From positions 1 through 64,000 of the forward strand of contig JAEVEX010000049.1 of the NCBI GenBank assembly GCA_016842085.1: DNA of 64,000 nucleotides. Reading direction: 5' to 3'. The translations under genes were made by a program, and so were the position numbers. Source of the DNA: Candidatus Thermoflexus tengchongensis (GTDB taxonomy: Bacteria; Chloroflexota; Anaerolineae; Thermoflexales; Thermoflexaceae). Positions within the stretch are counted from its first letter, which is position 1. Each line of letters begins with the position of its first letter. Of the stretch, positions 1-64,000 are shown one piece after another. The notes below the pieces were generated by a model. The model did no database searches and was not told where the DNA came from. It saw only the letters and a list, made by a program, of their open reading frames with translations.

Positions 1-2
1 AG

Positions 3-161
3 GATGTGCTTAAGATGCACCGCCTGGCAGAGGATGGGGAAGCACTCAGACGCCGTGTCGATGCTTTCCTGGATCAATTCGCCTCCGGCTCTCAGGAGTT
101 GCTCCGGTATGTGGGACTGTTGGGCGATGGCAAACTGGCCCAGGCAATCCATGGCCCATGA
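3..161 (+). CDS. C-terminal end of an unidentified protein (5' truncated by window)
   Basis: An open frame enters from the left edge and ends in TGA at 159-161, giving about 52 residues. The fragment is charged and probably helical (EALRRRVDAFLDQF, QELLRYVGLLGDGKLAQA). No domain can be recognised from it. It converges on the truncated glycosyltransferase on the opposite strand, with only 16 bases between the two stops. It may be the tail of a gene of the same glycan locus. It is supported only by being open with ordinary codon use and by the absence of a better frame. Confidence 0.45.
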   Translation, partial: DVLKMHRLAEDGEALRRRVDAFLDQFASGSQELLRYVGLLGDGKLAQAIHGP

Positions 162-177
162 TTACCGAACTTGATCG

Positions 178-636
178 TCAAAACTCATAAGAGAGAAGAA
201 CTGTATCCATCAGGCTGATGGTGTTCCAGATCACAAAACCAGGAATGCTCAGGTTCCAGATCCACATGAAAACGGTAGCAGGGGAATGCCAGCCCCTCTC
301 GGCTCCTATGGATCCGACGACCAGCCCGTGAAGGATTGCCGTTAAGGCACAGGCCACAAGGAGCATCCCGCTTTCCAGTGGGATCCCCAGCAGGTATGTT
401 CCGAGCATGGCGAGAAGCCAGAGGGGCGATGTAAACCCTTCTACAGGTCGCTCGCCCGGGTTGTAAACGAGACCATAGCCCTTAAGGACATGTTTAGCGT
501 AGACAGCGAAGATATACGCATCGTCGATCCCGGGGCCTGGGACATTCAGGCAGAGAAGAGCCAGTTTTGCAGTGCTCCCAACCGAGAAGGCAGAGATGAG
601 AAAAATGAGGATCCGTTGAAGAATCGTTCTTCGCAT
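178..636 (-). pseudogene. Truncated N-terminal fragment of a polytopic mannosyl/arabinosyltransferase-like protein
   Basis: The 152-residue product begins with a hydrophobic segment and carries GIDDAYIFAVYAKHVLKG followed by YNPGERPVEGFTSPLW. This is the catalytic-loop signature at the start of lipid-sugar-dependent membrane glycosyltransferases of the AftB/GT39-like type (DDAyi...G.GlvyNpGeRveGfTspLW). Such proteins normally run to roughly 500-600 residues. This one stops shortly after the third or fourth hydrophobic segment, at WNTISLMDTVLLSYEF, where intact relatives continue after a GmEt-like motif. The remainder is not on either strand downstream, because an unrelated plus-strand frame occupies 3-161. 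It is most likely a remnant left by a deletion or rearrangement near position 170-180. The ATG at 634-636 has only a weak ribosome site. Confidence 0.6.
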
Positions 637-670
637 GGCGGGTGCCCTTTCCTAAGAGAATTGCCCGATA

Positions 671-1906
671 TTAATCTGACATATGCCCGGTATGGTATTC
701 TCTCCTGTCCGGTTGAGTGTTCGCGATGTCCAGCTGAAGCGCCACCCGGTATCCGGCCGCGGCGAGGGCCGGTAGTGTCCATTGTATCCCCCAGCCCAGG
801 TGGCGGACCATCAGGGCGGTGAGGGGTGCCCCCGGGAAAAAGGCCAGCCAGACCAGGGCGAAGGCGGCGCGCAGGATTGGGCGGGCGGCGGGAGCATGTT
901 CCCAGAGCAGGACGGCCGGGAGCAGGAGGATGGCCCAGTCGTAGATCATGGCGTGGGGCGTCAGATAAAGCGTGAGGGCCACCGCGGCCGCGAAACGCCG
1001 CGCATCCGCCCGATGGCGCTGCCAGAACCGGAGGACGGCGCCTATCGCAAGGAGGGCGGAGAGGAACGCGAGGGCGTCGGCCAGGCGGGGCTGGCCCGGC
1101 AGCAGCAGCCGCCAGAACCCCCGCGGGCTGTGCAGGTGCCACAGCGGGAACTCCTTCCAGGATGGAAGGTCCGGGTAGAGGTTCACGGCGAAACGCGCGT
1201 AGGCCACTGTCGCTTCCGGCAACAGCGCCCCGGAGAGGGCCAGCAGCGCGCCTCCGGTCAGGCCCAGCCCGAGCAGGGCGCGCCGTCCGCGGGGGCCTTC
1301 CATCCCCCACAGGAGCAGAAGCCCCAGGAGCAGGTGGGGCTTATACAGCAACAGGCCGGAGACGGCGCCGGCGGCCATCCACCGGTTCCGCCGCCACAGG
1401 ATCCATACCCCGGTGAGGAGGGCCAGGCTGAGGAGCCCGTTCTGCCCGAAGCTGACGGAGGCGAACACCGGGAGGAAGGTGAGAGACCACCCCAGGGTCT
1501 TCCCGAAGGCGCCCGGGGGCCCGAGGGCGTAGAGGCTGAGGGCAAGCAGCAGGAGCTGCAGGGCGCTCCAGAGGGCGAAGCTGAGCGGGTAAGGGGGAAG
1601 GGAGAGCGGCACGAAGAGAAGGGCGAGGAAAGGTGGGTTCAGGAAGGCATGGTAAGCCGGGAGGGAAGGTCCGAAGATCACCCGTTCGGCGGCGAGCTGG
1701 GCCTCCGGATCGTAGAGGCGAGCCGCCTGCCCGTGGCGGATCATCCACCCGGCGGTGTAGAACTGCAGATAATCCGTCCCGATCACCTGGCCGGCGAGGT
1801 CCAGGCCCCCCGAGCCTCCGAGCAGGCTCAGGAGCCATCCTCCCCACAGGGCCGCTCCGGCGATGAAGGCGTAGCGCATTCGGGCATGGGTGAGAAGCCG
1901 GGTCAT
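671..1906 (-). CDS. GT87-like (DUF2029) polyprenyl-phosphate-sugar membrane glycosyltransferase
   Basis: The 411-residue polytopic protein has about 9-10 hydrophobic segments. An early acidic loop, GTDYLQFYTAGWMIRHG followed by LYDPEAQ, is the DUF2029/GT87 signature (DF..YY.A...l..G....lYd) and holds the presumed catalytic Asp. NPPFLALLF and the later LTPHAMIYDWA stretch are also typical of the family. Members transfer mannose or another sugar from a polyprenyl phosphate on the outer face of the membrane. The start chosen is the ATG at 1904-1906, preceded by AAGGATC. The frame is open upstream to 2017, but that extension runs into the divergent neighbour. Substrate and acceptor are unknown. 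A second GT87-like gene lies at 6832-8169. Confidence 0.75.
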   Translation of the reverse strand: MTRLLTHARMRYAFIAGAALWGGWLLSLLGGSGGLDLAGQVIGTDYLQFYTAGWMIRHGQAARLYDPEAQLAAERVIFGPSLPAYHAFLNPPFLALLFVPLSLPPYPLSFALWSALQLLLLALSLYALGPPGAFGKTLGWSLTFLPVFASVSFGQNGLLSLALLTGVWILWRRNRWMAAGAVSGLLLYKPHLLLGLLLLWGMEGPRGRRALLGLGLTGGALLALSGALLPEATVAYARFAVNLYPDLPSWKEFPLWHLHSPRGFWRLLLPGQPRLADALAFLSALLAIGAVLRFWQRHRADARRFAAAVALTLYLTPHAMIYDWAILLLPAVLLWEHAPAARPILRAAFALVWLAFFPGAPLTALMVRHLGWGIQWTLPALAAAGYRVALQLDIANTQPDRREYHTGHMSD

Positions 1907-1976
1907 CCGGAAAGATCCTTTTACAGACTTCCATGGTGTATATTCGAAACCCAGATGCCTGTCGCAGGAGGCCCTC

Positions 1977-3428
1977 ATGAGACGATGGATCGATGCCGGA
2001 CTTCTCGGGCTGATCATTATGATCCACCTGGGGATCCTCTGGCGCTATGACACGGCGATCCCCGCGTCGATGCCGCCTGAGGAATATGGTCTGATGGACC
2101 TGGGTCGCAACATCATCTCCGGAAGCGGAATCGTCACCCGCGTCCCCAGCGAGCTGTTTCCCTTTCCGGACCGCCCTCAGCCATTTTACGTGCCGGTGAT
2201 CACCTATGCCGCCGTGCTGGGCGCATGGGGTAGCCTTCGAGGATTCGATCTGGCCCCGTTGCGCGAATTCAGCCGGTGGTTGAGCGCGCTGGACCTGGTG
2301 CTGATTTTCCTGCTGGCCCGGCGATGGGATATCCCACGTCCCCTCTCCCTGCTGGCTGTCCTCTGGACCGCGCTGGATGTGGTTTATCAACTGACCGGGA
2401 ACATCATCCGAGCAGATCGTTTCTGCCTGACCTGGGGGATGCTGGGTATCCTGGCCTTCATGGAGGCCCAGGAGCGAAGAGCCGCGATGCCCTGGTGGGC
2501 TCTCTCCGGGATCTGTATGGCGGTGGCGCTTTTTGCGCACGCCTGGCTGGCCGCCTTCACAACGGCATGGCTGACCCTCATGGCCTTGCGTCGGCACCCC
2601 CGGGCGCTTCCGATCTTCCTCGCTCCGATTGTGACGGCAGCTCTTCTATGGAGCTTACACATGCTACGTCATGCGGATTATTCGTTACAGATTTCCCGTC
2701 TCCTGGTTCAGGACAAAACCACGATGGGAATGGAATCCCTGCTGATCCTGGGGCTGGGGGTGAGCACCCTGGGTCAGGTTCTTGGCGCCTATCCCTCGAA
2801 CTCGCCGATCTGGCTGGCTCCCCTGGTCACCGTCACATGGGCGTGGAAACGCGGCCGTCTGAGGTGGCCGGGATGGCGCATCGGTCTGATCTGGATCGCC
2901 TATCTGACCGGCTACCTTAACCGTCATCCATGGTATGCGGGATGGTTCACCCCCTTCGGCTACCTGGCCGTCGCGGGTCTGCTGGCCTCCCTCTGGCCCT
3001 CCGAACCCGGGAAGAGCGCTCGAAGCCTGCGCATCGCCCTTCTGGCGTTATCCGCCCTCTGGGTCGTTTATCAGGGCCACGCCGTATGGCAGAACGTTCA
3101 GGCTGCCCCCCGGATCCGCGCGGCGCATCAGAGGTTCTTCGAGGCGCTGGCCCGGGATTTGCCCCTGAACGCTTCCGTGTGGCTGTTCAGCGTCCCGGAT
3201 CCTGCTTTTTATCTCACGCGCGCCCGGCCAGATCTGAGGCTGTTTATCGGGACCGGTTACTTCGTATTTCCCTATCCGTGGTTCTGGGATCGCATCGACA
3301 GGATGGTTTTCACTTCATCGTGGGTGTTGCCCAAAGGGGTTCTTCCGCCTTATCGAACGGAGCGGGAGTGGCAGATGCCGGCCGTGCTCATCGAATATTC
3401 CATAATGGAAACTCGCCCGCTTCGATGA
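1977..3428 (+). CDS. GT39/PMT-like membrane glycosyltransferase or related polytopic protein
   Basis: The 483-residue protein has a leading membrane segment (GLLGLIIMIHLGILW) followed by an acidic loop, PEEYGLMDLGRNIISG, and 10 or more further hydrophobic stretches. This layout is typical of GT-C enzymes (GT39/ArnT-like). A soluble C-terminal part of about 100 residues follows residue 370. The acidic pair EE in the first loop would be the catalytic region. The start ATG at 1977 follows AGGAGG by 6 bases and was preferred over longer frames overlapping the divergent gene at 671-1906. The starts of the two divergent genes lie about 70 bp apart, so they probably share a promoter region. The exact family was not checked by search. 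Confidence 0.65.
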   Translation: MRRWIDAGLLGLIIMIHLGILWRYDTAIPASMPPEEYGLMDLGRNIISGSGIVTRVPSELFPFPDRPQPFYVPVITYAAVLGAWGSLRGFDLAPLREFSRWLSALDLVLIFLLARRWDIPRPLSLLAVLWTALDVVYQLTGNIIRADRFCLTWGMLGILAFMEAQERRAAMPWWALSGICMAVALFAHAWLAAFTTAWLTLMALRRHPRALPIFLAPIVTAALLWSLHMLRHADYSLQISRLLVQDKTTMGMESLLILGLGVSTLGQVLGAYPSNSPIWLAPLVTVTWAWKRGRLRWPGWRIGLIWIAYLTGYLNRHPWYAGWFTPFGYLAVAGLLASLWPSEPGKSARSLRIALLALSALWVVYQGHAVWQNVQAAPRIRAAHQRFFEALARDLPLNASVWLFSVPDPAFYLTRARPDLRLFIGTGYFVFPYPWFWDRIDRMVFTSSWVLPKGVLPPYRTEREWQMPAVLIEYSIMETRPLR

Positions 3429-3511
3429 ACCGGCCTCCCATCTTTTGAGCGAGAAAGATCCCATCCGGGGCCCCAGGCGGATCCGGATGACGGCAGCAGT
3501 CGGTCCCCCGG

Positions 3512-4494
3512 TCAGCGTTCTGTTTCGGATGGCTTCTGGGCGAAGAAAACCGCACTGCCCGGATAGCCCGCCCGGTGGAGGAAAGCGGCAAGGGGGATGG
3601 CGAAAAGGGTTAGCATGGCCCCCACGACCCGACGGACCCCCCGGGCGAAGGGGGAGGCTGAGGCGCAGGCGACTGCAGAGGCCGAGGGAGGGAACACCGA
3701 GAGGGCGATGATCCCGGCCTCATCCAGGAGATGGTTGCCCTCCCACCGGCGCAGCTCCAGCCCGCACCGGGCGAACAGCCGCCGCATGCCCTCCGGGCTC
3801 GGCAGGCCCACATGGCGCGGGGCTTCATGAATCTGGTGGCTCCAGAAAAGGCGACCCCATCGGGTTTCCCATCCGGTGAGCACCGGGACCAGGGCCACGA
3901 CCCAGCCACCCGGGCGCAGCAGGCGGCTGGCGGCTTGCAGGGTTCGGGCCGGATCCGGGAGATGTTCGATCACTGCATAGAAGGTGATCAGATCGAAGGA
4001 ACCGGTCGGCAGCTCGATCTCCTCCAGCAGGCCCCGGAGGGTTTGCAGGCCGAACCGTTCCCGGGCGATACGCAGGGGGCGTTCATCCGGCTCCAGGACG
4101 GTGCATTCGAAACCGGCCTCCTGGAAAAACCGGGTTCGGTGCCCCGTCCCTCCCCTACATCCAGCATTCGCCCGCCGCGCAGCTGGGTGATCCGCATGAC
4201 CTGACGAACTGAACCCCGATAGATGGGATGATAGAAAAGGCCTGTCTCGATTCGGTAAAGCAGGCGGTGAAGGGCATGGGATTGGGGAGCCTGGTCGAAG
4301 GCGTAGTGCTCAGGATAGGCGGCAAGCAGCTCATCCAGGGAGGGCACAGGATCCAGAGTGGCGCTTCCGCAGGCCAGACACCGCCGGAAGGTCCAGAGAC
4401 GGTCGCTAACTCTCAGGCGATCCCGAACATCCCGAAAGATCGGCTCCCCCAGCGGGCCGAGGCAGTAGAGACATTGCCGATCCATCCCTTTCAT
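3512..4494 (-). pseudogene. SAM-dependent methyltransferase with N-terminal zinc ribbon, broken by a one-base frameshift
   Basis: Two adjacent frames together make one class I methyltransferase of about 327 residues. The first part starts at the ATG at 4492-4494 (GGAGGG upstream), has CLYC and CLAC zinc-ribbon pairs, and reaches MLDVG before going out of frame. The second part reads on as EAGFECTVLEPDE, a FYAVIEHLPDP motif IV region, LRPGGW and a C-terminal hydrophobic segment. Restoring one C in the plus-strand run CCCC at 4152-4155 would give the glycine-rich SAM motif DVGGGTGHRTRFF and one continuous frame. The gene overlaps the end of the upstream GT4 by about 90 bases. A sequencing or assembly indel in the G tract is as likely as a real mutation. 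The N-terminal zinc ribbon plus methyltransferase is common in polysaccharide gene clusters. Confidence 0.75.
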
Positions 4495-5626
4495 ATCGCC
4501 CTCCTTTCCCGGCGAGCAGGGATTCATATAGTTTGAGATGCTGCTCCCCATAGTGATCCAGGCTCAGACGGGCGCAGGCCCATTCCCGGGCCTTGCGGCG
4601 TTTTTCTTCCCCCCCTGGCCCCGTTAGTTCACGGGCAGTTTCCAGGATGGCCTCCCGGATCTCGTGGGGATCTGGAGAAACCCAGCGCACGACGTCCGGG
4701 TGCACGTATGAATCATACAGGGGATCGTAAAGGGCGATCACCGGAAGTCCGCAAGCCAGAGCCTGCTGTGCTGCCAGGGGGAAAGCGCCTTCCGAATGGG
4801 ATAGGAGAACAAAGAGATCGGAGGCCTGATAGATCTTCAGCAGGGTGAGGTCGTCGGGCGAGCGGTAAATCCGAAGCCCATCCCGATCGGGCAGTGGCAG
4901 ATCTCCTCGTCCACACAGCACCAGCTCATAACTGGGGTCGAGAGCCCTCAGGAGGATTTCAATTCCTTTACGGGGGACCAGCCGACCCACAAACAGCGCT
5001 CGAGGCCGTTCATCCCATCCCAGGGCATAGCGCAGTCCAGATTTCTCCCGGGGAGCAGCCGGCCGGAAGACCTCCGTGTCTACGCCGATGGGAATGTGAT
5101 GGATGGCTTTTGAGGGTCCGGCCAGCTGGCGAATCAGTTTCTCCGTCCGCGTCCCGTGCACGATGATCGCATCCGCCAGGGCCACTGCGAGGCGCCCCAG
5201 CACATGGATTGCAATTCTCTGAAGGTGGTTCCAGATCGGTCGGGAGTAATGCACAAAGCCGGCGTGTTCGGTGAGCACGGTGGGCAGGCCCCTGCGGTGA
5301 GCCATCGCCAGGGCGAGCAGTGTGCTCTGATACAGAAAACCATGCCCATGGACGACATCGGCCCACCGCACCAGCTGCGCGGCCTCCGGGATCAGGCGTG
5401 GAGAGAACAGGGGATAGGGAACAGCATGGCGCTCCAGGGGATTCCAGGCAGCCACCCGCACAATCTCCACGCCCGGATGCTGTTCCCGGGCTTTCCCACC
5501 CACATGAGAGGCAAGCCATCGCACGGTGTGCCCACTCCGGGCCAGCCATCGGGCCAGATTCCCTACGGCTGTCTCGATCCCTCCGTAATGGGGGGGAGCG
5601 TAATGAGTTACCTGAAGGATGCGCAT
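4406..5626 (-). CDS. GT4 family glycosyltransferase
   Basis: The 406-residue GT-B enzyme has an N-terminal acceptor domain beginning MRILQVTHYAPPHYGGIET (the GG-E loop of GT4), then DVVHGHGFLYQS. The C-terminal nucleotide-sugar domain has the hinge sequence ALFVGRLVPRKGIEILLRAL and HSEGAFPLAAQQALACGLPV, the E-x7-E region. It is a cytoplasmic, retaining transferase using an NDP-sugar. The ATG at 5624-5626 is supported by family alignment of the first residues. The last 30 or so residues, from GGRYERDG onward, look unlike family tails and lie in the overlap with the downstream methyltransferase, so the natural end may have been extended. It belongs to the minus-strand glycan operon 11251 to 3512. 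Confidence 0.85.
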   Translation of the reverse strand: MRILQVTHYAPPHYGGIETAVGNLARWLARSGHTVRWLASHVGGKAREQHPGVEIVRVAAWNPLERHAVPYPLFSPRLIPEAAQLVRWADVVHGHGFLYQSTLLALAMAHRRGLPTVLTEHAGFVHYSRPIWNHLQRIAIHVLGRLAVALADAIIVHGTRTEKLIRQLAGPSKAIHHIPIGVDTEVFRPAAPREKSGLRYALGWDERPRALFVGRLVPRKGIEILLRALDPSYELVLCGRGDLPLPDRDGLRIYRSPDDLTLLKIYQASDLFVLLSHSEGAFPLAAQQALACGLPVIALYDPLYDSYVHPDVVRWVSPDPHEIREAILETARELTGPGGEEKRRKAREWACARLSLDHYGEQHLKLYESLLAGKGGRYERDGSAMSLLPRPAGGADLSGCSGSPES

Positions 5627-5648
5627 TCCTTAATCCCCACCTCTTGCC

Positions 5649-6908
5649 TTACCGCCTTTCGGTTGCGATGACGGCGATCACATCCGGGTTTCCCGAGGAC
5701 CTCCCATTGGGACGCTGACGTTTGTAGGCATCTCCCAGCATGCTGAACAGAAAGGCGCTGAAGAAGCTCTGAATTCCCAGGGCGATGAGTGTGGAGCCGA
5801 AGATCACCAGACGGGTATGTCCGGAGACCAGGGCACCATAACCGTGGGCGATCCAATCATATAATACCCAGGCGTTGATGCCCAGACCGGTCAGGATGGC
5901 CATCAGGCTGATCAGCAGCGCCCGCTCGGCTGTCAGGATCCGGAAACCCACCTCCAGCAGCCGGTCCGGCTCCTGAAAGCGGTGGGTGACCGAGTAGATC
6001 CGGGCCAGGAAGTGGGCCTGGATCACCTGATACCCGCTGAGGGTCAGGAGACTCCCCAGGATCGCCCAGTGAAAGTCCATCCGCACCGGCCCGAGATACA
6101 GGGGCTGCTCCATAGGCGCCAGCAGCTGACTGCCCATCAGCAACAGCCCCAGCCCCATCAGCATCCCCCCGGGGATCAGAAAGAGCACCGTCGGGCTGTA
6201 GGTGAGCATCAGCTTCAGGTGTCGCCAGCCATCCCGGATCGGATGGAGATGCGGCGGACGGCCCCGCTGATCTGGATGGAAGGTAATGGGCACTTCGGTG
6301 ATCCGCAGCCCGGCCCGGGAGGCCTGGATCAGCATCTCCGAGGCGAATTCCATTCCGGTGGATTGCAGACGCAGGCGGCCATAGGCCTCCCGGGTGAAGG
6401 CCCGCATCCCGCTCTGGGAATCCGTCACCCGCAGGCCGAACAGCCGGTTCAACAGCCCGGTGACCAGCGGATTGCCAATCCGGCTCGTCCAGCGCATGGC
6501 CCCGGGCAGGATGGTTCCCAGAAACCGTGAGCCGATCACCAGATCGTATCCTTCCCGAAGCCGGGCGATCAGCGCCGGCGTCTCCCCGAAATCGTAGCTC
6601 CCATCAGCATCCCCGATGACGATGTATCGCCCTTGGGCCGCCTCGATGCCCCCCCGCAGGGCGCTCCCATAGCCCCGGAAGGGGATCTCAATCACCCGCG
6701 CACCCTCCGCCCGGGCGATCTCCGCTGAGCCATCCGTTGACCCATTGTCGGCCACGATCACCTCCCCCGGGGCTCCCATGGCGCGCAGCGCTTCCCAGGC
6801 CCTCCGCACCACGTGCCCGATGCTCCGCTCCTCATTCAGACACGGGATGACGATGGAGATCTCCGGGGGATCTGGAGGCCGGTTCGACTCCTGGCTCTGG
6901 ATGCCCAT
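5649..6908 (-). CDS. GT2 polyprenyl-phosphate glycosyl synthase (DPM1-like) with C-terminal membrane segments
   Basis: The 419-residue protein has an N-terminal GT-A fold with ISIVIPCLNEERSIG, ADNGSTDGS (first Asp motif), GDADGSYDF (DxD metal site) and GSRFLG, then SQSGMRAF and EMLIQASRAG. These match dolichol- or polyprenyl-phosphate mannose synthases. Four hydrophobic segments follow after residue 230, so the product is probably made at the membrane. It would supply polyprenyl-phosphate sugar donors to the GT87, PIG-V and GT39-like enzymes beside it. The ATG at 6908 gives a 77-base overlap with the upstream gene. The catalytic core begins about residue 17, so a much later start is not possible. 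Confidence 0.85.
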   Translation of the reverse strand: MGIQSQESNRPPDPPEISIVIPCLNEERSIGHVVRRAWEALRAMGAPGEVIVADNGSTDGSAEIARAEGARVIEIPFRGYGSALRGGIEAAQGRYIVIGDADGSYDFGETPALIARLREGYDLVIGSRFLGTILPGAMRWTSRIGNPLVTGLLNRLFGLRVTDSQSGMRAFTREAYGRLRLQSTGMEFASEMLIQASRAGLRITEVPITFHPDQRGRPPHLHPIRDGWRHLKLMLTYSPTVLFLIPGGMLMGLGLLLMGSQLLAPMEQPLYLGPVRMDFHWAILGSLLTLSGYQVIQAHFLARIYSVTHRFQEPDRLLEVGFRILTAERALLISLMAILTGLGINAWVLYDWIAHGYGALVSGHTRLVIFGSTLIALGIQSFFSAFLFSMLGDAYKRQRPNGRSSGNPDVIAVIATERR

Positions 6909-8169
6909 CGCGCTTTTCCTCCCCGAATTCGCCCGGGATATCCCGCCCGGATCCCAGCCAGAACGCGGCAGCGATCAGGGCAATGGTTCCCAGGGTAACG
7001 CTTTCGTTCGATCCCATGGCAAACCGCTCCGCCAGCCACAGCCCGGGGAACATCACGGCTATGCCCTCGAAAACCTCCCTCGCTCGGAAGTCCGCTCCGG
7101 AAGAGGCCCGGAGGAAGGAATAGAACAGAAGCCCCGGAAGGGCGATGAGCAGCCCATCCTGGGGGTTCGCGTGCGGGGTCAGGAACAGGCCCATGGCCAG
7201 GGTCCCGCTGAGCCGCCGTTCGAAGTCCCCGTCTTCCCGTCGCCACGGCCTTCGCCAGAGCATCGCCATGGCGATGATCCCGAGGGCCAGCCCAAGGGCG
7301 GAGAGCCCGTTGATCCACCCGCTGCGGGCTGGCCCCAGCAGCCGGGCAAGGAGGCCCTTCAGGTTGATCATCGCCTCGGGATCCACGCCCTGTCGCCCGA
7401 AGGCCGTGGCGGCTTTCCCCAGCACCATTAGATACTCCGTCCAGACTGCACCCCCCAGCATCGCGGCGGAGATCCCAGCGAGCAGTGCGGTAGAGGCCAG
7501 GAAAGTGGCCATCGCTTTCCAGCGGCGCGCGAAGACCAGTCCCATGGCCGGAAACAGCGCTGCCTGAGGGTGCGCGCTCGCCAGGGCCAGGAAGAAGCCC
7601 GCCCATCCCTCCCGGCCCTCCCGCAACGCCCGGTAGAACGCCCAGAGGGTCACCAGCGCCCAGATCGTGAAGGTTCCGAGGAGCAGCGAGAAGAGGAAAC
7701 CCGGAAGGGCCGCCACGGCGCTCACCGTGAGGGCGCAGGCCGCCACGCCCCATGGCCGGGCCCACCGGCTTAAATCCCACAGGAACCCGGCCCAGAGCAG
7801 AAGGGTGAGGAGAGTCCAAACGGCGAAGGCATCCCGCAGCGATAGAGCGGCCAGCGGGCTCAGGGCCAGGGCGACGAAGGGAGGATGATGATAGGGGAGC
7901 AGGCCATCGTAGAGGTAGCGCCCACCGAGAATTGCCTGCTGGCGCTGAGCCTGGGTATCCAGGTCATACAGCGCGGCCCCCTGTCCTTCCCACACCATAC
8001 GGGCGCCGGTGTAGTGGGCGGTGAAATCCGCCCGCCAGGTCTCCCCCCGCCCAAAGGCCATCAGGACCAGCCCGATGTATCCCAGGGCGAGGCCCAGGTG
8101 CACGGCGAAAACCAGCCGGGATATCCGTGGGACCCCGTTCAAAGCCTGCAGGCGCGTTATGGAACCCAT
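6832..8169 (-). CDS. GT87-like (DUF2029) membrane glycosyltransferase
   Basis: The 445-residue polytopic protein has an acidic first loop, WRADFTAHYTGARMVWEG followed by LYDLDTQ, then YHHPPFVALAL and FLTPHANPQDGLLI. These match the DUF2029/GT87 pattern also seen in the gene at 671-1906. About 10 hydrophobic segments are visible. The C-terminal 40 residues are polar (EFGEEKRDGHPEPG) and overlap the start of the GT2 gene by 77 bases. Its own start overlaps the end of the PIG-V-like gene by 13 bases. These overlaps imply translational coupling. It is likely to use a polyprenyl-phosphate sugar made by the GT2 next door; the acceptor is unknown. Confidence 0.75.
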   Translation of the reverse strand: MGSITRLQALNGVPRISRLVFAVHLGLALGYIGLVLMAFGRGETWRADFTAHYTGARMVWEGQGAALYDLDTQAQRQQAILGGRYLYDGLLPYHHPPFVALALSPLAALSLRDAFAVWTLLTLLLWAGFLWDLSRWARPWGVAACALTVSAVAALPGFLFSLLLGTFTIWALVTLWAFYRALREGREGWAGFFLALASAHPQAALFPAMGLVFARRWKAMATFLASTALLAGISAAMLGGAVWTEYLMVLGKAATAFGRQGVDPEAMINLKGLLARLLGPARSGWINGLSALGLALGIIAMAMLWRRPWRREDGDFERRLSGTLAMGLFLTPHANPQDGLLIALPGLLFYSFLRASSGADFRAREVFEGIAVMFPGLWLAERFAMGSNESVTLGTIALIAAAFWLGSGRDIPGEFGEEKRDGHPEPGVEPASRSPGDLHRHPVSE

Positions 8170-9299
8170 GCCTCAAGCACGTAAGGAATGATGACGAAAA
8201 AGAACGCCGGCATCTGAAGGGCGGGAAGGGCGCTCAACCAGCGAGAGCGAGTGCGCCCCAGGGCCAGGAACACCGGAAAGGCGATCCAGAGGTGGCGGGG
8301 CAATCCCATGTAGGGATGGACGGGCCCGGTGTGATAACTGAAAGCTGCCAGGGCGACCGTCAGGGTGTAAAGGCGTTCCCCTCCATCCATCCATCGCCAG
8401 GCCCGGAGGGTGAGGGCCACAAACCCCGCGGCCAGGATCAGGTTGAGGACCAGATCGACATCGGGCTCCCGAACGAGTTTCCCCAGCGCCCGCCCCATCG
8501 CCTCCCACGGCCAGAGGAAGGCCTGGACGGTGACCACCTGATTCGCGTGGGGCGAGAAGAGCAGGGCGTAGAGATACGCGTTGAACCCGTGTCCCGTCAG
8601 GGGAAGGCCATCGATCGCGGCGATCCGAACCAGGGACCATCCCCCCAGGGCCAGCAGGGGGAGGAGCAGAAACCCCGTATCCCGGAGGCGGCCCCCAGCC
8701 TCCCGGAGGGACCATGCAAGGGGGAGGAGAAGGAAGATCCCCTGAGGGCGCGTGAGGGCCGCCAGGGCGGCCAGAAGGCCCGCGAGGCCCCAGCGGCTCT
8801 CCCGGGCCGCCCCGATGCTCCCGATGGCGAGAAGAAGGAAAAGGGCTTCGGCATAAGGGGCGAAGAGCAGGAACCCGGCGGGGAACAGCATGAAGGCCAG
8901 CGTCGCCTGCCGCGCCCGAACCGGATCCATTTCCCGGCAGGCCAGGCGCTCGAAAAGCAGGACCGCTCCCAGGCCGGCGGCGAGGCTGATGAGCGTGAGG
9001 GCGGCCATCGGGGGGAAGCCGAGCCGGACCAGCGGCATGGCCAGCAGCGGGTAAAGGGGGTAGAACTGCGTGGTGCCATCTCCCGCGCGATAACCCGCCG
9101 TCGCGATCCGGGCATACCAGTGGGCGTCCCACCGGGCCCAGGGCGCGATCAGGACCCGCTCCAGCCAGAGGGGAAGGGGGGCAACGGGCGGCCAGGCCGG
9201 CAGCGCGCGCTCCAGCGAAGTGAGCGGCCGCAGCGGCGAGAGCCACGCCGCCTCAATACGGGTCAGGATCAGCAGCAGCGCCCACAATCCGATCATCAT
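8157..9299 (-). CDS. PIG-V-like mannosyltransferase family membrane protein
   Basis: The 380-residue protein carries RWDAHWYARIATAGY soon after its first hydrophobic segment. This is the luminal catalytic signature of the PIG-V / GPI mannosyltransferase 2 family (RWDa.wYl.Ia..GY), found in bacteria as polyprenyl-phosphate-mannose-dependent enzymes. LFPAGFLLFAPYAEALFLLL and ALTRPQGIFLLLPL are the family's conserved PYsEslF and aRsnG-type stretches. About 8-9 transmembrane segments are visible. It is in the same operon as two GT87-like genes and a polyprenyl-phosphate sugar synthase. The start ATG-ATG at 9294-9299 is ambiguous by one codon. Confidence 0.8.
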   Translation of the reverse strand: MMIGLWALLLILTRIEAAWLSPLRPLTSLERALPAWPPVAPLPLWLERVLIAPWARWDAHWYARIATAGYRAGDGTTQFYPLYPLLAMPLVRLGFPPMAALTLISLAAGLGAVLLFERLACREMDPVRARQATLAFMLFPAGFLLFAPYAEALFLLLAIGSIGAARESRWGLAGLLAALAALTRPQGIFLLLPLAWSLREAGGRLRDTGFLLLPLLALGGWSLVRIAAIDGLPLTGHGFNAYLYALLFSPHANQVVTVQAFLWPWEAMGRALGKLVREPDVDLVLNLILAAGFVALTLRAWRWMDGGERLYTLTVALAAFSYHTGPVHPYMGLPRHLWIAFPVFLALGRTRSRWLSALPALQMPAFFFVIIPYVLEAWVP

Positions 9300-9314
9300 C
9301 GCATTCCGGTGTTT

Positions 9315-10331
9315 CTATCCGGGCGGTCGCTGATACCGGCGGCGCAGGATCTCGATAGGGGTGCCCCGCACCTCGATGCGAATCCCCTGGCCGACACCGG
9401 TCCAGATCCCCCAGTGCAGATGCTCGATCTCCTCCGGGTCGAAGCCCATCAGCCGGGCGCCTACCACATCCGCCGCCAGCGGGTCCTTTCCCACCACCAG
9501 CACGCCGTGAGGCACCGGCGTCCCAAAGAGGGGGCCATCGCCTTCCATCCCCACGATGCCATCGATCACGCTCACCACCGGCGGCAGCGCCTGTTTCAAT
9601 CCCAGGATGCTGGGGGTGATGCCGTTGACGTGCAGCATGTTCTTCGGCCAGCCGTAGCGGATCCCTGGAACGACGCCGAACAGGTTCTTCAGGCTCAGGG
9701 TGACGCCCGCCCAGTGGTGGGTCTTGAGCTTGGCCACCGAAATCACGAGATCGGCCTCCACGACGTGGCGGGGAAGCCAGAGCTTCGACTGGCCCGGGAA
9801 CCAGCCGTCCCGCGGAGGGACCGGCTGCGGGTCGTCATAGTTGAGATCGATGAAAGAGACACCCCGTCGGGCCAGGACGTCCGCCAGGCCGCTCTGCGCC
9901 ACCACCGGCCCGGCGTCCCGCCGGAACCCCGGCCCCTCGCCCACCACGATCTCCGCCGCCCCGCGGGATCGCAGGGTGTCGATCACGGCTCCGACCACCT
10001 CCGGCGCCGTGACCAGCGGGCGCCCCTCGATCCACTCGATGAGGTTCGGCTTCACCAGCACCCGCTTCCCGGCCACATCCGGCATGCCGGCCTCATCCCA
10101 TAGCTCCATCATGGCATCCCGCAGGAGGGCTTCATCGTAAGAGAGGGAGGCACCCAGGGCCACCGTCGCGGGCGGCTCCACCCGTCGCCGCCAGCCCCGC
10201 AGCAGCCAGGCCAGAAACTGTCGCACACCCACGGGCTGGGTCCGGCGCTCGGCGAAGGCCAGCCCGCCCCCGATGCCGGCGATGAGCATCAGGCGCAGAA
10301 AGGCCCGTCGGGTCAGCCGCGGCGCAGCCAT
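9315..10331 (-). CDS. DUF362 domain protein with Tat-type signal
   Basis: The 338-residue protein begins APRLTRRAFLRLMLIAG, a twin-arginine signal followed by a hydrophobic stretch, so it is predicted to be exported folded or membrane-tethered. The rest is a DUF362 domain: RVLVKPNLIEW, EIVVGEGPGF, LVISVAKLKTHHWAGVTLSLKN, then the ASP-like DPLAADVVGARLMG. DUF362 proteins often accompany ferredoxin domains, but none is fused here and no CxxC clusters are present. The biochemical role of the family is unknown. The gene overlaps the upstream toroid protein by 19 bases, which suggests that the two proteins work together. Confidence 0.8.
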   Translation of the reverse strand: MAAPRLTRRAFLRLMLIAGIGGGLAFAERRTQPVGVRQFLAWLLRGWRRRVEPPATVALGASLSYDEALLRDAMMELWDEAGMPDVAGKRVLVKPNLIEWIEGRPLVTAPEVVGAVIDTLRSRGAAEIVVGEGPGFRRDAGPVVAQSGLADVLARRGVSFIDLNYDDPQPVPPRDGWFPGQSKLWLPRHVVEADLVISVAKLKTHHWAGVTLSLKNLFGVVPGIRYGWPKNMLHVNGITPSILGLKQALPPVVSVIDGIVGMEGDGPLFGTPVPHGVLVVGKDPLAADVVGARLMGFDPEEIEHLHWGIWTGVGQGIRIEVRGTPIEILRRRYQRPPG

Positions 10332-11251
10332 GGCCAGCCTCCGCGGAATGCCAGCGCCGCCAGCGCCGTGATATAGGGATTCTGCCCCCAGCTCCCATCC
10401 GGGCCCTGCAGGGCCTGCAGTCGCTCCCGGGCCTCCGGATCCTCAACCCCCAGGGCGGCGAGGGCGATCTGCCCGAGGGCCAGCGCCATCGCCCCGCCGT
10501 CCCGATGCATCTCCGCGCGCAGCGCTTCCCCATCTTCGGGTCGGATCACATCGGGGGCAAGGGCTTTCAAAGCGAGAAGAACCCACGCGGTGGGGTGGGG
10601 GCGGGGCGGGAGGTAAGCCCCCAGCATGAAGGGGTTGCCGAAGTTCCACCCGCCTCCCTGACAGCGCCGATCGATCAGGTAGCGGATCGCTTCCTCCACG
10701 CGATCCCGGTGCGCCTCGACGGCAGCGGCCGCATGGATCGCCAGCAAGGCCAGCGCTGTGGGCTCGGCCCATGAGGCTTCCCCGGGCCGCCAGGGCCAGC
10801 CCCGCAGCGCCGGATCGATCCCCAGGGTCCGGCGCACCTCGGCGGTCAGCTCCGCACCTTCCAGTCGGATCACAGGTATCCCGATCAGCCAGCGAAGCCC
10901 CTGGGCGAGCTCAGGGGCATAGGGGTCCCAGCGGGCCAGCCCGAGGATCCCCCAGGCGGTCATCCAGCCGCTTTCCTCATCCTCCGGATACAGGCCCCAT
11001 CCCCCATCCGGTCGTTGCGCCCTCCGGAGCCAGCGTCCGGCCGCCTCCACCGCCGGCGCGGCGTCCGGATCCGGGGCCAGGGCCAGGAGGGCCGCCGCAG
11101 TGGGCTCCGTGGCCGAGGGGGATCCCGGTTGATAACCCCATCCGCCATCCGGGTTTTGGGCACGGAGCAGGAAAGCCCAGGTTCTCTCACAACAGGCTCT
11201 GACTGAGCGTTGCAAAGGGCTGTAGGAACTTCGGCAAGGGCCAGAGAACAC
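10313..11251 (-). CDS. Squalene-cyclase-like alpha/alpha toroid (prenyltransferase/terpene cyclase repeat) protein
   Basis: The roughly 312-residue protein contains at least four QW-type repeats: QNPDGGWGYQPGS, QRPDGGWGLYP, GGGWNFGNP and QGPDGSWGQNPY. These build the alpha/alpha barrel of squalene-hopene cyclases and prenyltransferase beta subunits. It is about half the length of a real cyclase and shows no DxDD motif, so catalysis as a cyclase is unlikely. A binding or structural role is more plausible. The frame starts with GTG at 11249-11251, and the true start could be a few codons later because no strong ribosome site is seen. Its end overlaps the DUF362 gene. Confidence 0.65.
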   Translation of the reverse strand: MFSGPCRSSYSPLQRSVRACCERTWAFLLRAQNPDGGWGYQPGSPSATEPTAAALLALAPDPDAAPAVEAAGRWLRRAQRPDGGWGLYPEDEESGWMTAWGILGLARWDPYAPELAQGLRWLIGIPVIRLEGAELTAEVRRTLGIDPALRGWPWRPGEASWAEPTALALLAIHAAAAVEAHRDRVEEAIRYLIDRRCQGGGWNFGNPFMLGAYLPPRPHPTAWVLLALKALAPDVIRPEDGEALRAEMHRDGGAMALALGQIALAALGVEDPEARERLQALQGPDGSWGQNPYITALAALAFRGGWPWLRRG

Positions 11252-11259
11252 CCGGAGAA

Positions 11260-11296
11260 AGCCGGGACCCTGCTCTGGGAAAACAGGGCCCCGGCT
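11260..11296 (-). terminator. Rho-independent terminator-like hairpin after the pilin gene
   Basis: Stem arms AGCCGGG/ACCCTG (11260-11272) and CAGGG/CCCCGGCT (11284-11296) pair almost completely around an 11-base loop. Read on the minus strand, the stem is followed by CTTTCT. It lies about 20 bases after the stop of the Flp pilin gene. Confidence 0.55.
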
Positions 11297-11317
11297 CCGA
11301 TTTGGGGAAGGGGGACA

Positions 11318-11491
11318 TCACGAGCCGCGGAGTCCGCTCGTAATCTGGGAGAACACGGTGCTGACCTGGGTGCCCAGGATGGAGAGGATGACGATGACCA
11401 CGATGGCGATGAGCACCAGGATCAGGGCATACTCCACCAGGCCCTGCCCCTTCTCCCGCAACCACAGCCACGCCTGAAGCCACCGAACCAT
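11318..11491 (-). CDS. Flp/Fap-type pilin
   Basis: The 57-residue protein reads MVRWLQAWLWLREKGQGLVE, then YALILVLIAIVVIVILSILG, then about 17 residues. The short basic leader, the GQGLVEYALI processing region and a single hydrophobic helix are diagnostic of Flp/Fap pilins of tight-adherence (Tad) or type IVb pili. Cleavage would fall after the glycine of KGQG. The ATG at 11489-11491 follows GGAGGT with good spacing, which excludes the longer open frame to 11821. No Tad assembly genes occur in the window. A decayed copy lies immediately upstream. Confidence 0.88.
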   Translation of the reverse strand: MVRWLQAWLWLREKGQGLVEYALILVLIAIVVIVILSILGTQVSTVFSQITSGLRGS

Positions 11492-11534
11492 AGGACACCT
11501 CCATAGGGTTAAATTTTTCTGACTATAGAATACT

Positions 11535-11549
11535 GGAGAACGGTTCTCC
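11535..11549. promoter_or_regulatory. 15-bp palindrome in the pilin upstream region (possible operator)
   Basis: GGAGAAC-G-GTTCTCC is a perfect 7-bp inverted repeat 44 bases upstream of the pilin start. A lone GGAGAAC occurs near 11923, upstream of the decayed pilin copy. A regulator site is a guess from position and symmetry. Confidence 0.35.
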
Positions 11550-11700
11550 GGGAATAGGACTTTGGTCCTGGGGGAGCAGATCCTCCATATTCTGACATAT
11601 TCTGAGAAGCGCGCGGCCTCACCCGTAGATAACGGGGGGCGCTGTCGTTCAGATGCCATAGCCGGATCGTTCACAGAATTCATAACCCCTGAGCAGGTTT

Positions 11701-11875
11701 TTATGATCCCCGGAGGGCACTGACAATCGTAGAGAAGACGGTGCTGACCCGGGTGCCCAGGAGGGTGAGGATCGCGATGACCACGATGGCGATGAGCAAC
11801 CAGGATCAGGGCATACTCCACCAGCCCCTACCCCTTCTCCCGCAGCCCCAGCCACGCCGGAAGCCACCGAACCGT
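11701..11875 (-). pseudogene. Decayed Flp pilin gene (duplicate of 11318-11491)
   Basis: The sequence matches the intact pilin nearly codon for codon but carries three lesions. The start ATG is ACG at 11873-11875. The glutamine codon of KGQG is TAG. One extra T follows the codons for YALILV and shifts the frame. The region is 175 bases against 174 in the intact gene, exactly the one-base insertion. The ribosome site AGGAGGT and the stop TAA (after ...SALRGS) are preserved, so decay is recent or the sequence still has another role. Confidence 0.88.
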
Positions 11876-12315
11876 GGAATACCTCCTGTGCTCACAAGGG
11901 ATCGCTATTCACCATACCGTATAGGAGAACAAGTCGACCTGGGACTTTAGTAATAGGGGATATGAGTTTAAAAATGTTAACTATATGCGCGATATATTAT
12001 GAGATTATTACCGACAGAAGGACGAATGATCGGAGTCCTGGAGATGGGGGTCCATGGGGGGCTGGTGGGGGATCTGGCGGTTTCCGGCTTGCCGATGGAG
12101 CGGAGGGGGGATCCTCCACGTCGTGGAAGGGAGGAGAAGGGGGAGAGGCCGTCCACTCTGGTTTACAATTACGCAGTGGGTCTCGGATGGGGCTTTGAAG
12201 GCCAGGCTGGCCCCGGAGCATCTCGGGCTCCTCTTTCCCCGTGATCCTCTGGGGTCACGGGAAGGGACTATTCCGCCGGCTTGAATAAGGGCCCGGCGAT
12301 CTCAGCCCTGCGGAT
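11876..12315. other. Intergenic stretch with no gene seen
   Basis: These 440 bases separate the decayed pilin from udk. The first 130 bases are unusually AT-rich for this genome (around 11945-12010, with TTAAAAATGTTAAC and ATATATTATGAG). The rest is G-rich and repetitive without a stop-free frame that looks coding. The AT-rich part could hold the promoter of the lost pilin. Confidence 0.5.
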
Positions 12316-12966
12316 ATGGCCATGGCGATCGCAAAGTTCAGGCGCCCGGTCGTGATCGGAATCGCGGGAGGAACCGGCTCCGGCAAGACCACCGTGGCCG
12401 AGGCGATCGTGCGACGCATCGGCCCGGAGCATATCGCGCTGATCCAGCAGGATAGCTACTATAAGGATCAGAGCCACCTCCCGATGGAGGAGCGGGCCCG
12501 GATCAACTATGATCACCCGGACAGCCTGGATACGGATCTCCTGATCCAGCACCTGAAGGAGCTGCTGGCCGGGCGCCCGGTGGAGGTCCCCATTTACGAT
12601 TTCACCACCTGCACCCGAACGCCCTACACCCGGCGGGTGGAGCCCCGCCCCGTGATCCTGGTGGAGGGCATCCTGGTGTTCGTCGAGAAGGCGCTGCGGG
12701 ACCTGTTCGATATCAAGATCTACGTGGACGCGGATCCGGATATCCGGTTCATCCGGCGGCTTCAACGGGATATCGCCGAGCGGGGACGGACCCTGGAATC
12801 CGTGATCCGGCAGTATCTCTCCACAGTCCGCCCCATGCATCTGGAGTTCGTGGAGCCCAGCAAGCGCTATGCGGACATCATCATCCCGGAGGGAGGTTTC
12901 AATACGGTGGCCCTCGATATGATCGAAGCCCGCATCCGGTCGATGCTCCAGGAGGCGGAGGGATGA
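12316..12966 (+). CDS. udk: Uridine kinase
   Basis: The 216-residue protein phosphorylates uridine and cytidine with ATP or GTP in pyrimidine salvage. The P-loop GGTGSGKT is at residues 18-25, followed by [13 protein letters not shown] (the Udk signature), [25 protein letters not shown] and LVEGILVF (Walker B-like). The [17 protein letters not shown] lid motif and [17 protein letters not shown] complete the family pattern. Length is typical. Two in-frame ATG codons, 12316 and 12322, are possible starts. The stop overlaps the ATG of the next gene (ATGA), so it is co-translated with a GT4 glycosyltransferase. Nucleoside salvage genes also occur at 22450 (deoC) and 40367 (pyrimidine phosphorylase). 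Confidence 0.95.
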
Positions 12967-14162
12967 CCCCTGTCGTCGTGGATGTCTCCCCCGCGGTCCA
13001 CCATCGGGCCGGGCTGGGCCGTTATGCCGCGGAGCTGGTGAAGGCACTGGCCCCCCTGCTGCCCGGCGATCTCGCCATCTTCTACCACGATGCGGGTCGT
13101 GCGGATCTCTTCCCTCCCCTGGACGCCCTTCCGGCCCGCCCCTGCCCGCTGCCCGCGAAGCCATGGCGCCTCCAGGTGATGCTGGCGGATTTCTTCCGTC
13201 GCCCGATGGATGCCCTCATCGGCCCGGCGCGTCTGTTCCACGCGACGGACCATCTGCTCCCGCCGTTCCGCACGCTCCCTTCCGTGTTCACCCTGCATGA
13301 CCTGATCTTCCGGCTTTATCCGGAGACCCATATGCCGCTGAATCGCTGGTTCCTCACACTGATGATGCCCCGGTTCCTCCGGCGCGCCGACGCCATCATC
13401 GCTGTCTCCGAGTGCACCCGGCGGGATGCCCTCCGCTGGTATCACGTCCCGGAGGATCGGATCCACGTGATCTATGAAGGGGTGGACCCCCGTTTCCGCC
13501 CGGCGCCGCCGGAGGCCATCGCGGCCGTCCGAGCCCGATATGATCTGCCGGATCGCTTTATCCTCTACGTGGGGACGATCGAGCCCCGGAAGAACCTTCC
13601 GACGCTGTTCGCCGCTTATCGGATGCTGCTGGAACGCTGGCCGGACCTGGGCCTGGTGGTGGCGGGGAGGCCCGGGTGGCTCACGAAAGCCACCTTCCGG
13701 GCCCTGCGGGATCTGGGGCTGGAGGAGCGGGTTCAGTTCCTGGGCTATGTGCCGGATGAGGATCTTCCGGCGCTGTATTCCGCGGCCGCAGTTTTCGCTT
13801 TCCCCTCGCTGTATGAGGGCTTCGGCCTTCCGCCGCTGGAGGCGATGGCCTGCGGGACGCCCGTGGTGGTCTCGGATATCTCATCGCTTCCGGAGATCGT
13901 GGGGGAAGCGGGCCTCCGGGTGCCCCCGGATCGCCCGGACGACTGGGCGGCCGCCCTGGCCACCGTGCTTTCCGATGCGACGCTTCAGGCGCGTCTTCGG
14001 GAAAGGGGCCTTCAACAGGCGGCCCGGTTCCGCTGGACGGAGACGGCGGAACGGACCGTGGCGGTCTACGAGCGGGTGTGGCGATCCCGGGGACCAGAGG
14101 ACGGTAGGGGGTGGGGAGGGAACGGGAGGACGGGTCAGCTACCTCCTCAGGTATCCGGGTGA
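12963..14162 (+). CDS. GT4 family glycosyltransferase
   Basis: The 399-residue GT-B protein starts [21 protein letters not shown], with the glycine-rich G-GRY loop of GT4 enzymes. Then come [49 protein letters not shown], and [20 protein letters not shown] with the [10 protein letters not shown] donor-binding motif. It is a cytoplasmic retaining transferase, probably mannosyl or similar. The start overlaps the udk stop by 4 bases. The tail after about residue 370 ([16 protein letters not shown]) is low-complexity and may not be structured. It precedes uppP, which fits polyprenol-linked glycan synthesis. Confidence 0.88.
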
Positions 14163-14208
14163 TCCATATCCTGGCCCCATCCGGAGCACCACCTGCAAGG
14201 AGCTCTCG

Positions 14209-15033
14209 ATGACCTGGTTTCAGGCGCTGATTCTGGGGATCGTGCAGGGGTTAACGGAATATCTTCCCGTCAGCAGCTCCGCCCATCTGGTCCTGGTGCC
14301 GTGGCTGCTGGGCTGGCGGAACGACGAGCGGCTGGTCTTCCCCTTCGACGTGCTGGTGCAGTGGGGGACCCTGGTCCCGGTCCTGATCTATTTCCGCCGG
14401 GATCTGTGGGCGATCCTGGCGGGCGGGTGGGCGGGCATCCGCGAGGGCTCCCTTTTCGAAACCCCGGAGGGCCGCCTGGGGGGATGGATTCTCCTGGCCA
14501 CGCTCCCGGCGGCGGTCCTGGGGGTGCTCTTCAAAAAACCGATCGAGGCGGTCTTCCTCCAGCCGGCCCTGACGGGGGTTTTGCTTTTCGGCACGGCCGG
14601 GCTGCTGTGGCTGGGGGAGCATTTCGGACGGGGAGAGCGGGATCTGGGGCGGATGACGGCGCGGGACGCGCTGGTGATCGGGTTTGCCCAGGCCCTCGCC
14701 CTGCTGCCGGGGATCTCCCGATCGGGGTCCACGATCGCCGCCGGGCTGGGGCGAGGGTTCCTCCGCGCCGAGGCGGCGCGGTTCAGCTTCCTGCTGAGCA
14801 TACCGGCCCTCCTCGGAGCCGGCCTGGTGGCGCTGAGGGATCTTTACATGGTCGGGCTTCCCCCCGAGGCCCTGATCCCCATCCTGATCGGCTTTCTCAG
14901 CTCCGCGCTTTCCGGTTACTTCGCGATCTGGGTCCTCATGCGAATGGTTCGACGGCGGTCGCTCCGGCCCTTCGCCGTCTATTGCGCAGGTGTGGGGGTT
15001 CTGGCGCTCGTCCTCTTTCTCCTTCGGGGTTAG
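14209..15033 (+). CDS. uppP: Undecaprenyl-diphosphate phosphatase (BacA/UppP)
   Basis: The 274-residue integral membrane enzyme dephosphorylates undecaprenyl pyrophosphate to recycle the lipid carrier of peptidoglycan and glycans. Both family signatures are present: GIVQGLTEYLPVSSSAHL near residue 9 (box 1, with the catalytic Glu and SSSAH) and LLPGISRSGSTI near residue 165 (box 2). About eight hydrophobic segments and the length are normal. The ATG at 14209 follows AAGGAGCTCTCG. A frame open further upstream overlaps the GT4 gene and was rejected. It lies 46 bases after that GT4, probably in one transcript. Confidence 0.95.
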   Translation: MTWFQALILGIVQGLTEYLPVSSSAHLVLVPWLLGWRNDERLVFPFDVLVQWGTLVPVLIYFRRDLWAILAGGWAGIREGSLFETPEGRLGGWILLATLPAAVLGVLFKKPIEAVFLQPALTGVLLFGTAGLLWLGEHFGRGERDLGRMTARDALVIGFAQALALLPGISRSGSTIAAGLGRGFLRAEAARFSFLLSIPALLGAGLVALRDLYMVGLPPEALIPILIGFLSSALSGYFAIWVLMRMVRRRSLRPFAVYCAGVGVLALVLFLLRG

Positions 15034-15105
15034 CCTGATCCCCACAGGTTGAAAGGCCATGGGGCCTGAGCGAAGCGCCTTCGGCACCCTGTTCGGCCTC
15101 GTGGT

Positions 15106-15134
15106 TTGACAGGCCTGCCCGCATGTGATAGGTT
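15106..15134 (+). promoter_or_regulatory. Sigma-70-type promoter for the Roadblock gene
   Basis: A consensus TTGACA at 15106-15111 is followed after 17 bases by TAGGTT at 15129-15134 (3 of 6 to TATAAT), 45 bases before the ATG at 15180. The -35 is strong and the -10 is weak. It sits in the only gap before the 15180-17187 gene group. Confidence 0.5.
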
Positions 15135-15179
15135 AGATAGCTGCGTGCCATTCATTCCGCTAACCTCTGGGGGTCCGCC

Positions 15180-15557
15180 ATGGCCCGGACGCGCACCGAG
15201 CGGATGATCGAACGTTTGAAGGAGCTCCAGGCCAGCACGCCGGATATCGAGGCCTCGGCGGTGGTCAGCCTCGATGGATTGATTATGGCCTCTGCGCTCC
15301 CCGCCGATGTAGAGGAAGACCGGGTCTCGGCCATGTCGGCCGCCATGCTTTCCCTGGGTGAGCGGATCGCCAGCGAGCTGGGCCGCGGGGCGCTGGATCA
15401 GGTTTACATCCGCGGGGAACGCGGCTATGTCGTGCTGATGGCCGTCGGGGAGGAAGCGGTGCTCACTGTGCTGGCCCGACCCCAGGCCAAGCTGGGATTG
15501 CTGTTCCTGGATATGCGCCGGGCCGCGGAGGATCTGGCCCGGATCCTGGCCTCCTGA
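15180..15557 (+). CDS. Roadblock/LC7 domain protein
   Basis: The 125-residue single-domain protein has the Roadblock/LC7 pattern: an N-terminal helix (MIERLKELQAS), VVSLDGLIMASALP, then MSAAMLSLGERIASELGRG, the strand pair DQVYIRGERGYVVLMAVGEEAVLTVLA, and a final helix with LLFLDMRRAAEDL. Bacterial members commonly regulate small Ras-like GTPases (MglA type) or motility and cell polarity, but no GTPase gene is adjacent. The ATG at 15180 follows CTCTGGGGGTCCGCC. It is the first gene of a group followed by a V4R protein and a response regulator, which implies a shared signalling role. Confidence 0.85.
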   Translation: MARTRTERMIERLKELQASTPDIEASAVVSLDGLIMASALPADVEEDRVSAMSAAMLSLGERIASELGRGALDQVYIRGERGYVVLMAVGEEAVLTVLARPQAKLGLLFLDMRRAAEDLARILAS

Positions 15558-15617
15558 TCCCCGTAAAAGGTCTCCATCCGGTCCATTGACTTGATCTTCC
15601 GATGGGGAGGCGATGCC

Positions 15618-16247
15618 TTGAGCCAGCAGAAGAGCGGCCTGTATTATCCCAACAAGATCGCGCGGATTTTCCTGGAGGCGCTGGAGGAGGTGATGGGGAA
15701 GAACGGCCTGAACGCCGTCCTGAACCTGGCCCGTCTTCCTCATCTTATTGATAACTACCCGCCGGACAATCTGGAGCGTGGATTCGATTTCGCGGATTTC
15801 GCGGCCATCAATCAGGCGCTCGAAGAGATGTATGGGCCACGCGGAGGCAGAGGGCTGGCCCTGCGGGGCGGGCGTGCCTCCTTCGCCCGGGGCCTTCAGG
15901 GCTTCGGGGCCCTGGCGGGCGTCAGCGACCTGGCCTTCCGCGTGCTGCCCCTCCAGGCCAAGCTGAAAATCGGCCTTCCGGCGATGGCCGGTATTTTCAC
16001 CCAGTTCAGCGATCAGAAGAGCTATGTCACCGAGGAGGCGGAGCGCTTCATTTATGTGATCGAGCGGTGTCCGGTGTGCTGGGGGCGCAAAACCGATCGC
16101 CCGGTCTGTTACGCGGCCATCGGCCTGCTTCAGGAAGGCCTGCGCTGGGTCAGCGGGGGCAAGGAGTTCCGGGTGGAGGAAATCTCCTGCATCGCCATGG
16201 GGGATGCAACCTGTTCGTTCGCGATTTACAAGGAGCCCATCGGGTAA
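15618..16247 (+). CDS. V4R domain protein
   Basis: This protein is of about 209 residues. The C-terminal part ERCPVCWGRKTDRPVCYAA, GLLQEGLRWVSGG and VEEISCIAMGDATCSFAI carries the four conserved cysteines and the G-D--C-F ending of the V4R (4-vinyl reductase) small-molecule-binding domain. The N-terminal half is helical and resembles the heme-NO-binding/V4R-like fold. No catalytic domain is attached. The start chosen is TTG at 15618, because GGGGAGG lies 7 bases before it; an earlier in-frame TTG at 15591 has no ribosome site. With the Roadblock gene before it, it may sense a ligand and feed into the response regulator downstream. Confidence 0.75.
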   Translation: MSQQKSGLYYPNKIARIFLEALEEVMGKNGLNAVLNLARLPHLIDNYPPDNLERGFDFADFAAINQALEEMYGPRGGRGLALRGGRASFARGLQGFGALAGVSDLAFRVLPLQAKLKIGLPAMAGIFTQFSDQKSYVTEEAERFIYVIERCPVCWGRKTDRPVCYAAIGLLQEGLRWVSGGKEFRVEEISCIAMGDATCSFAIYKEPIG

Positions 16248-16273
16248 TCCGGATCCGGTTTCCTCTTCCGGGG

Positions 16274-16309
16274 GCGGGTGGGCGCGCCGAAGGTGCCCAC
16301 CCGCTTTTT
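16274..16309 (+). terminator. Rho-independent terminator between V4R and response regulator genes
   Basis: GCGGGTGGGC (16274-16283) and GCCCACCCGC (16295-16304) form a perfect 10-bp stem with an 11-base loop (GCGCCGAAGGT), followed by TTTTT at 16305-16309. It ends 17 bases before the next ATG. It therefore acts either as a terminator of the first two genes or as an attenuator for the third. The arm and loop sequence recurs at 17225 and 36076. Confidence 0.8.
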
Positions 16310-16326
16310 CAAAACAGGAGGGGGCG

Positions 16327-17187
16327 ATGAGCAGAGCGGCGACCATGCTGATTGTCGAAGATGAGCCGGAGACCGCCAGCCTGCTGGAAACGTATTTCCG
16401 GGCTCATGGCTATCAGGTGTTCACCGCGGCCTCCGGCGAGGAAGCGCTGTCGATGGCCCAGGCGCACCCCATCGATCTCATCGTTCTGGACATCCGGCTC
16501 CCGGATATCGATGGCTTTGAGGTCTTCCGCCAGCTGCGCGCCCATCGACGCACCCGGGAGATCCCGGTGATCTTCCTGACGGAGAAGCGGGAACGGGAAA
16601 GCCGGCTGACCGGCCTGGAGATGGGCGCCCATGATTACATCCCGAAACCCTTCAGCCTTCAGGAATTGCGGGCGCGCGTTCAGAACATCCTGCGCCGATC
16701 CCGGGCCGAGCCGGCGATCGATGGCCTCACGGGGCTGCCAGGCCGTCCGCTGATCCTGGATTATCTGAAGGAACAGCTGGGGCGATCCGACTGGGGGGCT
16801 TTGTTAATCGGTTTGCAGGGGCTGGAGGCCTTTGGGGAGCGTTATGGATTTGTGGCCCGGGACGATGCCATCCGGGCGGTAGGGCTCCTGCTGACCGGGA
16901 TCAACCATGAAAGTGGGGATGCTTTCTTTCTCGGTCACCTCGGGGAAGGGTGGTTCATCCTCATCGGGAGCCGCCATCAGGTCAGCGCGGTGGCCCCGCA
17001 GGCGATCGCCCGCCTGAAGAGCGCGCTGCCTTATTTTTACCCGCTGCAGGATATGGAGGAGAAGCCCCCGGATCTCCCCATCCTGCGGATCGCCGCGGCC
17101 CAGGCGCATGGAACGGAGGGGCCCTTCCCGGATCCGGAGGCGGTGATCCGGCGTCTGCTGGAGCGGCGGGAAGCGCTCTCCGGATGA
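16327..17187 (+). CDS. Response regulator with degenerate GGDEF domain
   Basis: The 286-residue protein has a receiver domain at residues 1-120: acidic pocket E11/D12, phospho-acceptor D55 in VLDIRLPD, and conserved Lys in YIPKPFS. It is followed by IDGLTGLPGRPLILDYL, the usual entry of a GGDEF domain. The catalytic GGDEF signature is replaced by HLGEGWFILI, so diguanylate cyclase activity is unlikely. The domain may bind GTP or serve in protein contacts. The ATG at 16327 follows AGGAGGGGG. No histidine kinase is nearby. It sits behind the terminator at 16274, so its level may be set by read-through. Confidence 0.8.
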   Translation: MSRAATMLIVEDEPETASLLETYFRAHGYQVFTAASGEEALSMAQAHPIDLIVLDIRLPDIDGFEVFRQLRAHRRTREIPVIFLTEKRERESRLTGLEMGAHDYIPKPFSLQELRARVQNILRRSRAEPAIDGLTGLPGRPLILDYLKEQLGRSDWGALLIGLQGLEAFGERYGFVARDDAIRAVGLLLTGINHESGDAFFLGHLGEGWFILIGSRHQVSAVAPQAIARLKSALPYFYPLQDMEEKPPDLPILRIAAAQAHGTEGPFPDPEAVIRRLLERREALSG

Positions 17188-17224
17188 AAAGCCATCCCCG
17201 TTCTCATCGGCGCAGGAGACGGCC

Positions 17225-17251
17225 GGTGGGCGCACCGAAGGCGCGCCCACC
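17225..17251. repeat. Second copy of the GGTGGGCGC hairpin element
   Basis: GGTGGGCGC (17225-17233) pairs with GCGCCCACC (17243-17251) around a loop containing CCGAAGG. The core matches the terminator at 16274, but no T-run follows. It lies 38 bases after the response regulator stop. Confidence 0.6.
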
Positions 17252-17335
17252 CACACCAGCGTTCAGAGAGATCTGCCGGCTCCCTTCGAGCGCCGCAAGA
17301 TCCTCCCAGGTCCAACCGTAGCCACAGTTGTAAGG

Positions 17336-17515
17336 TTAAGCGAAGCACTTCTTGTGATAATAGCGCATCCGATTGCGCATCCCATCCTTGACCGGCAACA
17401 GTTCGCTCAGCCGGATGGGCTGGCCACAGCGGTAGCAGATCCGCCGCGTGATCCCATCGACGGTTTGCTCGATCTTCTTCTCTTCCTGCTGGGTTTTCTT
17501 GGTGGCCTTCGCCAT
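17336..17515 (-). CDS. Small zinc-ribbon protein, unknown function
   Basis: The 59-residue protein has a lysine- and glutamate-rich start (MAKATKKTQQEEKKIEQTVD) and a CYRCG ... HKKC arrangement (Cys-x2-Cys, His-x2-Cys) that could bind one zinc. The ATG at 17513-17515 follows GGAGG closely. The longer open frame reaching 17959 lies over the PIG-L gene and was rejected. It is divergent from the PIG-L gene, with 75 bases between starts. Function is not recognisable; nucleic-acid or ribosome association would be a guess. Confidence 0.7.
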   Translation of the reverse strand: MAKATKKTQQEEKKIEQTVDGITRRICYRCGQPIRLSELLPVKDGMRNRMRYYHKKCFA

Positions 17516-17590
17516 CGGTGCCTCCTCCACGCTTTCATCCCTTACGCCGCCTGCAGGCGGAGCCTGATCCATCCCGGGCAGGGGGAAAAT

Positions 17591-18403
17591 ATGCCACGGG
17601 CTTTTCCCTTTGTCAAGCCGGAAGCGCGGATCCGGGTCCTCTCGCCACATCTGGATGATGCGGCGCTCTCCTGTGGGGGGACCCTTTATCGATTGCGCCG
17701 GGAGGGCCATCCGGTGGAGGTGATCACGGTCTTCGCCGGGGATCCCGTTTTCCCACTGCCCCCTTTTGCGCAGGCCCTGCATGAGCTCTGGGGAGGCGGG
17801 GAGGCTGCGATGGCCATGCGACGGAGGGAAGATCGGGAAGCCATGGCCCTCCTTCAGGCGATCCCGATCCACTGGCCGTTTCCGGATACCATCTACCGCC
17901 GGGATGCTCAGGGCCAGCCGCTCTGTCAGGACCGGGGGGATCTGTTCCGCTCCCCGCATCCGGACGAGGCGATCTGGGTCGAACGCATTCAGGAAGCGCT
18001 GGCCGCCCTTTCATGGAATGCGGGGGATCTGCTGCTGGCCCCCCTGGCCCTGGGCGGCCACATCGATCATCGTCTGGTCCGGATGGCCGTGGAAAACTGG
18101 GAGCACCGGGAGGTCCTGCGGGGGTTTTATGAGGATTTCCCCTACGCGGAATGGGAAGGATTCTCCGGCCTGCCCGGGGCATCCTTCCATTGCGTGGAGC
18201 TGACGGACGAAGATCTGGAGGCCAAGGCGAAAGCGATTCGGGCGTATTCCTCCCAGTGGCCGATCTTCTTCGCCACAGAGGAAGAGATCCTGGAACGCAT
18301 CCGGGCTTATGCGTTGCGAGTCGGGAAGGGCACCCCGGCGGAGCGCTTCTGGTTTCCCAGCGAGGACGAAGCGGGAACACCTGGAACTGGAGGAAACGCA
18401 TGA
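17591..18403 (+). CDS. PIG-L family N-acetylglucosamine deacetylase-like protein
   Basis: The 270-residue protein has the PIG-L zinc site near the N-terminus, RVLSPHLDDAALSCGGTLYRL (PHlDDa), followed by VEVITVFAGDP, RREDREAMALL and GGHIDHRLVRMAV (the HxDH ligand region). Family members remove acetyl groups from GlcNAc-linked lipids or mycothiol and bacillithiol precursors. The substrate here is unknown. The ATG at 17591 follows CAGGGGGAAAAT. The stop overlaps the ATG of the carbonic anhydrase gene (ATGA), so the two are co-translated. Confidence 0.85.
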   Translation: MPRAFPFVKPEARIRVLSPHLDDAALSCGGTLYRLRREGHPVEVITVFAGDPVFPLPPFAQALHELWGGGEAAMAMRRREDREAMALLQAIPIHWPFPDTIYRRDAQGQPLCQDRGDLFRSPHPDEAIWVERIQEALAALSWNAGDLLLAPLALGGHIDHRLVRMAVENWEHREVLRGFYEDFPYAEWEGFSGLPGASFHCVELTDEDLEAKAKAIRAYSSQWPIFFATEEEILERIRAYALRVGKGTPAERFWFPSEDEAGTPGTGGNA

Positions 18404-19008
18404 AGCCGGAGAGCCCAGACATCGTCCTGGAGTGCTTGATGGAGGGCAACCGGCGCTATGTCGCCGGCCGTATGCTCCATCCCCATCAGACGCCGGAGCG
18501 CCGTCGAGCGCTCCGGGAGCGTCAGGCGCCTTCCGCGGCCATTCTGGGATGCGCCGATTCGCGCGTGCCGCCCGAGGTGATCTTTGATCAGGGACTGGGA
18601 GATCTGTTCGTCGTGCGGGTGGCGGGGAACATCGTGGATGAGGCCACGCTGGGGAGCCTGGAGTATGCGGTGCTCCACCTGGGCACGCCCCTGGTAATGG
18701 TGCTGGGCCACCGCGGGTGCGGCGCGGTGAAGGCAGCCATCGAGGCGGTCATGGCCGGGGAGGCCGGAAAGGGACATCTGCGATCCATCATCGCAGCTAT
18801 CCGGCCGGCCATCGCGGAGGCGCAGATGGAGCCCGGGGATCTATTGGAAAGCGCCGTCCGCGCTCATATCCGCCGGTCGATCCAGCAACTCCTGGACCAT
18901 GGGCTGATGTTTGCGGCCATGGTGCGGGAGGGCCGGTTGAAGATCGTCGGGGCGTGCTATGATCTCGAGAGCGGCCAGGTAGAGCTGTTGGAGAACGCCG
19001 CCGATTAG
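18400..19008 (+). CDS. Beta-carbonic anhydrase
   Basis: The 202-residue enzyme interconverts CO2 and bicarbonate. Zinc ligands C51, H104 and C107 and the dyad D53/R55 are all visible in CADSRVPPE and GHRGCGAV. GDLFVVRVAGN and GSLEYAVLHLGTPLVMVLGH are the conserved strands. Length matches bacterial beta-class enzymes. The ATG overlaps the PIG-L stop and is preceded by CTGGAGG. Its stop codon TAG overlaps the TAA of the minus-strand penicillin-binding protein gene, so the two genes converge with no spacer. Confidence 0.92.
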   Translation: MKPESPDIVLECLMEGNRRYVAGRMLHPHQTPERRRALRERQAPSAAILGCADSRVPPEVIFDQGLGDLFVVRVAGNIVDEATLGSLEYAVLHLGTPLVMVLGHRGCGAVKAAIEAVMAGEAGKGHLRSIIAAIRPAIAEAQMEPGDLLESAVRAHIRRSIQQLLDHGLMFAAMVREGRLKIVGACYDLESGQVELLENAAD

Positions 19009-21131
19009 CGATCCTCCTGGGCCGGTGGGGTGGGCAGCGGGGTGCGTGGGAGGCCGTAATACGCCTCCAGGATCTGGCGGGCCAGGGGGGCGGCGACGGC
19101 CGAACCCTGCCCGCCGTGCTCCACGACCACCACCACCACCAGCTCCGGCTGATCCGCTGGCGCATAGCATGCAAACCAGGCATGGGGCGGCTGGCCCGGG
19201 GCCGTCTCGGCGGTCCCCGTTTTCCCGGCCACCGGAAGCGGCATCCCCCGGAAGACCCAGGTGGCGGTCCCCCGGGGGTGGGTGGTGACGCCCAGGAGGC
19301 CCTGACGGATCACGGCCAGGGCCTCCTCCGGAACCGGCAGCCGGCCCTGAACCTCCGGGGGGAACGTCTCTTCCGGTTGCCCCGGGGCCGGGCCGATGCG
19401 CAGCACCAGCCGGGGTCGGTAGAGGATCCCGCCGTTGGCCACCGCTGCCAGCATCCGGGCGATCTGCAAGGGGGTGACCAGGAGATCGCTCTGGCCGATG
19501 GCCATGTTCACCGCATCCCCCACCGACCACGGGCGGCCGCCCTGTTGCGCGCGCCACGCCGCATCCGGGACCAGCCCGGCCTCCTCCGGCACGCCCTGGA
19601 TGCCCGTCGGCGCTCCCAGCCCGAAGGCCCGCGCCATCTGCGGGACGATATCCGGATCCTGCTGGTAAAGGGCAAACCCGATCTGATAGAACGCGACATT
19701 GCATGAGACGGTTAGCGCGGTGGGAAGATCCACCAGGCCGTGCCCGCTCCGAAGCCAGCACCATTTCCGGTAGCCCGGCCCCAGGCCATCCCAGTATCCC
19801 GGATCCTGAAAGGTGCTGCCGGCGGTGAACCCGTGGGTGAGGGCGGCCGCCATCATCACGATCTTGAAGATCGACCCTGGCGGATACACGCCCTGGGTGG
19901 CCCGGTTGAAAAACGCGCCGGGGGGAGGAGGCGGGCTGTTGGGCTGGAGCAGGGCATTGGGATCGAAATCCGGACTGCTGACGAGGGCCAGGAGATCTCC
20001 ATTCCGCGGATCCATCACCACGACGGCCCCCGTCCGATCCCCGAAGATCTCCTCCACCTGGGCCTGGAAATCCCGCTTCAGGGTGGTGGCGATGGAGCGG
20101 CCAGGGGCGAAGGGGCGCTCGGCGATGAGCCGGGGGGAGGTGTTCTCCGTTCCCGCTGGCTGGATGAAGAGACGGCCCCCGTGGATCCCCGCGAGATATG
20201 GTTCCCCCCATGCCTCCAGGCCCATCCGCCCAACCCATTCGTCCCCCCGATAGCCCCGGCGCCGCCAGGCATCCAGATCCTCCGCCGGGATTTTCCCCAC
20301 GATCCCGATGGTCTGCGGCGCTACGCCCGCGTAGATCCGACCGCTCCGGGAGCGCAGCACCACCCCGGGCGTCGCCTCCAGATCCGCGGCGAAGGGCGCG
20401 AGGCGATCCGCGGGCAATGTCAGGATCGGCATATACCAGTCCGGACGGCCGGAGGCGTAGCGGGATCGGATGGTTTCCGCTGGAAGCCCGGTCGCCCGGG
20501 CGAGCTGTTGCAGCAGGAGCCCCTCATCGGCGATCTGCCCGGGCACCACGCCGATCTCCACCCATTCTCCCTGCACGGCCAGGCTCTGGCCCTCGCGGTC
20601 ATAAAGATTCGCCCGCTCCGGGATGATGTATTCCACCTGGAACCGCTCGCCTTCGCCCAGGGCGGGCCATAGCAGCGCATCCCGCCACACGATCCGCCAC
20701 CCCCCGGGAAGCAGCCGGAGCGCCAGGATCCCCTCCGCCTCCAGATCGCCGAAGAGCGCCGTCTTCCAGCGGATCCGATAGCGGGCCTGAGCGGTTTCCC
20801 CATCCTGGATCAGCGCGAGCGGCTCGATCTCCACCGCCTGGACGCCGACGGTGTTCAGCGTATCCCGCCACAGGGCGCGAAGCTCTTCCCGGGACAGGGC
20901 GGCCTGGGAGGCCGGAGTCAGAAGGGCCCACAGGGCATCGGGATCCTCACGCCGCATCGCCTCCAGCGCGGCCGTAGCGATCTCGACCGGAGAGGGCAGG
21001 GGGGTGGGCGTGGGAGGCACCGGCGTGGGGGTCTGAGGCGGCCGCAGAACGGCCCGGCACGCGCTCAGCCATCCGCCCAGCGCCGCGGGAAGCAACCGCA
21101 GGAGAAAAGCTCGACGGGTCCATCCGTTCAT
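19005..21131 (-). CDS. PBP2-like penicillin-binding transpeptidase, predicted Tat lipoprotein with MecA-type N-domain
   Basis: The 708-residue protein starts MNGWTRRAFLLRLLPAALGG followed by WLSAC. This combines a twin-arginine motif, a hydrophobic stretch and a lipobox, so it is predicted to be lipid-anchored outside the membrane. A proline-rich linker follows (TPTPVPPTPTPLPSP). Next comes an NTF2-like domain (ALWALLTPASQAALSREEL) like that of MecA, then a dimerisation region. The transpeptidase domain has S420-x-x-K423 (PPGSIFK), S476-C-N and K637-T-G. It cross-links peptidoglycan. The ATG at 21131 follows AGGAGG. It converges on the carbonic anhydrase gene. Confidence 0.9.
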   Translation of the reverse strand: MNGWTRRAFLLRLLPAALGGWLSACRAVLRPPQTPTPVPPTPTPLPSPVEIATAALEAMRREDPDALWALLTPASQAALSREELRALWRDTLNTVGVQAVEIEPLALIQDGETAQARYRIRWKTALFGDLEAEGILALRLLPGGWRIVWRDALLWPALGEGERFQVEYIIPERANLYDREGQSLAVQGEWVEIGVVPGQIADEGLLLQQLARATGLPAETIRSRYASGRPDWYMPILTLPADRLAPFAADLEATPGVVLRSRSGRIYAGVAPQTIGIVGKIPAEDLDAWRRRGYRGDEWVGRMGLEAWGEPYLAGIHGGRLFIQPAGTENTSPRLIAERPFAPGRSIATTLKRDFQAQVEEIFGDRTGAVVVMDPRNGDLLALVSSPDFDPNALLQPNSPPPPPGAFFNRATQGVYPPGSIFKIVMMAAALTHGFTAGSTFQDPGYWDGLGPGYRKWCWLRSGHGLVDLPTALTVSCNVAFYQIGFALYQQDPDIVPQMARAFGLGAPTGIQGVPEEAGLVPDAAWRAQQGGRPWSVGDAVNMAIGQSDLLVTPLQIARMLAAVANGGILYRPRLVLRIGPAPGQPEETFPPEVQGRLPVPEEALAVIRQGLLGVTTHPRGTATWVFRGMPLPVAGKTGTAETAPGQPPHAWFACYAPADQPELVVVVVVEHGGQGSAVAAPLARQILEAYYGLPRTPLPTPPAQEDR

Positions 21132-21203
21132 CGCCGGAAGTGACGCAGCTGGTCTCCTCCTGAGTGTGACAGCCTTTCCCTCCCCGGGGGAGCCAATGGT
21201 TCC

Positions 21204-22007
21204 CTACATCGGTCGATCGTTCATCAGAAGCGGTAGGCCCGGCGGCTGCCGCAGGCGTTCCGGGGAGATCGAAAGGGAAAGCCCGGCCCGCAACGCCAGG
21301 ATCTTGATCGCCCGCCACAGCCCCTGGCGGGTCAGCGGTTCTCCCCGGTGATTCAGCAGCAGCGCCCGGATCTCCGGGTTGCGGATCAGCGCCGGGCGGC
21401 CGGCGTGCAGATAACGATGGAGGGCACGTGCGACCGTTTCCGGTATCTCCAGCCAGCGAGGGCCCCCGCGCCCGGGGATCCGCAGGCATCCCCGCGTCAG
21501 GTCCACATCCTCCAGCGTCAGGGCGACCGCCTGCCCGGCCCGCAACCCCAGATGAGCAATGAGGGCCACGATCAGACGATCCCGCAACCCGAGAGGGGTC
21601 TCCGGGAGCGCCTCGGCCATCATCCACAGGCGCTGGCGCTGATCTGCGGAAAGGGGAAGACGGATCCGCCGTCGTGGGGAACACCATCGAAGGGGGAGGG
21701 CCGGGTTCTCCGGGATCACCCCTTCGGTTTCCAGGAAGCGAAAAAACGCTCGAAGGGCGGCGACCTTCTGATTCCATGTGCTGGGGGACCATCCGCGTCG
21801 GGCCATGGCATCCTGGAGGAAGGCTTCCAGCAGCGGGGTCCGCGTCTCCGCCCATTGCGAAATCCCGAGGCTTTTCATGAAGCGGGCGAGGGCGGACAGG
21901 GTATGGCGATAGGCCTTCCACGTGGAGGCGGAGACGGCCTCCGCCGCCACACAGGCGTCCAGGAAGCGGATGATCCAGAACTCCAGCGCCTCCTGCGAGG
22001 GGTCCAT
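21204..22007 (-). CDS. Degenerate tyrosine recombinase (XerC/D-like), C-terminally truncated
   Basis: The 267-residue protein has the N-terminal core-binding domain (STWKAYRHTLSALARFMKSLG, STWNQKVAALRAFFRFLETEG) and most of the catalytic domain, including Arg I at R156 (HLGLRAGQAVALTLEDVDL). The catalytic Lys region reads GRGGPRWLEIP without the usual Lys. Box II reads SPERLRQ with Glu in place of His (E250, R253). The protein ends at MNDRPM before the second His/Trp and the nucleophilic Tyr. It should therefore be unable to cut DNA. The ATG at 22005-22007 is the first codon matching family length. The PBP gene begins 72 bases downstream. Confidence 0.7.
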   Translation of the reverse strand: MDPSQEALEFWIIRFLDACVAAEAVSASTWKAYRHTLSALARFMKSLGISQWAETRTPLLEAFLQDAMARRGWSPSTWNQKVAALRAFFRFLETEGVIPENPALPLRWCSPRRRIRLPLSADQRQRLWMMAEALPETPLGLRDRLIVALIAHLGLRAGQAVALTLEDVDLTRGCLRIPGRGGPRWLEIPETVARALHRYLHAGRPALIRNPEIRALLLNHRGEPLTRQGLWRAIKILALRAGLSLSISPERLRQPPGLPLLMNDRPM

Positions 22008-22153
22008 CGTCTGTGTCCTCTGGAAACCCGGAACGCTGCGCACAGATCGGTTGGGGAGGGATGAAATGGACAGCGGAGCCGCCCGCTCCCCAGCCTTCCC
22101 GGGCCCGGAAAGCTCCTGGGGAATAATGGGGGAGCCGGGCGGCCCGTTGACCT

Positions 22154-22426
22154 TCATGCGGGACGACGATGGGTTCCCCACTCCGGCCCTGGGGGGCGAT
22201 CCACCGGCTCTGATCCGAGCTCCTGAGCCCGTCCGCCCTCCCCCCGGGGGCCGATCAGCGGGATCAGCTGCATCAGGGCCTCCTCATCGTATTGCCGGTT
22301 CCCGCAAACATCGCAGATGTAAGCGGGCATGTTCGGCACCACAATGAAGAGATCCCCGTGATAGCCGGCGTAAGTGATCCGGCGTGGCCGCATATAACCG
22401 ATCCGGCAGTTCGGGCACGGCCACAT
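22154..22426 (-). CDS. YgiT-type zinc-finger protein
   Basis: The 90-residue protein begins MWPCPNCRIGYMRPRRITYA and later has YICDVCGNRQYDEEAL, the two CxxC pairs of YgiT/MqsA-type zinc fingers. The C-terminal 30 residues are low-complexity and carry no helix-turn-helix, so it is not a complete MqsA antitoxin. No toxin gene is adjacent. The ATG at 22424-22426 follows GGAGG. It is the first gene after deoC in the same direction, 23 bases away. Confidence 0.75.
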   Translation of the reverse strand: MWPCPNCRIGYMRPRRITYAGYHGDLFIVVPNMPAYICDVCGNRQYDEEALMQLIPLIGPRGEGGRAQELGSEPVDRPPGPEWGTHRRPA

Positions 22427-22449
22427 AGGAGCCTCCGTGAACGCTGAGC

Positions 22450-23169
22450 TCATGCATCCGGCATCGCGCTCTCCACGATGGGAGAGGCGGACGGCAGGGC
22501 CTCGAGGATCGCGACGGTGGCGCTGGTCCCCAGACGGCTGGCTCCTGCTTCCAGCATCGCGATGGCCTGCTCCGCCGTCCGGATGCCCCCCGCGGCCTTC
22601 ACACCGATGGAAGGGCCCACCACCCGGCGGAGAAGGGCGACATCGTCCACCGTGGCGCCGCCCGGCCCGAATCCGGTAGAGGTCTTCACAAAATCCGCGC
22701 CGGCCTCCACGGCCAGGCGGGCGGCCAGGACTTTCTCCTCTGCGGTGAGCAGCGCGGTCTCCAGAATCACCTTGCAGAGGGCACCGGCCGCATGGCACAC
22801 GGTGACCACCGCCTGCAGGTCCGCCCGGACGGTGTCGATCTCCCCGGCCTTGAGCAGGCCGATGGGGAGGACCATATCGATCTCCCGGGCGCCCTGGCTG
22901 AGGGCTAAGGTGGCCTCGGCGACCTTGATCGCCGTGAGGCTGGCGCCCAGAGGGAACCCCACCACCGTCGCCACCTTCACCGGGGTTCCGGCCAGTCGGG
23001 CAGCGGCCCGTGCCACATAAATCGGATTCACACACACCGCCGCGCATCCGTAGCGCAGGGCTTCCTCGCACAGCCGATCGATGTCCCCCGGCGTGGCCTC
23101 CGGGCGAAGCAGCGTGTGATCGATCCGCGCCGCCAGCGCCTCCCGGGTCCAGGCCGTGCGGACGTTCAC
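22450..23169 (-). CDS. deoC: Deoxyribose-phosphate aldolase
   Basis: The 239-residue TIM-barrel enzyme cleaves 2-deoxyribose 5-phosphate to glyceraldehyde 3-phosphate and acetaldehyde in nucleoside breakdown. Visible are IDHTLLRPEAT, VCVNPIYV, VGFPLG, EIDMVLPIG, Lys K162 of VKTSTGF (Schiff-base lysine) and GVKAAGGIRT. The start chosen is GTG at 23167-23169, because GGAGG precedes it and it overlaps the TGA of the upstream signal peptidase gene. A longer frame to 23208 lies inside that gene. It pairs functionally with the pyrimidine phosphorylase at 40367 and udk at 12316. Confidence 0.95.
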   Translation of the reverse strand: MNVRTAWTREALAARIDHTLLRPEATPGDIDRLCEEALRYGCAAVCVNPIYVARAAARLAGTPVKVATVVGFPLGASLTAIKVAEATLALSQGAREIDMVLPIGLLKAGEIDTVRADLQAVVTVCHAAGALCKVILETALLTAEEKVLAARLAVEAGADFVKTSTGFGPGGATVDDVALLRRVVGPSIGVKAAGGIRTAEQAIAMLEAGASRLGTSATVAILEALPSASPIVESAMPDA

Positions 23170-23774
23170 GGCGCCCCTCCGTCGAAAGGGTTCCGGATCA
23201 GCCCCCATCGGGAAGGAGGCCAGTAGACCAGCCAGGCCTTCCCGATGATGGCCGAGCGGGGAAGCGTTCCCCAGTTGTGGGAATCATTGGAGGCGTTCCG
23301 GTTGTCGCCCAGGACGAAATACTCATCCGGCCCCAGGGTCACAGGCCCATAGGTGTAAACCATCGGGCCCCGGATGTAAGGCTCCTCCAGGGGACGGCCG
23401 TCGATGAACACCTTGCCGTCCCGGATCGCGATGGTCTCCCCAGGGAGGCCGATGACGCGCTTGATGAAATCCCGGGAAGGGTCATGGGGGAAGCGGAAGA
23501 CCACCACATCCCCCCGCTGGGGCGAGCCGAACCAGTAGCTGATCTTGCTGATCAGCACGTATTCCCCGTCGTGCAAATTGGGTTCCATGCTGGAGCCTTC
23601 AATGCGGAAACGGGCGGTGGCGGTGTTCACCAGCGCCATAGCCACCAGCACGATCAGCGCGGTCTCGATCAACTCGCGCAGGAAGCTCAACAGGGGGTGG
23701 GCGCCCCGCTCCCGGACCTGTTCGGGCGAAGGCTCTGCGCGTTCGATGGGAAATCCCATGGGATGCTCATCCAT
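23166..23774 (-). CDS. lepB: Signal peptidase I
   Basis: The 202-residue protein removes signal peptides from exported proteins. It has one N-terminal membrane helix (ETALIVLVAMALVN). The catalytic Ser S62 lies in GSSMEPNLHDGEYVL (box B), and the general-base Lys K105 in RDFIKRVIGLPGE (box D). FVLGDNRNASNDSHNWG is box E. The ATG at 23772-23774 follows GGAGG. The frame extending to 23918 has no ribosome site. Its TGA overlaps the GTG of deoC. Confidence 0.95.
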   Translation of the reverse strand: MDEHPMGFPIERAEPSPEQVRERGAHPLLSFLRELIETALIVLVAMALVNTATARFRIEGSSMEPNLHDGEYVLISKISYWFGSPQRGDVVVFRFPHDPSRDFIKRVIGLPGETIAIRDGKVFIDGRPLEEPYIRGPMVYTYGPVTLGPDEYFVLGDNRNASNDSHNWGTLPRSAIIGKAWLVYWPPSRWGLIRNPFDGGAP

Positions 23775-23955
23775 GCCCTTTCCTCCCTCCCGGCGCATTA
23801 TACGACGTCTTTCCCCGGCCTGCACAATTCGGGTTATAACGATAGCGCAACGACCTCTGGATCCAGGGATGCGTTCAGGATACGGGCCGCCCGGAGCCTC
23901 AAGCAGACAAAGGACCATTCCCCCCAGCGGCCGGGAGGCCGGGGAGCATCGTCAT

Positions 23956-25371
23956 ATGGAACCCTTTCCGGAGCGCTTTGTAGAGCGCATGCAGGTCTGG
24001 CTTGGGCCGGAGGCGGAGATCTTCCTCCGGGCGCTGGCCGGTCCGTATCGCACCGGCCTTCGCGTGAACACATTGAAGATCGACCCGGCGGCGTTCCAGG
24101 CCCGCTCTCCCTTCCCCCTTTCGCCGGTCCCCTGGTGCCCGGAGGGCTTTGTCATCGAGGATCCGGAGGCCCGGCCGGGTCTCTATCCATATCACGCGGC
24201 CGGGCTGTATTATCTCCAGGATCCCTCGGCGATGGCGGCGGCGATCCTGCTGGATCCCCAACCGGGGGAATGGGTGCTGGATCTGGCGGCGGCCCCCGGT
24301 GGAAAGACCACGCACATCGCCGCGCGGATGCGCAACACCGGGGTCCTGGTGGCCAACGAGATCCAGCCCCGGCGGGCCTCGATCCTGGCGCTGAACGTCG
24401 AGCGCCTGGGGGTCATTCCGGCGATCCTGACCAATGAGTCCCCCCAGCGCCTGGCGGATCGATGGGAAGGGTTGTTCGATCGCGTGCTGGTAGATGCGCC
24501 CTGTTCCGGCGAGGGGATGTTCGCCCGGGATCCGGAGGCGATCCGGGCCTGGAGCGTGGATCGGGTGCGCCGCTCGGCTGCCCTTCAGAAGGCGATCCTG
24601 TTCGAGGCGGCCCGGATGGTGCGACCGGGTGGCTGGCTGCTCTATGCGACCTGCACCTTCGCCCCGGAGGAGAACGAAGGGGTGGTGGATGCGTTTCTGA
24701 AAGCGCATCCGGATTTCGACCTGGTGGATCCGCCGCGCCATCCGGCCTTCGATCGAGGGCGGCCGGAGTGGATCGAAGGGGGCGATCCACGGCTGACCCG
24801 GGCGGTGCGGCTGTGGCCCCATCGCGGCCCGGGCCATGGGCATTTCTACGCCCTCTTCCGGCGGGCCGGGGAGGAACGCCCTCATCGGCCGAGGCCGGAG
24901 GACGAGCTCCCGGGCCGCGCCCGACGGGCTCTAAAGGCGTTCTGGGAAGCCACCATCGCCCGACCGCTTCCAGACAGCGGGTTGATCCTGCAGGGAGATC
25001 AGATCTACTGGACGCCCATGGCTCTCGCGTTATGGCGGGGGCTTCGGGTGCTGCGGCCCGGATGGTGGTTGGGTCGGTTGCGGAAAGACCGGTTCGAGCC
25101 GGACCACGCGTTGGCGATGGCCCTGCGCCCGGAGGAGGTGCTTCAGGTTCTGGATCTGCCGCTGGAGGATCCCCGGGTTGCCGCCTATCTGCAGGGGCAT
25201 CCGCTGGAGGGGCCGTGGGAGGAGGGATGGGTGCTGATCGCCCTGGAGGGGTTCCCGCTGGGCTGGGCCCGCGCCGAGCGGGGGCGTCTGAAGAACCTGT
25301 ATCCCCGGCATCTGCGATCGATCGGGTGGTGGGAGGTGGAAACGAGTTTCGGATCGCGCGGTCATCCGTAA
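23956..25371 (+). CDS. RsmF/NOL1-NOP2-Sun family RNA cytosine-C5 methyltransferase
   Basis: The 471-residue protein has an N-terminal substrate domain (RTGLRVNTLKID), then the SAM fold with DLAAAPGGKTTHIAA (motif I), DAPCSGEGMF (motif IV with its conserved Cys) and LLYATCTFAPEENEGVV (motif VI with the catalytic Cys). The C-terminal third resembles the PUA-like RsmF extension: HGHFYALFRR, then GLRVLRPGWWLG and HPLEGPWEEGWVLIALEGFPLGW. It most likely methylates 16S rRNA, as RsmF does. The ATG at 23956 agrees with the family start. It is divergent from the signal peptidase gene. Confidence 0.88.
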   Translation: MEPFPERFVERMQVWLGPEAEIFLRALAGPYRTGLRVNTLKIDPAAFQARSPFPLSPVPWCPEGFVIEDPEARPGLYPYHAAGLYYLQDPSAMAAAILLDPQPGEWVLDLAAAPGGKTTHIAARMRNTGVLVANEIQPRRASILALNVERLGVIPAILTNESPQRLADRWEGLFDRVLVDAPCSGEGMFARDPEAIRAWSVDRVRRSAALQKAILFEAARMVRPGGWLLYATCTFAPEENEGVVDAFLKAHPDFDLVDPPRHPAFDRGRPEWIEGGDPRLTRAVRLWPHRGPGHGHFYALFRRAGEERPHRPRPEDELPGRARRALKAFWEATIARPLPDSGLILQGDQIYWTPMALALWRGLRVLRPGWWLGRLRKDRFEPDHALAMALRPEEVLQVLDLPLEDPRVAAYLQGHPLEGPWEEGWVLIALEGFPLGWARAERGRLKNLYPRHLRSIGWWEVETSFGSRGHP

Positions 25372-25626
25372 GGGGAGCCGATAATCGCTTTCCTTGTGAT
25401 CGCCATACGCATGGCCCGGACAGATGGGGCGAACGGCGGTATGTCCCGGCGAAGGGAGGTGGGGGATGATCCCGATGGCTTTCGATGAGGCCGGTATACC
25501 GATCTTTGCCCGTCCATCGTGGTGCATCCGGCTCTTCGGCGGCCTGGACGTGGAGGGCCAGGGCCGGCAGCGAACGGCCCTGGCGCGACAGCCCCGGACA
25601 GGGGCGCTGCTGGCCTTCCCGGCCCT

Positions 25627-27657
25627 TCACCCTTTCGATCCTTTCAGATCGGAAGGGCGATCCTGTTCCTCCACGGAAATGCCCATCGCCTCCAGCCAGG
25701 CTTTCAGGGCAGGGGCATGATCGGCCTGGACCATCAGGGTGTGCGCATCCAGCAGGCGGATCCATGGGGCGAGCGCCGGCTCGTTCCCCAGCGCCTCCAG
25801 GATCTCCGGGCGATCCATCCGGAGCAGAAGGACGTGTTCCCAGCGCGCGCGGGGCGGCTGGTCGCTCCAGGCCAGCAGGCGCGCCAGCAGCCAGGCCGGC
25901 AGAGGCCCGCGATGAACGAGCTGCAGCTGTTGCAGGATCTGGGGGAGGGTCAGGCCGGCCGCCCGCCCGGCTCGCAGGGAAGCCTCTGTGATCCGGAACC
26001 CCTCTGGAACGCGCTCAGTGAACGGCTCCAGCAGCCGCTCCACCCCGGGGTGCGGGAACGGGCCGGTCCAGCGGAGGATCCCCGGGGGCTCGGCGATCAC
26101 CTGATGGCGCAGGTCCTCCGGTCGGAACCCGGTCACCCAGGGGCGAATTCCCTGAAGGCGCCACTGGGCTTCCAGATGGGCCAGGGGCTCTCCCGTCCAC
26201 CCGATGGAATCCCTGAGCGGGCGGATGCTATGGCCCATGGGGAGCGATTCTCCCATGGTCCGGATCACGGTCACCCGCCGGTAGATCCGGATCTGGTGAA
26301 ACCGCCGGTGCCAGTCTTCCAGGGACCGTCGGACGTTTGCAGGTAGGGGCTCGCCGCTGATCCCTTCGAGAAAGCGGATGATCCGCGGGACGTCCCACCC
26401 CTGCTGGAGCCCTCGATAGATCGTGTCGCGGGAGATCTGATATACGGATACCGGATCCCCCGGGCTGGGGTCCGCAAAGGCCTCCAGCGCGGTCAGGATG
26501 GATTCGGGCACCGGCTCGAAGACTAGGATGCGGAAATCGGGCTGGACGATCAGGCGTCCGCCTTCCTCGGGCAGCGAAACGGGCTCTCCCACACCCAGCA
26601 CCCATGCGCCGAAGGGCGTAAGGCGCACCGCTTCCCAGCGGCCGTCCGTATCGCCCCGATCCAGAAGGCCCAGCCAGTGCATGGGCCACAGGGTCTCCGC
26701 CTCCAGCCAGGCCCTGAGCTGGGCAGCCAGCTCCCGACCCGCCGGGGAAAGAGGCTCCGGCAGACGCTCCGGTCGCTCCGGGAAGATCGCTGCGAGTAGT
26801 CCGGGAAGGGGGATCCAGGATCCGGGCTCCCGGCGCAGAGCCTGTTCCACCCGAGCTCGAAGCGCGCCCGGGGAAAGCAGCCCGTTGTTCAGGCGGTCCT
26901 CGGGCTCCTCGCCTTTCCACGCGCGAAAGGCCGCCATGGCTCGATCGATGGCGCCCTGCTCCCAGAACGGATGCCGCAGATCCAGCATCAGGGAAGCCCC
27001 ATGCGTGCGGAGCACCCCCATCCGTTCCAGCAATTGCTGAAGGAAGGCCAGATAAGCGGACTCCTGAGGGGAGCCCTCCCGCCCCAGCCAGCGCTGCAGG
27101 CGCCGCATCCAGCGGACGGGCAGGCGTCCCTCGCGGGTCAGGGTGATCTCCGGGAACCGCCGGAGGAAGCGGGCGAACCGTCCCAGATCCCGTGCCAGCC
27201 GCAGGGGGGAAGCCGGGATCACGATGGAAGGCGCTGACGGCTCAGGTGGGGGAAGGGCTTCGGCCACCTCAACCGGCAGAACGGCCTCTCCCTGGGGAAG
27301 CAGGGAACGGATGGGGCGACCGGCGGCGTGCCAGTAGATCAGGCCGGAGGCGGCGAGACGGACCGCGAGGGTTTCGAAGGTCATCCCCGACGTGCCACGG
27401 GGCATCATCTCGTATAAAATCAAAAGGATCATAGCCGGCATGGTGCCTCCAGCCCGGCGCAGCCCTTCGATCAGGGCGCGGCCCTCCGGCGGGAGCTGGG
27501 CCCAGAGCGCCGCAAGGCGATCGGGATCGCTGAGCCGGCGCAGCAGGTCTTCACGGGCCCCCGGCATCCCCTCTACAGGCCAGCCCTGTTGATGGAGGAT
27601 CTCCATCAGTAACGTGGGCTCATAATGACAGATAACTTCCCATAATCGCATGCGCAT
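25627..27657 (-). CDS. Helicase-associated (XPB/Ssl2-like) domain protein without helicase motor
   Basis: This is a 676-residue protein. The region RLIVQPDFRILVFEPVPESILTAL, followed by VYQISRDTIYRGLQQG, IIRFLEGISGEPLPANV and SLEDWHRRF, matches the XPB/Ssl2-like helicase-associated domain seen in many actinobacterial and Chloroflexota proteins. No Walker A or DEAD-type motif is present. The N-terminal half (LPPEGRALIEGLRRAGG) has winged-helix-like parts. The ATG of MRMRLWEV at 27655-27657 was accepted; a second ATG lies two codons later. It is divergent from the kinase gene 110 bases away. A role in DNA repair or transcription is only inferred. Confidence 0.75.
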   Translation of the reverse strand: MRMRLWEVICHYEPTLLMEILHQQGWPVEGMPGAREDLLRRLSDPDRLAALWAQLPPEGRALIEGLRRAGGTMPAMILLILYEMMPRGTSGMTFETLAVRLAASGLIYWHAAGRPIRSLLPQGEAVLPVEVAEALPPPEPSAPSIVIPASPLRLARDLGRFARFLRRFPEITLTREGRLPVRWMRRLQRWLGREGSPQESAYLAFLQQLLERMGVLRTHGASLMLDLRHPFWEQGAIDRAMAAFRAWKGEEPEDRLNNGLLSPGALRARVEQALRREPGSWIPLPGLLAAIFPERPERLPEPLSPAGRELAAQLRAWLEAETLWPMHWLGLLDRGDTDGRWEAVRLTPFGAWVLGVGEPVSLPEEGGRLIVQPDFRILVFEPVPESILTALEAFADPSPGDPVSVYQISRDTIYRGLQQGWDVPRIIRFLEGISGEPLPANVRRSLEDWHRRFHQIRIYRRVTVIRTMGESLPMGHSIRPLRDSIGWTGEPLAHLEAQWRLQGIRPWVTGFRPEDLRHQVIAEPPGILRWTGPFPHPGVERLLEPFTERVPEGFRITEASLRAGRAAGLTLPQILQQLQLVHRGPLPAWLLARLLAWSDQPPRARWEHVLLLRMDRPEILEALGNEPALAPWIRLLDAHTLMVQADHAPALKAWLEAMGISVEEQDRPSDLKGSKG

Positions 27658-27766
27658 GGCCGGAGCCCCTTCCTCTCACCCAGGGCCCACCGGAGGGCCC
27701 GGGGGGTCGATGACCAAAGTATGGTCAGAAAATCTTAACCCCATCGGTATGATAGAGGGGAACACG

Positions 27767-29674
27767 ATGGAATCCGGGACGACGGGCCCCGAGAAGAGGC
27801 GAACCGGGATGGAAACCCAGCGGCTGGATCCCATACAGACACCCTCCCTTCTGAGAGCGGGTGAGGTCCTGCAGGGGCGGTACCGCATTGAGCGGGTGCT
27901 TGGTGCGGGAGGGATGAGCACGGTCTATCTCGCCCTGGACCTCCGCTTCTCCCAGGTGCGGCGTCTCTGTGCCATCAAAGAGATGATCAGCCACATCCCG
28001 GACCCCCGGATGCGGGCGCTGGCTCAGCAGAGCTTCGAACGGGAAGCGGCCCTCCTGGCCACCCTCAGCCATCCCGCCATCCCCAAGATCTACGATTACT
28101 TTGTCGAAGGCGAGCGCAGCTACCTCGTCATGGAGTATATCCCAGGACAGGACCTGGAGACGCTCCTGCGGCGCACGGAAGGGATGCTGCCGGTGGAGGA
28201 GGTGGTGAACTGGGCGCTCCAGATCTGTGACGTCCTCCACTATCTTCACTCCCAGCAGCCGCCCATCATCTTCCGGGATCTCAAGCCGTCCAACATTATG
28301 GTGGACCCCTACGGGCGGGTGTTCCTGGTGGATTTCGGGATCGCCAAGGTGTTCCAGGCCGGGCAGCGGGGGACAATGATCGGGACGGAGGGCTACAGCC
28401 CGCCGGAGCAATACCGGGGCGTGGCCGACCCCCGCACGGACATCTACGCCCTGGGGGCCACGTTACATCACCTGCTGACGCGCCAGGATCCGCGCCTGGA
28501 GCCGCCGTTCTCCTTCCACGAGCGCCCGATTCGCCGGATCAACCCGGCGGTCCCCGAAGCCCTTGCCCAGGTGGTCATGCGCGCCCTGGAATACGATCCG
28601 GAGCGCCGGTTTCAGTCGGCCCTGGAGATGAAACAGGCGCTGCTGGCTGCAATGGGGATGCGGACGCCCACGCGTCCAGCGCCCCATCGGGAGGTTTCAT
28701 CGGGGAGCGCGCCGTATCGGGTGAAGTGGACCTTTGCCTGTGAGGATGAGGTCCGTTCCCGTCCCGTGGTCGCAGATGGGATCGTCTTCGTGACCTCTTA
28801 CGACCATAACGTCTACGCCCTCTCCGCGGAGGATGGGAAGCTCCTCTGGAAGTTCGCGACGGAGGGCGGTATCGGCGGCGCCGTGGCGGTCGCTTCGGAT
28901 CGGGTGGTGGTGGGCTCGCTGGATCACCGGCTCTACGCCCTGCGGGTGGAGGACGGCGAGCTCCTGTGGACGCTGGAGCTGGATGGGCCGATCTACACGA
29001 CGCCGCGGATCACGGCCGGCCTGGCCTTCCTGGGCGCCGATGATGGGGTTTTCTACGCAGTGGACCTGGATAGCGGCCGGGTGGTCTGGAAGGTGAGTTT
29101 GAGCGCCCCGATCCGGTCCTCGGCCGGCCTGTATGGGGAGACGCTGGTGGTCGGCAGCGAGGACGGCGGTGTCTATGCCCTGGATCTTCAGGGTCGCCTT
29201 CGCTGGCAGTTCGTGGCCCGTCGGGGGGTGACCGCCTCGCCCTGGGTGGATGGGGAGCTGGTCGTGGTGGGATCGTGGGACTGGCACGTGTATGCGCTGG
29301 ATGCCCGGACCGGCTGGGCCATCTGGCGGTTCCGGACCGGGAAGCCGGTGCTTTCCTCCCCAGTGGTCTCGGAGGGCGTGATCTATGTGGGATCGGCGGA
29401 TGGCTTTCTCTATGCGTTGAACGCGCGGACCGGGAATCCGGTCTGGCGGTTCCAGGCCGGCGGGCAGGTGAACGCCCCACCCCTGGTGCTGGAGGGCCGG
29501 GTTCTGGTGGGGGCGACGGATGGCCGCCTGTATGCGGTGGATGCGCGGAATGGCAATGCCCTCTGGTCCTTCCAGGCCGGCGGTCCGATCGTCTCCGCCC
29601 CGGAATGGTGGGAGGGAGTTCTCTACGTCACCTCGATGGACTATCGGGTCTACGCGTTAAGCCTGGGAGCGTAA
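27767..29674 (+). CDS. Serine/threonine kinase with C-terminal PQQ-type beta-propeller
   Basis: In this 635-residue protein, kinase residues 38-295 show a glycine loop LGAGGMSTVYLA, K71 in CAIKEM, FRDLKPSN (R170, D171, K173, N176; Phe in place of the usual His), DFG at 189-191 and GTEGYSPPEQY in the activation segment. After a short linker, with no membrane helix, follow eight PQQ-like repeats of the form VYALD-x-GxxxWxF. The first W strand (YRVKWTF) and the last VYALSLGA would close the ring, giving an eight-bladed propeller. ATG 27767 was chosen for the ribosome site AGAGGGG. It heads the PP2C, DnaJ-VWA and FHA gene run. Confidence 0.88.
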   Translation: MESGTTGPEKRRTGMETQRLDPIQTPSLLRAGEVLQGRYRIERVLGAGGMSTVYLALDLRFSQVRRLCAIKEMISHIPDPRMRALAQQSFEREAALLATLSHPAIPKIYDYFVEGERSYLVMEYIPGQDLETLLRRTEGMLPVEEVVNWALQICDVLHYLHSQQPPIIFRDLKPSNIMVDPYGRVFLVDFGIAKVFQAGQRGTMIGTEGYSPPEQYRGVADPRTDIYALGATLHHLLTRQDPRLEPPFSFHERPIRRINPAVPEALAQVVMRALEYDPERRFQSALEMKQALLAAMGMRTPTRPAPHREVSSGSAPYRVKWTFACEDEVRSRPVVADGIVFVTSYDHNVYALSAEDGKLLWKFATEGGIGGAVAVASDRVVVGSLDHRLYALRVEDGELLWTLELDGPIYTTPRITAGLAFLGADDGVFYAVDLDSGRVVWKVSLSAPIRSSAGLYGETLVVGSEDGGVYALDLQGRLRWQFVARRGVTASPWVDGELVVVGSWDWHVYALDARTGWAIWRFRTGKPVLSSPVVSEGVIYVGSADGFLYALNARTGNPVWRFQAGGQVNAPPLVLEGRVLVGATDGRLYAVDARNGNALWSFQAGGPIVSAPEWWEGVLYVTSMDYRVYALSLGA

Positions 29675-29772
29675 TCCTGGGGACGTCGGAGCGATCCATT
29701 CCTCCCTCCTGTGCGGCGAGCCGCACGGGGAGGGGGGATCGATGGGAATCTGGCGAGGAGCGTCACAAACGC

Positions 29773-30699
29773 ATGAAATGGCTCAAGCGCCTTTTCCAGC
29801 GACCGGAAACCCGGGAGGGCGTCTCACCGGTGCCCCCGGACGTCCAGAGGGATGTTCCCGGTTCCGGGCCGGAGGCTCCGCCTTCGCCTGTAGAGGAGCC
29901 GAGGGGAGGAACCGTGCCGCTCCCCCCCATGCCGGCCCAGCCGGCAGCGGGGCTTCGGTTCGGCTGGGCCACCGATCCGGGCCTGGTTCGGCCCAGCAAT
30001 GAGGATGCGGTTCTGATCATGCATATCGCTTACCAGGGCTCCCGGGAACTGTTGCCTCTGGGTCTGTTTCTGGTCGCGGACGGAATGGGAGGGCATCGAG
30101 GGGGTGAACAGGCCAGCGATCTGGCCGTTCGGGAAATCGCCCGTTACCTGACCACCCGTCTCCTCGTCCCTCATCTGGCCCATCGGGGTCCGGACCATCC
30201 GATTAAAGAGTTGCTGGAGGAAGCGCTGCAGGTGGCCAACGCCCAGATCCTCCAGGCGGTGCCGGGAGGCGGGACAACCGTGGTGGGAGCGCTGGTGATC
30301 GGAGAGAGCGTGCATCTGATCCATGTGGGAGACAGCCGCGCGTATCTGGTATGGCCGGATCGGCTGGAACAGCTCACGGAGGACCATTCCCTGGTTCAGC
30401 GAATGATCGCGCTGCAGGGGCTGAGCCAGGAGGAGGCCGCAGGGGTTCCGCGAAATGTCCTCTATCAGGCCCTGGGGCACCCCAGCCGGTTGAATCCAGG
30501 CTATCGGCGTGTTTCCCTTCCCCCGGATGCGTGGTTGATGCTTTGCACGGATGGATTGTGGGGAGAGGTGCCGGAGGACCGGATCCTGCAGATCATCTGG
30601 GAAAGCGCTTCGCCGCATGAGGCATGTCACCGGCTGGTTCAGGAAGCCAAAGATGCGGGCGGTCACGATAATATCTCGGTGATCCTGATCGGGCGATGA
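29773..30699 (+). CDS. PP2C-type serine/threonine phosphatase
   Basis: The 308-residue protein has a basic start ([10 protein letters not shown]) and a proline-rich linker of about 50 residues. The PP2C domain follows with metal-binding motifs [53 protein letters not shown] and GGHDNISVI. All the key aspartates are present, so it should be active. It would reverse phosphorylation by the kinase encoded 98 bases upstream. The ATG at 29773 is in a GC-ATG-AA context with GAGGAG 10 bases before. Its TGA overlaps the next ATG. Confidence 0.92.
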
Positions 30700-32186
30700 G
30701 CGCGCGCGAAGAATTCCTGGACTACTACGCGATCCTGGGTGTCCCTCCCTCAGCGGACGCGGAGGAGATCAAAAGAGCATACCGGGTGCTGGTGCGGAAG
30801 GTCCACCCGGATGTGAGGCCGGAGGCCGGGACCTCCCTGCTGTTCCGCCTGGTCCACGAGGCGTATTCGGTGCTCTCGGATCCGGAGCGGCGGGCGGAAT
30901 ATGACCGGCGCTGGCAGGCCCGGTGGGGGAGCCGGGGATCGTTCCTCCGGTTCCGCCTCCTCCTCAGTCGCTCTTCCCTGCCGGTCCTCTCCACCTCGCA
31001 AATCCTTTACGCGTTGCTCACCATCGAGCCCGCCCGCCCTCATCCGATCACCCGCCAGCCGCTTCATCTCTGTCTGGTGATCGATCGCAGCAATTCGATG
31101 AGAGGGGAGCGGCTGGAGCAGGTGAAGGCCGCCGCGCTGGAGCTGGCCGGCCAGCTGGGACCCGACGATCGCCTGGCGGTGGTGGCCTTTCACAATCGGG
31201 CGGAGGTGATCTGGCCGCTGAGCCCGGTGGGGGAGCGCCACCGCCTTTCGATGCGGCTGGAGACGCTGACGGCGGAGGGAGGCACGGAGATCTACCAGGG
31301 GCTGCTCCTGGGGTTCCAGGAGCTCCTCCGCGCCCACCAGGTGAGTGTTCATTCCCATCTTATCCTCCTCACCGATGGTCGGACATATGGAGATGAGGAA
31401 CGATGCCGGGCGCTGGCGGATCAGTCGCGGGAGGTTGGGATCCGGATCAGCGCCTTTGGGATCGGGGAGGACTGGAACGACGCCCTGCTGGATGAGATCG
31501 CCGCCCGCAGCGGCGGGATCTCGGGCTACATCGCCTCGCCGGAGGAGATCCGCCGGCGCTTTCTGGAGCATCTCCTCTGGTTGCAGGATCGCTATGCGGA
31601 AGATGTGCGGCTGATGGTGGAGCCCACAGAGGGTGTGCTGATGACCGCGCTTTACCAGGTCGCGCCGGAGCTTCGAATCCCACCGCGGGAGGATTCCGGC
31701 TGGTATCTGGGCACTCTGCACGCCTCCCGACCGGTCCAGGCGTTGATCGAGTTCGCCCTCCCGCCGCTGGAGCCGGGTCTTCTGGAGGTGGCCCGATTGA
31801 GGGCTCGGGTCCGTATCCCAGGGAACCCGCCGCAACTTGATGAGGCCGAGCTGTCCGTTCAGGCCCATGCCCTTCCGGAGGAGCCGCCGATCACCTCACC
31901 ACCCGAACCGGTGCTGGAGGCGCTGTCTCGCGTGGTGATCTATCGGATGCAGGAACAGGCGTGGGCGGACATCCAGGCCGGGAGACGGGCGGAGGGGGCC
32001 CACAAGCTTCGACAGGTTGGAACCCGTCTGCTGGAGCTGGGGGCGAAGGACCTGGCGCAGGAAGCGCTGGCGGCCGCCACCCGTGTGCTGCAGGGTCATT
32101 CGGTTTCCAGAAGCCAGCAGCTGGCGTTAAAATACAGGACGCGGATGCTGATGCTTCCGCCGCCCGAGCCGGGAGGGAAGTCATGA
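30696..32186 (+). CDS. DnaJ-domain and von Willebrand A domain fusion protein
   Basis: In this 496-residue protein, residues 8-72 are a J domain with HPD at 37-39 (VHPDVRP), followed by a basic linker. Residues 122-300 form a VWA domain whose MIDAS reads D130-x-S132-x-S134 ([11 protein letters not shown]), with later GGTEIYQG and [13 protein letters not shown] beta-rich region and a helical tail ([15 protein letters not shown]) complete it, as in TerY/YfbK-like VWA proteins. No signal peptide or membrane helix is seen. ATGA overlaps tie it to the PP2C gene before and the FHA gene after. A joined J and VWA domain is unusual. The J domain may recruit DnaK to a VWA-held client. Confidence 0.85.
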
Positions 32187-32680
32187 TCGAGTGTCCGTTG
32201 TGCGGTCGGAAATATCCCGTCGGCGCGCTGTTCTGCCCGGAGTGCGGGGTCTACCTGCTCACGGGTGGGCCGTTGCGCACCGAGCCGCTCCCGGAGGGCG
32301 TATCCATTCCGGTGGAATTGCCCGCCGGATCCCCTTCGGCCGCGCGAGCCGGCCCGCAGAGCCTGGTGCTTCAGGTGCTGACCTCCGGCCGCCGCGTGGT
32401 GATCCGGCCGGATCAGGAGGTCCTGGTGGGGCGGCTGGATGTGGGCCGGGGGATCTTCCCCCAGGTGGATCTGACGCCCGATGGCGGGCTGGAGGGTGGG
32501 GTTTCCCGGCGTCATGCCCGCATCTTTTTCCAGAACGATCAGTTCTACATCGAGGATCTGGGCAGCACGAACGGGACGTATTTAAACGGTGTCCGGCTGG
32601 ATCCGTATTCTCCACGCCCGCTGGGAGATGGGGATGAGCTTCGCCTGGGGCAAATCGCCATCCGGGTGGGATTTCTGTAG
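32183..32680 (+). CDS. Zinc-ribbon and FHA domain protein
   Basis: The 165-residue protein starts [20 protein letters not shown], a zinc ribbon with two CxxC pairs, then a linker. The FHA domain at about residues 60-165 has [18 protein letters not shown] and [11 protein letters not shown], the phosphothreonine-binding loops. It should read phosphorylation made by the kinase at 27767. The ATG overlaps the stop of the DnaJ-VWA gene and follows GGGAGGG. It is the last gene of the overlapping run. Confidence 0.9.
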
Positions 32681-32819
32681 CGCGCGGCCTTCAATCTCCG
32701 AACGACGGGAAAGGGACCATCCCCAGTTCGCGGTTTTCTATGCTGGCCAGAGCTCATCACCGGTATCCTGAATTCGTAACTGGATGAGGCTGTCGCATGG
32801 CCCGGAGGGGGGAAGTTCG

Positions 32820-33065
32820 ATGGGGTATACCGTCCTCATTCATCTGGTAAACACCGATCCGATCCTGGCCGAGGTCGAGCGGCTGCCGGAGCCTCAGGAC
32901 CAGGTCCTGATCTGTACCAATGTCCGCCTCCGGGATGGTAAAGAGGTGCATTACATCGACCCGGAGGCGGTGCAGGTGATCATCCCCTGGCATCGGATTT
33001 CCTTCGTGGAAGTCCTGAGCTCGCGCGAAGAGGCCGAGATCATCAGTTTCGTGCGGGAGCGTTGA
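32820..33065 (+). CDS. Small conserved-looking protein of unknown function
   Basis: The 81-residue protein is soluble and beta-rich ([55 protein letters not shown]). No cysteine cluster or membrane helix is present. The fold looks like a small barrel, but no family is recognised. The ATG at 32820 follows CGGAGGGGGGAAG; the frame is open 12 codons further upstream. It ends one base before the ATG of the OmpR-class regulator and must be co-translated with it, suggesting a functional link. Confidence 0.7.
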
Positions 33066-33066
33066 A

Positions 33067-33840
33067 ATGGCCCATACTCCGATCCGATCGGAGACGTCGG
33101 AGCGCCGGCGGATCCTGATCGTGGATGATGAGGCGCGGGTGCGACAGTTCATCCGCCTGAACCTGGAACTGGAGGGCTTTGAGGTTTTCGAGGCTTCCAA
33201 TGGACTGGAGGCCCTGGAGAAGGTCAAAGAGCTGCTCCCGGACCTGGTGATCCTGGATGTGATGATGCCGGAGCTGGACGGATTCGAGACCCTGGCTATG
33301 ATCCGGGAGGTAAGCACGGTCCCGGTGATCATGCTTACGGTGCGGGCGGATGAGGCGGATAAGGTGCGGGGGCTCGAGCTGGGGGCGGATGATTATGTGA
33401 CCAAACCCTTCTCTCCCCGCGAGCTGGCGAGCCGGATCCGGGCGGTCCTGCGGCGGGTGGATACCCCGGCCACGGCCGGCGGGGCGATCCAGATCGACGA
33501 TTACCTGACCATCGATTTCAACCGGCGGGTGGTCATCGCCGGAGGGAAGGAGATTAAGCTGCGGCCGACCGAGTGGCGGCTGCTGTATCATCTGGTGAAC
33601 AACGCGGGCCGGACGATGACCCACGAGAACCTGCTGGCCAAGGTGTGGGGCTACGAATACCGGGATGAAACCCACTACCTTCGGCTGTATATCAACTATC
33701 TCCGCCAGAAGATCGAGCCGGACCCCTCGCAGCCGCGCTATATCCTGACCGAGCGGGGGGTGGGGTATCGGTTCGTGGATTTCCGGGGCGGAGAGCTGGA
33801 ACGCCTCAAGCAACGGGCGGCGGAGCGTTCCGGGGCTTGA
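33067..33840 (+). CDS. OmpR-class response regulator (RpaB/MtrA-like)
   Basis: The 257-residue protein has a receiver domain at residues 14-130 with acidic pair D20/D21, phospho-acceptor D64 in [12 protein letters not shown], Thr in [10 protein letters not shown] and Lys in DDYVTKPFS. The winged-helix DNA-binding domain at 150-245 has [28 protein letters not shown] and [13 protein letters not shown]. It has the Chloroflexota/cyanobacterial RpaB-like layout. No histidine kinase follows; a tRNA cluster comes next. Target genes cannot be read from the sequence. Confidence 0.92.
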
Positions 33841-33890
33841 CGGAGTTCACCCTCACGCGATTTTCCGGGATGAGGATGAGGAAATGGATG

Positions 33891-33899
33891 TGTTATAAT
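33891..33899 (+). promoter_or_regulatory. Extended -10 promoter of the tRNA cluster
   Basis: TGTTATAAT (TGnTATAAT) is a perfect extended -10, eight bases before the first tRNA base at 33907. No good -35 is seen 17 bases upstream, which is usual for extended -10 promoters. Confidence 0.65.
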
Positions 33900-33906
33900 T
33901 AAATTG

Positions 33907-33981
33907 CGGGGCGTGGCGCAGCCAGGTTAGCGCACCACGTTTGGGACGTGGGGGTCGTCGGTTCGAATCCGACCGCCCCGA
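33907..33981 (+). tRNA. tRNA-Pro (TGG)
   Basis: Acceptor arms CGGGGCG and CGCCCCG pair fully. The D arm (GCGC...GCGC) and T arm (GTCGG-TTCGAAT-CCGAC) are regular. The anticodon stem CCACG/CGTGG holds loop TTTGGGA with anticodon TGG at 33942-33944. CCA is not encoded. Confidence 0.95.
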
Positions 33982-33987
33982 CTGAGT

Positions 33988-34060
33988 GCGGGCGTAGCTC
34001 AGAGGGTAGAGCGTCTGCCTTCCAAGCAGAAGGTCGCGGGTTCGAGTCCCGTCGCCCGCT
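33988..34060 (+). tRNA. tRNA-Gly (TCC)
   Basis: Acceptor arms GCGGGCG and CGCCCGC pair. The anticodon stem TCTGC/GCAGA encloses CTTCCAA with TCC at 34021-34023. The T arm GCGGG-TTCGAGT-CCCGT is regular. It lies six bases after tRNA-Pro, so the two are probably one transcript. Confidence 0.95.
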
Positions 34061-34129
34061 CCTTTCCCCGGATCGGTGATGGGGCAGGGAGCGCTGCTGT
34101 GTGCCCCATGGTTCCCCAATCCACGCGAA

Positions 34130-34201
34130 GGGCCCGTAGCTCAACGGCAGAGCAGCCGGCTCATAACCGGTCGGTTGCAGGTTCGAATCCTGCCGGGCCC
34201 A
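34130..34201 (+). tRNA. tRNA with CAT anticodon (Met, or Ile if lysidine-modified)
   Basis: Acceptor arms GGGCCCG and CGGGCCC pair fully. The anticodon loop CTCATAA carries CAT at 34162-34164. The T arm TGCAG-GTTCGAAT-CCTGC is regular. The initiator feature of an unpaired first base is absent. Elongator Met and tRNA-Ile2 cannot be separated by eye. Confidence 0.93.
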
Positions 34202-34314
34202 CTGGGGGAGGAGAGGCACCGGCTCCGACGCCAGGGGGATAGGCGGTTTCCCCGCTGGATGGGCTCCCCGGGCTTCTTTCCCCACGGGTATCCTTTCGCT
34301 GCTGGGAGGGAGCG

Positions 34315-36033
34315 ATGGTGAACGATCGCCCGTGGTATCGGTTCTATGATCCAGGAGTTCCCCGTTCCCTGGAGTATCCCCCGATCCCCTTCTTCCGATT
34401 CCTCGAGGACTCCGCCCGTCGTTTCCCGGACCGCATCGCGCTGATCTTCAAGCCGGCCCATCAGGGGTTCGCGGGAAGCGCCATAACCTATCGGGAGCTC
34501 AACGAGCTCTCCGACCGCCTGGCGGCTGCGCTCTACCACGAGCTGGGCGTGCGGAAGGGCGATCGGGTGGCCCTGATTATGCCTAACATCCCCCAATTTG
34601 TTATCTCCTATTTCGCGATCCAGAAGATCGGCGGCATTGTGGTGGCCACGAACCCGATCTACACCCCCCGCGAGCTGGAATATCAGCTGGCCGACTCCGG
34701 CGCCACCGTGGCCATCGTCCTCAGCCGGATCTACGAACGGGTGAAATCCGTTCAGCCCAACACCTCGGTGCGCCGCATCGTTGCCGCCCACATTAAGGAA
34801 TACATGAGCCCACTATTGAAGCTCCTCTATACCCTGGCCCGGGAGCGAAAGGAAGGGGATCGGGTGACGTTGCGGGACGACGACGTGTGGTTCCAGGACC
34901 TGTTGTGGCGCTACCGGCCGGATCAGCGGCCGGCGGTGGAGGTCGGGCCGGATGACGTGGCGATCTTCCAGTATACCGGTGGGACCACCGGGCTCTCCAA
35001 GGGGGCGGTCGCCCTCCATCGCAACATCGTGGCGAATGTCCTTCAGGTCCGGGCGTGGGATCCCCAGATCCGGGACGGCCAGGAAGTGGTCATGGGGGCT
35101 CTGCCCCTGTTCCACGCCTACGGCATGATCGTGGCCCTGGGCCTGGCCATGCAAACCGCGGCCACCCTGGTGCTGGTGCCGAACCCACGGGATCTGCACA
35201 CTTTGCTGGATGGGCTGCAGCGCTATCGCGTGACCATGTTCCCGGGCGTGCCCACCCTTTACAACGCCATCAACAACCACCCGGATGTGAAGGCCGGAAA
35301 ATACAATCTGCGCACTATCCGGGCATGCATCTCCGGCGCCGCGCCGCTGCTCCTGGAGATCAAACGCCGTTTTGAGGAGATCACCGGGGCGAAGCTGGTG
35401 GAGGGCTATGGCCTCTCGGAGGCGCCCACGGCCACCCATTGCAACCCGCTCTACGGACAGAACAAAGAGGGCAGCATTGGGATCCCGCTGCCGGATGTGG
35501 ATGCAAAGATCGTGAGCCTGGAGGATGGGGTCACCGAGCTGCCGCCGGGGGAGATCGGGGAGCTGGTCCTCCGGGGCCCGCAGGTGTTCCAGGGCTACTG
35601 GAACCGGCCGACGGAGACGGAGAACACGCTTCGGAACGGCTGGCTCTACACGGGGGACATCGCCCGTATGGATGAGGATGGTTATTTCTACATTGTGGAT
35701 CGGAAGAAGGAGGTGATCAAGCCGGGCGGCTATCAGGTGTGGCCGCGGGAGGTGGAGGAGGTCCTGGCCCAGCATCCCAAGATCAAAGAGGTAGCCGTCG
35801 CCGGGATCCCGGATCCCCATCAGGGGGAGGCCGTCAAAGCGTGGGTGGTGCTCCACGAGGGGCAGACCGCCACCGTCGAGGAGATCCGGGAATGGTGCCG
35901 GGACAAGCTGGCGCCTTACAAGATCCCGCGTTACATCGAGTTCCGGAGCGAGCTCCCCAAGAGCATGGTCGGCAAGGTCCTGCGCCGGGTGCTGGTGGAG
36001 GAGGAACGAGCCCGGGGCAGGCCGGCCGAGTAA
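34315..36033 (+). CDS. Long-chain fatty acid--CoA ligase (AMP-forming)
   Basis: The 572-residue ANL-superfamily enzyme activates a fatty acid to acyl-AMP and then acyl-CoA. The P-loop YTGGTTGLSKGA, GYGLSEAPTATH, GWLYTGDIARMDEDGYFYIVDRKK and GGYQVWPREVEEVL (with IDPKEVE-type hinge) are present, and the catalytic Lys region near the end is PKSMVGKVLRRVL. The layout matches FadD-type ligases. The ATG at 34315 follows GGGAGGGAGCG. It stands alone between the tRNA cluster and a foreign gene. The chain-length preference cannot be told. Confidence 0.92.
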   Translation: MVNDRPWYRFYDPGVPRSLEYPPIPFFRFLEDSARRFPDRIALIFKPAHQGFAGSAITYRELNELSDRLAAALYHELGVRKGDRVALIMPNIPQFVISYFAIQKIGGIVVATNPIYTPRELEYQLADSGATVAIVLSRIYERVKSVQPNTSVRRIVAAHIKEYMSPLLKLLYTLARERKEGDRVTLRDDDVWFQDLLWRYRPDQRPAVEVGPDDVAIFQYTGGTTGLSKGAVALHRNIVANVLQVRAWDPQIRDGQEVVMGALPLFHAYGMIVALGLAMQTAATLVLVPNPRDLHTLLDGLQRYRVTMFPGVPTLYNAINNHPDVKAGKYNLRTIRACISGAAPLLLEIKRRFEEITGAKLVEGYGLSEAPTATHCNPLYGQNKEGSIGIPLPDVDAKIVSLEDGVTELPPGEIGELVLRGPQVFQGYWNRPTETENTLRNGWLYTGDIARMDEDGYFYIVDRKKEVIKPGGYQVWPREVEEVLAQHPKIKEVAVAGIPDPHQGEAVKAWVVLHEGQTATVEEIREWCRDKLAPYKIPRYIEFRSELPKSMVGKVLRRVLVEEERARGRPAE

Positions 36034-36075
36034 GGGTGAGCCACGCTCGGGAATTCAACGATCCAGGGGTTCCAT

Positions 36076-36118
36076 CCGGTGCGGGTGGACATTCCTTCGG
36101 CGCGCCCACCCGCACCGG
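36076..36118. repeat. Large hairpin, third member of the GGTGGGCGC family, at a GC-content boundary
   Basis: CCGGTGCGGGTGG (36076-36088) pairs perfectly over 13 bp with CCACCCGCACCGG (36106-36118). Its minus strand contains the GGTGGGCGCGCCGAAGG core shared with the terminator at 16274 and the hairpin at 17225. It begins 42 bases after the acyl-CoA ligase stop and could end that transcript, but no T-run follows. DNA becomes abruptly AT-rich directly after it. Confidence 0.7.
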
Positions 36119-36275
36119 AATACTAAATCATAATGGGGAGCAAAAAATATAAAAGGCTTTGAGGACTAAGCATTCGCTCTTTTAGGTAGTGACAACATTT
36201 AAATGTCAAGAATTCTCCCAAGTTCTAAACATAGTTGGCTAGGCCGATTGCCATAGCCGGCGTGGTTGTGGTGAC

Positions 36276-37832
36276 ATGAATTTGCAAATCAGGTTTACGA
36301 AAAGAATTAATATAGACAAGATAGTACTTGGATTCATACTCCTCGTAGCTTTCCTCGTCAGAATTTGGGGGGTGAATTATGATTTGCCATATATATATCA
36401 TCCGGATGAGCCTGGCTATATAACTATTATCCAGAACATATTTAAGACCGGCGATTTGAACCCTCATTTCTTTAATTATCCGTCTTTGTTTTTCTACATC
36501 AATGCTCTTGCTTATGTGCCTTATTATCTCATTGGGAAACTTGTTGGTGTATTTAGTACACCAAGTGATATACCATCTCCTATTTCGCTGGCAATGGGAG
36601 TCACGTGGACTCGAATGCCAACCACTGTCTTGCTCGGACGTATTATAACGATTTTATTTGGAACTGGAACTGTATGGTTGGTTTACCTTATTGGTAAACA
36701 GATTACAAATAAGACCTCGGTGGGGCTGTTAGCCTCATTGATTTTGGCTATTTCACCTACTAACGTTTGGCATAGTCGTCTAATAACGCCAGACACATTT
36801 GTAACATTTTTTGCTGTTGCCTCATTTTTAGCATCAATTTTGATATACCAGCATGGTAAAACTTGGCAGTATATCATAGCAGGGATATGCGTGGGCCTGA
36901 CTGCTTCAAGTAAATATAATGGAGCATTAATTGTATTGACTCTAATTTTAGGACATTTATTTCGTTACGGAAAGACAGCAATCAAGCATTTTCAAATTTA
37001 TTTTGGATTGTTATTCTGCATAGTCGGTTTTCTTATAACTACGCCTTATGCTTTGTTAGATTGGAATAAATTTATCAAAGATTTAAAATTTGAGGCATAT
37101 CATTACTCCACTGGACACCCCGGTATGGAGGGGAATGCTTTAAAATGGTATTTGGAATATATGTTCCAAACCGGTGGAATTATCTATAGTTTTTCGTTAT
37201 TAGAAATCTTGCGTGGTTTTTATTTCCGTTATAAAGAGACAATTCTTTTATCTGTTTTTCCTATTGCTTATTTTGCTTTTATTTCTAGTTTTATGGTGAG
37301 AAATGACCGGACATTTCTTCCAATAACTCCGTTTTTGTTTCTGTTATCTGCTTTATTCATAGTAGAATCGATGCATTTTATTGCTGGATTGCGATCAAAA
37401 ATACTGAACAAGGTTTCCATGATTATACTCGTTTCTTTTTCGGTAATTGGTATTATTTCGTTGTTTTCCAAAACTGTCATGGATAATATTCGTCTGATGA
37501 GCATTGATAGTCGTGAAACAGCAAGAGTTTGGATAAATAGTAACTTGCCGACGGGTGCTAAGATTGCCATAGAATCGTATTCTCCATTTATAGATCCAGA
37601 TCGGTTTTTGGTGAAAGGTTTTGTAAGAATGATAGATCACGAACCGGAATGGTATATTGAACAAGGTTTTGAGTATTTAGTTTTTAGTCAGGGCATGTAT
37701 GGAAGATTCTATAGAGAACCGGAGCGATATCGAAACGAAATAGCGCTTTATAATAATATGTTTAGCAGATTCAATCTTATAAAATTATTCAATGATGGTG
37801 GCTACGAGGTACGTATATACAAGATTAAGTAG
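36276..37832 (+). CDS. GT39-like membrane glycosyltransferase, AT-rich, probably acquired
   Basis: The 518-residue protein has about 11 hydrophobic segments. The first loop YDLPYIYHPDEPGYITII carries the Asp-Glu pair typical of GT39/PMT-type enzymes. A polar C-terminal domain follows from about residue 410 (RETARVWINSNLPTGAKIAI). Base and codon use are unlike everything around: the row 36781-36840 has 19 G/C in 60, against 39 in 60 for 35581-35640. Lys, Ile and Asn codons ending in A or T abound. The AT-rich zone runs from about 36119 to 37850. The gene stands alone, without an integrase or IS. ATG 36276 (preceded by GTGGTGAC) lacks a good ribosome site. Confidence 0.85.
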   Translation: MNLQIRFTKRINIDKIVLGFILLVAFLVRIWGVNYDLPYIYHPDEPGYITIIQNIFKTGDLNPHFFNYPSLFFYINALAYVPYYLIGKLVGVFSTPSDIPSPISLAMGVTWTRMPTTVLLGRIITILFGTGTVWLVYLIGKQITNKTSVGLLASLILAISPTNVWHSRLITPDTFVTFFAVASFLASILIYQHGKTWQYIIAGICVGLTASSKYNGALIVLTLILGHLFRYGKTAIKHFQIYFGLLFCIVGFLITTPYALLDWNKFIKDLKFEAYHYSTGHPGMEGNALKWYLEYMFQTGGIIYSFSLLEILRGFYFRYKETILLSVFPIAYFAFISSFMVRNDRTFLPITPFLFLLSALFIVESMHFIAGLRSKILNKVSMIILVSFSVIGIISLFSKTVMDNIRLMSIDSRETARVWINSNLPTGAKIAIESYSPFIDPDRFLVKGFVRMIDHEPEWYIEQGFEYLVFSQGMYGRFYREPERYRNEIALYNNMFSRFNLIKLFNDGGYEVRIYKIK

Positions 37833-37918
37833 CTTGCGGGCAAGTTTTCTGAGCTGATATGCCCGCTTCCCTTGCTCTATGCTTGGCTGAAGCCCCTTTC
37901 GTAGGGCGATAAAAGGTC

Positions 37919-39034
37919 CTACCGAGAGCCCCCCAGGGCGTTCAGGATCCCTTGAATGGTCTCGGGGGCCAGGGGTGGGTGTTGGATCAGGGCGAGGTTA
38001 TGTTCCACGTGGGCGGCCCGGCTCATGCCGACCAGGGCGGTGGTGATCCCCGGGGTGGAGCGAACAAACTGGAGGGCGCGCTGGGCTTCGGAGAGGCCCT
38101 CGGGGAAGAGGCGTCGCAGCCACAGCGGCCAGCTCCGGAGCAGGCGCCCATGCATCAGAGAGGCGCTCGCCCACACGGTGATCCCCAGATCCTCCGCTAC
38201 CTCCAGCACGGTTCCCCACGCTTCTCCCCGAAGCTGGTTCCTCCGGAGGGCCGCCTCGGGCATCGCCAGGTTGTAAGGCAACTGCACAAACCGGAACCGA
38301 TGATCCGGCCCGCCGATCTCCCGGGCGATGGCCTCGACTTCCATCAGGGAGAGGGCGTCCGACGCCTGAGGAGAAGCACGATAGGCGGTCCATGTGGCAG
38401 TGCCGTAGAAGCGGATGCGCCCCATGGCGGCCGCTTCCTCCAGCACAGCGAAGGCCGCCCGCAGGCGCCTCCGAAACTCTTCCCTGGAGACGGCCGCGAG
38501 TTGTTCCTCCGGGTTATGGACGAAATACACATCGATGGTCTCCAGGCCCAGATTGCGCTGGCTCTGTTCCAGCTGATGGCGGAGATATCCCGGGGCGATG
38601 CAGTGGCCGTTGACGAAGTCCTCCGGCCGTGCGATCCCGGTCCGCAGGAAGGTCTCCTCGATGTAGCGCCGGGGATCCGCGGGCCAGTCTCCCTCATAGG
38701 GGACATACCCCCCTTTGGTGGCGATGACCAGCTCCTCCCGGCGGAAGCCCCGGGCCAGCAGGCGACGGAGGGCCTCGCCGACGCAGCGCTCGCTGCGCTG
38801 GAAACGGTAGTTGATCGCTGTGTCGATGACGTTGCACCCGGAGGTCACGGCGCAGACAATGGCCTCCACATACCGGGCGTCGGTCTCCGGGTCGGGGTGG
38901 CCCAGATAGGTGCCGATGCCGATGGAGGACAGCCATAGCCCCTGGGCCAGGCGGAAGTGATCAGGGACGGCCCGACCCTGAAAGCGGGCCACATAAGTCC
39001 GCGTCCCCTCCGGCGTTGCCCACCCGGGGATCAT
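37919..39034 (-). CDS. Aldo/keto reductase family oxidoreductase
   Basis: This is a 371-residue NAD(P)H-dependent TIM-barrel protein. Catalytic tetrad positions are visible in order: Asp and Tyr of NVIDTAINYRFQRSE, Lys of VIATKGGYV and His of IDVYFVHNPEE. The late GITTALVGMSRAAHVEHNL is the cofactor-binding stretch. It is longer than the usual 320 residues because of an insertion after the Lys motif (PYEGDWPADPRRYIEET). The ATG at 39032-39034 follows AGGAGATCTTCG. The substrate is unknown. Confidence 0.88.
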   Translation of the reverse strand: MIPGWATPEGTRTYVARFQGRAVPDHFRLAQGLWLSSIGIGTYLGHPDPETDARYVEAIVCAVTSGCNVIDTAINYRFQRSERCVGEALRRLLARGFRREELVIATKGGYVPYEGDWPADPRRYIEETFLRTGIARPEDFVNGHCIAPGYLRHQLEQSQRNLGLETIDVYFVHNPEEQLAAVSREEFRRRLRAAFAVLEEAAAMGRIRFYGTATWTAYRASPQASDALSLMEVEAIAREIGGPDHRFRFVQLPYNLAMPEAALRRNQLRGEAWGTVLEVAEDLGITVWASASLMHGRLLRSWPLWLRRLFPEGLSEAQRALQFVRSTPGITTALVGMSRAAHVEHNLALIQHPPLAPETIQGILNALGGSR

Positions 39035-39124
39035 CGAAGATCTCCTGTGGATCTGGAGCTTTCAGAAAGCGGAGAGGGGATTTCCCCTTTCTCCCCGCGG
39101 GGATGATGAGGAATAATGTTCTGT

Positions 39125-39150
39125 GGGGCCGGGGTGGCTGCCCCGGCCCC
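39125..39150 (-). terminator. GC-rich hairpin after the DinB gene, terminator-like
   Basis: GGGGCCGGGG and CCCCGGCCCC form a perfect 10-bp stem with loop TGGCTG. It lies 50 bases beyond the stop of the minus-strand DinB gene. No clear T-run follows, so it may act as a pause site or mRNA-end structure. Confidence 0.45.
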
Positions 39151-39198
39151 TGAAGCCCTCAGGGGGGAGGTCAACAGCGTAGTTCCCCCTCTCTTTAT

Positions 39199-39675
39199 TC
39201 AAGATTCAAGGGCCCGCCGCAGTTCCGCCGCGTGATCCCGCTCGTGGTTCCCGAGGTGGTAAAACATCTGCTCCACCGTCATCATCGCCCCGATGGCGTG
39301 CTGGCCTTCGATGTCCAGCTGCTCCTCGCTCAGGGAATCCAGGAGCTGAAGCAGGGCCTGGCGGGATGCCTCCAGATCCTTCAAGATGTCCTCGACACGC
39401 TGGTTCTCCCGCTTCTGGACCTGGCGTTCATTCCAGAAGTCCAGGTTGAAGCCCTCGGGCATATAGCGTTCCCCGGCCAGCACCCGCTGGATGCGGGACA
39501 TCTGGCCGATCTCTGCCGCGGCCAGATGGGCCAGGACCTGACGGGCGGTCCACTTCCCATGCTCGCCCTGGACGGGTTTCTCCCAGTCAGCTTCCCTCAG
39601 CCGGGAAACGACCGCCAGCACTTCCGCCCGCGTCTGCTCCAGATGAGTCCGAATCGCCGCCTTGCGATCGCTCAT
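39199..39675 (-). CDS. DinB family protein
   Basis: The 158-residue four-helix protein has the DinB/YfiT metal-site pattern: ...WTARQVLAHLAAAEIGQM (His of the second helix) and MFYHLGNHERDHAAEL (HxxxH near the end). The first helix carries VSRLREADWEKPV. Family members bind a divalent metal and include thiol-dependent transferases. The ATG at 39673-39675 follows AAGGAGGAGG. The preceding gene on the same strand is a small membrane protein 88 bases away. Confidence 0.82.
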   Translation of the reverse strand: MSDRKAAIRTHLEQTRAEVLAVVSRLREADWEKPVQGEHGKWTARQVLAHLAAAEIGQMSRIQRVLAGERYMPEGFNLDFWNERQVQKRENQRVEDILKDLEASRQALLQLLDSLSEEQLDIEGQHAIGAMMTVEQMFYHLGNHERDHAAELRRALES

Positions 39676-39763
39676 GGAAACCTCCTCCTTTGCGTGAGTG
39701 TGGATGAAAAACGGGGATCGACGATATCGGTTTCTCCTGCATCCCGGAGGGACGCATCCAACG

Positions 39764-40195
39764 CTAACGCCGGTCGCTTCGACGGCGGCCCGTCCGGATG
39801 GATTCCGGTTTCCAGGATGGCTCGGTGGCCATCCAGAGGAGTTCGGCACCGAACAGCAGCGTCCCGAACATGAGGAGCCATTCCCATCGCAGCGCGCGCT
39901 GGAGGAAGAGCATCGCGAGGGCAGATGCCCACAGCGCTCCCCACCCGCTGCGCCGCCAGACCCGCTCCAGCATCCGCCGGAGGTCCGCTTCCCCCGGCTC
40001 CTGAGCGCTGAAGCGCCGGTGGAGGAATTCCACGGGGAACCAGAGCGCTCCCCATGCCGTGAGCCCGAACCCGATGGTGACCAGCAGGCGGGCCGGCGAC
40101 TGGTCCGGATACAGGCGCCAGATCGTGAACATCATCAGCGCCCAGCCCAGGGCGATGGCGCTCAGGGCAAGCAGGGCATGGTTTTGTCGTGTCAT
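39764..40195 (-). CDS. Small membrane protein of unknown function
   Basis: The 143-residue protein has about four hydrophobic segments: ALLALSAIALGWALMMFTIW, LLVTIGFGLTAWGALWF, WGALWASALAMLFLQ and WLLMFGTLLFGAELLWM. A charged loop (RRFSAQEPGEADLRRMLERV) separates the second and third. No family is recognised. The ATG at 40193-40195 was preferred to the longer frame to 40300, which overlaps the end region of the phosphorylase. The C-terminus is arginine-rich. Confidence 0.6.
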   Translation of the reverse strand: MTRQNHALLALSAIALGWALMMFTIWRLYPDQSPARLLVTIGFGLTAWGALWFPVEFLHRRFSAQEPGEADLRRMLERVWRRSGWGALWASALAMLFLQRALRWEWLLMFGTLLFGAELLWMATEPSWKPESIRTGRRRSDRR

Positions 40196-40366
40196 GGTCT
40201 TCTCTCTACTCCCGGAGGGATTCCGCCCGGCCCCCAGGCTCTCCAGGAGGACCAACCCTGCAGCCCTTCCGGGCAAGGAGGTCTCCCGCTGGGCTCCCAC
40301 TTCGGGAGGCGGGATGGTCCCGAAAGCTCCCGGGAAAGGGGCCCGCAGCGAGTCGCTTTCGATTCT

Positions 40367-41680
40367 TCACTCCACGTTCGAGATGATCTCATAAATATGA
40401 GGGAACGGGGAGACCGGTGCCTCCTGGATGCGCACGGCCCGGGCCAGCCAGCGCTCCGCTTCCGTCAGGCGCTCCTCATCGTTTGCGTGCACCGTGAAGA
40501 GCGGCTCCCCTCGATGCACGAACGTCCCCACCTTCCGATGCACCAGGATCCCAACGGCGGGGTCCACGGGTTCTCCTTTCTTCGTTCGCCCGGCGCCCAG
40601 GGCGACGGCTGCCATGCCGACCTCATAGGCTCGCACCTCCGCCAGATAGCCCTCTGCTGGGGCCGGGATCTCGCGGATCAGCCGGGCGCGGGGGAGCTGT
40701 TCGGGATCCTCGATCTGGCGGACATCCCCGCCCTGAGCGGCGACGAGGGCCCGGAATTTGTCCCAGGCGGCTCCAGAGGCGAGGGTGGCCTCCGCCAGCC
40801 GGCGTCCTTCCTCGAGATTCTCCACGCGCCTGCCCAGATGCAGCATATGGGCCGCGATGATCAGGCAATGTTCCCGGAAGTCCGGAGGCCCATCGTTCCG
40901 AAGGGTGGCAATGGCTTCCTTCACCTCCAGGGCGTTGCCCACGGCTTCTCCCAGAGGCTGGTTCATATCCGAGATCACGGCCACCACGCGGCGTCGCAGA
41001 GAGGTGCCGATCTCGACCATCTGCCGGGCCAGGGCGCGGGCCTGATCCAGGGTTTTCATGAAAGCGCCGTTGCCCGTTTTCACATCCAGGACGATGGCGT
41101 CGGCCCCCGCGGCGATCTTCTTGCTCATGATGGAGGCGGCGATCAAAGGGATGCTGGGGACCGTTCCGGTGACATCCCGCAGGGCGTAGAATTTGCCGTC
41201 TGCAGGGGCCAGATCCGCGGATTGCCCGCAGAGGACCGCACCGACCCGGCGCAGCTGTTCCCGGAACTCCTCCACCGTCAGCTCCACCCGAAACCCTCGA
41301 ATGGATTCCAGCTTATCGATGGTCCCCCCGGTGAAGGAGAGGCCACGGCCGCTCATCTTGCCCACCGGGAGGCCGGCGGCGGCCACCAGGGGCACCACCA
41401 CCAGACTCACCTTGTCCCCCACGCCCCCGGTGGAGTGTTTATCCACCACCACCGGAGCGATGTCATGGAGATCCAGCACCCGGCCCGAATAGGCCATGGC
41501 CATGGTGAGCTCCGCCGTCTCGCGGGGCGTCATGCCCTGGAAGTAAACTGCCATCAGAAAGGCGGCCGCCTGATAGTCGGGGATCTCCCCCCGGGTGAAC
41601 CCTTCCACGAAGAACCGGATTTCCTCCGGCGTGAGCTCCAATCCATCCCGCTTCTTCTCGATAATATCTACGGCGCGCAT
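40367..41680 (-). CDS. Pyrimidine-nucleoside (thymidine) phosphorylase
   Basis: The 437-residue enzyme splits thymidine or uridine with phosphate into base and (deoxy)ribose 1-phosphate. Family markers are [36 protein letters not shown] (phosphate site), [18 protein letters not shown] (the signature) and [12 protein letters not shown]-terminal lipoyl-like domain ([19 protein letters not shown]) completes it. ATG 41680 was chosen with GAGG upstream; a GTG four codons earlier is possible. It is divergent from the ThyX-like gene, which makes dTMP, so thymidine breakdown and synthesis face each other. It is the PdpA/DeoA type, and the two cannot be separated by eye. Confidence 0.93.
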
Positions 41681-41719
41681 GGGAGGCCTCACAGAACAGG
41701 ATTCCTCTTTCCATCAATC

Positions 41720-41748
41720 TTAACCCACGTTCGGCAGGGTCGGATAAT
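41720..41748 (+). promoter_or_regulatory. Candidate promoter of the ThyX-like gene
   Basis: TTAACC at 41720-41725 and GATAAT at 41743-41748 are spaced by 17 bases. They match the consensus at 4 and 5 of 6 positions and lie 88 bases before the ATG in the divergent gap. Confidence 0.4.
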
Positions 41749-41835
41749 GAACTCCTCCCCTCTGTTTGCCATCGTCGGAGTTCGCATGCAGAATCAGCAG
41801 ATGAGCGGGAGCATCGTCCCGGGGGAGGTGGAGGG

Positions 41836-43278
41836 ATGCGGGAGAGAAGGATTTACCTGCTGGATCCGCGACGGTATCGCCCCGAGGTCATCGCGGTGGC
41901 CTTCGCGAAGACCAGCCGCAGCCCGGAGCCCTTCGATGTGATCGCCGAAAGCCTCAGCGAGGAGACCGCTTCGCAATTCCATGAGAAATGGGTCGTCGGC
42001 TACGGCCACGCTTCGGTGGCGGAGCACGCTGTCCTTCATATCGCGTTGGAGAACATCTCCCGCCTAGCCGCCGAGGCCATCGAGGGGGTCCGGCTGGCTT
42101 CCTTCACCGAGAAATCCACCCGTTTTCAGATCCTGGACCGGGAATCCTTTTATGTGCCCCCGGAGATCGCCGCTTCCCCCTTCCGGGATGCCTACCGCGC
42201 GGTGGTGGAGCAGCTCTTCGAGACCTACCACACTGCCCTGGAGCCGGTCGGGCGGGTGGTGGAAGCATGGTTCCCGCGCCGTCCTGAGGAGAGCGAGAAG
42301 GCGTATCGCACCCGGTTGCGCATCCGGGCGATGGACGTCTGTCGGTATCTGTTGCCCACCGCCACCCTGACCAACATCGGGATGACGGTCAACGCCCGGG
42401 CCCTGGAGCACGGACTCCGCAAATGGCTCTCGCATCCCCTGGAGGAGGTCCGCGAGATCGCCCGCGCGGTGAAAGCCGCAGCCCTTCAGGAGGTCCCCAC
42501 CCTGCTCAAATACGCGGAGCCCAATGCGTATTTGCAAAACAGCACGGCCCGGTTGCAGGAATGGGCGCGGGCTCTCCCGGAGGGCCCTGCTCCCCTGGAT
42601 GGGGTTCGCCTGGTGTCCTGGGATCCGGAGGCAGAGGTTCGGTTGATCGCTGCATGCATGTATCGGTTCCGGGCCGTGAGCTTCGAGGACGCCCTGGCCT
42701 GGGCGCGGGAGCTTCGACCCGAGGACCGGCGGAGGATCCTGGAGGATGCTCTGGGCGGCCGGAGCCCCTTCGATGTCCCGGTGCGGGAGCTGGAGCATAT
42801 CGTTTACACCTTTGATTGTTTGATGGACGAGGGAGCCTATTACGATCTCAAGCGCCATCGGATGATGACGCAGACCCCTCAGGTCCTGACGACCGCCTAC
42901 GGTTACGCGATCCCGCGGGCTATGGAAGAGGCCGGGATGGAGGTGCGTTATCGGGCTGCGGTCGAGGCGGCGATGGCGTTGTGGGAAGCCATGCGGCCGG
43001 CCGTGGGGGAGGCGGCGGCCTACGTGTTGCCGAACGCGGTCTACCGGCGTGTGTTGATGACGATGAACCTGCGGGAGGCTTATCATCTATGCCGGCTGCG
43101 GGGCGGGCCCAACGGCCATTTCGCCTACCGCTATATCGCCATGCGGATCTACGAAGCGATCCGCGCGGTGCATCCCACGCTGGCGGCTTATATGGGTTGC
43201 GATGGTTATCCTTCCTCCGGGGAGATCGCCGCCCAGTTCGGCGGCGTTGCGCATCCGAAGGAAGCCCAGGTAGCGTGA
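41836..43278 (+). CDS. Double-length ThyX-like (flavin-dependent thymidylate synthase) protein
   Basis: In this 480-residue protein, two ThyX-like halves can be read. Half one has GYGHASVAEHAVLHIALENISR and GVRLASFTEKSTRFQ, where canonical ThyX has RHR-x2-S-x5-S-x-RY, so its first Arg and His are replaced. Half two has ELEHIVYTFDCLMDEGAYYD and KRHRMMTQTPQVLTTAYGY, which keeps RHR but not the Ser-x-Arg end. Normal ThyX is about 220-260 residues and acts as a homotetramer with active sites at subunit interfaces. A complementary pair of degenerate halves could form composite sites. No thyA is seen. ATG 41836 follows GGAGGTGGAGGG. Confidence 0.82.
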   Translation: MRERRIYLLDPRRYRPEVIAVAFAKTSRSPEPFDVIAESLSEETASQFHEKWVVGYGHASVAEHAVLHIALENISRLAAEAIEGVRLASFTEKSTRFQILDRESFYVPPEIAASPFRDAYRAVVEQLFETYHTALEPVGRVVEAWFPRRPEESEKAYRTRLRIRAMDVCRYLLPTATLTNIGMTVNARALEHGLRKWLSHPLEEVREIARAVKAAALQEVPTLLKYAEPNAYLQNSTARLQEWARALPEGPAPLDGVRLVSWDPEAEVRLIAACMYRFRAVSFEDALAWARELRPEDRRRILEDALGGRSPFDVPVRELEHIVYTFDCLMDEGAYYDLKRHRMMTQTPQVLTTAYGYAIPRAMEEAGMEVRYRAAVEAAMALWEAMRPAVGEAAAYVLPNAVYRRVLMTMNLREAYHLCRLRGGPNGHFAYRYIAMRIYEAIRAVHPTLAAYMGCDGYPSSGEIAAQFGGVAHPKEAQVA

Positions 43279-43403
43279 AAGGGGATTCCAGGACCTGACG
43301 GGCTGTTAGAGGCGGCCCCCGGTTTCCAGAACCTTCGGGGGAAATCCACCGTCAACTCCTGCTGTGCAGTTCCCATCCATCCCATCATGGGGAGGCACAT
43401 CCC

Positions 43404-44783
43404 ATGTCCGATCCACGCCTTCAAGCGCTGGAGTATGTGCGGCGGAACCGGGATCGGTTCCTGGAGGATCTGAAGGAGTTCCTCCGGATCCCTTCGATCT
43501 CTACGGATCCGGCCCATCATGACGATGTCCGGCGGGCTGCGGAATGGGTGGCCGATCGGCTGCGAAAGGCCGGGGCGGAACGCGTGGAGGTCCTTCCCAC
43601 GGGGGGGCATCCTGTCGTTTACGGCGAAGCCCGTGCGGACCGGCCGGAGGCTCCGACGGTGCTGGTCTACGGCCATTATGATGTGCAGCCGCCCGATCCG
43701 CTGGATCTGTGGGAGAGTGGGCCTTTTGAGCCGACGGTACGGGGCGAGAACCTTTACGCGCGGGGCGCTTCGGATATGAAGGGGCAGGTGATGGCCTCCA
43801 TCGCGGCCTTCGAGGCCCTCGTTCAGGCTGGCCCCCTTCCGGTTCACGTGAAGTTCCTGATCGAGGGGGAGGAGGAGATCGGCTCCCCCAGCCTGCCGGC
43901 CTTCATCGAGGGGAACCGGGAACGCCTGCAGTGCACGGTCTCCCTCAACCCGGATGCCGGGATGATCGCGCCGGATCTGCCGACGATCACCTACGGGCTG
44001 CGGGGCCTGGCCTACTTTGAGCTCCGGGTTTACGGGCCGGCCCACGATCTGCACTCGGGTCTCTACGGCGGCGTGGTGCATAACCCGGCCCAGGCCCTTT
44101 GCGAACTCATCGCGGGCATGCATGACGCGGAGGGCCGGGTGACGCTCCCGGGGTTCTATGATCGGGTGCGTCCCCTGACAGATGAGGAACGGGCGGAGCT
44201 GGCTCGTCTGCCGATGGATGAGCGCTTCTATCTGGAGCTGACCGGCGCGCCGGCCCTGTGGGGGGAGGCCGGTTACACCCCTATCGAGCGCATCGGCGCG
44301 CGGCCCACGCTGGAGGTGAACGGTCTCCTCGCCGGGTTCACGGGCCCCGGGGCGAAGACGGTGCTGCCGGCTTATGCGATGGCCAAGATCTCCATGCGGC
44401 TGGTGCCGGATCAGGATCCGGAGGAAGTCTACCAGCAGCTGGTGCGCTATCTGGAAGCGCATGCCCCGAAGACGGTGCGCTGGGAAGTGATCCGCATGGC
44501 AGGGGTGCGGGCCTCCCTGACCGACCGGAACCATCCGGCGGTGCAGGCCCTGAGCCGCGCTCTGGAAGCCGTGTGGGGCCGGCGCCCGCTGTTCAAGCGG
44601 GAAGGGGGAACCGTTCCGATTGTCACTCAGCTCAAGGAGATCCTGGGGGTGGAATCGGTGCTGACCGGCTTCGGTTTGCCTGATGATAACTACCACGCCC
44701 CGAATGAGAAGCTGCACCTGCCCACCTGGTCTCGAGGGACTGAGGCGCTGGTGCATTTCTTTTATAACTACGGGGAGCGATGA
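43404..44783 (+). CDS. M20 family dipeptidase
   Basis: The 459-residue zinc peptidase has the first metal motif VLVYGHYDVQPPDPLDLW, then GASDMKGQVMASIAA, the catalytic EGEEEIGSPSL and a dimerisation (lid) domain. Late FGLPDDNYHAPNEKL supplies the last zinc His. This is the PepV/CNDP-like M20 layout, and typical substrates are dipeptides such as beta-Ala-His or Xaa-His. The ATG at 43404 follows GGGGAGGCACATCCC. It follows the ThyX-like gene by 125 bases and may have its own promoter. Confidence 0.92.
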   Translation: MSDPRLQALEYVRRNRDRFLEDLKEFLRIPSISTDPAHHDDVRRAAEWVADRLRKAGAERVEVLPTGGHPVVYGEARADRPEAPTVLVYGHYDVQPPDPLDLWESGPFEPTVRGENLYARGASDMKGQVMASIAAFEALVQAGPLPVHVKFLIEGEEEIGSPSLPAFIEGNRERLQCTVSLNPDAGMIAPDLPTITYGLRGLAYFELRVYGPAHDLHSGLYGGVVHNPAQALCELIAGMHDAEGRVTLPGFYDRVRPLTDEERAELARLPMDERFYLELTGAPALWGEAGYTPIERIGARPTLEVNGLLAGFTGPGAKTVLPAYAMAKISMRLVPDQDPEEVYQQLVRYLEAHAPKTVRWEVIRMAGVRASLTDRNHPAVQALSRALEAVWGRRPLFKREGGTVPIVTQLKEILGVESVLTGFGLPDDNYHAPNEKLHLPTWSRGTEALVHFFYNYGER

Positions 44784-44832
44784 AACGAGGGGCCGCCCCA
44801 CCCGGCTTCATAAGATCTGGTAGGAGGGGCTT

Positions 44833-44989
44833 CGGCTTTAAGGTCGCCGCTAAAGCGGCTCCTACTAAAGCTAAAGCGGCTCCTACCAGTTCAGGCTGCT
44901 GCACCCCGGGAGGCCACCGGGTGGGAGGGGCTTCAGCCCCGACGGCTTGAGCCCTGACCCTTAAGGTCGCCGCTGAAGCGGCTCCTACT
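44833..44989. repeat. Interspersed GCCGCTGAAGCGGC-type hairpin repeats
   Basis: AAGGTCGCCGCTAAAGCGGC followed by TCCTACT occupies 44840-44866, a shorter AAAGCGGCTCCTACC follows, and the near-identical unit with CTGAAG in the loop lies at 44963-44989. Each is a small stem (CCGCT/AGCGG) next to a TCCTAC tail. The same unit recurs at 47952-47974. The gap 44784-45078 holds nothing else apart from the terminator. Confidence 0.8.
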
Positions 44990-45013
44990 TCTTCGCCGGG
45001 CATCCTCACAACA

Positions 45014-45042
45014 AGGCCCCGGCCGATCTCGGGCCGGGGCCT
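45014..45042 (-). terminator. Terminator hairpin after the ferredoxin gene
   Basis: AGGCCCCGGCC and GGCCGGGGCCT form a perfect 11-bp stem around GATCTCG. On the minus strand the stem is followed by TGTTGTG. It lies 36 bases beyond the ferredoxin stop. Confidence 0.6.
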
Positions 45043-45078
45043 GTCTGCTCCTCTCAGAGGCCTCTTCCGGGCGAGGCG

Positions 45079-45441
45079 CTACATGTTGCGGGCGTTGTAG
45101 CCGGGACCTTCTTTGTAGAACTTGTAGTTGAAGGGGATGTCTTCCCGGAGGTTGACCACCTCGCCCCCCTTCGCCTCATAGCGCTCGATGTCTCCCGGCG
45201 CGCGCATGATCATGCGGACCTGGCCGGGCTTCATCGTGTAGGCTTCAGGGACCTCGTCCTCGGGGAAGATGGCCTCGTAGGGGCATTCGGGGACGCAGGC
45301 ACCGCAGTCGATGCAGGTGTCGGGGTCGATGTAATACCAGGGCCACTGGTCTTCGGGCTTGCCAGGGACGATGCACTCGACCGGGCAGACCTGGGCACAC
45401 GCGCCATCGCGCAGACACAGGCTGGTGATGATGTGCGTCAT
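45079..45441 (-). CDS. 2[4Fe-4S]/7Fe-type ferredoxin
   Basis: The 120-residue electron carrier has cluster motifs CLRDGACAQVCPVEC and CIDCGACVPECPYEA. The first has the wider spacing of the 3Fe-4S/4Fe-4S (FdxA-like) ferredoxins, so a 7Fe protein is possible. The C-terminal 55 residues (PGQVRMIMRAPGDIERYEAK) extend beyond the cluster domain as in Chloroflexota FdxA relatives. The ATG at 45439-45441 follows GGAGGGAAGCG. A strong promoter lies 120 bases upstream. Confidence 0.92.
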   Translation of the reverse strand: MTHIITSLCLRDGACAQVCPVECIVPGKPEDQWPWYYIDPDTCIDCGACVPECPYEAIFPEDEVPEAYTMKPGQVRMIMRAPGDIERYEAKGGEVVNLREDIPFNYKFYKEGPGYNARNM

Positions 45442-45561
45442 CGCTTCCCTCCTGAAAAGGATTTCGGCTTTCGATCGGATGAGCCGCTCGATCCCTTCTG
45501 CCCCTCTTCAGGCAGCATCGGAAGAAGACATAAGCCCTTCCTGATCCGGCTGCTTGAGGCC

Positions 45562-45591
45562 ATTCTATCCCAGGGATGGAAGCCCTGTCAA
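45562..45591 (-). promoter_or_regulatory. Sigma-70-type promoter of the ferredoxin gene
   Basis: On the minus strand TTGACA (45591-45586) and TAGAAT (45567-45562) are spaced by 18 bases, matching consensus at 6 and 5 of 6 positions. It would give a leader of about 115 bases. The rest of the gap 45442-45738 shows no gene. Confidence 0.7.
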
Positions 45592-45738
45592 TACCTCTTC
45601 AGGACATCGGACGCCGGGCTCAGATCCGGAGGGCGGGAGGTCCCTTCCCGGGCATGGGAAATATTTTTGCGAGGGATATGCGCCTTCAGCAGCCCGCCCC
45701 TGCAAAGGCTCTGCCAGAAAAAGCATCCCCATCGGGCC

Positions 45739-46776
45739 TCAGCGGTTCATAGCCTGCAGGGCCCACTCCGCGTGCTCCCGGAGCATCGGGTCCTCGTGTT
45801 CCCGCCACATCTGGATCCATGGGATCAGGGCCCTCGCCCGGAGATTTCCGGCGACCACCAGGGCGTTGCGCACCAGCCCTCGCCATTTGGCGCGGCGGAT
45901 GGCGCTGCGGCGGAATCGGGCCCGGAACGCCGCCTCATCCATCCGGAGGACCTCCTCCAGCAACATCCGGGTGATCCCCTCGCGGGGCTGGAAGGCAGGC
46001 TCCCGGGTCGGGCGGGCGAATCGCCGGTTCCAGGGGCACACCTCCTGGCAGATATCGCATCCGAAGAGCCAATCCCCGATCGCCGGCCGCAGGTCCTCCG
46101 GGATCCCCTCCCGCCGCTCGATGGTCAGATACGAGATACAGCGCGCCGCCTCCAGGGTGCGATCGGGCCGGATGCACCCGGTGGGGCACGCCTCGATGCA
46201 GCGGGTGCATGTCCCGCAATGGTCGAACGGGAAGGGCGGATCGGGCTCCAGATCCAGGTCCACCAGGAGGACCCCGAGGAACAGATAGGATCCGAGGCGG
46301 GGATGGATCAGCATGCTGTTCTTTCCGATCCATCCCAGTCCGGCCTGCACGGCCCAGGCGCGCTCCAGCACGGGCCCGGTATCGACGTAAATCTTCCCCC
46401 GGACGGGTCGGCCGGCTTCGCGGTTCAGGAACTCCAGAAGGGAACGCAGACGTTCTGCGATGACCTCGTGATAGTCGTCCCCCCAGGCGTAGCGGGCCAC
46501 CCGGCCGCCAGGCTGATCATCCGGCGGGGGATGTTCCCCGGCGTAATAGTTCACGGCCACAACAATGATGGAGCGGGCTTCCGGCCACAGATTCCGCAGA
46601 TCCCGGCGCTTTTCCATCGCATCGGGACGGGTGAGGTAACCCATGGTCGCCGCGCGGCCGGCCCGAACCCATTCTTCATACCGGTCCGCCGAAGGAGTAG
46701 GCCCGGCCCGGGCCACTCCTACGAGGTCAAATCCGAGGGTTTGGGCATAGGCTTTCAGCCGGGTTTTCAGATCCAC
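45739..46776 (-). CDS. queG: Epoxyqueuosine reductase
   Basis: The 345-residue cobalamin-dependent iron-sulfur enzyme makes the last step of queuosine synthesis in tRNA. VARYAWGDDYHEVIAERL and GWIGKNSMLIHPRLGSYLFLG are the QueG signatures. Two 4Fe-4S motifs follow: CGTCTRCIEACPTGC and CDICQEVCPWN. The C-terminal HEAT-like part (REHEDPMLREHAEWAL) is normal. The frame starts with GTG at 46774-46776. No other queuosine gene lies in the window. Confidence 0.93.
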   Translation of the reverse strand: MDLKTRLKAYAQTLGFDLVGVARAGPTPSADRYEEWVRAGRAATMGYLTRPDAMEKRRDLRNLWPEARSIIVVAVNYYAGEHPPPDDQPGGRVARYAWGDDYHEVIAERLRSLLEFLNREAGRPVRGKIYVDTGPVLERAWAVQAGLGWIGKNSMLIHPRLGSYLFLGVLLVDLDLEPDPPFPFDHCGTCTRCIEACPTGCIRPDRTLEAARCISYLTIERREGIPEDLRPAIGDWLFGCDICQEVCPWNRRFARPTREPAFQPREGITRMLLEEVLRMDEAAFRARFRRSAIRRAKWRGLVRNALVVAGNLRARALIPWIQMWREHEDPMLREHAEWALQAMNR

Positions 46777-46861
46777 GGGTTCTCTTACCTGGGAGATTTG
46801 GCTTTCCGGCGCTGGACTCGAACGGGAAAGGCGGGGTGGCCCTCAGAGCCGGCGAGTCGCG

Positions 46862-47869
46862 CTATCGGGTCCGGGAAAGCAGCGCCCGGGCGAGGTCCCG
46901 CAGGGCCTCCCCGTATGGATTTCGAAGCCCGGCACGTTCCAGGGCGGCCATCGCCTGCTGGGTGAAAACGGCGGCCGTGGCCTCCGCCTCAGCGCGGGCT
47001 CCACTGCGCTCCAGATCCTGGAGCAGGACCTCCAGCGGGGTCTGGGGATCGCGGTAGCGCTCTGCGAACTCCGGGATCCGCTCCATCGCCAGGATCACGG
47101 GGAGGGTTTTCTTCCGCGTCCGCAGATCATCGGCGGCCGACTTGCCCGTCACCGCAGGATCCCCCCAGATCCCCAGGAGGTCGTCCTGGATCTGAAAGGC
47201 CATCCCCAGGGCTTCCCCAAAGGCTTCCAGATCCTCGGAGGGGTGATCGGCCAGGCGGGCGCCGATCCCCGTGGCCGCCCGCAACAGCGCAGCGGTTTTC
47301 CCCCGGATCATCTCCAGGTATTCCTCGAGGGACACCCGCTGCGCCCCCTCGAACAGCAGATCGAGATACTGCCCGCGGGTCAGCATCAGGCATGCCGCGT
47401 CGAAACGCTCGGCCACCTCCAGGATCCGTTCCGCAGGCACTCCCTGCTCCCGGAGCCGCCAGAGGGCCCGATGGGCGATGGTGAACAGGGCGTCGCCGGC
47501 GTTGATCGCCTGGGCGATGCCCCAAAGCGCCCACACCGTGGGGCGGCCCCGACGGGTCTCGCTGCGATCCTGGATATCATCGTGGATCAGCGAGAAATTG
47601 TGGAGGAGCTCGATGGCCGCCGCGGCCGGCAACGCCCGGGCGGGATCGCCACCACAGGCTGCGCAGGCCAGCAGACAGAGCATGGGGCGAATCCGCTTCC
47701 CGCCATCCTGCCGCGCCGGCTGGAGCTGCGCATCCGCCCATCCGAGGTGATAGGCGAGCATCCCATAGAACAGCCGCTCGGAAGGACGGGCAGGCTCCCC
47801 CACAGCGGCTCGCATCTCTGTCTCCAGGAGAGGCATCCACTCGCTGAAAAACGCTTCCCATGTGCTCAT
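46862..47869 (-). CDS. Polyprenyl synthetase (isoprenyl diphosphate synthase)
   Basis: The 335-residue all-helical enzyme condenses isopentenyl diphosphate with allylic diphosphates. GGKRIRPMLCLLAC is the IPP-binding motif. The first aspartate-rich motif is HNFSLIHDDIQD (DDxxD) and the second is FQIQDDLLGIWGD. The chain-length residues before the first motif (AIELLHNFSLIHDD) do not allow a firm product call; GGPP or longer is possible. The ATG at 47867-47869 follows GAGGCGACGG. The type 2 IPP isomerase gene lies 1 kb away on the same strand beyond a repeat array, so the two serve the same pathway. Confidence 0.93.
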   Translation of the reverse strand: MSTWEAFFSEWMPLLETEMRAAVGEPARPSERLFYGMLAYHLGWADAQLQPARQDGGKRIRPMLCLLACAACGGDPARALPAAAAIELLHNFSLIHDDIQDRSETRRGRPTVWALWGIAQAINAGDALFTIAHRALWRLREQGVPAERILEVAERFDAACLMLTRGQYLDLLFEGAQRVSLEEYLEMIRGKTAALLRAATGIGARLADHPSEDLEAFGEALGMAFQIQDDLLGIWGDPAVTGKSAADDLRTRKKTLPVILAMERIPEFAERYRDPQTPLEVLLQDLERSGARAEAEATAAVFTQQAMAALERAGLRNPYGEALRDLARALLSRTR

Positions 47870-47951
47870 GCCGTCGCCTCAAAGATTGTTCGGTTGGTGG
47901 GGATGGGGGCCAACCTCCCCCATCCTCCCTTCCTTCGGCCGCGACCCTTTT

Positions 47952-47974
47952 GTCGCCGCTGAAGCGGCTCCTAT
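47952..47974. repeat. Isolated copy of the GCCGCTGAAGCGGC repeat
   Basis: GTCGCCGCTGAAGCGGCTCC followed by TAT matches the units at 44840 and 44963. It stands directly before the hairpin array at 48016. Confidence 0.75.
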
Positions 47975-48060
47975 CGGTCACGGCGGGCAAATCCGCGCCA
48001 CGCGTTGGCCTTTGGCGCCGATTGGAAATCGGCCTCCATGGGCGCTTCGCGCCCGGCGTC

Positions 48061-48332
48061 AGCGGGTGCGCCGATTGAAATCGGCCTCGTGAGGCGCTTC
48101 CGCGCCAGGTGCCGGCCTTCGCCGGCATGAAAACCCCTCTTCCGGCCCATTGCGCCGATGGAAATCGGCCTCCATGGGCACTTCGCGCCCGGCGTCGGCG
48201 GGTGCGCCGATTGAAATCGGCCTCGTGAGGCGCTTCCGCGCCAGGTGCCGGCCTTCGCCGGCATGAAAACCCCTCTTCCGGCCCATTGCGCCGATGGAAA
48301 TCGGCCTCCATGGGCACTTCGCGCCCGGCGTC
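48061..48332. repeat. Two tandem copies of a 136-bp unit
   Basis: Copies at 48061-48196 and 48197-48332 are nearly identical, starting (A/G)GCGGGTGCGCCGATTG and ending CGCCCGGCGTC. Each holds four hairpins and the spacer GAAAACCCCTCTTCCGGCCC. Confidence 0.9.
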
Positions 48333-48674
48333 GGCCTCCGCCGATGCAAAAGCCGTTCGGCCGGCGCAGGCCGGCCACTGGCCGAAGGCCTATAAGGTCG
48401 AATTCATTCGACACGCCACCGCGCGGCCACCGGCTTTCCACGCCGATTGGAAATCGGCCTCCATGGGCGCTTCGCGCCCGGCGTCGGCCTCCGCCGATGC
48501 AAAAGCCGTTCGGCCGGCGCAGGCCGGCCACTGGCCGAAGGCCTATAAGGTCGAATTCATTCGACACGCCACCGCGCGGCCACCGGTTTTCCACGCCGAT
48601 GGAAATCGGCCTCCATGGGCGCTTCGCGCCCGGCGTCGGCCTCCGCCGACGCAAAAGCCGTTCGGCCGGCGCAG
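48333..48674. repeat. Two and a part copies of a ~153-bp unit
   Basis: Units begin GGCCTCCGCCGATGCAAAAG at 48333 and 48486 and, with one change (GACGC), at 48638, giving periods of 153 and 152. Each contains GCCGTTCGGC, the GTCGAATTCATTCGAC palindrome and GCCACCGCGCGGCCACCGG. Confidence 0.9.
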
Positions 48675-48819
48675 GCCGGCCACCGGCCGAAGGCCTCTCC
48701 AGGTCGAATTCATTCGACACTCACGCCGGCCACCGGCCGAAGGCCTCTCCAGGTCGAATTCATTCGACACTCACGCCGGCCATTGGCCGAAGGCCTGTGA
48801 GGTCGAAGTCATTCGACCC
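48675..48819. repeat. Three copies of a 50-bp unit
   Basis: Units starting GCCGGCCA at 48675, 48725 and 48775 each contain GGCCGAAGGCC and then GTCGAATTCATTCGAC. The first two are identical and the third has diverged (GTGAGGTCGAAGTCATTCGA). Confidence 0.9.
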
Positions 48820-48915
48820 ATCCCCCGCGCCGGGCGTCGGTCTTCGCTGACGCAGGATGGGTGATCTCCTCAAGCAGGAGAGCTTTCGCCCCGACTTTCC
48901 GCCCCGATGCGTTCG

Positions 48916-49938
48916 CTAAGCCTCGATCAGCGGGACCGAGCGAAGGGCCTCCAGATTCCGGGCTCCCACGCAGAACATGGCGATCCGCAGCTGGCGGGTG
49001 ACGATCTCGATGGTTTCCACCACCGCCTCCACGGAGACCACGGCCGCCCGCAGGAATGGGCCGGCCATCCCGGCCAGGGAAGCCCCCAGGGCCAGGGCCT
49101 TGGCCACCTCCACCCCATCCCGGATCCCCCCGCTGGCGATGATCGGCAGATGGGGCGCGCCCCGCCGGGCCATTCGGATGGCCTCCACCGTGGGGATCCC
49201 CCATTCCCGAAAGGCTGCCGCCACCTGACGGTGCACTTCATCGGGCGCCCGATGCATCTCCACCTGGCTCCACGAGGTCCCCCCGGCCCCCGCCACGTCG
49301 ATGGCTGCCACCCCGGCCTCCGCGAGGAGCCGGGCGATCTCCTCCGAGATCCCCCAGCCGACTTCCTTCACCACCACCGGGACCGGGAGGGCCCTGCACA
49401 CGGCTTCGATTTTGCGCAGCAACCCGGCGAAGTTGGTATCCCCCTCCGGCTGGAGGGCTTCCTGCAGGGGGTTCAGGTGAAGGATCAGCGCATCGGCCTC
49501 CACCAGCTCGACCGCCCGTCGGCAGTGATCCACGGTGTAGCCGTAATTCAGCTGCACCGCTCCCAGGTTGGCGAAGAGAAGGATATCCGGCGCGTAGCGG
49601 CGGACCTGGAAGGTGGGCAGAAGCTCGGGATGTTCCAGGACAGCGCGCATGGACCCCAGCCCCATGGCGATGCCGCGGGCCTGAGCGGCCTCGGCCAGGT
49701 TCCGGTTGATGCGGGCGGCCTCCTCCGTGCCGCCGGTCATGGAGGAGATCAGCAGCGGGGCGTTCAGGGGTTTCCCGAAAAAAACGGTGGAAACATCCAC
49801 CTCCCGCAGGTCCAGCTCGGGTAGGGCCCGATGGATGAAACGCAACCGTTCGAAACCGGTAGTGAGCTGTCCGAAGCTGACGTCCTCTTCCAGGTTGATA
49901 CGGATATGATCCGCTTTTCGCTGTGGGATCCCGGACAC
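48916..49938 (-). CDS. fni: Type 2 isopentenyl-diphosphate delta-isomerase
   Basis: The 340-residue FMN- and NADPH-dependent TIM-barrel enzyme interconverts IPP and DMAPP. Motifs include [63 protein letters not shown] (the catalytic Gln and Glu region), [18 protein letters not shown] and ASGGIRDG. The frame starts with GTG at 49936-49938 with GAGGT 9 bases upstream. Together with the polyprenyl synthetase it feeds isoprenoid carriers for the many polyprenol-dependent glycosyltransferases. Confidence 0.95.
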
Positions 49939-50225
49939 TGGCTCAAACCTCGTGCCGTAACATGGTTTTCCACCCGGTGTTTCTTTTATAGGACCGGTGC
50001 CCCCGGGACCGGATCCGGAAGGCAGGCTTCCCGGCGAGCGTGGCCCGTTCTTTATCCAGAGTCCAGTTTATAAGGCGAAGGGACTCTTTTGCAAAGAGCG
50101 CCGGGTGAGCGGCAAAGCGGTTCCTCCGGCCGCCCCGATCTCCGGAGGTGTCTTCCAGGGGTTTCCTTGACGTTCTCTGCAGCTCAGGTAGAATGCTAAC
50201 CAAACCCTGGTCGGGAGGTTTTTCC

Positions 50226-50465
50226 ATGAGCACCGTCTTTGAACAGGTGCGGGATGTCATCGTGGAAGTGCTGGGTGTGCCGCCGGAGAAAGTGACGCCG
50301 GAAGCCCGTTTCCGGGAGGATCTGGAAGCCGATTCCCTGGATCTGGTGGAACTGATCATGGCCCTGGAGGAGCGGTTCGGAGGCGAGATCTCCGATGAGG
50401 ACGCTCAGAAGATCACCACGGTGGGCGAAGCCGTTGCCTACATCGAGAAGCACATGGTGAAGTGA
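50226..50465 (+). CDS. acpP: Acyl carrier protein
   Basis: The 79-residue acidic four-helix protein has S37 of [19 protein letters not shown], the phosphopantetheine attachment site. The N-terminal helix ([14 protein letters not shown]) and [14 protein letters not shown] are typical. The ATG at 50226 follows GGGAGG. No other fatty acid synthesis gene is adjacent, and a strong terminator follows, so it is a single-gene transcript. Confidence 0.95.
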
Positions 50466-50545
50466 TCGGCTTTCCCCACCGGATCCCGGGCGAGGGCGGG
50501 GATCGGGCTTCCGAGCCATTGCAGGTTCCCCGAAATGATCCGCTG

Positions 50546-50587
50546 AACAGAAAGCTGCGCGTGCCTTACGCGCAGCTTTCTGTTTGT
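50546..50587 (+). terminator. Strong rho-independent terminator of the acyl carrier protein gene
   Basis: AACAGAAAGCTGCGCG and CGCGCAGCTTTCTGTT pair over 15-16 bp around TGCCTTA and are followed by TGTT. The A-rich and T-rich stem ends would serve both directions. Confidence 0.85.
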
Positions 50588-50714
50588 TCGGTTGCAACGG
50601 CGCATCCCCTGGGGGTTGCGGGCTGCCGAAGGCAACCCGCCCGGCTGGCTGGATTTGCCTGAGGTTCGAACATGCGCTAAAGCTGAAGAGGGAGCCCAGG
50701 CACTGGAGGTTTCC

Positions 50715-52376
50715 ATGACCTCAGGCGGAACGGCCCCGGTGATCCGTGCGCCCCGGGGGAAGACGTTGACATGCAAGAACTGGCAGATCGAGGCCGCCTA
50801 TCGCATGATCCAGAACAACCTGGACCCCGATGTGGCGGCTGATCCGGCGAACCTGATCGTTTACGGCGGCCGCGGCAAGGCGGCCCGCAACTGGGAATCC
50901 TTCTACGCGATCCTCGAATCCCTCCGCAACCTGGAGCCCGATGAAACCCTCCTGGTGCAGTCGGGCAAGCCTGTGGCGATCTTCCGCACCCATGAGCTCG
51001 CCCCCCGCGTCCTGATCGCCAACAGCAACCTGGCTCCCCACTGGGCCACCTGGGAGGTCTTCGACGAGCTGGAGCGCAAGGGCCTGATCATGTTCGGCCA
51101 GATGACGGCCGGTGCCTGGATCTACATCGGCACCCAGGGGATCCTCCAGGGAACCTATGAGACGCTGGCCGCCTGCGCCCGAACCCATTTCGGGGGCAGT
51201 CTGAAGGGGAAGTGGGTGCTGACGGCGGGGCTGGGGGAGATGGGCGGCGCGCAGCCCCTGGCGATCACCATGAACGAGGGGGTGGGTCTGATCGTGGAGG
51301 TCGACCCGCGCCGGGCGCGGCGCCGCCTGGAGCACGGGTTCCTGGATGAGATCGTGGAGGATCTGGACGAAGCGCTGCGGCGGGTGGAGGAATACCGGAA
51401 GGCCGGGCAGGCCCGCTCCATCGGGCTGCTGGGCAATGCGGCCGAAGTCTTCCCGGAGCTGGCCCGCCGTGGCATCATCCCGGACGTGGTCACCGATCAA
51501 ACCCCTGCTCACGATCCCCTGATGTATGTCCCCAAAGGCCTCTCCGTCTTTGAGGCGGAAGAGCTCCGGGCGAAGGATCCCCAGGCTTATATCCGACGGG
51601 CGAAGGAGAGCATGGCGATCCATGTGGAGGCCATGCTGGCCTTCCATCGGGCAGGGGCGGTGGTCTTCGATTACGGGAACAATTTGCGCCAGCAGGCTTA
51701 TGAGATGGGCGTGAAAGACGCCTTCGCCTATCCGGGCTTCGTGCAGGCCTACATCCGGCCGCTGTTCTGCGAAGGGAAGGGTCCCTTCCGCTGGGTGGCC
51801 CTCTCGGGGGATGCGGAAGACATCTACCGAACGGACCAGGCGATCCTGGAGCTGTTCCCCGAGGACGAGAGCCTTCGCCGCTGGATCACGATGGCCCAGA
51901 AGCGGGTGCGGTTCCAGGGGCTGCCCGCCCGGATCTGCTGGCTGGGCTATGGGGAACGGGATCGGGCCGGGCTGTATTTCAACGAGCTGGTCCGTCGGGG
52001 CGAGCTGAGCGCCCCCATCGTGATCGGGCGGGATCACCTGGACGCGGGCTCGGTGGCCAGCCCGAACCGGGAGACGGAAGGGATGAAGGACGGCTCCGAC
52101 GCCATCAGCGACTGGCCGATCCTCAACGCCCTGCTCAATGCGGTGGCCGGGGCGACGTGGGTGGCCTTCCACCACGGCGGCGGCGTCGGCATCGGCTACA
52201 GCCAGCATGCCGGGATGGTGGTGGTGGCTGATGGCACGAAGGAAGCCGAATGGCGCCTGGAACGGGTGCTGCGGACGGATCCGGGCCTGGGTGTGGTGCG
52301 CCACGCCGACGCCGGCTACGAGAAAGCGATCGAGGTCGCCCGCCGGCACGGGATCAAGATGCCGATGCTCCGGTGA
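50715..52376 (+). CDS. hutU: Urocanate hydratase
   Basis: The 553-residue NAD-dependent enzyme converts urocanate to imidazolonepropionate, step two of histidine breakdown. Family stretches are [90 protein letters not shown] and [16 protein letters not shown]. The length is almost the same as characterised HutU (about 556). The ATG at 50715 follows GGAGGTTTCC. HutI is at 59143 on the same strand; hutH and hutG are not in the window. Confidence 0.96.
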
Positions 52377-52449
52377 TCCCGAAAGAAGTCATCCGGATAT
52401 TCGGGGTCCAGGAAGGCGAGGCCCCCCAAAGGCCCTGGGGGAAGCCGGT

Positions 52450-53880
52450 TCATGGCGCTTGCCTTCGATAGAGACGCCATCCGGGCCAGGAGGCTTCCAG
52501 CATGAAGCCAGGCGGTGCTCGCAGGCGATAACGAGCTTCCAGGGGGCCGATGGCCCCCTGGGGGGATTCGGCGACCAGCAGCCAGCGCACAAAGCGCTCC
52601 GGGCGACTGACCGCCAGCTGGAAGGTGGGATCCGGGGGCAATACAAAGGGGCATGCGGTCCCGGCGCGGGCGATGAGGCGATAGGCCTGCCGATCATCGG
52701 CCAGGACGCTCCCGCAGGGCAGGCGGGCCAGGCGTGCGGCGATTTCCTCCTCGACGGCATCCGCCGTTGAGGGTTTTTCCGCCCACAGCGCAGCCCACCA
52801 GCGCTCCCGCTCACCATAGCGGGTGGAGAACCCATCCACTCCCAGCTGGAGAAGCGCCAGCACCATGAGCGGGATCCCCCATCGGAGTGGAGTCCGTGCG
52901 GGGATCCCGGAGAGCGCGAAGAGCGCTCCCAGGGCCACGCTCAGCTCTCGGGGGAACACTCCGCCCAGGGACCACACGCTCACCATCAGGAGGAGGGGGA
53001 TCAGATAGGCGGGAAGCCGTCGGGGCTGCAGATGCGCGATGAGAACACCAACGCCGAGGTAAAGCGGGGTGTTCAGCAACCTTTGAACGAGCTCGTGAGC
53101 CATCGCTCCCAGGGTGAGGAAGGCCTCGTCCGGCCGGAAAGCGATCAGCAGGCTGGAGCCCGGATCGTAGAGGAAGGCCAGGGGTTGACCTGTGAAGAGC
53201 CAGGAGAGATAGATCCATGCGCCGACGGTCATCGCGGTAGGGAACGCGAGGACCATCAGGATAGCCAGTGTATGGCGGGGGTCACGGGTGTGAGCGAAGA
53301 GGGGGGCGGCAAGGGCGAAGGTGAGGGCAAACGCTGGCGCGTAGAAGCTGGCATAAAAGGCGAAGCCGATGATCAGAGCAGCGAGAAAGCCGGCATCCGT
53401 CCGCCCATAGCGGGTAAACGTCAGATAAGCCTGCCAGGCCCACAGGAAGAGAACGAGGGCCATGGTCGTTCCGAAGCGCTGGGTGGCCAGAAAGAGGATC
53501 GTGGGCATCCCCATGAAGCTGAGGAGCAGCCCAGCACGGATCCAGGGTGGGAAAGGCAAAGCCTGCAGGCGACGCCCGACGCTCCAGGCCAGCAACCCTC
53601 CGCTCAGACTGGCCAGGATCACAGCAGCCGGCAGGATGGGCCACGGAAGCAACATCAGGACCGGAAGAGGAGGATATGCAAAGCCGATCCACTCCAGCCG
53701 GCCGCGATCCCGAACCAGGAGCGCTTTCTCAATCAGATGGGCGTGCTCATGGCTCATGAATCCACGGGACAGCGAGGCCGCCCCGACGATGAGGAAAGGG
53801 AGGCTGAGCCCGCAGATGGCGATCCCTTCCCAGACGATGTGGCCGAAGGCGGACGCTCGCTTCCAGGTGGAGGGGGGCAT
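52450..53880 (-). CDS. Polytopic membrane protein of the exopolysaccharide operon
   Basis: The 476-residue protein has a first hydrophobic segment (GIAICGLSLPFLIVGAASL), an acidic/His loop (GFMSHEHAHLIEKALLV) and about 9-10 further segments. A soluble C-terminal domain of about 110 residues follows (VEEEIAARLARLPCGSVLADD). The layout resembles GT-C glycosyltransferases (loop acid after helix 1) but the signature is weak. The ATG at 53878-53880 follows AGGAG. It follows the GT2 synthase gene by 36 bases in the same direction, so it likely belongs to that operon as a transferase, transporter or accessory protein. Confidence 0.6.
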   Translation of the reverse strand: MPPSTWKRASAFGHIVWEGIAICGLSLPFLIVGAASLSRGFMSHEHAHLIEKALLVRDRGRLEWIGFAYPPLPVLMLLPWPILPAAVILASLSGGLLAWSVGRRLQALPFPPWIRAGLLLSFMGMPTILFLATQRFGTTMALVLFLWAWQAYLTFTRYGRTDAGFLAALIIGFAFYASFYAPAFALTFALAAPLFAHTRDPRHTLAILMVLAFPTAMTVGAWIYLSWLFTGQPLAFLYDPGSSLLIAFRPDEAFLTLGAMAHELVQRLLNTPLYLGVGVLIAHLQPRRLPAYLIPLLLMVSVWSLGGVFPRELSVALGALFALSGIPARTPLRWGIPLMVLALLQLGVDGFSTRYGERERWWAALWAEKPSTADAVEEEIAARLARLPCGSVLADDRQAYRLIARAGTACPFVLPPDPTFQLAVSRPERFVRWLLVAESPQGAIGPLEARYRLRAPPGFMLEASWPGWRLYRRQAP

Positions 53881-53916
53881 GTTCGTTCTCCTGCGGAGCG
53901 CTTTGTCAGCTGGTGA

Positions 53917-55845
53917 TCAGGCGCTTCCCTCTCCCGGATTCCCATGGACATCTCCCAGCCAGCGGCTGAGGCCGTGGGTGGTCTTCTCCCAGTAGAACGG
54001 CCGGGTGAACAGTTGCCAGAGGGCCTTGTAGGCGGCAATGCTATGGAGGATCCAATAGATCGGATTCAGCAATGCCCATGGGATCAGGTCGTAATACCCT
54101 CGCTTGAACCCGGCCAGCATATTCAGGTAAATCCCAATGGCGTTCCCGATCAGTAAATTGAATAGGCTGATATAAAGAACAGGCGGTGGGAAGAAAGGAT
54201 CCAGCGCGTGAGTGCGGGTGATCACCCACCAGGCGAACATCACCCACAACCATGGGGCGGCTAAAAAGGTGAGGGGCGTCCCCGCCACCAGCAGGAAGAA
54301 GCCCAGGGTCCGGCGGAGGCCAATCCGTCGGACCAGGCGCCAGGGATGGCGCGCGTGGACCAGGGCGGTCTGCATGTATCCCTTGATCCAGCGGGAGCGC
54401 TGGCGGATCCAGTTCCCAACCTGCGTGTTGGCCTCCTCGTAGGTCGTGCTCGGGATCACTCCCACCTCGAATCCCTCCACAATGGCCCGGATGCCCAGGT
54501 CCGCATCTTCCGTGACATTGAAGGGATCCCATCCGCCCAGCTCCCGCAGGCGTTCAGTGGGGAAATGATTGCTCGTCCCCCCCAGGGGAATCGGCATGCC
54601 CAGTCGATACAGGCCCGGGAGCATGTAATCGAACCAGTAAGAATACTCCAGGGTGAACATCCGGGTGAGGAAATTCTCTCGCGCGTTGAAATAGTTCAGC
54701 GCAGCCTGGACGCAAATCAGGCGTGGCCCTCCCTTCCGGAAAGCCAGGATAGCTTTCTTAAGCTGATCCGGATCCGGGCGATCTTCTGCATCATAAATGA
54801 CCACGTAGTCTCCCGAGGCGAAGAAGAGGCCCACGTTGCATGCTTTGGGCTTGGTTTTGGGGATCTGATCCGGGATCAGAATAAAACATACGTTTCCGGG
54901 GGGCCGCGCCGCCTTCGCGGCTTCAAAGGTCTCTCTGTCGTCCTCCTCGATCAGCAACAGGATCTCCAGCTTCTCCGGCGGGTAGTCCAGGCGCTTCAGG
55001 TTGGCGAGCAGGGTGCCGATCACGCTGGCCTCCCGATACACCGGGACCAGGATGGTGTAGCGCGGCAGCTCTTCGTCCTTCAGGGCTGCGACTTCTTCCT
55101 CCAGGATCGGGGTTTCCCGTTCGTGGCGGGCTCCGACTATGGAAACCACGAACTTGAAAAGAACGCTGGCCAGAAAGAAGAGGTTCGCAAGGCCGTTGAG
55201 AAGAATCATGGTGAGGCGCGGAGCCAGGGCCAGTCCCAGCAGGGTGCTCATCAGCACCAGCGCGAAGGCGAAGAACTGGGCGCGGGTGAAAACGGTATGG
55301 GCGGATTCCTCGGGGCGCCGATAATACAGGCCATAGGTGGCTGATGCAAGCACATCGGTTCTGAAAAAACGTAACAGGGTTCGCCGGATATCCCACTCGG
55401 TGGTCGCCCGCACCCGTGCCACCGGCCTTCCGAAACGCCGGGCGGCCTCTTCCAGCAGGGCCGCGTCCGGGCGTCGGGCCGTGGCGATCTCCAGCCCCTC
55501 CGGCGTCTCCCGAAGGGGGAGGATCCAGGATTCCATGATCTCCTCCGGCCGGAATCGGCGGAGCAGCTCCGGATCCGGGGGCTCCTGGAGGAGATCCACG
55601 AAAGGAACCCCCCACAGATCCGCCAGGGTCTGATAAAGGTCATAGCGGCGTACCAGACCCCGGGAGAGCAGGATCTGCCCCAGACGCTCCCGGGTCTGTG
55701 CCTGAATCCGAAGCGCCCAATCCAGATCTTCGGGCCGCAGCAGCCCTCGCGCTACCAGGGCTTCGCCCAGGCGCATCGGCGGATGCGTCTTCCCTTCCTC
55801 GCTTTCGGTTCGAACGGGGCCGGTTGAAGCCGTCAGGGCTTCCAT
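53917..55845 (-). CDS. GT2 processive glycosyltransferase with N-terminal MshEN (c-di-GMP-binding) domain
   Basis: This is a 642-residue protein. Residues 25-48 and 54-77 are two 24-residue MshEN motifs (RLGxxLVxxGLL... and RLGxxLLxxGLV...) with the canonical 5-residue spacer; the final Gln of motif 2 is Leu. The rest of a GspE_N-type domain extends to about 150. Two membrane helices follow, then the GT-A domain: YTILVPVYREASVIG, DAEDRPDPDQL (DxD), TEDADLG (base) and QRSRWIKG (QxxRW). Three or four C-terminal helices complete a BcsA-like channel. No PilZ domain is present. It makes an unknown beta-linked polysaccharide, probably activated by c-di-GMP through MshEN. Confidence 0.88.
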   Translation of the reverse strand: MEALTASTGPVRTESEEGKTHPPMRLGEALVARGLLRPEDLDWALRIQAQTRERLGQILLSRGLVRRYDLYQTLADLWGVPFVDLLQEPPDPELLRRFRPEEIMESWILPLRETPEGLEIATARRPDAALLEEAARRFGRPVARVRATTEWDIRRTLLRFFRTDVLASATYGLYYRRPEESAHTVFTRAQFFAFALVLMSTLLGLALAPRLTMILLNGLANLFFLASVLFKFVVSIVGARHERETPILEEEVAALKDEELPRYTILVPVYREASVIGTLLANLKRLDYPPEKLEILLLIEEDDRETFEAAKAARPPGNVCFILIPDQIPKTKPKACNVGLFFASGDYVVIYDAEDRPDPDQLKKAILAFRKGGPRLICVQAALNYFNARENFLTRMFTLEYSYWFDYMLPGLYRLGMPIPLGGTSNHFPTERLRELGGWDPFNVTEDADLGIRAIVEGFEVGVIPSTTYEEANTQVGNWIRQRSRWIKGYMQTALVHARHPWRLVRRIGLRRTLGFFLLVAGTPLTFLAAPWLWVMFAWWVITRTHALDPFFPPPVLYISLFNLLIGNAIGIYLNMLAGFKRGYYDLIPWALLNPIYWILHSIAAYKALWQLFTRPFYWEKTTHGLSRWLGDVHGNPGEGSA

Positions 55846-55927
55846 AATGGTGCAGACCCTCGCTGCGGTTGTTTCATCCGATCGGAATGTTTCCGCGGGC
55901 AGAGCTTTCTGGATGGCGCCCGAAGAC

Positions 55928-57967
55928 TTAGGAGGCGGGCAGGGCGGGGCCCGGAGGCCGGGTTCGCACCACCCGCGGATAAACCCAGATCAGGAAAGCC
56001 AGCAACGCAAGGAAAGCGGCTCCCAGCGCCCACGGCCACAACCGGGACCACCAGACGGCCGGGCTGGGAGGCAAAGGCTCCACCCGCAGCCCTGTGCCGC
56101 GCACACGGATCTCCACCGGGGACTCCCCGGCGGGCCAGATCCACACGTCTCCGCTTAACCCATACCATCCCAGCTGAGGATCGAAAGCGCTGGCGAGCGC
56201 ATGGAGCTCCGGCGTCTGACCCCATCGGGTCAACAGCAGCAGATCGTGGCCCCCATGTTCAAACGCTTCCAGAACCATGAAAGAGCGATCTGGATCCAGG
56301 CGAAACCGTTCCCGGCCATCCGGATCCAGCAGCCGGAACGGCCGGGGATCCAGAGGCGGGTGAAGATCCTTTATGGCCTCCGGGTCCTTTGTGATCAGGA
56401 CCCGTGGCATTCCAGCAGAAAGAGCCTTCTCCCATGATAGAACCTCCGGCTGGAGCGCTCGGCGGGTGGTCCGCTGGAGAAGCATCACCAGCTGGGCAGC
56501 GGCGTTCAGCGTCGATTCGTCCATGGGGTGCAGACCCACCACGAAAGCAGGCATGAGGACCTGAGGGAAGCGCTCGAACCCGGGAGCCAGCCTCTGGCCC
56601 GCCTGCGATTCAAGATAGGAGGCCCCATTGATGAAAACGGTCAAAGGATGTATGCCAATCCGACAATCTCCGCCCGGAGGCGTGTAATCCACCCGGACGA
56701 TGAGGGTGTTATCCCGCCGGATCAATCCGTCCGGGAGTGCGATCCAGCGATCGAAGGTGCCGCCGCCGATCGGCTCCGCATAGGCCAGCCCCCCATTCAG
56801 AAAGACCAGCAGGCTGGCCCGCCCTCCCTCAGGGACCGGGCTCATCTGCCCGGCCAGGCGGAAGCGTAATCCGCGAACCGGCCCCCCCAGATCGCTCTGC
56901 GAGAAGAAGAAAGCGGTTTCCATGGGCCCAGAGCCCCTCATCTGCACCTGGGAGTATCCCAGCTCGGCAAGGGTGATCCGACGAGGGACTTGCCCTTCCG
57001 GCACTGCCCCTGGTCCTGGAGCGATCTCTGGAAACGGCAGGGCTTCTCCGTAGCTCAGAATGGATTCCACCATCCTGAGGGCAGCGCCGGATGGTGCCTG
57101 GATTTCCAGCATCGGGAAGCCCTCCTCGGGGAAGCGCAGCCCTGCGCGCGATTCGCCCCGTTTGATCTGGACCATGCGGGTCCATGGATCCCAGGGATCC
57201 AGAGGGGGAAGATCCCCATCCAGCCGGATCGACACCGTTAAGGGGCGGCCGGTGGCCCGTCGCGTTCCGAACGCCACCAGCCGCAGTGCGGCGGTGGCCT
57301 CATCATACGTGGGCTCAGGGGGTAGCAGGAGGATCAGCGAACGGAGATCGGGTGGCCAGAAGGCGGCGATGGTGCGGGGAGGCTCGGGTGTTCCCTCCAG
57401 ATGCACGTGCAGGTCCTCCAGCTCCACCCTCTCCGTGAGGGGGAACATGCAGGGGTCTGCATCCCGGGGTGGAATCAGCCGGAAATTCAGGTTCAGACGC
57501 TCATGATCGATCTGCCCTTCGTGGAGCCCCACATGGAGGGGGAGTTCTCCGGGACTCAGGGGAATCCATGTTAAGGTTCGTTCTCCATTGCGGACTTCCA
57601 GGCGTCCGCCCGCCAGACCCGGGCTGCTGCGAAGACGGCCGGTCAGCTCCATGGCTTGCAGCCCCCGTGGGATCGGCACGCTGAGCGATCGCTCTGACAT
57701 AGGGCCATACAGGATCAGGGGATCCGGCTGTCCGAATTCCCGAAGAGGGATCTCCCATGTCCCGGAGGGATGATCTCCCCCGGAATGGAGGAGCCTGTGG
57801 GGATCTGGGCGGATGGAGGTTCCCTGGATGTCGTTATGAGAACGGCCTGTTGCTGGAATGGTTGCTGGAAAGGCCAGCAGAGAGAGGGCCAGAGCCATCG
57901 TGAGCCCGATGGCCCGTGGGATCGGCGGACAGAACGTCCGGCCCATATGCCGTTGCAGCGCTCTCAT
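55928..57967 (-). CDS. BcsB-like cellulose-synthase regulatory subunit
   Basis: The 679-residue protein has an N-terminal signal peptide (IGLTMALALSLLAFPATIPA) and a single C-terminal membrane helix (PWALGAAFLALLAFLIWVYP) with a basic cytoplasmic end. In between are beta-rich modules matching BcsB layout: LAELGYSQVQMRG with a jelly-roll start, LTVFINGASYLES and RDNTLIVRVDYTPPGGDC. BcsB guides the nascent chain and contacts BcsA by its C-terminal anchor. It lies directly before the GT2 synthase gene on the same strand (82 bases). The ATG at 57965-57967 follows GGGGGTCTCC. Confidence 0.78.
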   Translation of the reverse strand: MRALQRHMGRTFCPPIPRAIGLTMALALSLLAFPATIPATGRSHNDIQGTSIRPDPHRLLHSGGDHPSGTWEIPLREFGQPDPLILYGPMSERSLSVPIPRGLQAMELTGRLRSSPGLAGGRLEVRNGERTLTWIPLSPGELPLHVGLHEGQIDHERLNLNFRLIPPRDADPCMFPLTERVELEDLHVHLEGTPEPPRTIAAFWPPDLRSLILLLPPEPTYDEATAALRLVAFGTRRATGRPLTVSIRLDGDLPPLDPWDPWTRMVQIKRGESRAGLRFPEEGFPMLEIQAPSGAALRMVESILSYGEALPFPEIAPGPGAVPEGQVPRRITLAELGYSQVQMRGSGPMETAFFFSQSDLGGPVRGLRFRLAGQMSPVPEGGRASLLVFLNGGLAYAEPIGGGTFDRWIALPDGLIRRDNTLIVRVDYTPPGGDCRIGIHPLTVFINGASYLESQAGQRLAPGFERFPQVLMPAFVVGLHPMDESTLNAAAQLVMLLQRTTRRALQPEVLSWEKALSAGMPRVLITKDPEAIKDLHPPLDPRPFRLLDPDGRERFRLDPDRSFMVLEAFEHGGHDLLLLTRWGQTPELHALASAFDPQLGWYGLSGDVWIWPAGESPVEIRVRGTGLRVEPLPPSPAVWWSRLWPWALGAAFLALLAFLIWVYPRVVRTRPPGPALPAS

Positions 57968-58013
57968 GGAGACCCCCGGTAGATCCTTGTTGAGGTGTTA
58001 CGCGGCTGCCCCT

Positions 58014-58889
58014 TTATTCCTGGATCCCCAGGGTTCCGGACAGAAGGAGGGGGCGGCCTTCCCGTTTGGCCTGGCGTTTGAGGGCCGCGAGATGCTGCAC
58101 CAGGGCCTCCAGATCCACCTCGCGGGCGGGATCTACCACCCCGCCCACAATAGAAACCGAAAGCTCTGGAGCCTCAACGGTTTCTGGAAATCGCTCCAGG
58201 ATATGGCGGGCAACGGGGCTGAGAACATGGGGCCGGGTGAGCAGCACGAAATCGTCGCCGCCGATATGGCCGATGAAATCCCGGGAGGGATCCCCGTGGG
58301 CGGCCATCGCCTCCTGGAGCAGGCGGGCGAACGCCTGGAGCACGCGGTCCCCCGCCCGAAAACCGTAGCGATCATTGAAGGCTTTGAAGGCGTTCAGATC
58401 AATGTATGCGATCCCGAAGGGCTCGCCGTTTTCCAGGCGTCGACGGATCTCCCGTTCGATCTCAGGGTTCCCGGGGAGCCCGGAGAGTGGGTTGACCGCC
58501 CTTTCCCTCTGGGAGCGGCGGAGGTGCATCTCGATCCGGGCCAGGAGCTCGGGAATCGCCACCGGTTTGGTCAGATAATCATCCGCGCCGGCGCGGATGC
58601 CCCGCAGTTTATCCTCCACCCGTCCCAGCGCCGTGAGCATGACGATCGGAACCGTGCGCATATGCCAGAGCTCCCGGATCCGTCGACAGACTTCCACGCC
58701 GTTCAGGTCCGGCAGCATAATATCCAGCAGGATCAGATCCGGTGGATGGTTGCGCACCCACTCCAGAGCGGAGGAGCCATCCTCGACTGCATCCACATGA
58801 TAGCCGGCGTTTTTCAGGACGATCGTGATCAGCTCACGCAGATCTCGATCATCTTCGACCACCAGAATTCGTGCCTGGGAAGCAGACAT
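58014..58889 (-). CDS. Response regulator with GGDEF domain (putative diguanylate cyclase)
   Basis: The 291-residue protein has receiver residues 8-120 with acidic pocket E12/D13/D14, phospho-acceptor D56 in LILLDIMLPDLNG and Lys of YLTKPV. The GGDEF domain then shows VNPLSGLPGNPEIE, FGIAYIDLNAFKAFNDRYGF and the active-site loop GGDDF (HIGGDDFVLL). No RxxD inhibitory site precedes it. It could be an active cyclase. The ATG at 58887-58889 was preferred to a longer frame with no ribosome site. It begins the minus-strand operon with BcsB-like and MshEN-synthase genes. Confidence 0.85.
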   Translation of the reverse strand: MSASQARILVVEDDRDLRELITIVLKNAGYHVDAVEDGSSALEWVRNHPPDLILLDIMLPDLNGVEVCRRIRELWHMRTVPIVMLTALGRVEDKLRGIRAGADDYLTKPVAIPELLARIEMHLRRSQRERAVNPLSGLPGNPEIEREIRRRLENGEPFGIAYIDLNAFKAFNDRYGFRAGDRVLQAFARLLQEAMAAHGDPSRDFIGHIGGDDFVLLTRPHVLSPVARHILERFPETVEAPELSVSIVGGVVDPAREVDLEALVQHLAALKRQAKREGRPLLLSGTLGIQE

Positions 58890-59142
58890 CCAGACCCCCT
58901 GATTTTCATTGGATCGCTTGAGGGTTTGGGGATCGGGGGCCGCCAAACGGCCTCTAATCCTCAAATAATTGCCTCCTCGCTGATTAATACTATAGAACAT
59001 GCTTCCACGGAACAAGGCGTTGTTTATACATCGGTTGCGAACCTCACCCCGTAAAGCCCGCTGGAATTCGCAGCGTGCGCTGGCAAACCTGCGATAGAGG
59101 GGTGGGCGACGGCTCTTTGATCCCTGAAGGGGAGGCCTGGGA

Positions 59143-60465
59143 ATGCAGGTCGATCTTCTGATCCGTCACGCGGCTCAGGTAGTCACACCGCGGGGGCGAG
59201 GGCCGGCGCGGGGGGCGGCCATGGGCCGTCTGGAGCTCATCCCGGATGGCGCCGTGGCGGTCCGGGATGGCCGGATTGTGGCGGTGGGCTCCACGGCGGC
59301 TGTGGAAGCTTCCATCTCCGAGGCTGCGGAGGTCTTCGAAGCCCGCGGTCAAACGGTGATCCCCGGCCTGGTGGATCCCCACACGCATCTGGTCTGGGCC
59401 GGCGATCGGGTTGCGGAATTTGAGATGCGCCTGAAGGGCGCCACTTATCTGGAGATCCTCCAGGCCGGCGGTGGGATCCTCTCCACGGTGCGGGCGACCC
59501 GCGCCGCTTCCATGGAGCAGCTGATCGCCGAGACCCGGGGGCGCCTGGATCGGATGCTGCTCCACGGCACCACCACGGCGGAGGCCAAGACCGGATACGG
59601 CCTGGAATGGGAAACGGAGCGCCGCCTCCTGGATGTCCTTCACCAGCTCAACGGCCTCCATCCGCTGGATCTGGTCCCCACATTTCTGGGCGCCCATGCG
59701 GTTCCCGAGGAATACCGGGCGGATCCGGAGGCCTATGTCGGGCGGTTGATCGAGGAGATGCTGCCTGCCGTGGCAGCCCTCCGTTACCCAACGGACGGCC
59801 CCTGGCATCCCCCGTGGGCGGATGGGCGGGCGGCCTGGTTCTGCGATGTGTTCTGCGAACGGGGGGCCTTCGATCTGGCGCAAACCCGGCGCATTCTGGA
59901 GGCGGCCCGGCGCCTGGGGTTCGGCCTCAAGGTGCATGCGGATGAGTTCGAGCCGGCCCTGGGGGCGACGCCCCTGGCGGTTTCGATGGGGGCCATCAGC
60001 GTGGATCACCTGGTGAGCACGCCGCCGGAGCACCTGGAGATCCTCGCCCGCTCCGAGACCATCGGGGTGGTCCTTCCGGGCACTCCTTTCGGGCTGGGGA
60101 CGGGCCATTATGCCCCCGGGCGGGAGCTGATCGATCGGGGGGGCGCGCTGGCTCTCGCCACGGATCTGAATCCGGGGACTTCGTGGTGCGAGTCGATGCC
60201 GATGATGATGGCCCTGGCGACCCGGTATATAAAGCTCACCCCGGCGGAAGCGCTGACGGCGGCCACCCTGAACGCGGCCTGCGCCATCGGCCTGGGCCAT
60301 GAAATCGGAAGCCTGGAGCCGGGCAAGCAGGCGGACATCGTGCTGGTGGATGCGCCGGATTACCGGCATCTGGCCTATCGCTATGGGATCAACCTGGTTC
60401 GCACGGTGATCAAGCGGGGTCGAGTGGTGGTTCGGGATGGGGCTCTCCAGATCCCTGGGGGGTGA
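59143..60465 (+). CDS. hutI: Imidazolonepropionase
   Basis: The 440-residue amidohydrolase opens 4-imidazolone-5-propionate to formiminoglutamate, step three of histidine breakdown. Metal ligands are in VIPGLVDPHTHLVWAGDR (HxH). TTTAEAKTGYGLEWETE, FLGAHAVPEEYR, VHADEFEPALGA (His) and ALATDLNPGTSWCESMP (Asp) are family motifs. A 30-residue insertion at LRYPTDGPWHPPWADG is unusual. The ATG at 59143 follows GGGGAGGCCTGGGA. It is 6.8 kb from hutU and separated from it by a minus-strand operon. Confidence 0.95.
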   Translation: MQVDLLIRHAAQVVTPRGRGPARGAAMGRLELIPDGAVAVRDGRIVAVGSTAAVEASISEAAEVFEARGQTVIPGLVDPHTHLVWAGDRVAEFEMRLKGATYLEILQAGGGILSTVRATRAASMEQLIAETRGRLDRMLLHGTTTAEAKTGYGLEWETERRLLDVLHQLNGLHPLDLVPTFLGAHAVPEEYRADPEAYVGRLIEEMLPAVAALRYPTDGPWHPPWADGRAAWFCDVFCERGAFDLAQTRRILEAARRLGFGLKVHADEFEPALGATPLAVSMGAISVDHLVSTPPEHLEILARSETIGVVLPGTPFGLGTGHYAPGRELIDRGGALALATDLNPGTSWCESMPMMMALATRYIKLTPAEALTAATLNAACAIGLGHEIGSLEPGKQADIVLVDAPDYRHLAYRYGINLVRTVIKRGRVVVRDGALQIPGG

Positions 60466-60595
60466 GCTGTTTATGAACAGAGATTATACAGGGATTGCGC
60501 CGTTGGGCTCCAATCTGGAAGGCGGGATGGCTTCACCCCTCTCTCCCGGTGGCCTGAAGGGCTACGGGAGGGAGATTATGCTTTCATCCGAGCGC

Positions 60596-60624
60596 TTGAG
60601 CGATGAACTAAAATATTAGATAAA
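60596..60624 (+). promoter_or_regulatory. Candidate promoter of the restriction-methyltransferase gene
   Basis: TTGAGC (60596-60601) and GATAAA (60619-60624) are spaced by 17 bases, each matching consensus at 4 of 6 positions. They lie 47 bases before the ATG in an AT-rich spot. Confidence 0.4.
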
Positions 60625-60670
60625 CCAGACCTCGCCGAAGGGCGTTCTCATCTTGTTTGAGGAGGGCCGG

Positions 60671-63600
60671 ATGCCGGACCTGGATCCGTTAATCACAGAG
60701 TATGCCAGAAGGCTGGAGCATCAGTTGCAAGAGCTACTCCCCCGCAAGCCGGTGGAGAAAGAGCTTCAGGAATCTCTGGATCACCTCCTGAATGAGTTTT
60801 GCGGGGAGGCAGGTCTGAACCCTCTTGCCCGCCAGGAGTATTCCCTCGCCACCGGGCGCGCCGACGCGATCTTCAACCGGATGGTGATTGAATATAAACA
60901 GCCCGGGCGTCTTTCCGAGCGTCTCTCCCATGAGCCGACCCGCCAGGCAGTGGAGCAGGCGAAACGCTACATCAAGGAGCTGGCCCGGCAGCAGCGGCTG
61001 GAGAGTGGCCGTCTGGCCGGGATCGTCCTGGATGGTCGGTATATCATCTTCATCCGCTATACGGCAGGACGCTTTGCGGAAGAGCCTCCTGCGCCAATTC
61101 GCCGCGAATCCCTCGAGCGGATGCTCCGCTGGCTGGCCGGCCTGGCCTCCGGGATCGCGCTGACGGCGGAAAATCTCACCCAGGATTTCTCGATCGAGCA
61201 GCTGCGCACCCAGAAGGTCCTGCGGGCCCTTATGGAGGGCCAGAGGCAGGTGTTCAATCAGGACCCGAGGGGGATTGTGCGCTCTCTGTTCGAGCAGTGG
61301 CGGCTTTTCTTCAGCGAATCTATCGATTACACGGAGGCCCTGGAGGGGCGCAAGCTGGAGCCCCTCCGCAGGTGGATCCGGCAGGCAGGTCTGAACATCG
61401 ACTCGCCCGAAGAAGCGGAGCGGTTTTTCTTCGCCCTGCACACTTACTTTGCCCTGCTGGTGAAGCTTCTTGCCTGGCTGACCCTCTCCCGTCATCTGGC
61501 GGTCAGGCTGGGCGCCCCCTCCTTCGGCGAGCTGGTCCGCGCCGACAGCGAAACCCTGCGCCGCCGCCTGACGGAGATGGAGTCCGGCGGGATCTTCCGG
61601 GCCTATGGCATCACCAACCTCCTGGAGGGCGATTTCTTCGCCTGGTATCTTCATGCATGGAACGAGCGCATCGAGAGTGCCCTCCGGGATCTCCTCCAGC
61701 GTCTGGACGAATATGACCCGGCCACCCTGGCGATCCTCCCGGAGGAGAGCCGGGATCTCTTCAAGAAGCTGTATCACTACCTCCTGCCCCGGGAGATCCG
61801 GCACAACCTGGGGGAGTATTACACGCCGGACTGGCTGGCCCAGCGGTTGCTCCATCAGGTGGACAGCGAATTCTTCGCCGCTGACCCGCGGCGCAACGAG
61901 AAGCGGCTGCGGGAGAAGTTGCTCAGCACGCGCTGGCTGGATCCGGCATGCGGCTCCGGCACCTTTCTGGTGCTGATCCTCGGCCGGATGCGGGAGCTGG
62001 GGCAGGAGCTGATGATCCGGGAATCCGATCTGCTTCAGGCCATGCTGCGCAACGTTGTGGGCTTCGATCTGAACCCCCTGGCGGTGACCACCGCCCGTGT
62101 CAACTATCTCCTGGCCATCGCCGATCTGCTGCCCTACCGCAGGGAGAGCATCACGCTGCCGGTCTACCTGGCGGATTCCATCCGCACCCCGGCCATCGGC
62201 GAGACCCTGGAGACGGCGGACGCTTATGAGTTCCCGACGGCAGTTGGCTCCTTTCTGGTGCCGGCAGCGCTCTGTCGGCCGGAGCGCTTCGATCGCTTCT
62301 GCGACATGCTGGAGGAAAGCATCCGGGCGGGGCTCTCCCCGGAGAGTTTCATGAGGCGGATCGAGGCCGAGCTCCACCTCCTGCCTCCGGAGTGGACAGA
62401 GAAGGACGTCCGCCGGACACGGGAGCTTTACGAGAAGGCGGTGGATCTTCACCGCAACGGCCTGAACGGGCTCTGGGCACGTCTGTTAAAGAACAACTTC
62501 GCTCCCCTCACCGTGGGACGGTTCGATTACGTTGTGGGCAATCCTCCATGGGTGAACTGGGAGCATTTGCCCAACGGGTATCGGGAGAGCATCGCGGACC
62601 TCTGGCGGAAGATGAGCGCGGGAGGGCCTGTCTACCTGGGCAAGAAGTGGGACATCTCGTTGCTCATGACCCAGGTGGCCCTTGCCAATCTGTTGAAGAA
62701 TGGCGGACGGTTGGGTTTCGTGATCACCCAATCGGCCTTCAAAACCAACCTCGGGGGGCGGGACTTTCGAAAATTCCAGCTTCCGGATGGGACGCCGATC
62801 CGCGTTGTGCATGTGGATGACATGGTCTCGTTGCAGCCTTTCGAAGGAGCCTCCAACCGGACTGCTGTGATGGTGCTGGAAAAGGGCAAGCCCACCCGCT
62901 ACCCTGTGCCTTACACCATCTGGCGGAAAGCGCGGGGGGCCCGCTTCACCTATGATAGCACCCTGGCAGAGGTGATGCGCGCTACCCGGCGCCTGAATTT
63001 CGCCGCCGAGCCTGTTAACCCCAGCGATCCGACCTCCCCATGGCTCACGGCCCGGCGGACGGCTCTTAAAGCCCTCCGCAAGGTGCTGGGAAAGTCCGAT
63101 TACGAAGCACACGAGGGCGTTAACACCGGCGGGGCCAACGCCGTCTACTGGGTGGATATCGTCGACGAGCGCCCCGATGGGCTGATGGTGGTGCGCAACA
63201 TCACCGAGGGCGCGAAAGTGAAGGTGGACGAGGTCATCGAGCCGATTGAACCCGACCTGCTCTATCCGCTCCTGCGGGGGCGGGATGTCCAGCGGTGGCA
63301 GGCGAAGCCGTCGGCCTGGATCATCATGACCTACCTCGAAACCGGCGAAGGGCCCCGCATCATCGAGCTTTCGGAGATGGAATACCGTTACCCCCGGGTT
63401 CTGGCTTACTTCCGGCAATTTGAGTCCGTCCTTAAACGCCGAACTCACTACAGGCACTACTTCCAGCCATCAGGCAAACCCTTCTACGCCATGATGCCTA
63501 TGCCAGGCTCCTTCGCCCCGTGGAAGGTGGTGTGGCGGGAGGTGGCGCACACCCTTGATGCCGCTGTTGCTTCGCCTTTGGAGGGCAAGCCTGCCGTGCC

Positions 63601-63988
63601 GGCTCATACCCTTGTTCTCATTGGGTGTAAGAGCAAAGAAGAAGCCCATTACCTCTGCGCAGCGCTGAACTCTGCGCCAGCCCGCCTTGGGGTTCAAGCC
63701 TATATCGTGCTCCATCCCGATCCCCATATCCTGGAGCACATCCGCATTCCCCGCTATGATCCGAAGGACCCGGTGCATCGGCGGCTGGCGGAGTTATCCG
63801 TGGAGGCGCACCGGGCAGCGAAGGCGGGGGACAGGAAGCGCCTGGAGCGAATCGAGGCCGAAATCGATCGGGCCGCCGCGCGGCTCTGGGGGCTTACCCG
63901 GGAGGAGCTGGCGGAGATCCAGCGGAGCCTCGCCGAGCTTCGGGAAGCCACGGCTGAGGCAGAGGAGGAGAGGGAGGAACGCGGATGA
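60671..63988 (+). CDS. Type IIG-like restriction endonuclease/adenine methyltransferase
   Basis: In this 1105-residue protein, residues about 40-85 hold a PD-(D/E)xK nuclease signature (ATGRADAIF then VIEYKQPG). A helical spacer follows. The N6-adenine methyltransferase core has REIRHNLGEYYTPDWLAQRLL, WLDPACGSGTFLVLILGRM (motif I), VVGFDLNPLAV and VVGNPPWVNWE (motif IV NPPW). The C-terminal region has TaqI-like target recognition features (LYPLLRGRDVQRW, LGCK-like VLIGCKSKEEAHYLCAALNS) and a coiled-coil tail. The ATG at 60671 follows GGAGGG; a TTG six codons earlier is possible. Its TGA overlaps the next ATG. It could also be the methylase of a multi-gene defence system. Confidence 0.85.
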   Translation: MPDLDPLITEYARRLEHQLQELLPRKPVEKELQESLDHLLNEFCGEAGLNPLARQEYSLATGRADAIFNRMVIEYKQPGRLSERLSHEPTRQAVEQAKRYIKELARQQRLESGRLAGIVLDGRYIIFIRYTAGRFAEEPPAPIRRESLERMLRWLAGLASGIALTAENLTQDFSIEQLRTQKVLRALMEGQRQVFNQDPRGIVRSLFEQWRLFFSESIDYTEALEGRKLEPLRRWIRQAGLNIDSPEEAERFFFALHTYFALLVKLLAWLTLSRHLAVRLGAPSFGELVRADSETLRRRLTEMESGGIFRAYGITNLLEGDFFAWYLHAWNERIESALRDLLQRLDEYDPATLAILPEESRDLFKKLYHYLLPREIRHNLGEYYTPDWLAQRLLHQVDSEFFAADPRRNEKRLREKLLSTRWLDPACGSGTFLVLILGRMRELGQELMIRESDLLQAMLRNVVGFDLNPLAVTTARVNYLLAIADLLPYRRESITLPVYLADSIRTPAIGETLETADAYEFPTAVGSFLVPAALCRPERFDRFCDMLEESIRAGLSPESFMRRIEAELHLLPPEWTEKDVRRTRELYEKAVDLHRNGLNGLWARLLKNNFAPLTVGRFDYVVGNPPWVNWEHLPNGYRESIADLWRKMSAGGPVYLGKKWDISLLMTQVALANLLKNGGRLGFVITQSAFKTNLGGRDFRKFQLPDGTPIRVVHVDDMVSLQPFEGASNRTAVMVLEKGKPTRYPVPYTIWRKARGARFTYDSTLAEVMRATRRLNFAAEPVNPSDPTSPWLTARRTALKALRKVLGKSDYEAHEGVNTGGANAVYWVDIVDERPDGLMVVRNITEGAKVKVDEVIEPIEPDLLYPLLRGRDVQRWQAKPSAWIIMTYLETGEGPRIIELSEMEYRYPRVLAYFRQFESVLKRRTHYRHYFQPSGKPFYAMMPMPGSFAPWKVVWREVAHTLDAAVASPLEGKPAVPAHTLVLIGCKSKEEAHYLCAALNSAPARLGVQAYIVLHPDPHILEHIRIPRYDPKDPVHRRLAELSVEAHRAAKAGDRKRLERIEAEIDRAAARLWGLTREELAEIQRSLAELREATAEAEEEREERG

Positions 63989-64000
63989 ACGCCCTTCAGG
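63985..64000 (+). CDS. Start of the next gene (3' truncated by window)
   Basis: ATG at 63985 overlaps the TGA of the methyltransferase (ATGA) and follows GGGAGGAACGCGG. Only MNALQ is readable. Tight coupling suggests a partner of the restriction-modification enzyme, identity unknown. Confidence 0.6.

Follow-up and report, generated by a model that had tools for sequence, protein, structure and literature searches.

What kind of signalling system is encoded by the genes for a protein kinase, a PP2C phosphatase, a DnaJ-VWA protein and a zinc-ribbon/FHA protein at positions 27767 to 32680 of the window, i.e. the 64,000-nucleotide stretch of Candidatus Thermoflexus tengchongensis DNA analysed here? 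The preliminary description likened them to the TerY phosphorylation triad, in which kinase, PP2C and VWA genes also lie together. From the sequences, the predicted folds and the analogy with known systems, we consider it somewhat likelier than even that the operon forms a dedicated phosphothreonine assembly switch of the ArnA/ArnB type.

All genes concerned lie on the forward strand. The first (27767..29674) encodes a Hanks-type Ser/Thr kinase with a C-terminal PQQ/BamB-like beta-propeller and carries Thr-Gln-Arg-Leu in its N-terminal tail. After a gap of 98 bases follows the PP2C phosphatase (29773..30699), whose long N-terminal tail holds Thr-Val-Pro-Leu. The third gene (30696..32186) encodes a J domain fused to an ArnB-like protein made of a VWA domain, a beta-sandwich and a helix bundle, with Thr-Arg-Met-Leu at the C-terminus, and the fourth (32183..32680) an ArnA-like protein in which a linker (Arg-Thr-Glu-Pro-Leu-Pro) joins a zinc ribbon to an FHA domain. 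The 98-base junction described earlier is correct; the two 4-base junctions are overlaps (ATGA) and not gaps. Likewise, the four genes are intact and belong to one conserved unit as proposed, but two genes further downstream had been overlooked: the unit extends to about 33840, through an 81-amino-acid protein (SM81; 32820..33065) with a predicted five-strand Sm/SH3-like barrel and a conserved C-terminal tail, and an OmpR-type response regulator (33067..33840) located 1 base 3' of it. Two promoter-like sites and one terminator-like site were found within 27500-34300, which is about chance level.

Pfam searches returned Pkinase (5.9e-40) and a PQQ/BamB-type propeller for the kinase, PP2C (2.2e-11) for the phosphatase, DnaJ (2.8e-21) and VWA (6.9e-20) for the third protein, and FHA (2.2e-20) for the fourth, with zinc-ribbon matches that are sub-threshold. 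That writer, eraser and reader domains for phosphothreonine are encoded is borne out by catalytic and binding motifs conserved across relatives: FRD replaces HRD in 56 of 59 kinase rows and DFG occurs in 57 of 59, DGMGG is present in 56/56 phosphatase rows, and conservation reaches 90% or more both for GR and SxxH of the FHA domain and for the four cysteines of the zinc ribbon. The MIDAS motif DxSxS of the VWA domain occurs in 62/62 rows. AfsK sits in a different operon, and the window kinase scores 224.5 bits against the AfsK equivalog cut-off of 1300. It does share with the AfsK-type kinases of Streptomyces the combination of a Hanks kinase and a PQQ-type propeller (PMC1262709). In PADLOC the kinase domain matched PD-T4-6, mad6 and others, PP2C had a single match, and the J-VWA and FHA proteins had none; we take these hits to reflect the similarity of kinases and phosphatases in general and claim no role in defence.

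The co-occurrence of these genes was then followed among relatives. The four-gene order is kept across many Chloroflexota families, and therefore the genes are not adjacent in this genome only. In Anaerolineae loci the order is propeller kinase, PP2C, VWA, FHA, SM81; 17 of 58 further loci have the same order without the J domain, and one more has it with the J domain. The order is maintained at 35-40% protein identity while the surrounding genes change: apart from the response regulator (48/60 loci), the commonest flanking family occurs in only 10/60. Conserved order together with this turnover rules out chance adjacency. Within the main set, the FHA gene adjoins the VWA gene in 62/62 loci (61/62 with the first gene model), the kinase is found in 61/62, PP2C in 56/62, and the response regulator in 50/62. 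Evidently, none of PP2C, the J domain and the response regulator is indispensable, and some lineages can dispense with VWA and FHA as well. No description of the operon was found in the literature searched, including the parts at hand of PMC6509490, PMC1262709, PMC7159879 and PMC12852372; the last contains no word starting with "Chloroflex".

Among solved structures, the VWA protein is best matched by archaeal ArnB and the zinc-ribbon/FHA protein, second-best, by ArnA, the two halves of a characterised motility switch under kinase and phosphatase control, rather than by TerY triads. In a profile search the best non-J match of the J-VWA protein is ArnB (8s05; 8.4e-23 over positions 117-466, i.e. 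350 positions). Its AF2 model (pLDDT 91.4) retrieved with Foldseek the actinobacterial VWA protein 4fx5 of Catenulispora acidiphila as the best match (6.1e-27), followed by ArnAB 8s05 (1.2e-25) and the ArnB paralog 5a8j (2.8e-21). Model, Foldseek and profile match thus agree on the vWA, beta-sandwich and C-terminal helix bundle of the ArnB form, although ArnB_C had no Pfam match in J-VWA at E 0.01 (informative only if the library includes ArnB_C). The 4fx5 protein shares the three-domain VWA architecture (PMC6509490), but its profile match to the window protein begins after the J domain. The FHA protein has the ArnA layout of an N-terminal C4 zinc ribbon, a linker and a C-terminal FHA domain, and ArnA (5a8i) is second of the 17 solved structures matched (8.3e-10).

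According to PMC12852372, the zinc finger of archaeal ArnA holds ArnB, the kinase ArnC phosphorylates threonines of ArnB, the FHA domain then binds tightly, and PP2A reverses this. This archaellum regulatory network of Sulfolobus resembles the window system in that a zinc-ribbon/FHA gene adjoins a gene for a VWA/beta-sandwich/helix-bundle protein, in having a Ser/Thr kinase and a phosphatase, and in the conserved Thr at the C-terminus of the VWA protein (PMC12852372, PMC6509490). By contrast, the window system is bacterial, encodes both its kinase and its PP2C within the operon, and includes SM81 and a propeller kinase (the architecture of Sulfolobus ArnC differs; PMC12852372), while its ArnB-like protein carries a fused J domain. 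A different actinobacterial kinase/PP2C/vWA association is described in PMC7159879. The TerY comparison itself, by which VWA protein, kinase and PP2C would regulate a membrane or stress complex, draws on the adjacency of the three genes and is now very improbable: the source genome has no match to TerD (PF02342; control positive in 2/14 genomes), PP2C is missing from 6/62 loci, and the VWA protein has the three-domain form of ArnB.

The wiring of an ArnA/ArnB-like switch is suggested by a short motif, Thr-x-x-Leu/Ile, that recurs in the kinase, PP2C and VWA tails and in the FHA linker. T-R-x-L stands at the VWA C-terminus in 61/62 and 19/19 proteins of two locus sets; T482 of the VWA protein closes a predicted helix, and its conservation may have a structural reason. 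Kinase tails from loci with FHA carry T-x-x-[LI] in 42/54 and 14/19 cases (56/73 together; shuffled expectation 21.0 and 8.7), whereas in loci without FHA the count of 4/13 is not above chance (shuffled 3.3), several of these tails being short. The motif is present in 15/17 PP2C tails with FHA in the locus against 0/4 without, and in 51/62 FHA linkers (shuffled 21.0). These tests are not independent, since the counts come from related sequences, and they rest on guessed start codons.

The conserved linker Thr also brings to mind the GarA/OdhI switches, in which a Thr motif lies N-terminal to the FHA domain. On such a scheme the FHA domain would mainly bind its own phosphorylated linker Thr, the open or closed protein would inhibit metabolic enzymes, and the VWA protein would be a secondary partner. 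GarA and OdhI are indeed among the solved FHA relatives, but ArnA outscores GarA, the OdhI NCBIfam score is 37 bits, far under the cut-off of 200, and the window protein has in addition a zinc ribbon and a dedicated VWA partner whose adjacent gene bears the near-invariant motif. We regard this alternative as rather unlikely.

In the ArnA/ArnB-like switch that we favour, the propeller kinase, perhaps gated by SM81 or by a ligand of the propeller, would phosphorylate Thr-x-x-Leu/Ile sites in four places: its own N-terminal tail, the tail of PP2C, the linker of the FHA protein and the C-terminal end of the ArnB-like VWA protein. The VWA protein, held loosely by the zinc ribbon, would then be clamped by the FHA domain at the phosphorylated sites into a tight complex that PP2C could release. 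SM81 would be the constant partner of the kinase, and the response regulator directly downstream the likely transcriptional output in most Anaerolineae loci. In Anaerolineae the added J domain might bring in DnaK to remodel the FHA-VWA complex or a client. The chaperone link proposed earlier holds in so far as the window J domain has HPD (as do 49/55 other J domains) and could engage the single full-length DnaK encoded by the genome. It does not hold as an obligatory feature: the J domain was probably gained once by the ArnB-like subunit and lost repeatedly. With these losses, and with PP2C missing from 6/62 loci, neither eraser nor chaperone link is required.

If true, this would carry the one well-studied FHA/vWA phospho-switch, which is archaeal, over into a deep bacterial phylum, where a single operon encodes writer, eraser and reader and an Hsp70 input may have been added. 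It would also turn a vague "stress operon" into a system with specific, testable parts in a heat-loving Chloroflexota bacterium, and the predicted Thr-x-x-Leu/Ile wiring can be tested directly, either on recombinant proteins or in relatives that are in culture.

SM81, which matches no Pfam or NCBIfam family, would gain a context as well. It adjoins the operon in 61/62 loci (the one miss is a contig end) and is conserved at one copy per genome among the listed genomes that have it. Its predicted model retrieved with Foldseek Sm/LSm/Hfq structures or complexes holding them in all 50 listed rows, with a best E of only 4.7e-3 and a modest VIA Z of about 7-8. At the sequence level, 52 members gave no match to the LSM family at E 1 (weak MJ1316 in 8), and solved structures gave none (best E 0.67). 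An F-x-R tail was discarded as a kinase-specific tag, being present in 31/36 kinase-linked SM81 and 14/20 others, several of these 20 being contig ends. At seven interior loci SM81 adjoins an FHA gene and no propeller kinase was found, with RecN adjacent in three, so that its true association may be with the FHA protein or with DNA repair; at L131, L171 and L172, too, SM81 is present and the kinase was not found nearby. All these loci count against the switch that we favour. The seven loci, and the modest scores of a fold taken from a predicted model, also weigh against a further alternative that we hold to be unlikely, in which kinase and SM81 are the real functional unit (e.g. an Sm-like protein that senses RNA or a peptide and gates the kinase) and VWA, FHA, PP2C and J are exchangeable output modules. 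A bolder proposal, possible but on balance doubtful, would make SM81 the founder of a new bacterial Sm-like family and, throughout much of Chloroflexota, the obligate regulatory partner of a Hanks kinase of the propeller type. The pair would be an ancestral core bearing the ArnA/ArnB-like phosphothreonine clamp and PP2C, joined in Anaerolineae by a J domain that recruits DnaK, and all subunits read by the FHA domain would share one Thr-x-x-Leu/Ile code. In favour of a kinase-SM81 unit, 127 of 298 Anaerolineae genomes have the propeller kinase, 127 have SM81 and 121 have both, and the smallest versions, with kinase and SM81 alone, make up 10 of the 58 further loci.

The kinase (27767-29674), PP2C (29773-30699), DnaJ-VWA (J-VWA; 30696-32186) and zinc-ribbon/FHA (32183-32680) genes lie in order on the forward strand as the preliminary description had stated, and Pfam confirmed their domains. 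The 4-base junctions reported for the two later gene pairs do have that length and are ATGA overlaps. All four listed genes are real, but two more had been overlooked: SM81, encoding 81 amino acids (start 32820, 139 bases past the FHA stop), and an OmpR-type response regulator (start 33067, 1 base past the SM81 stop). The kinase, with its C-terminal beta-propeller, carries FRD in place of HRD and retains the catalytic Asp. The genome is a 3.89 Mb draft assembly in 100 contigs; the nearest named relative of its J-VWA protein is in Candidatus Thermoflexus japonica HRbin22 (93%), which makes Thermoflexus (Chloroflexota) the most likely genus. Downstream of the operon and on its strand, ARAGORN found tRNA genes for Pro, Gly and Met (33907-34202).

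The operon is real and widespread. Main loci were picked by means of the J-VWA protein: named genomes supplied 19 of them and further Anaerolineae genomes 40; a Brevibacterium locus (L054) was excluded for its partial VWA match. Twenty loci were fetched for VWA genes without a J domain: five (L095-L099), having the same operon, were kept, and 15 (L100-L114) were not counted. Counting L051 (J-less, one of the 19) and the window itself, the set came to 64 rows, or 62 once identical rows were removed. The propeller kinase is present in 61 of the 62 (the single miss lies at a contig end), PP2C in 56, FHA in all 62 (initially 61), SM81 in 61 (the one without it has 792 bases downstream) and the response regulator in 50. 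Flanking genes are otherwise not conserved, the response regulator occurring at 48/60 loci versus 10/60 for the next-commonest family. Downstream on the same strand, within 6 kb, a small Arf/Ras-like GTPase with a "TPGQ" motif is encoded in 14/62 rows (after the response regulator at L043-L047, L051, L059, L067, L070, L071 and others) and an Hsp20 in 11/62, immediately 3' of the response regulator at L050, L053, L064, L066 and L077; in some families, then, this Hsp20-like neighbour adds another link to chaperones. The 15 uncounted Anaerolineae loci hold other FHA/PP2C/VWA clusters, with no propeller kinase adjoining the VWA gene. There an ArnB-like VWA gene and a zinc-ribbon/FHA gene form a pair, usually alongside other kinases, and most VWA C-termini carry T-R-K-L.

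SM81 was found in 127 of 298 Anaerolineae genomes and in 131 of 400 from Chloroflexota, always as a single copy in those listed. The propeller kinase (E up to 1e-80) likewise occurs in 127 of the 298, and both in 121 (Fisher 1.8e-67, a statistic that ignores relatedness). Eleven of the 12 mismatches fall at contig ends or within fragments; genome G074 (L131) is a real exception. A further 58 SM81-related loci were collected, 18 to explain exceptions and 40 from other lineages. The order kinase, PP2C, VWA, FHA, SM81 recurs in 18, with a J domain in L161 only; one lacks VWA only, three have kinase, PP2C and SM81, and ten just kinase and SM81. At seven interior loci (L160, L162, L164, L168, L187-L189) FHA precedes SM81 and the kinase was not found; RecN is the upstream gene at L160, L162 and L168, possibly a DNA-repair context. 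The kinase was not found near SM81 at L131, L171 and L172, nor SM81 at L126 and L138; L165-L167 gave only distant SM81 matches (E ~1e-11 to 1e-16), and the remaining loci are incomplete or abut a contig end. The SM81-like proteins of L165-L167 have long C-terminal tails, and the L165 gene is flanked by dprA-like and topA-like genes.

SM81 has no above-threshold Pfam match and no NCBIfam match. AlphaFold, given 52 sequences, models it as a five-strand barrel (pLDDT 88.3) whose tail is conserved yet of low confidence, and all 50 Foldseek matches listed are Sm/LSm/Hfq structures or complexes with them (best match E 4.7e-3, TM ~0.6; VIA Z 7-8). The fold is thus probably Sm-like, which does not prove homology or that SM81 binds RNA.

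A profile built from 54 VWA proteins matched archaeal ArnB (8s05; 8.4e-23, positions 117-466) above the other non-J matches listed. The J-VWA model (pLDDT 91.4) comprises J, VWA, beta-sandwich and four helices, with 4fx5, 8s05 and 5a8j as best structural matches; for the FHA protein ArnA ranked second. According to two published reports (PMC12852372, PMC6509490), ArnB is held by the ArnA zinc finger, ArnC phosphorylates threonines of the ArnB helix bundle, and FHA binding then becomes tight, with reversal by PP2A. Because of these profile and fold matches and the published mechanism, we suggest that the operon works like ArnA/ArnB, as a putative bacterial variant of that phospho-switch with a new constant partner. 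We do not claim full membership, since the Pfam scan of the operon proteins gave no ArnB_C match. No prior description was found within the literature searched.

The motif T-x-x-[LI] was first noted in the window and the Anaerolineae set, and other loci then served as test. It occurs in 51/62 FHA linkers (shuffled 21.0) and, on first count, in 36/54 kinase N-terminal tails (17.9) and 36/55 PP2C N-terminal tails (20.5); the same comparison showed no enrichment of S-x-x-[LI] or T-x-x-D. With kinase tails extended to up to 90 residues, the motif was found where FHA is present in 42/54 (Anaerolineae) and 14/19 (other loci), and where FHA is absent in 4/13, near the shuffled 3.3 (Fisher 0.002, but with related sequences, some short FHA-less tails and guessed start codons). 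PP2C tails, those under 8 residues excluded, gave 15/17 with FHA and 0/4 without. The VWA C-terminus carries T-R-x-L in 61/62 of the main set and 19/19 other loci.

In a quickly computed tree of 87 VWA cores, with SH-aLRT as the only support measure, the J label requires 6 changes and J-less rows nest within the J clade, L161 being unplaced; this fits one gain of the J domain and several losses. The genome encodes a single full-length DnaK, and J-VWA is one of its three J proteins. Recruitment of DnaK by J-VWA is therefore plausible; it is dispensable in some relatives.

Elsewhere in the window, the stretch 36001-38000 has a GC of 0.397 against ~0.65 in its surroundings, contains a membrane-type ORF of 518 amino acids (36276-37832) and looks recently acquired. 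A tRNA-like gene whose two-base anticodon is undetermined was predicted by ARAGORN at 1744-1825.

Follow-up and report, generated by a model that had tools for sequence, protein, structure and literature searches.

We lean, with slightly better than even confidence, toward reading a block of four minus-strand genes in the heat-loving Chloroflexota bacterium Candidatus Thermoflexus tengchongensis as an xag-like (sfz) polysaccharide synthase that is gated by c-di-GMP and supplied by a response-regulator cyclase. The block lies in the stretch of 64,000 nucleotides that we analysed (the window), and its genes encode, in order of reading, a response regulator with a receiver and a GGDEF-family domain (RR; positions 58014..58889), a BcsB-like extracytoplasmic subunit (55928..57967), an XagB-like synthase that joins an N-terminal MshEN domain to a membrane-embedded processive GT2 domain (53917..55845), and an XagC-like polytopic protein, predicted to be a GT-C-fold glycosyltransferase or a GT-C-derived partner (52450..53880). 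An earlier note, made from the sequence, had described an operon coupling a phosphorelay, c-di-GMP synthesis and exopolysaccharide export, and our analysis supports this description in part. The four open reading frames, and the 46, 82 and 36 bases between them, are exactly as the note gave them; the cassette contains no bcsC, bcsZ or pore gene, as the note had it; and candidates for a c-di-GMP maker and for a c-di-GMP receiver share one co-directional cluster, which would probably be co-transcribed. The flanking genes, assigned by Pfam, are both on the plus strand: hutU (urocanase, 50592..52376) is convergent with the block and hutI (imidazolonepropionase, 59143..60465) is divergent. A sequence scan of the locus for a sigma-70-like promoter and for a terminator found nothing above chance, and ahead of the RR gene there was neither a structured leader RNA (z-score of 0.22) nor an Rfam match. 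Elsewhere in the window there are a row of three tRNA genes (33907-34201) and tandem arrays of two to three copies each, whose periods are 136, 153 and 50 bases (48015-48817).

The three genes that follow the RR gene are a known cassette, bcsB-xagB-xagC, also named sfz1-3 or sfb1-3, which was described earlier in stalk-forming iron oxidizers (Kato 2015, PMC4643136; Koeksoy 2021, PMC8250860). Profiles grown from the Thermoflexus proteins retrieved the sfb cluster of Ferriphaselus R-1 (locus L106), published as bcsB-xagB-xagC-xagD (PMC4643136, PMC8250860), in the same gene order. The Ferriphaselus synthase aligned to the Thermoflexus profile with an hhalign E-value of 1e-138 and XagC with 93.7% and an E-value of 1.9e-7 over 424 columns (6e-110 for the iterated profile); for BcsB, the direct hhalign comparison of Ferriphaselus Sfb1 with the Thermoflexus profile gave a weak match (E-value of 0.018), and only the iterated profile linked the two. 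The identity of the three-gene core rests on these alignments. As in the published cassettes, the BcsB-like gene is directly upstream of the synthase gene and an XagC-type gene is directly downstream, and the synthase has an N-terminal T2SSE_N/MshEN domain and a C-terminal GT2 domain with DxD, TED and QxxRW. Exopolysaccharide production by the cassette is predicted. The fourth published gene, xagD/sfz4 (a glycoside hydrolase), is absent from the window locus, where the next gene is the convergent hutU, so we limit the assignment to the three-gene core; a GH113 gene is present in L106. The window cassette therefore differs from the Ferriphaselus/sfz set in the absence of xagD/GH113, in the REC-GGDEF gene upstream, and in its host, which belongs to another phylum and is taken as single-membraned. 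The adhesive exopolysaccharide operon xagABCD of Xanthomonas shares XagB and XagC, according to similarities published in PMC4643136; it has XagA, no BcsB is named in it (PMC3609779), and we liken the two by description only. The raised biofilm of a Xanthomonas rpfG mutant requires xagA and xagB (PMC3609779).

The cassette is widespread. We found the trio in named genomes of Deinococcota, Aquificota, Gemmatimonadota, Desulfobacterota-like bacteria, Bacteroidota, Ignavibacteria, Synergistota, Firmicutes, cyanobacteria and Pseudomonadota. Outside Actinomycetota and Thermomicrobia, whose loci have a synthase without BcsB, and apart from the one Acidobacteriota locus, the synthase gene is directly preceded by the BcsB gene in 33 of 36 resolved loci and followed by the XagC gene in 35 of 40. 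Within Chloroflexota the trio is patchy (the BcsB profile matches 5 of 400 sampled genomes), and its genes stand side by side in all Thermoflexus species whose contig is intact, as well as in G040, a genome of another family. This adjacency, together with that in many other phyla, puts the gene order beyond chance. The presence of the same trio in relatives from Ferriphaselus, Thermus, Aquificota and Gemmatimonadota removes the support for one remark of the earlier note, which had called the missing BcsC consistent with a single-membrane cell: two-membrane bacteria have the trio as well, and the missing gene is no argument for one membrane. It should be noted that Kato et al. assigned the bcsC of Ferriphaselus to a distinct bcs set at another place in the genome (PMC4643136).

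Several cassettes have other neighbors. A REC-HD-GYP gene is just upstream in Aerophobetes, and an RR-HK-RR set is downstream in Primorskyibacter; these pairings suggest that the cassette repeatedly acquires signaling genes. An XagB-like synthase without BcsB, mostly still beside an XagC-like gene, occurs in L040, L044, L073 and the Actinomycetota loci. In an Aquificaceae locus (L047:6199-6981), an extra protein of 260 aa, apparently secreted and perhaps an outer-membrane barrel, is encoded between BcsB and the synthase; a possible outer-membrane barrel is also found beside the cassette in L113, and neither has a Pfam match. Facing the cassette of the G003 lineage is a Wzy_C-like ligase of 1181 aa that carries TPR repeats (L021:3011-6556).

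The synthase matches Pfam MshEN (1.2e-13), GT2 families (down to 7e-27) and the NCBIfam c-di-GMP motif model (54.2 versus a cut-off of 38). Its first 165 residues match Thermus PilF and Vibrio cholerae MshE, its GT2 part matches BcsA chains, and the GT2 motifs DAED, TED and QRSRW are near-invariant across 86 homologues. An identity of 67% had suggested that the synthase was transferred from Thermus, which the synthase tree does not bear out. MshEN receptors are defined by two 24-residue motifs, RLG...LxxxLxxQ, 5 residues apart (PMC5013675). By this definition the putative c-di-GMP-binding double motif occupies residues 25-77 (55615..55773, minus strand): the first motif is perfect, the spacer is 5, and the second motif is complete except for the final Gln, which is Leu77, an ending that falls outside even the relaxed published pattern. 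Mutation of MshEN Arg9, Asp12 or Gln32 changes the affinity about fivefold at most, and mutations of hydrophobic residues reduce it more than tenfold (PMC5013675); in view of these values, c-di-GMP binding by the synthase is likely, judging by the motif, and perhaps weaker than usual. The stalk papers do not name the MshEN domain of the cassette as a c-di-GMP receptor (PMC4643136, PMC8250860).

The BcsB-like subunit was a weak call by sequence and is a firm one by structure. It matches Pfam BcsB at 1.2e-4, exactly at the 21-bit cut-off, and a PDB sequence search with its profile found nothing. The structure model shows a signal-like N-terminal helix, two CBD-FD-like repeats, each made of a domain rich in strands and then one of mixed helices and strands as in the layout of BcsB, and a C-terminal membrane helix; against Escherichia coli BcsB it reached a Foldseek E-value of 9.5e-26 and a VIA Z of 21.1 over 522 residues. 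This BcsB fold, the GT2 motifs and the BcsA chain matches are what one would expect if this Chloroflexota bacterium had an operon for cellulose synthase (BcsA-BcsB), and BcsAB, like the window set, joins a membrane GT2 to a BcsB-fold partner, under a c-di-GMP control that is predicted for the window set. However, the synthase scored 47.0 with the CelA/BcsA equivalog, for which the cut-off is 699.1 (and 36.1 with the NfrB equivalog, versus 1170); PilZ, which BcsA uses, is absent from the synthase and from the genome; and the synthase groups with XagB-like proteins and has a GT-C partner, in a set without bcsC and bcsZ. We know of no bcs operon with a GT-C partner. The PilZ absence, the CelA score and the partner genes make cellulose synthase so improbable that we rejected it.

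The earlier note spoke of exopolysaccharide export and of a polytopic membrane protein; the model of this protein has the fold of a GT-C glycosyltransferase rather than of an exporter. The protein has no Pfam family and no PDB sequence match by profile search. Its AlphaFold model (pLDDT 71; the BcsB-like and XagC-like models were built from 8 and 9 sequences) gave a VIA Z of 17.8 with Pmt4 (323 residues, rmsd of 5.1), 16.4 with ArnT and 15.6 with ALG12, which is above the typical best Z of about 14 that the tool gives for helical models. All of the best 50 VIA entries are GT-C or GT-C-like proteins, and the pair R61-x-E63 ahead of YPP is common outside Actinomycetota. These results argue against a transporter, a flippase or a transferase of another group, GT-C-derived or not, that aids export and is not a glycosyltransferase. 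Such a role would suit the moderate confidence of the model and the first outer loop, in which no acidic residue is kept across all homologues (E63 is present in 35 of 51 non-actinobacterial rows, and other acids nearby are not universal), and we consider it unlikely. The protein is accordingly best described from its model as a predicted GT-C glycosyltransferase or GT-C-derived partner, and since the loop has no universal acid, its catalysis stays a prediction. In the open-licence literature that we found, no GT-C assignment has been made for any XagC/Sfz3 and no function has been assigned to this third protein of the cassette.

The RR matches Pfam Response_reg (2e-32) and GGDEF (1e-17). An in-frame TTG at 59015 would give a longer protein; we rejected this start, since the alignment of most orthologues begins only at about residue 41-44 of the longer form, which places the start at the ATG at 58889. 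The receiver has the phospho-acceptor D56, and no kinase gene is among the genes flanking the block; of the phosphorelay in the earlier description, one receiver domain stands and a kinase beside it does not. Likewise, the GGDEF response regulator of that description has both domains, and in the orthologue alignment its cyclase motif reads GGDDF, which does not fit the signature [GSA]G[DE]E[FY]. There is an H in place of R two residues ahead of the motif, and the RxxD inhibitory site is absent from its expected place. Residue roles in the diguanylate cyclase domain are those of PleD. By these, the RR keeps the metal Asp, the substrate Asn, the guanine-binding Asp and the C-terminal Lys/Arg (IDLNAFKAFND, AGD, AKREGR), which are also conserved in the genus orthologues, and has the Asp that marks makers of c-di-GMP rather than of cGAMP. 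PleD and DgcR, which are REC-GGDEF cyclases, likewise combine a receiver with a GGDEF-family domain; the RR differs from them in its single REC and scores far under their NCBIfam cut-offs. Geobacter GSU1937, reported as the first active enzyme with GGDDF (PMC8835794), shares the motif, and the RR has Asp in place of its cGAMP-type Ser. With this one active precedent found, we call the RR a candidate cyclase only. The trio could be a synthase next to a REC-GGDDF protein that is not an active cyclase, and is either a phosphorylation-controlled partner binding GTP or c-di-GMP or merely adjacent; MshEN would then be constitutive or would read c-di-GMP from another source. We regard this as somewhat unlikely. 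The single precedent, the inactivity cited for Pseudomonas aeruginosa PA3258, a GGDDF-EAL protein that does not raise c-di-GMP (PMC8835794), and the H for R speak for it, and the conserved metal, substrate, guanine-selecting and Lys/Arg residues speak against it.

The c-di-GMP inventory bears on the same choice. Family searches of the window's genome, which is 95% complete, found one MshEN protein, namely the synthase, and two GGDEF proteins; PilZ (searched in this genome only), EAL and HD-GYP proteins were not found, and the EAL and HD-GYP searches thus gave no c-di-GMP phosphodiesterase, which again suits an inactive RR. By contrast with the RR, the first metal Asp is gone from the second GGDEF protein, which reads IGINGLDAFQE where cyclases need D..F..N (IGINGL for IDLNAF). 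It is a REC-GGDDF protein with a degenerate active site (L177:7982-8878, on contig 20 of G000, about 136 kb), and it adjoins a hybrid histidine kinase of 2000 aa with about seven GAF domains. The one-contig genome G004 has one MshEN protein, no EAL or HD-GYP protein, and one further weak partial GGDEF match. By this inventory the window's genome has a single good candidate for the cyclase, the RR, and a single recognised receptor, the synthase. Since there is one MshEN protein, PilZ, EAL and HD-GYP were not found, and one of the two GGDEF proteins is degenerate, the operon may be nearly the whole c-di-GMP circuit of the genome. We suggest, tentatively and with less than even confidence, that the Thermoflexus circuit is among the smallest complete ones known: one GGDDF cyclase and one receptor, the synthase, would share an operon, and the genome would have neither a further recognisable receptor nor a dedicated phosphodiesterase. 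No open-licence paper on c-di-GMP in Thermoflexus was found.

The earlier note had proposed a search of gene neighborhoods in relatives, and all four genes are together in 4 of 7 resolvable Thermoflexus species (G000, G008, G001 and G002); G005 was left out, because a contig end cuts its locus. The outcome that the note had named as refuting, relatives in which the four genes are never found together, did not arise. In G000 and G008 the whole block is between hutU and hutI, and in G001 and G002 it is at another genomic site. In G003, G004 and G006, hutI directly follows hutU, with 38 bases between them, and the RR gene is away from the trio (534 kb in the complete genome G004). There the RR orthologue adjoins genes that we take, by eye, to be rnpA-, yidC- and parAB-like. 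No repeats flanking the block were found at the hutU/hutI split. In the synthase tree, the RR-linked species fall in two of the three clades of the genus, which slightly favours an ancestral RR-trio linkage. The three species with an unlinked RR fit a merely adjacent or inactive protein, and the linkage at two genomic sites argues against it. These results support the RR and the trio as a functional unit, in which linkage is favoured and, given the three species with the RR gene elsewhere, not obligatory.

Under the c-di-GMP-gated reading, which we prefer, a two-component signal would phosphorylate the orphan RR, and its GGDDF domain would then make c-di-GMP locally for the synthase. Binding of c-di-GMP by MshEN would open the GT2 active site, as for Escherichia coli NfrB, and GT2 would polymerise a nucleotide sugar and, like BcsA, thread the polymer through a membrane channel of its own. 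On the outside, the BcsB-like subunit would clamp this channel and guide the chain, and the outward-facing XagC-like GT-C enzyme might either cap the chain or attach to it a sugar taken from a polyprenyl-phosphate donor. We counted against this reading the atypical cyclase motif, the Leu-ended second MshEN motif, the unlinked RR in three of seven species, and the lack of a kinase neighbor, of a promoter by scan, of a conserved XagC acid and of a phosphodiesterase. The NfrB-NfrA-YbcH system of Escherichia coli also joins GT2 to MshEN and is c-di-GMP gated, with the local cyclase DgcJ (PMC8669469). Unlike in the window synthase, MshEN of NfrB is C-terminal; NfrA is an outer-membrane protein, and no BcsB or GT-C partner is reported for that system (PMC8669469).

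Most of the gene set belongs to a known type; what is new is the apparent smallness of the signaling circuit. The bcsB-xagB-xagC cassette is present in many phyla and has been little studied, and the GT-C fold gives its third protein a testable role. Thermoflexus may offer a near-isolated maker-receiver pair, in which the activity of GGDDF and the gating by MshEN could be followed without background.

Follow-up and report, generated by a model that had tools for sequence, protein, structure and literature searches.

We analyzed a 64-kb stretch of DNA from Thermoflexus, a hot-spring bacterium, hereafter called the window. Four co-directional genes in it encode, in order, a REC-GGDEF protein (58889-58014), a BcsB-like protein (57967-55928), a synthase (55845-53917) and a membrane protein (53880-52450). 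Their features are as follows:

58014..58889, minus strand: REC-GGDEF response regulator with a GGDDF motif, candidate cyclase (P0002; Pfam Response_reg and GGDEF)
55928..57967, minus strand: BcsB-like exported partner (P0003, 679 aa, with a hydrophobic stretch at each end; Pfam BcsB and homologues)
53917..55845, minus strand: BcsA-like GT2 synthase with N-terminal MshEN (P0001, 642 aa, ATG start; ORF, Pfam, NCBIfam, predicted fold)
55615..55773, minus strand: MshEN c-di-GMP motif pair of P0001, residues 25-77 (24 + 5 + 24; NF053729, 54.2 bits)
55351..55614, minus strand: MshEN C-subdomain of P0001, residues 78-165 (Pfam PF05157 at 78-163, 51.3 bits)
53962..55128, minus strand: GT2 core and C-terminal transmembrane helices of P0001, residues 240-628 (Pfam PF13632 and PF13641; BcsA fold match)
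52450..53880, minus strand: membrane protein with a GT-C fold, encoded by the conserved third gene of the cassette (P0004, 476 aa; AlphaFold2, Foldseek)

The start codon of P0002 is likely the ATG at 58889; a longer ORF starting with TTG reaches 59015. A promoter scan of the operon gave nothing above chance, and the Rfam search of the 64-kb window detected tRNAs only, with no c-di-GMP riboswitch at the gathering score. At the window edge, an ORF of 1111 aa on the plus strand (60653-63988) matched Eco57I/MmeI-type methyltransferases and may encode a type IIG restriction-modification enzyme.

MshEN domain of the synthase

The N-terminal region of P0001 contains motif 1 at residues 25-48 (RLGEALVARGLLRPEDLDWALRIQ), the spacer AQTRE at residues 49-53 and motif 2 at residues 54-77 (RLGQILLSRGLVRRYDLYQTLADL), exactly where the sequence-only reading had placed two MshEN motifs separated by five residues. 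NF053729, the NCBIfam model of the MshE-related c-di-GMP motif, matched P0001 with 54.2 bits (E 9e-15; cut-off 38 bits), and judged by sequence the motif pair exceeds chance. The Pfam MshEN match (PF05157, 51.3 bits; cut-off 23.1 bits) spans residues 78-163, that is, the C-subdomain outside the ligand motifs. The profile of the family N-domain matched structures of PilF, PilB and MshE. MshEN was not recovered in fold searches with the whole P0001 model because the GT core fills those lists, and this result says nothing against the domain.

Eleven of the 12 consensus ligand positions are kept in P0001. The sole departure, as had been stated before and as holds for the ligand consensus, is Leu77 in place of the Gln that ends motif 2. 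Across the synthase family, this position is occupied by Leu (32), Gln (21), Val (12) or His (12); Leu is the commonest residue, indicating that Leu77 is characteristic of the family rather than peculiar to P0001. In MshE, each Gln of the motifs forms two hydrogen bonds with the ligand (PMC5013675). The GSPII-A domain of Thermus PilF is related to MshEN, deviates from the motifs at several positions and fails to bind c-di-GMP (PMC12002112), and the change from Gln to Leu at residue 77 is thus a real uncertainty for P0001.

Leu77 would fit an alternative in which the MshEN domain of P0001 is a non-binding relic or a structural or docking module, as in PilF GSPII-A and XpsE. The synthase would then be constitutive, or the REC-GGDEF protein would control it by direct contact, its GGDDF domain serving for protein interaction. 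The same alternative is favored by GSPII-A, which fails to bind even with the consensus restored, in its native context (PMC12002112). It is harder to reconcile with the conservation of the domain, as the glycines of the two motifs and the hydrophobic residues that contact the ligand are retained throughout Thermoflexus. The motif region has no amino-acid change relative to the nearest Thermoflexus relative (95% identical, dS 0.31), and its omega in more distant Thermoflexus comparisons was 0.07-0.18, versus approximately 0.07 for the GT core. By these sequence comparisons, the motif region is under strong purifying selection in the genus, comparable to that on the GT core. In addition, canonical cyclases occur alongside relatives whose motif 2 ends with Leu, Val or His, and changes of Arg9, Asp12 and Gln32 in MshE are reported to have an at most approximately fivefold effect (PMC5013675). 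Overall, we consider a non-binding MshEN unlikely.

Glycosyltransferase core and conserved gene cassette

The GT2 motifs of P0001 are E300/D303, D352-A-E-D355, T445-E-D (445-447) and Q482-R-S-R-W486, and the key residues of these motifs are invariant in 38 homologues. TED and QxxRW (as QRSRW) had been named previously and are present; the strict DxD also named is not, as the sequence at 352-355 is DAED. AlphaFold2 prediction on 38 family members gave a model with a pLDDT of 88.1 and a pTM of 0.87. The GT core and transmembrane part of this model matched BcsA (VIA-align) with Z-scores of 31.2 (9b8v, E. coli BcsA), 27.2 (9fnn) and 26.8 (4p00) and an rmsd of 3.2-3.7 over 387-398 residues; hyaluronan synthases were also among the fold matches. 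The GT profile of the family scored 69 bits with E. coli BcsA, 30 bits with PgaC and 20 bits with NfrB, indicating that the GT domain is nearer to BcsA than to NfrB, which is itself fused to MshEN. A simple origin of P0001 by permutation of NfrB was rejected on the basis of these scores.

P0001 shares the GT2 core fold and, through P0003, a BcsB-like partner with the BcsA-BcsB cellulose synthase, and differs from it in several respects. The model has approximately two transmembrane helices before the GT domain and three after it, a layout resembling that of PgaC, whereas BcsA usually has eight transmembrane helices. The gating-loop motif FxVTxK of BcsA is absent from P0001. PilZ was found neither in P0001 by Pfam search nor in the genome of the window, in agreement with the sequence-only reading; a PilZ protein elsewhere in the genome was rejected as the real receptor for the same reason. 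Without PilZ and FxVTxK, and with only approximately five predicted helices, the channel is no copy of that of BcsA, and the product need not be cellulose. The profile searches proposed earlier with MshEN and BcsA models were divided: the MshEN models scored above their cut-offs, but the curated CelA model TIGR03030 reached only 47 bits against a cut-off of 699.1. The NfrB equivalog NF008411 also remained below its cut-off (36 bits versus 1170), and its best stretch covered the MshEN region only. PgaC/PgaD is likewise a GT2 synthase under c-di-GMP control, but it senses the ligand without MshEN and its sequence match is weaker.

The gene upstream of the synthase encodes a divergent BcsB homologue, as confirmed by sequence profiles. 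P0003 alone matched Pfam BcsB with 21 bits, at the cut-off. The assignment as a BcsB partner is based on its homologues: all 24 that were aligned matched Pfam BcsB (best 6.8e-29), and their profile matched solved BcsB structures with an E of about 1e-10. P0004 had no match in Pfam, and its fold was assigned by structure prediction; the AlphaFold2 model (pLDDT 91.8) matched ArnT, OST and DPY19 in Foldseek. Sequence, predicted fold and gene neighborhood thus agree with the earlier description of a BcsA-like synthase that has a BcsB-type partner and an N-terminal MshEN domain replacing PilZ.

Relatives of P0001 are encoded in at least 567 of 588 candidate stretches of the genome collection and span about a dozen phyla. 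The best 80 are labelled as Chloroflexota, Thermus, Aquificota, Gemmatimonadota, Actinomycetota, Cyanobacteria, Synergistota, Bacillota, several proteobacterial lineages and others. Within Chloroflexota, 59 of the 400 sampled genomes have a relative at E 1e-50. Of 80 related loci, 64 had enough flanking sequence upstream of the synthase gene, and 33 of these have a BcsB-like gene there; 74 had enough downstream, and 55 of these have a GT-C-like gene, indicating that the cassette is conserved well beyond Thermoflexus. In most Actinomycetota, a BcsB-like gene beside the synthase was not detected. A Geobacillus plasmid typed as conjugative carries BcsB, MshEN-GT2 and GT39 genes together with a sugar-phosphate nucleotidyltransferase gene; here the counterpart of P0004 is annotated as glycosyltransferase family 39. 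The cassette can therefore be mobile, and Gram-positive bacteria are among its hosts. One contig labelled Acidobacteria encodes a synthase that is placed within a group of Microbacteriaceae in the tree, and the contig is likely mis-binned.

Candidate cyclase and c-di-GMP proteins of Thermoflexus

The REC-GGDEF gene at the head of the operon was overlooked by the sequence-only reading and is a stronger functional clue. P0002 matched Pfam Response_reg with 112 bits and GGDEF with 64.8 bits. Across six Thermoflexus genomes, P0002 and its orthologues keep the metal-binding Asp, the Asn of FND and the Asp of GD. The signature is GGDDF, which is atypical compared with the GG[DE]EF of diguanylate cyclases. 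GSU1937, a Hypr-type protein, was the first active GGDDF enzyme reported, and its GGDDF domain made both cGAMP and c-di-GMP (PMC8835794).

The genome of the window encodes one MshEN domain and two GGDEF-like domains, and no EAL or HD-GYP domain, that is, no recognizable phosphodiesterase. PilZ, EAL and HD-GYP were also absent from four further Thermoflexus genomes (five in total), one of which is a single contig. Among the GGDEF-like proteins of Thermoflexus, only P0002 and its orthologues keep the catalytic residues examined, and the paralogues have lost at least one. The second paralogue, P0005 (L003:1294-2226), is located approximately 136 kb along the contig of the window and is conserved across Thermoflexus. 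It is also a REC-GGDEF protein with GGDDF, but its metal-binding Asp is replaced by Gly and its FND by FQE; P0005 is probably a GGDEF protein without catalytic activity.

P0002 is the first gene of the synthase operon here and is found upstream of that operon in two more Thermoflexus genomes. In a single-contig sister genome, its orthologue is approximately 530 kb from the synthase operon. No orthologue was found in a seventh Thermoflexus genome, whose contig ends near the operon. P0002 looks like the only plausible producer of c-di-GMP in Thermoflexus, beside the only receptor of a known type. We tentatively propose a near-minimal circuit in this genus, in which one REC-controlled GGDDF cyclase would act on one MshEN-synthase receptor with no recognizable phosphodiesterase or PilZ; the two genes occur together in at least three genomes. 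If so, it would be among the simplest natural c-di-GMP systems. The absence of EAL, HD-GYP and PilZ from the Thermoflexus genomes examined and the loss of catalytic residues in the other GGDEF-like paralogues would also suit the non-binding MshEN described above, as would the several lineages that retain the GT domain without intact motifs.

In these lineages, the N-domain lacks the motif glycines or is absent altogether, corresponding to five to seven changes on the GT tree. Canonical GGDEF domains were present in all 46 tested genomes outside Thermoflexus whose synthase of this family keeps both motif glycines. They were present in 11 of the 29 tested genomes with a degraded or absent motif, and absent from the other 18. 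The association was strong by Fisher's test (p 4e-10), but the losses are clustered. When MshEN integrity was compared with GGDEF content under control for phylogeny, there were four independent pairs, of which approximately two agreed, none disagreed and two were tied; this was not significant. Since only four independent pairs exist, the link between motif integrity and GGDEF content is suggestive only. In five Chloroflexota genomes whose synthase lacks MshEN, relatives of the REC-GGDDF protein are the main GGDEF-like matches; HD-GYP is present and EAL absent in these genomes.

Proposed regulation and comparison with known systems

We propose, with a probability of approximately 0.7, that P0001 is an exopolysaccharide synthase gated by a cyclic dinucleotide through its MshEN domain, with the signal coming from the REC-GGDEF protein of the operon. 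P0001 would provide the catalytic subunit in an exopolysaccharide machine of the synthase-dependent type. Its BcsA-like GT2 core would polymerize a nucleotide sugar, and the chain would be extruded through the membrane with the BcsB-like partner on the outside; the GT-C-fold transferase P0004 may modify or anchor the product. In the most economical reading, c-di-GMP or a related dinucleotide from P0002 would bind MshEN and switch the synthase. The source of the signal is most likely P0002 itself, for which phosphorylation of the receiver domain would be the switch. Leu77, the atypical GGDDF signature, the separation of approximately 530 kb in the sister genome and the lack of a detected phosphodiesterase count against a gated synthase.

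Alternatively, the GGDDF protein could supply cGAMP or a further dinucleotide, instead of c-di-GMP, as the ligand in Thermoflexus, in keeping with the two products of GSU1937 (PMC8835794) and with weak binding of cGAMP by MshEN (PMC5013675). We consider this improbable, as MshEN favors c-di-GMP several hundred fold (0.5 µM versus 330 µM; PMC5013675).

If the N-domain gates the synthase as we propose, it would provide a second route, besides PilZ, to c-di-GMP control of BcsA/BcsB-type machines, and would explain hundreds of exopolysaccharide operons, some of them in Gram-positive bacteria and thermophiles, that are as yet unstudied. As a one-cyclase, one-receptor system, Thermoflexus would allow signal specificity to be tested without a background of dozens of enzymes. 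This genus gains interest from having a single candidate cyclase, encoded in the operon, and apparently no other receptor or phosphodiesterase of known type.

The suggestion that the arrangement would be a different way of switching polysaccharide export holds for the architecture, but the novelty is smaller than suggested, as there are hundreds of such loci and MshEN fused to glycosyltransferases was mentioned earlier (PMC5013675). The design of P0001 is real, well formed, widespread and apparently unstudied as a family; it is a variant of the established MshEN-GT fusion and no new category. In the open-access literature, outside which most subscription journals lie, we found no paper characterizing a synthase that has MshEN at its N-terminus and is paired with BcsB. 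The MshEN/GSPII domain is best known from pilus motors, and the MshE, PilB and PilF ATPases share it with P0001 (PMC5013675, PMC12002112), but P0001 lacks an ATPase domain and its motif 2 ends with Leu instead of Gln.

NfrB of E. coli is, like P0001, a GT2 synthase fused to MshEN, and shares with it DAED, TED, QxxRW and a C-terminal KTTH signature. NfrB binds c-di-GMP with a Kd of about 1 µM, and this binding is needed for its function (PMC8669469, PMC8669472). Unlike in P0001, its MshEN is C-terminal, its GT domain is more distant, and it works with the outer-membrane protein NfrA and with YbcH, BcsB being absent. Besides the MshEN at residues 489-626, part of a second MshEN-like motif is present close to the C-terminus of NfrB, at residues 691-730 (18.8 bits).
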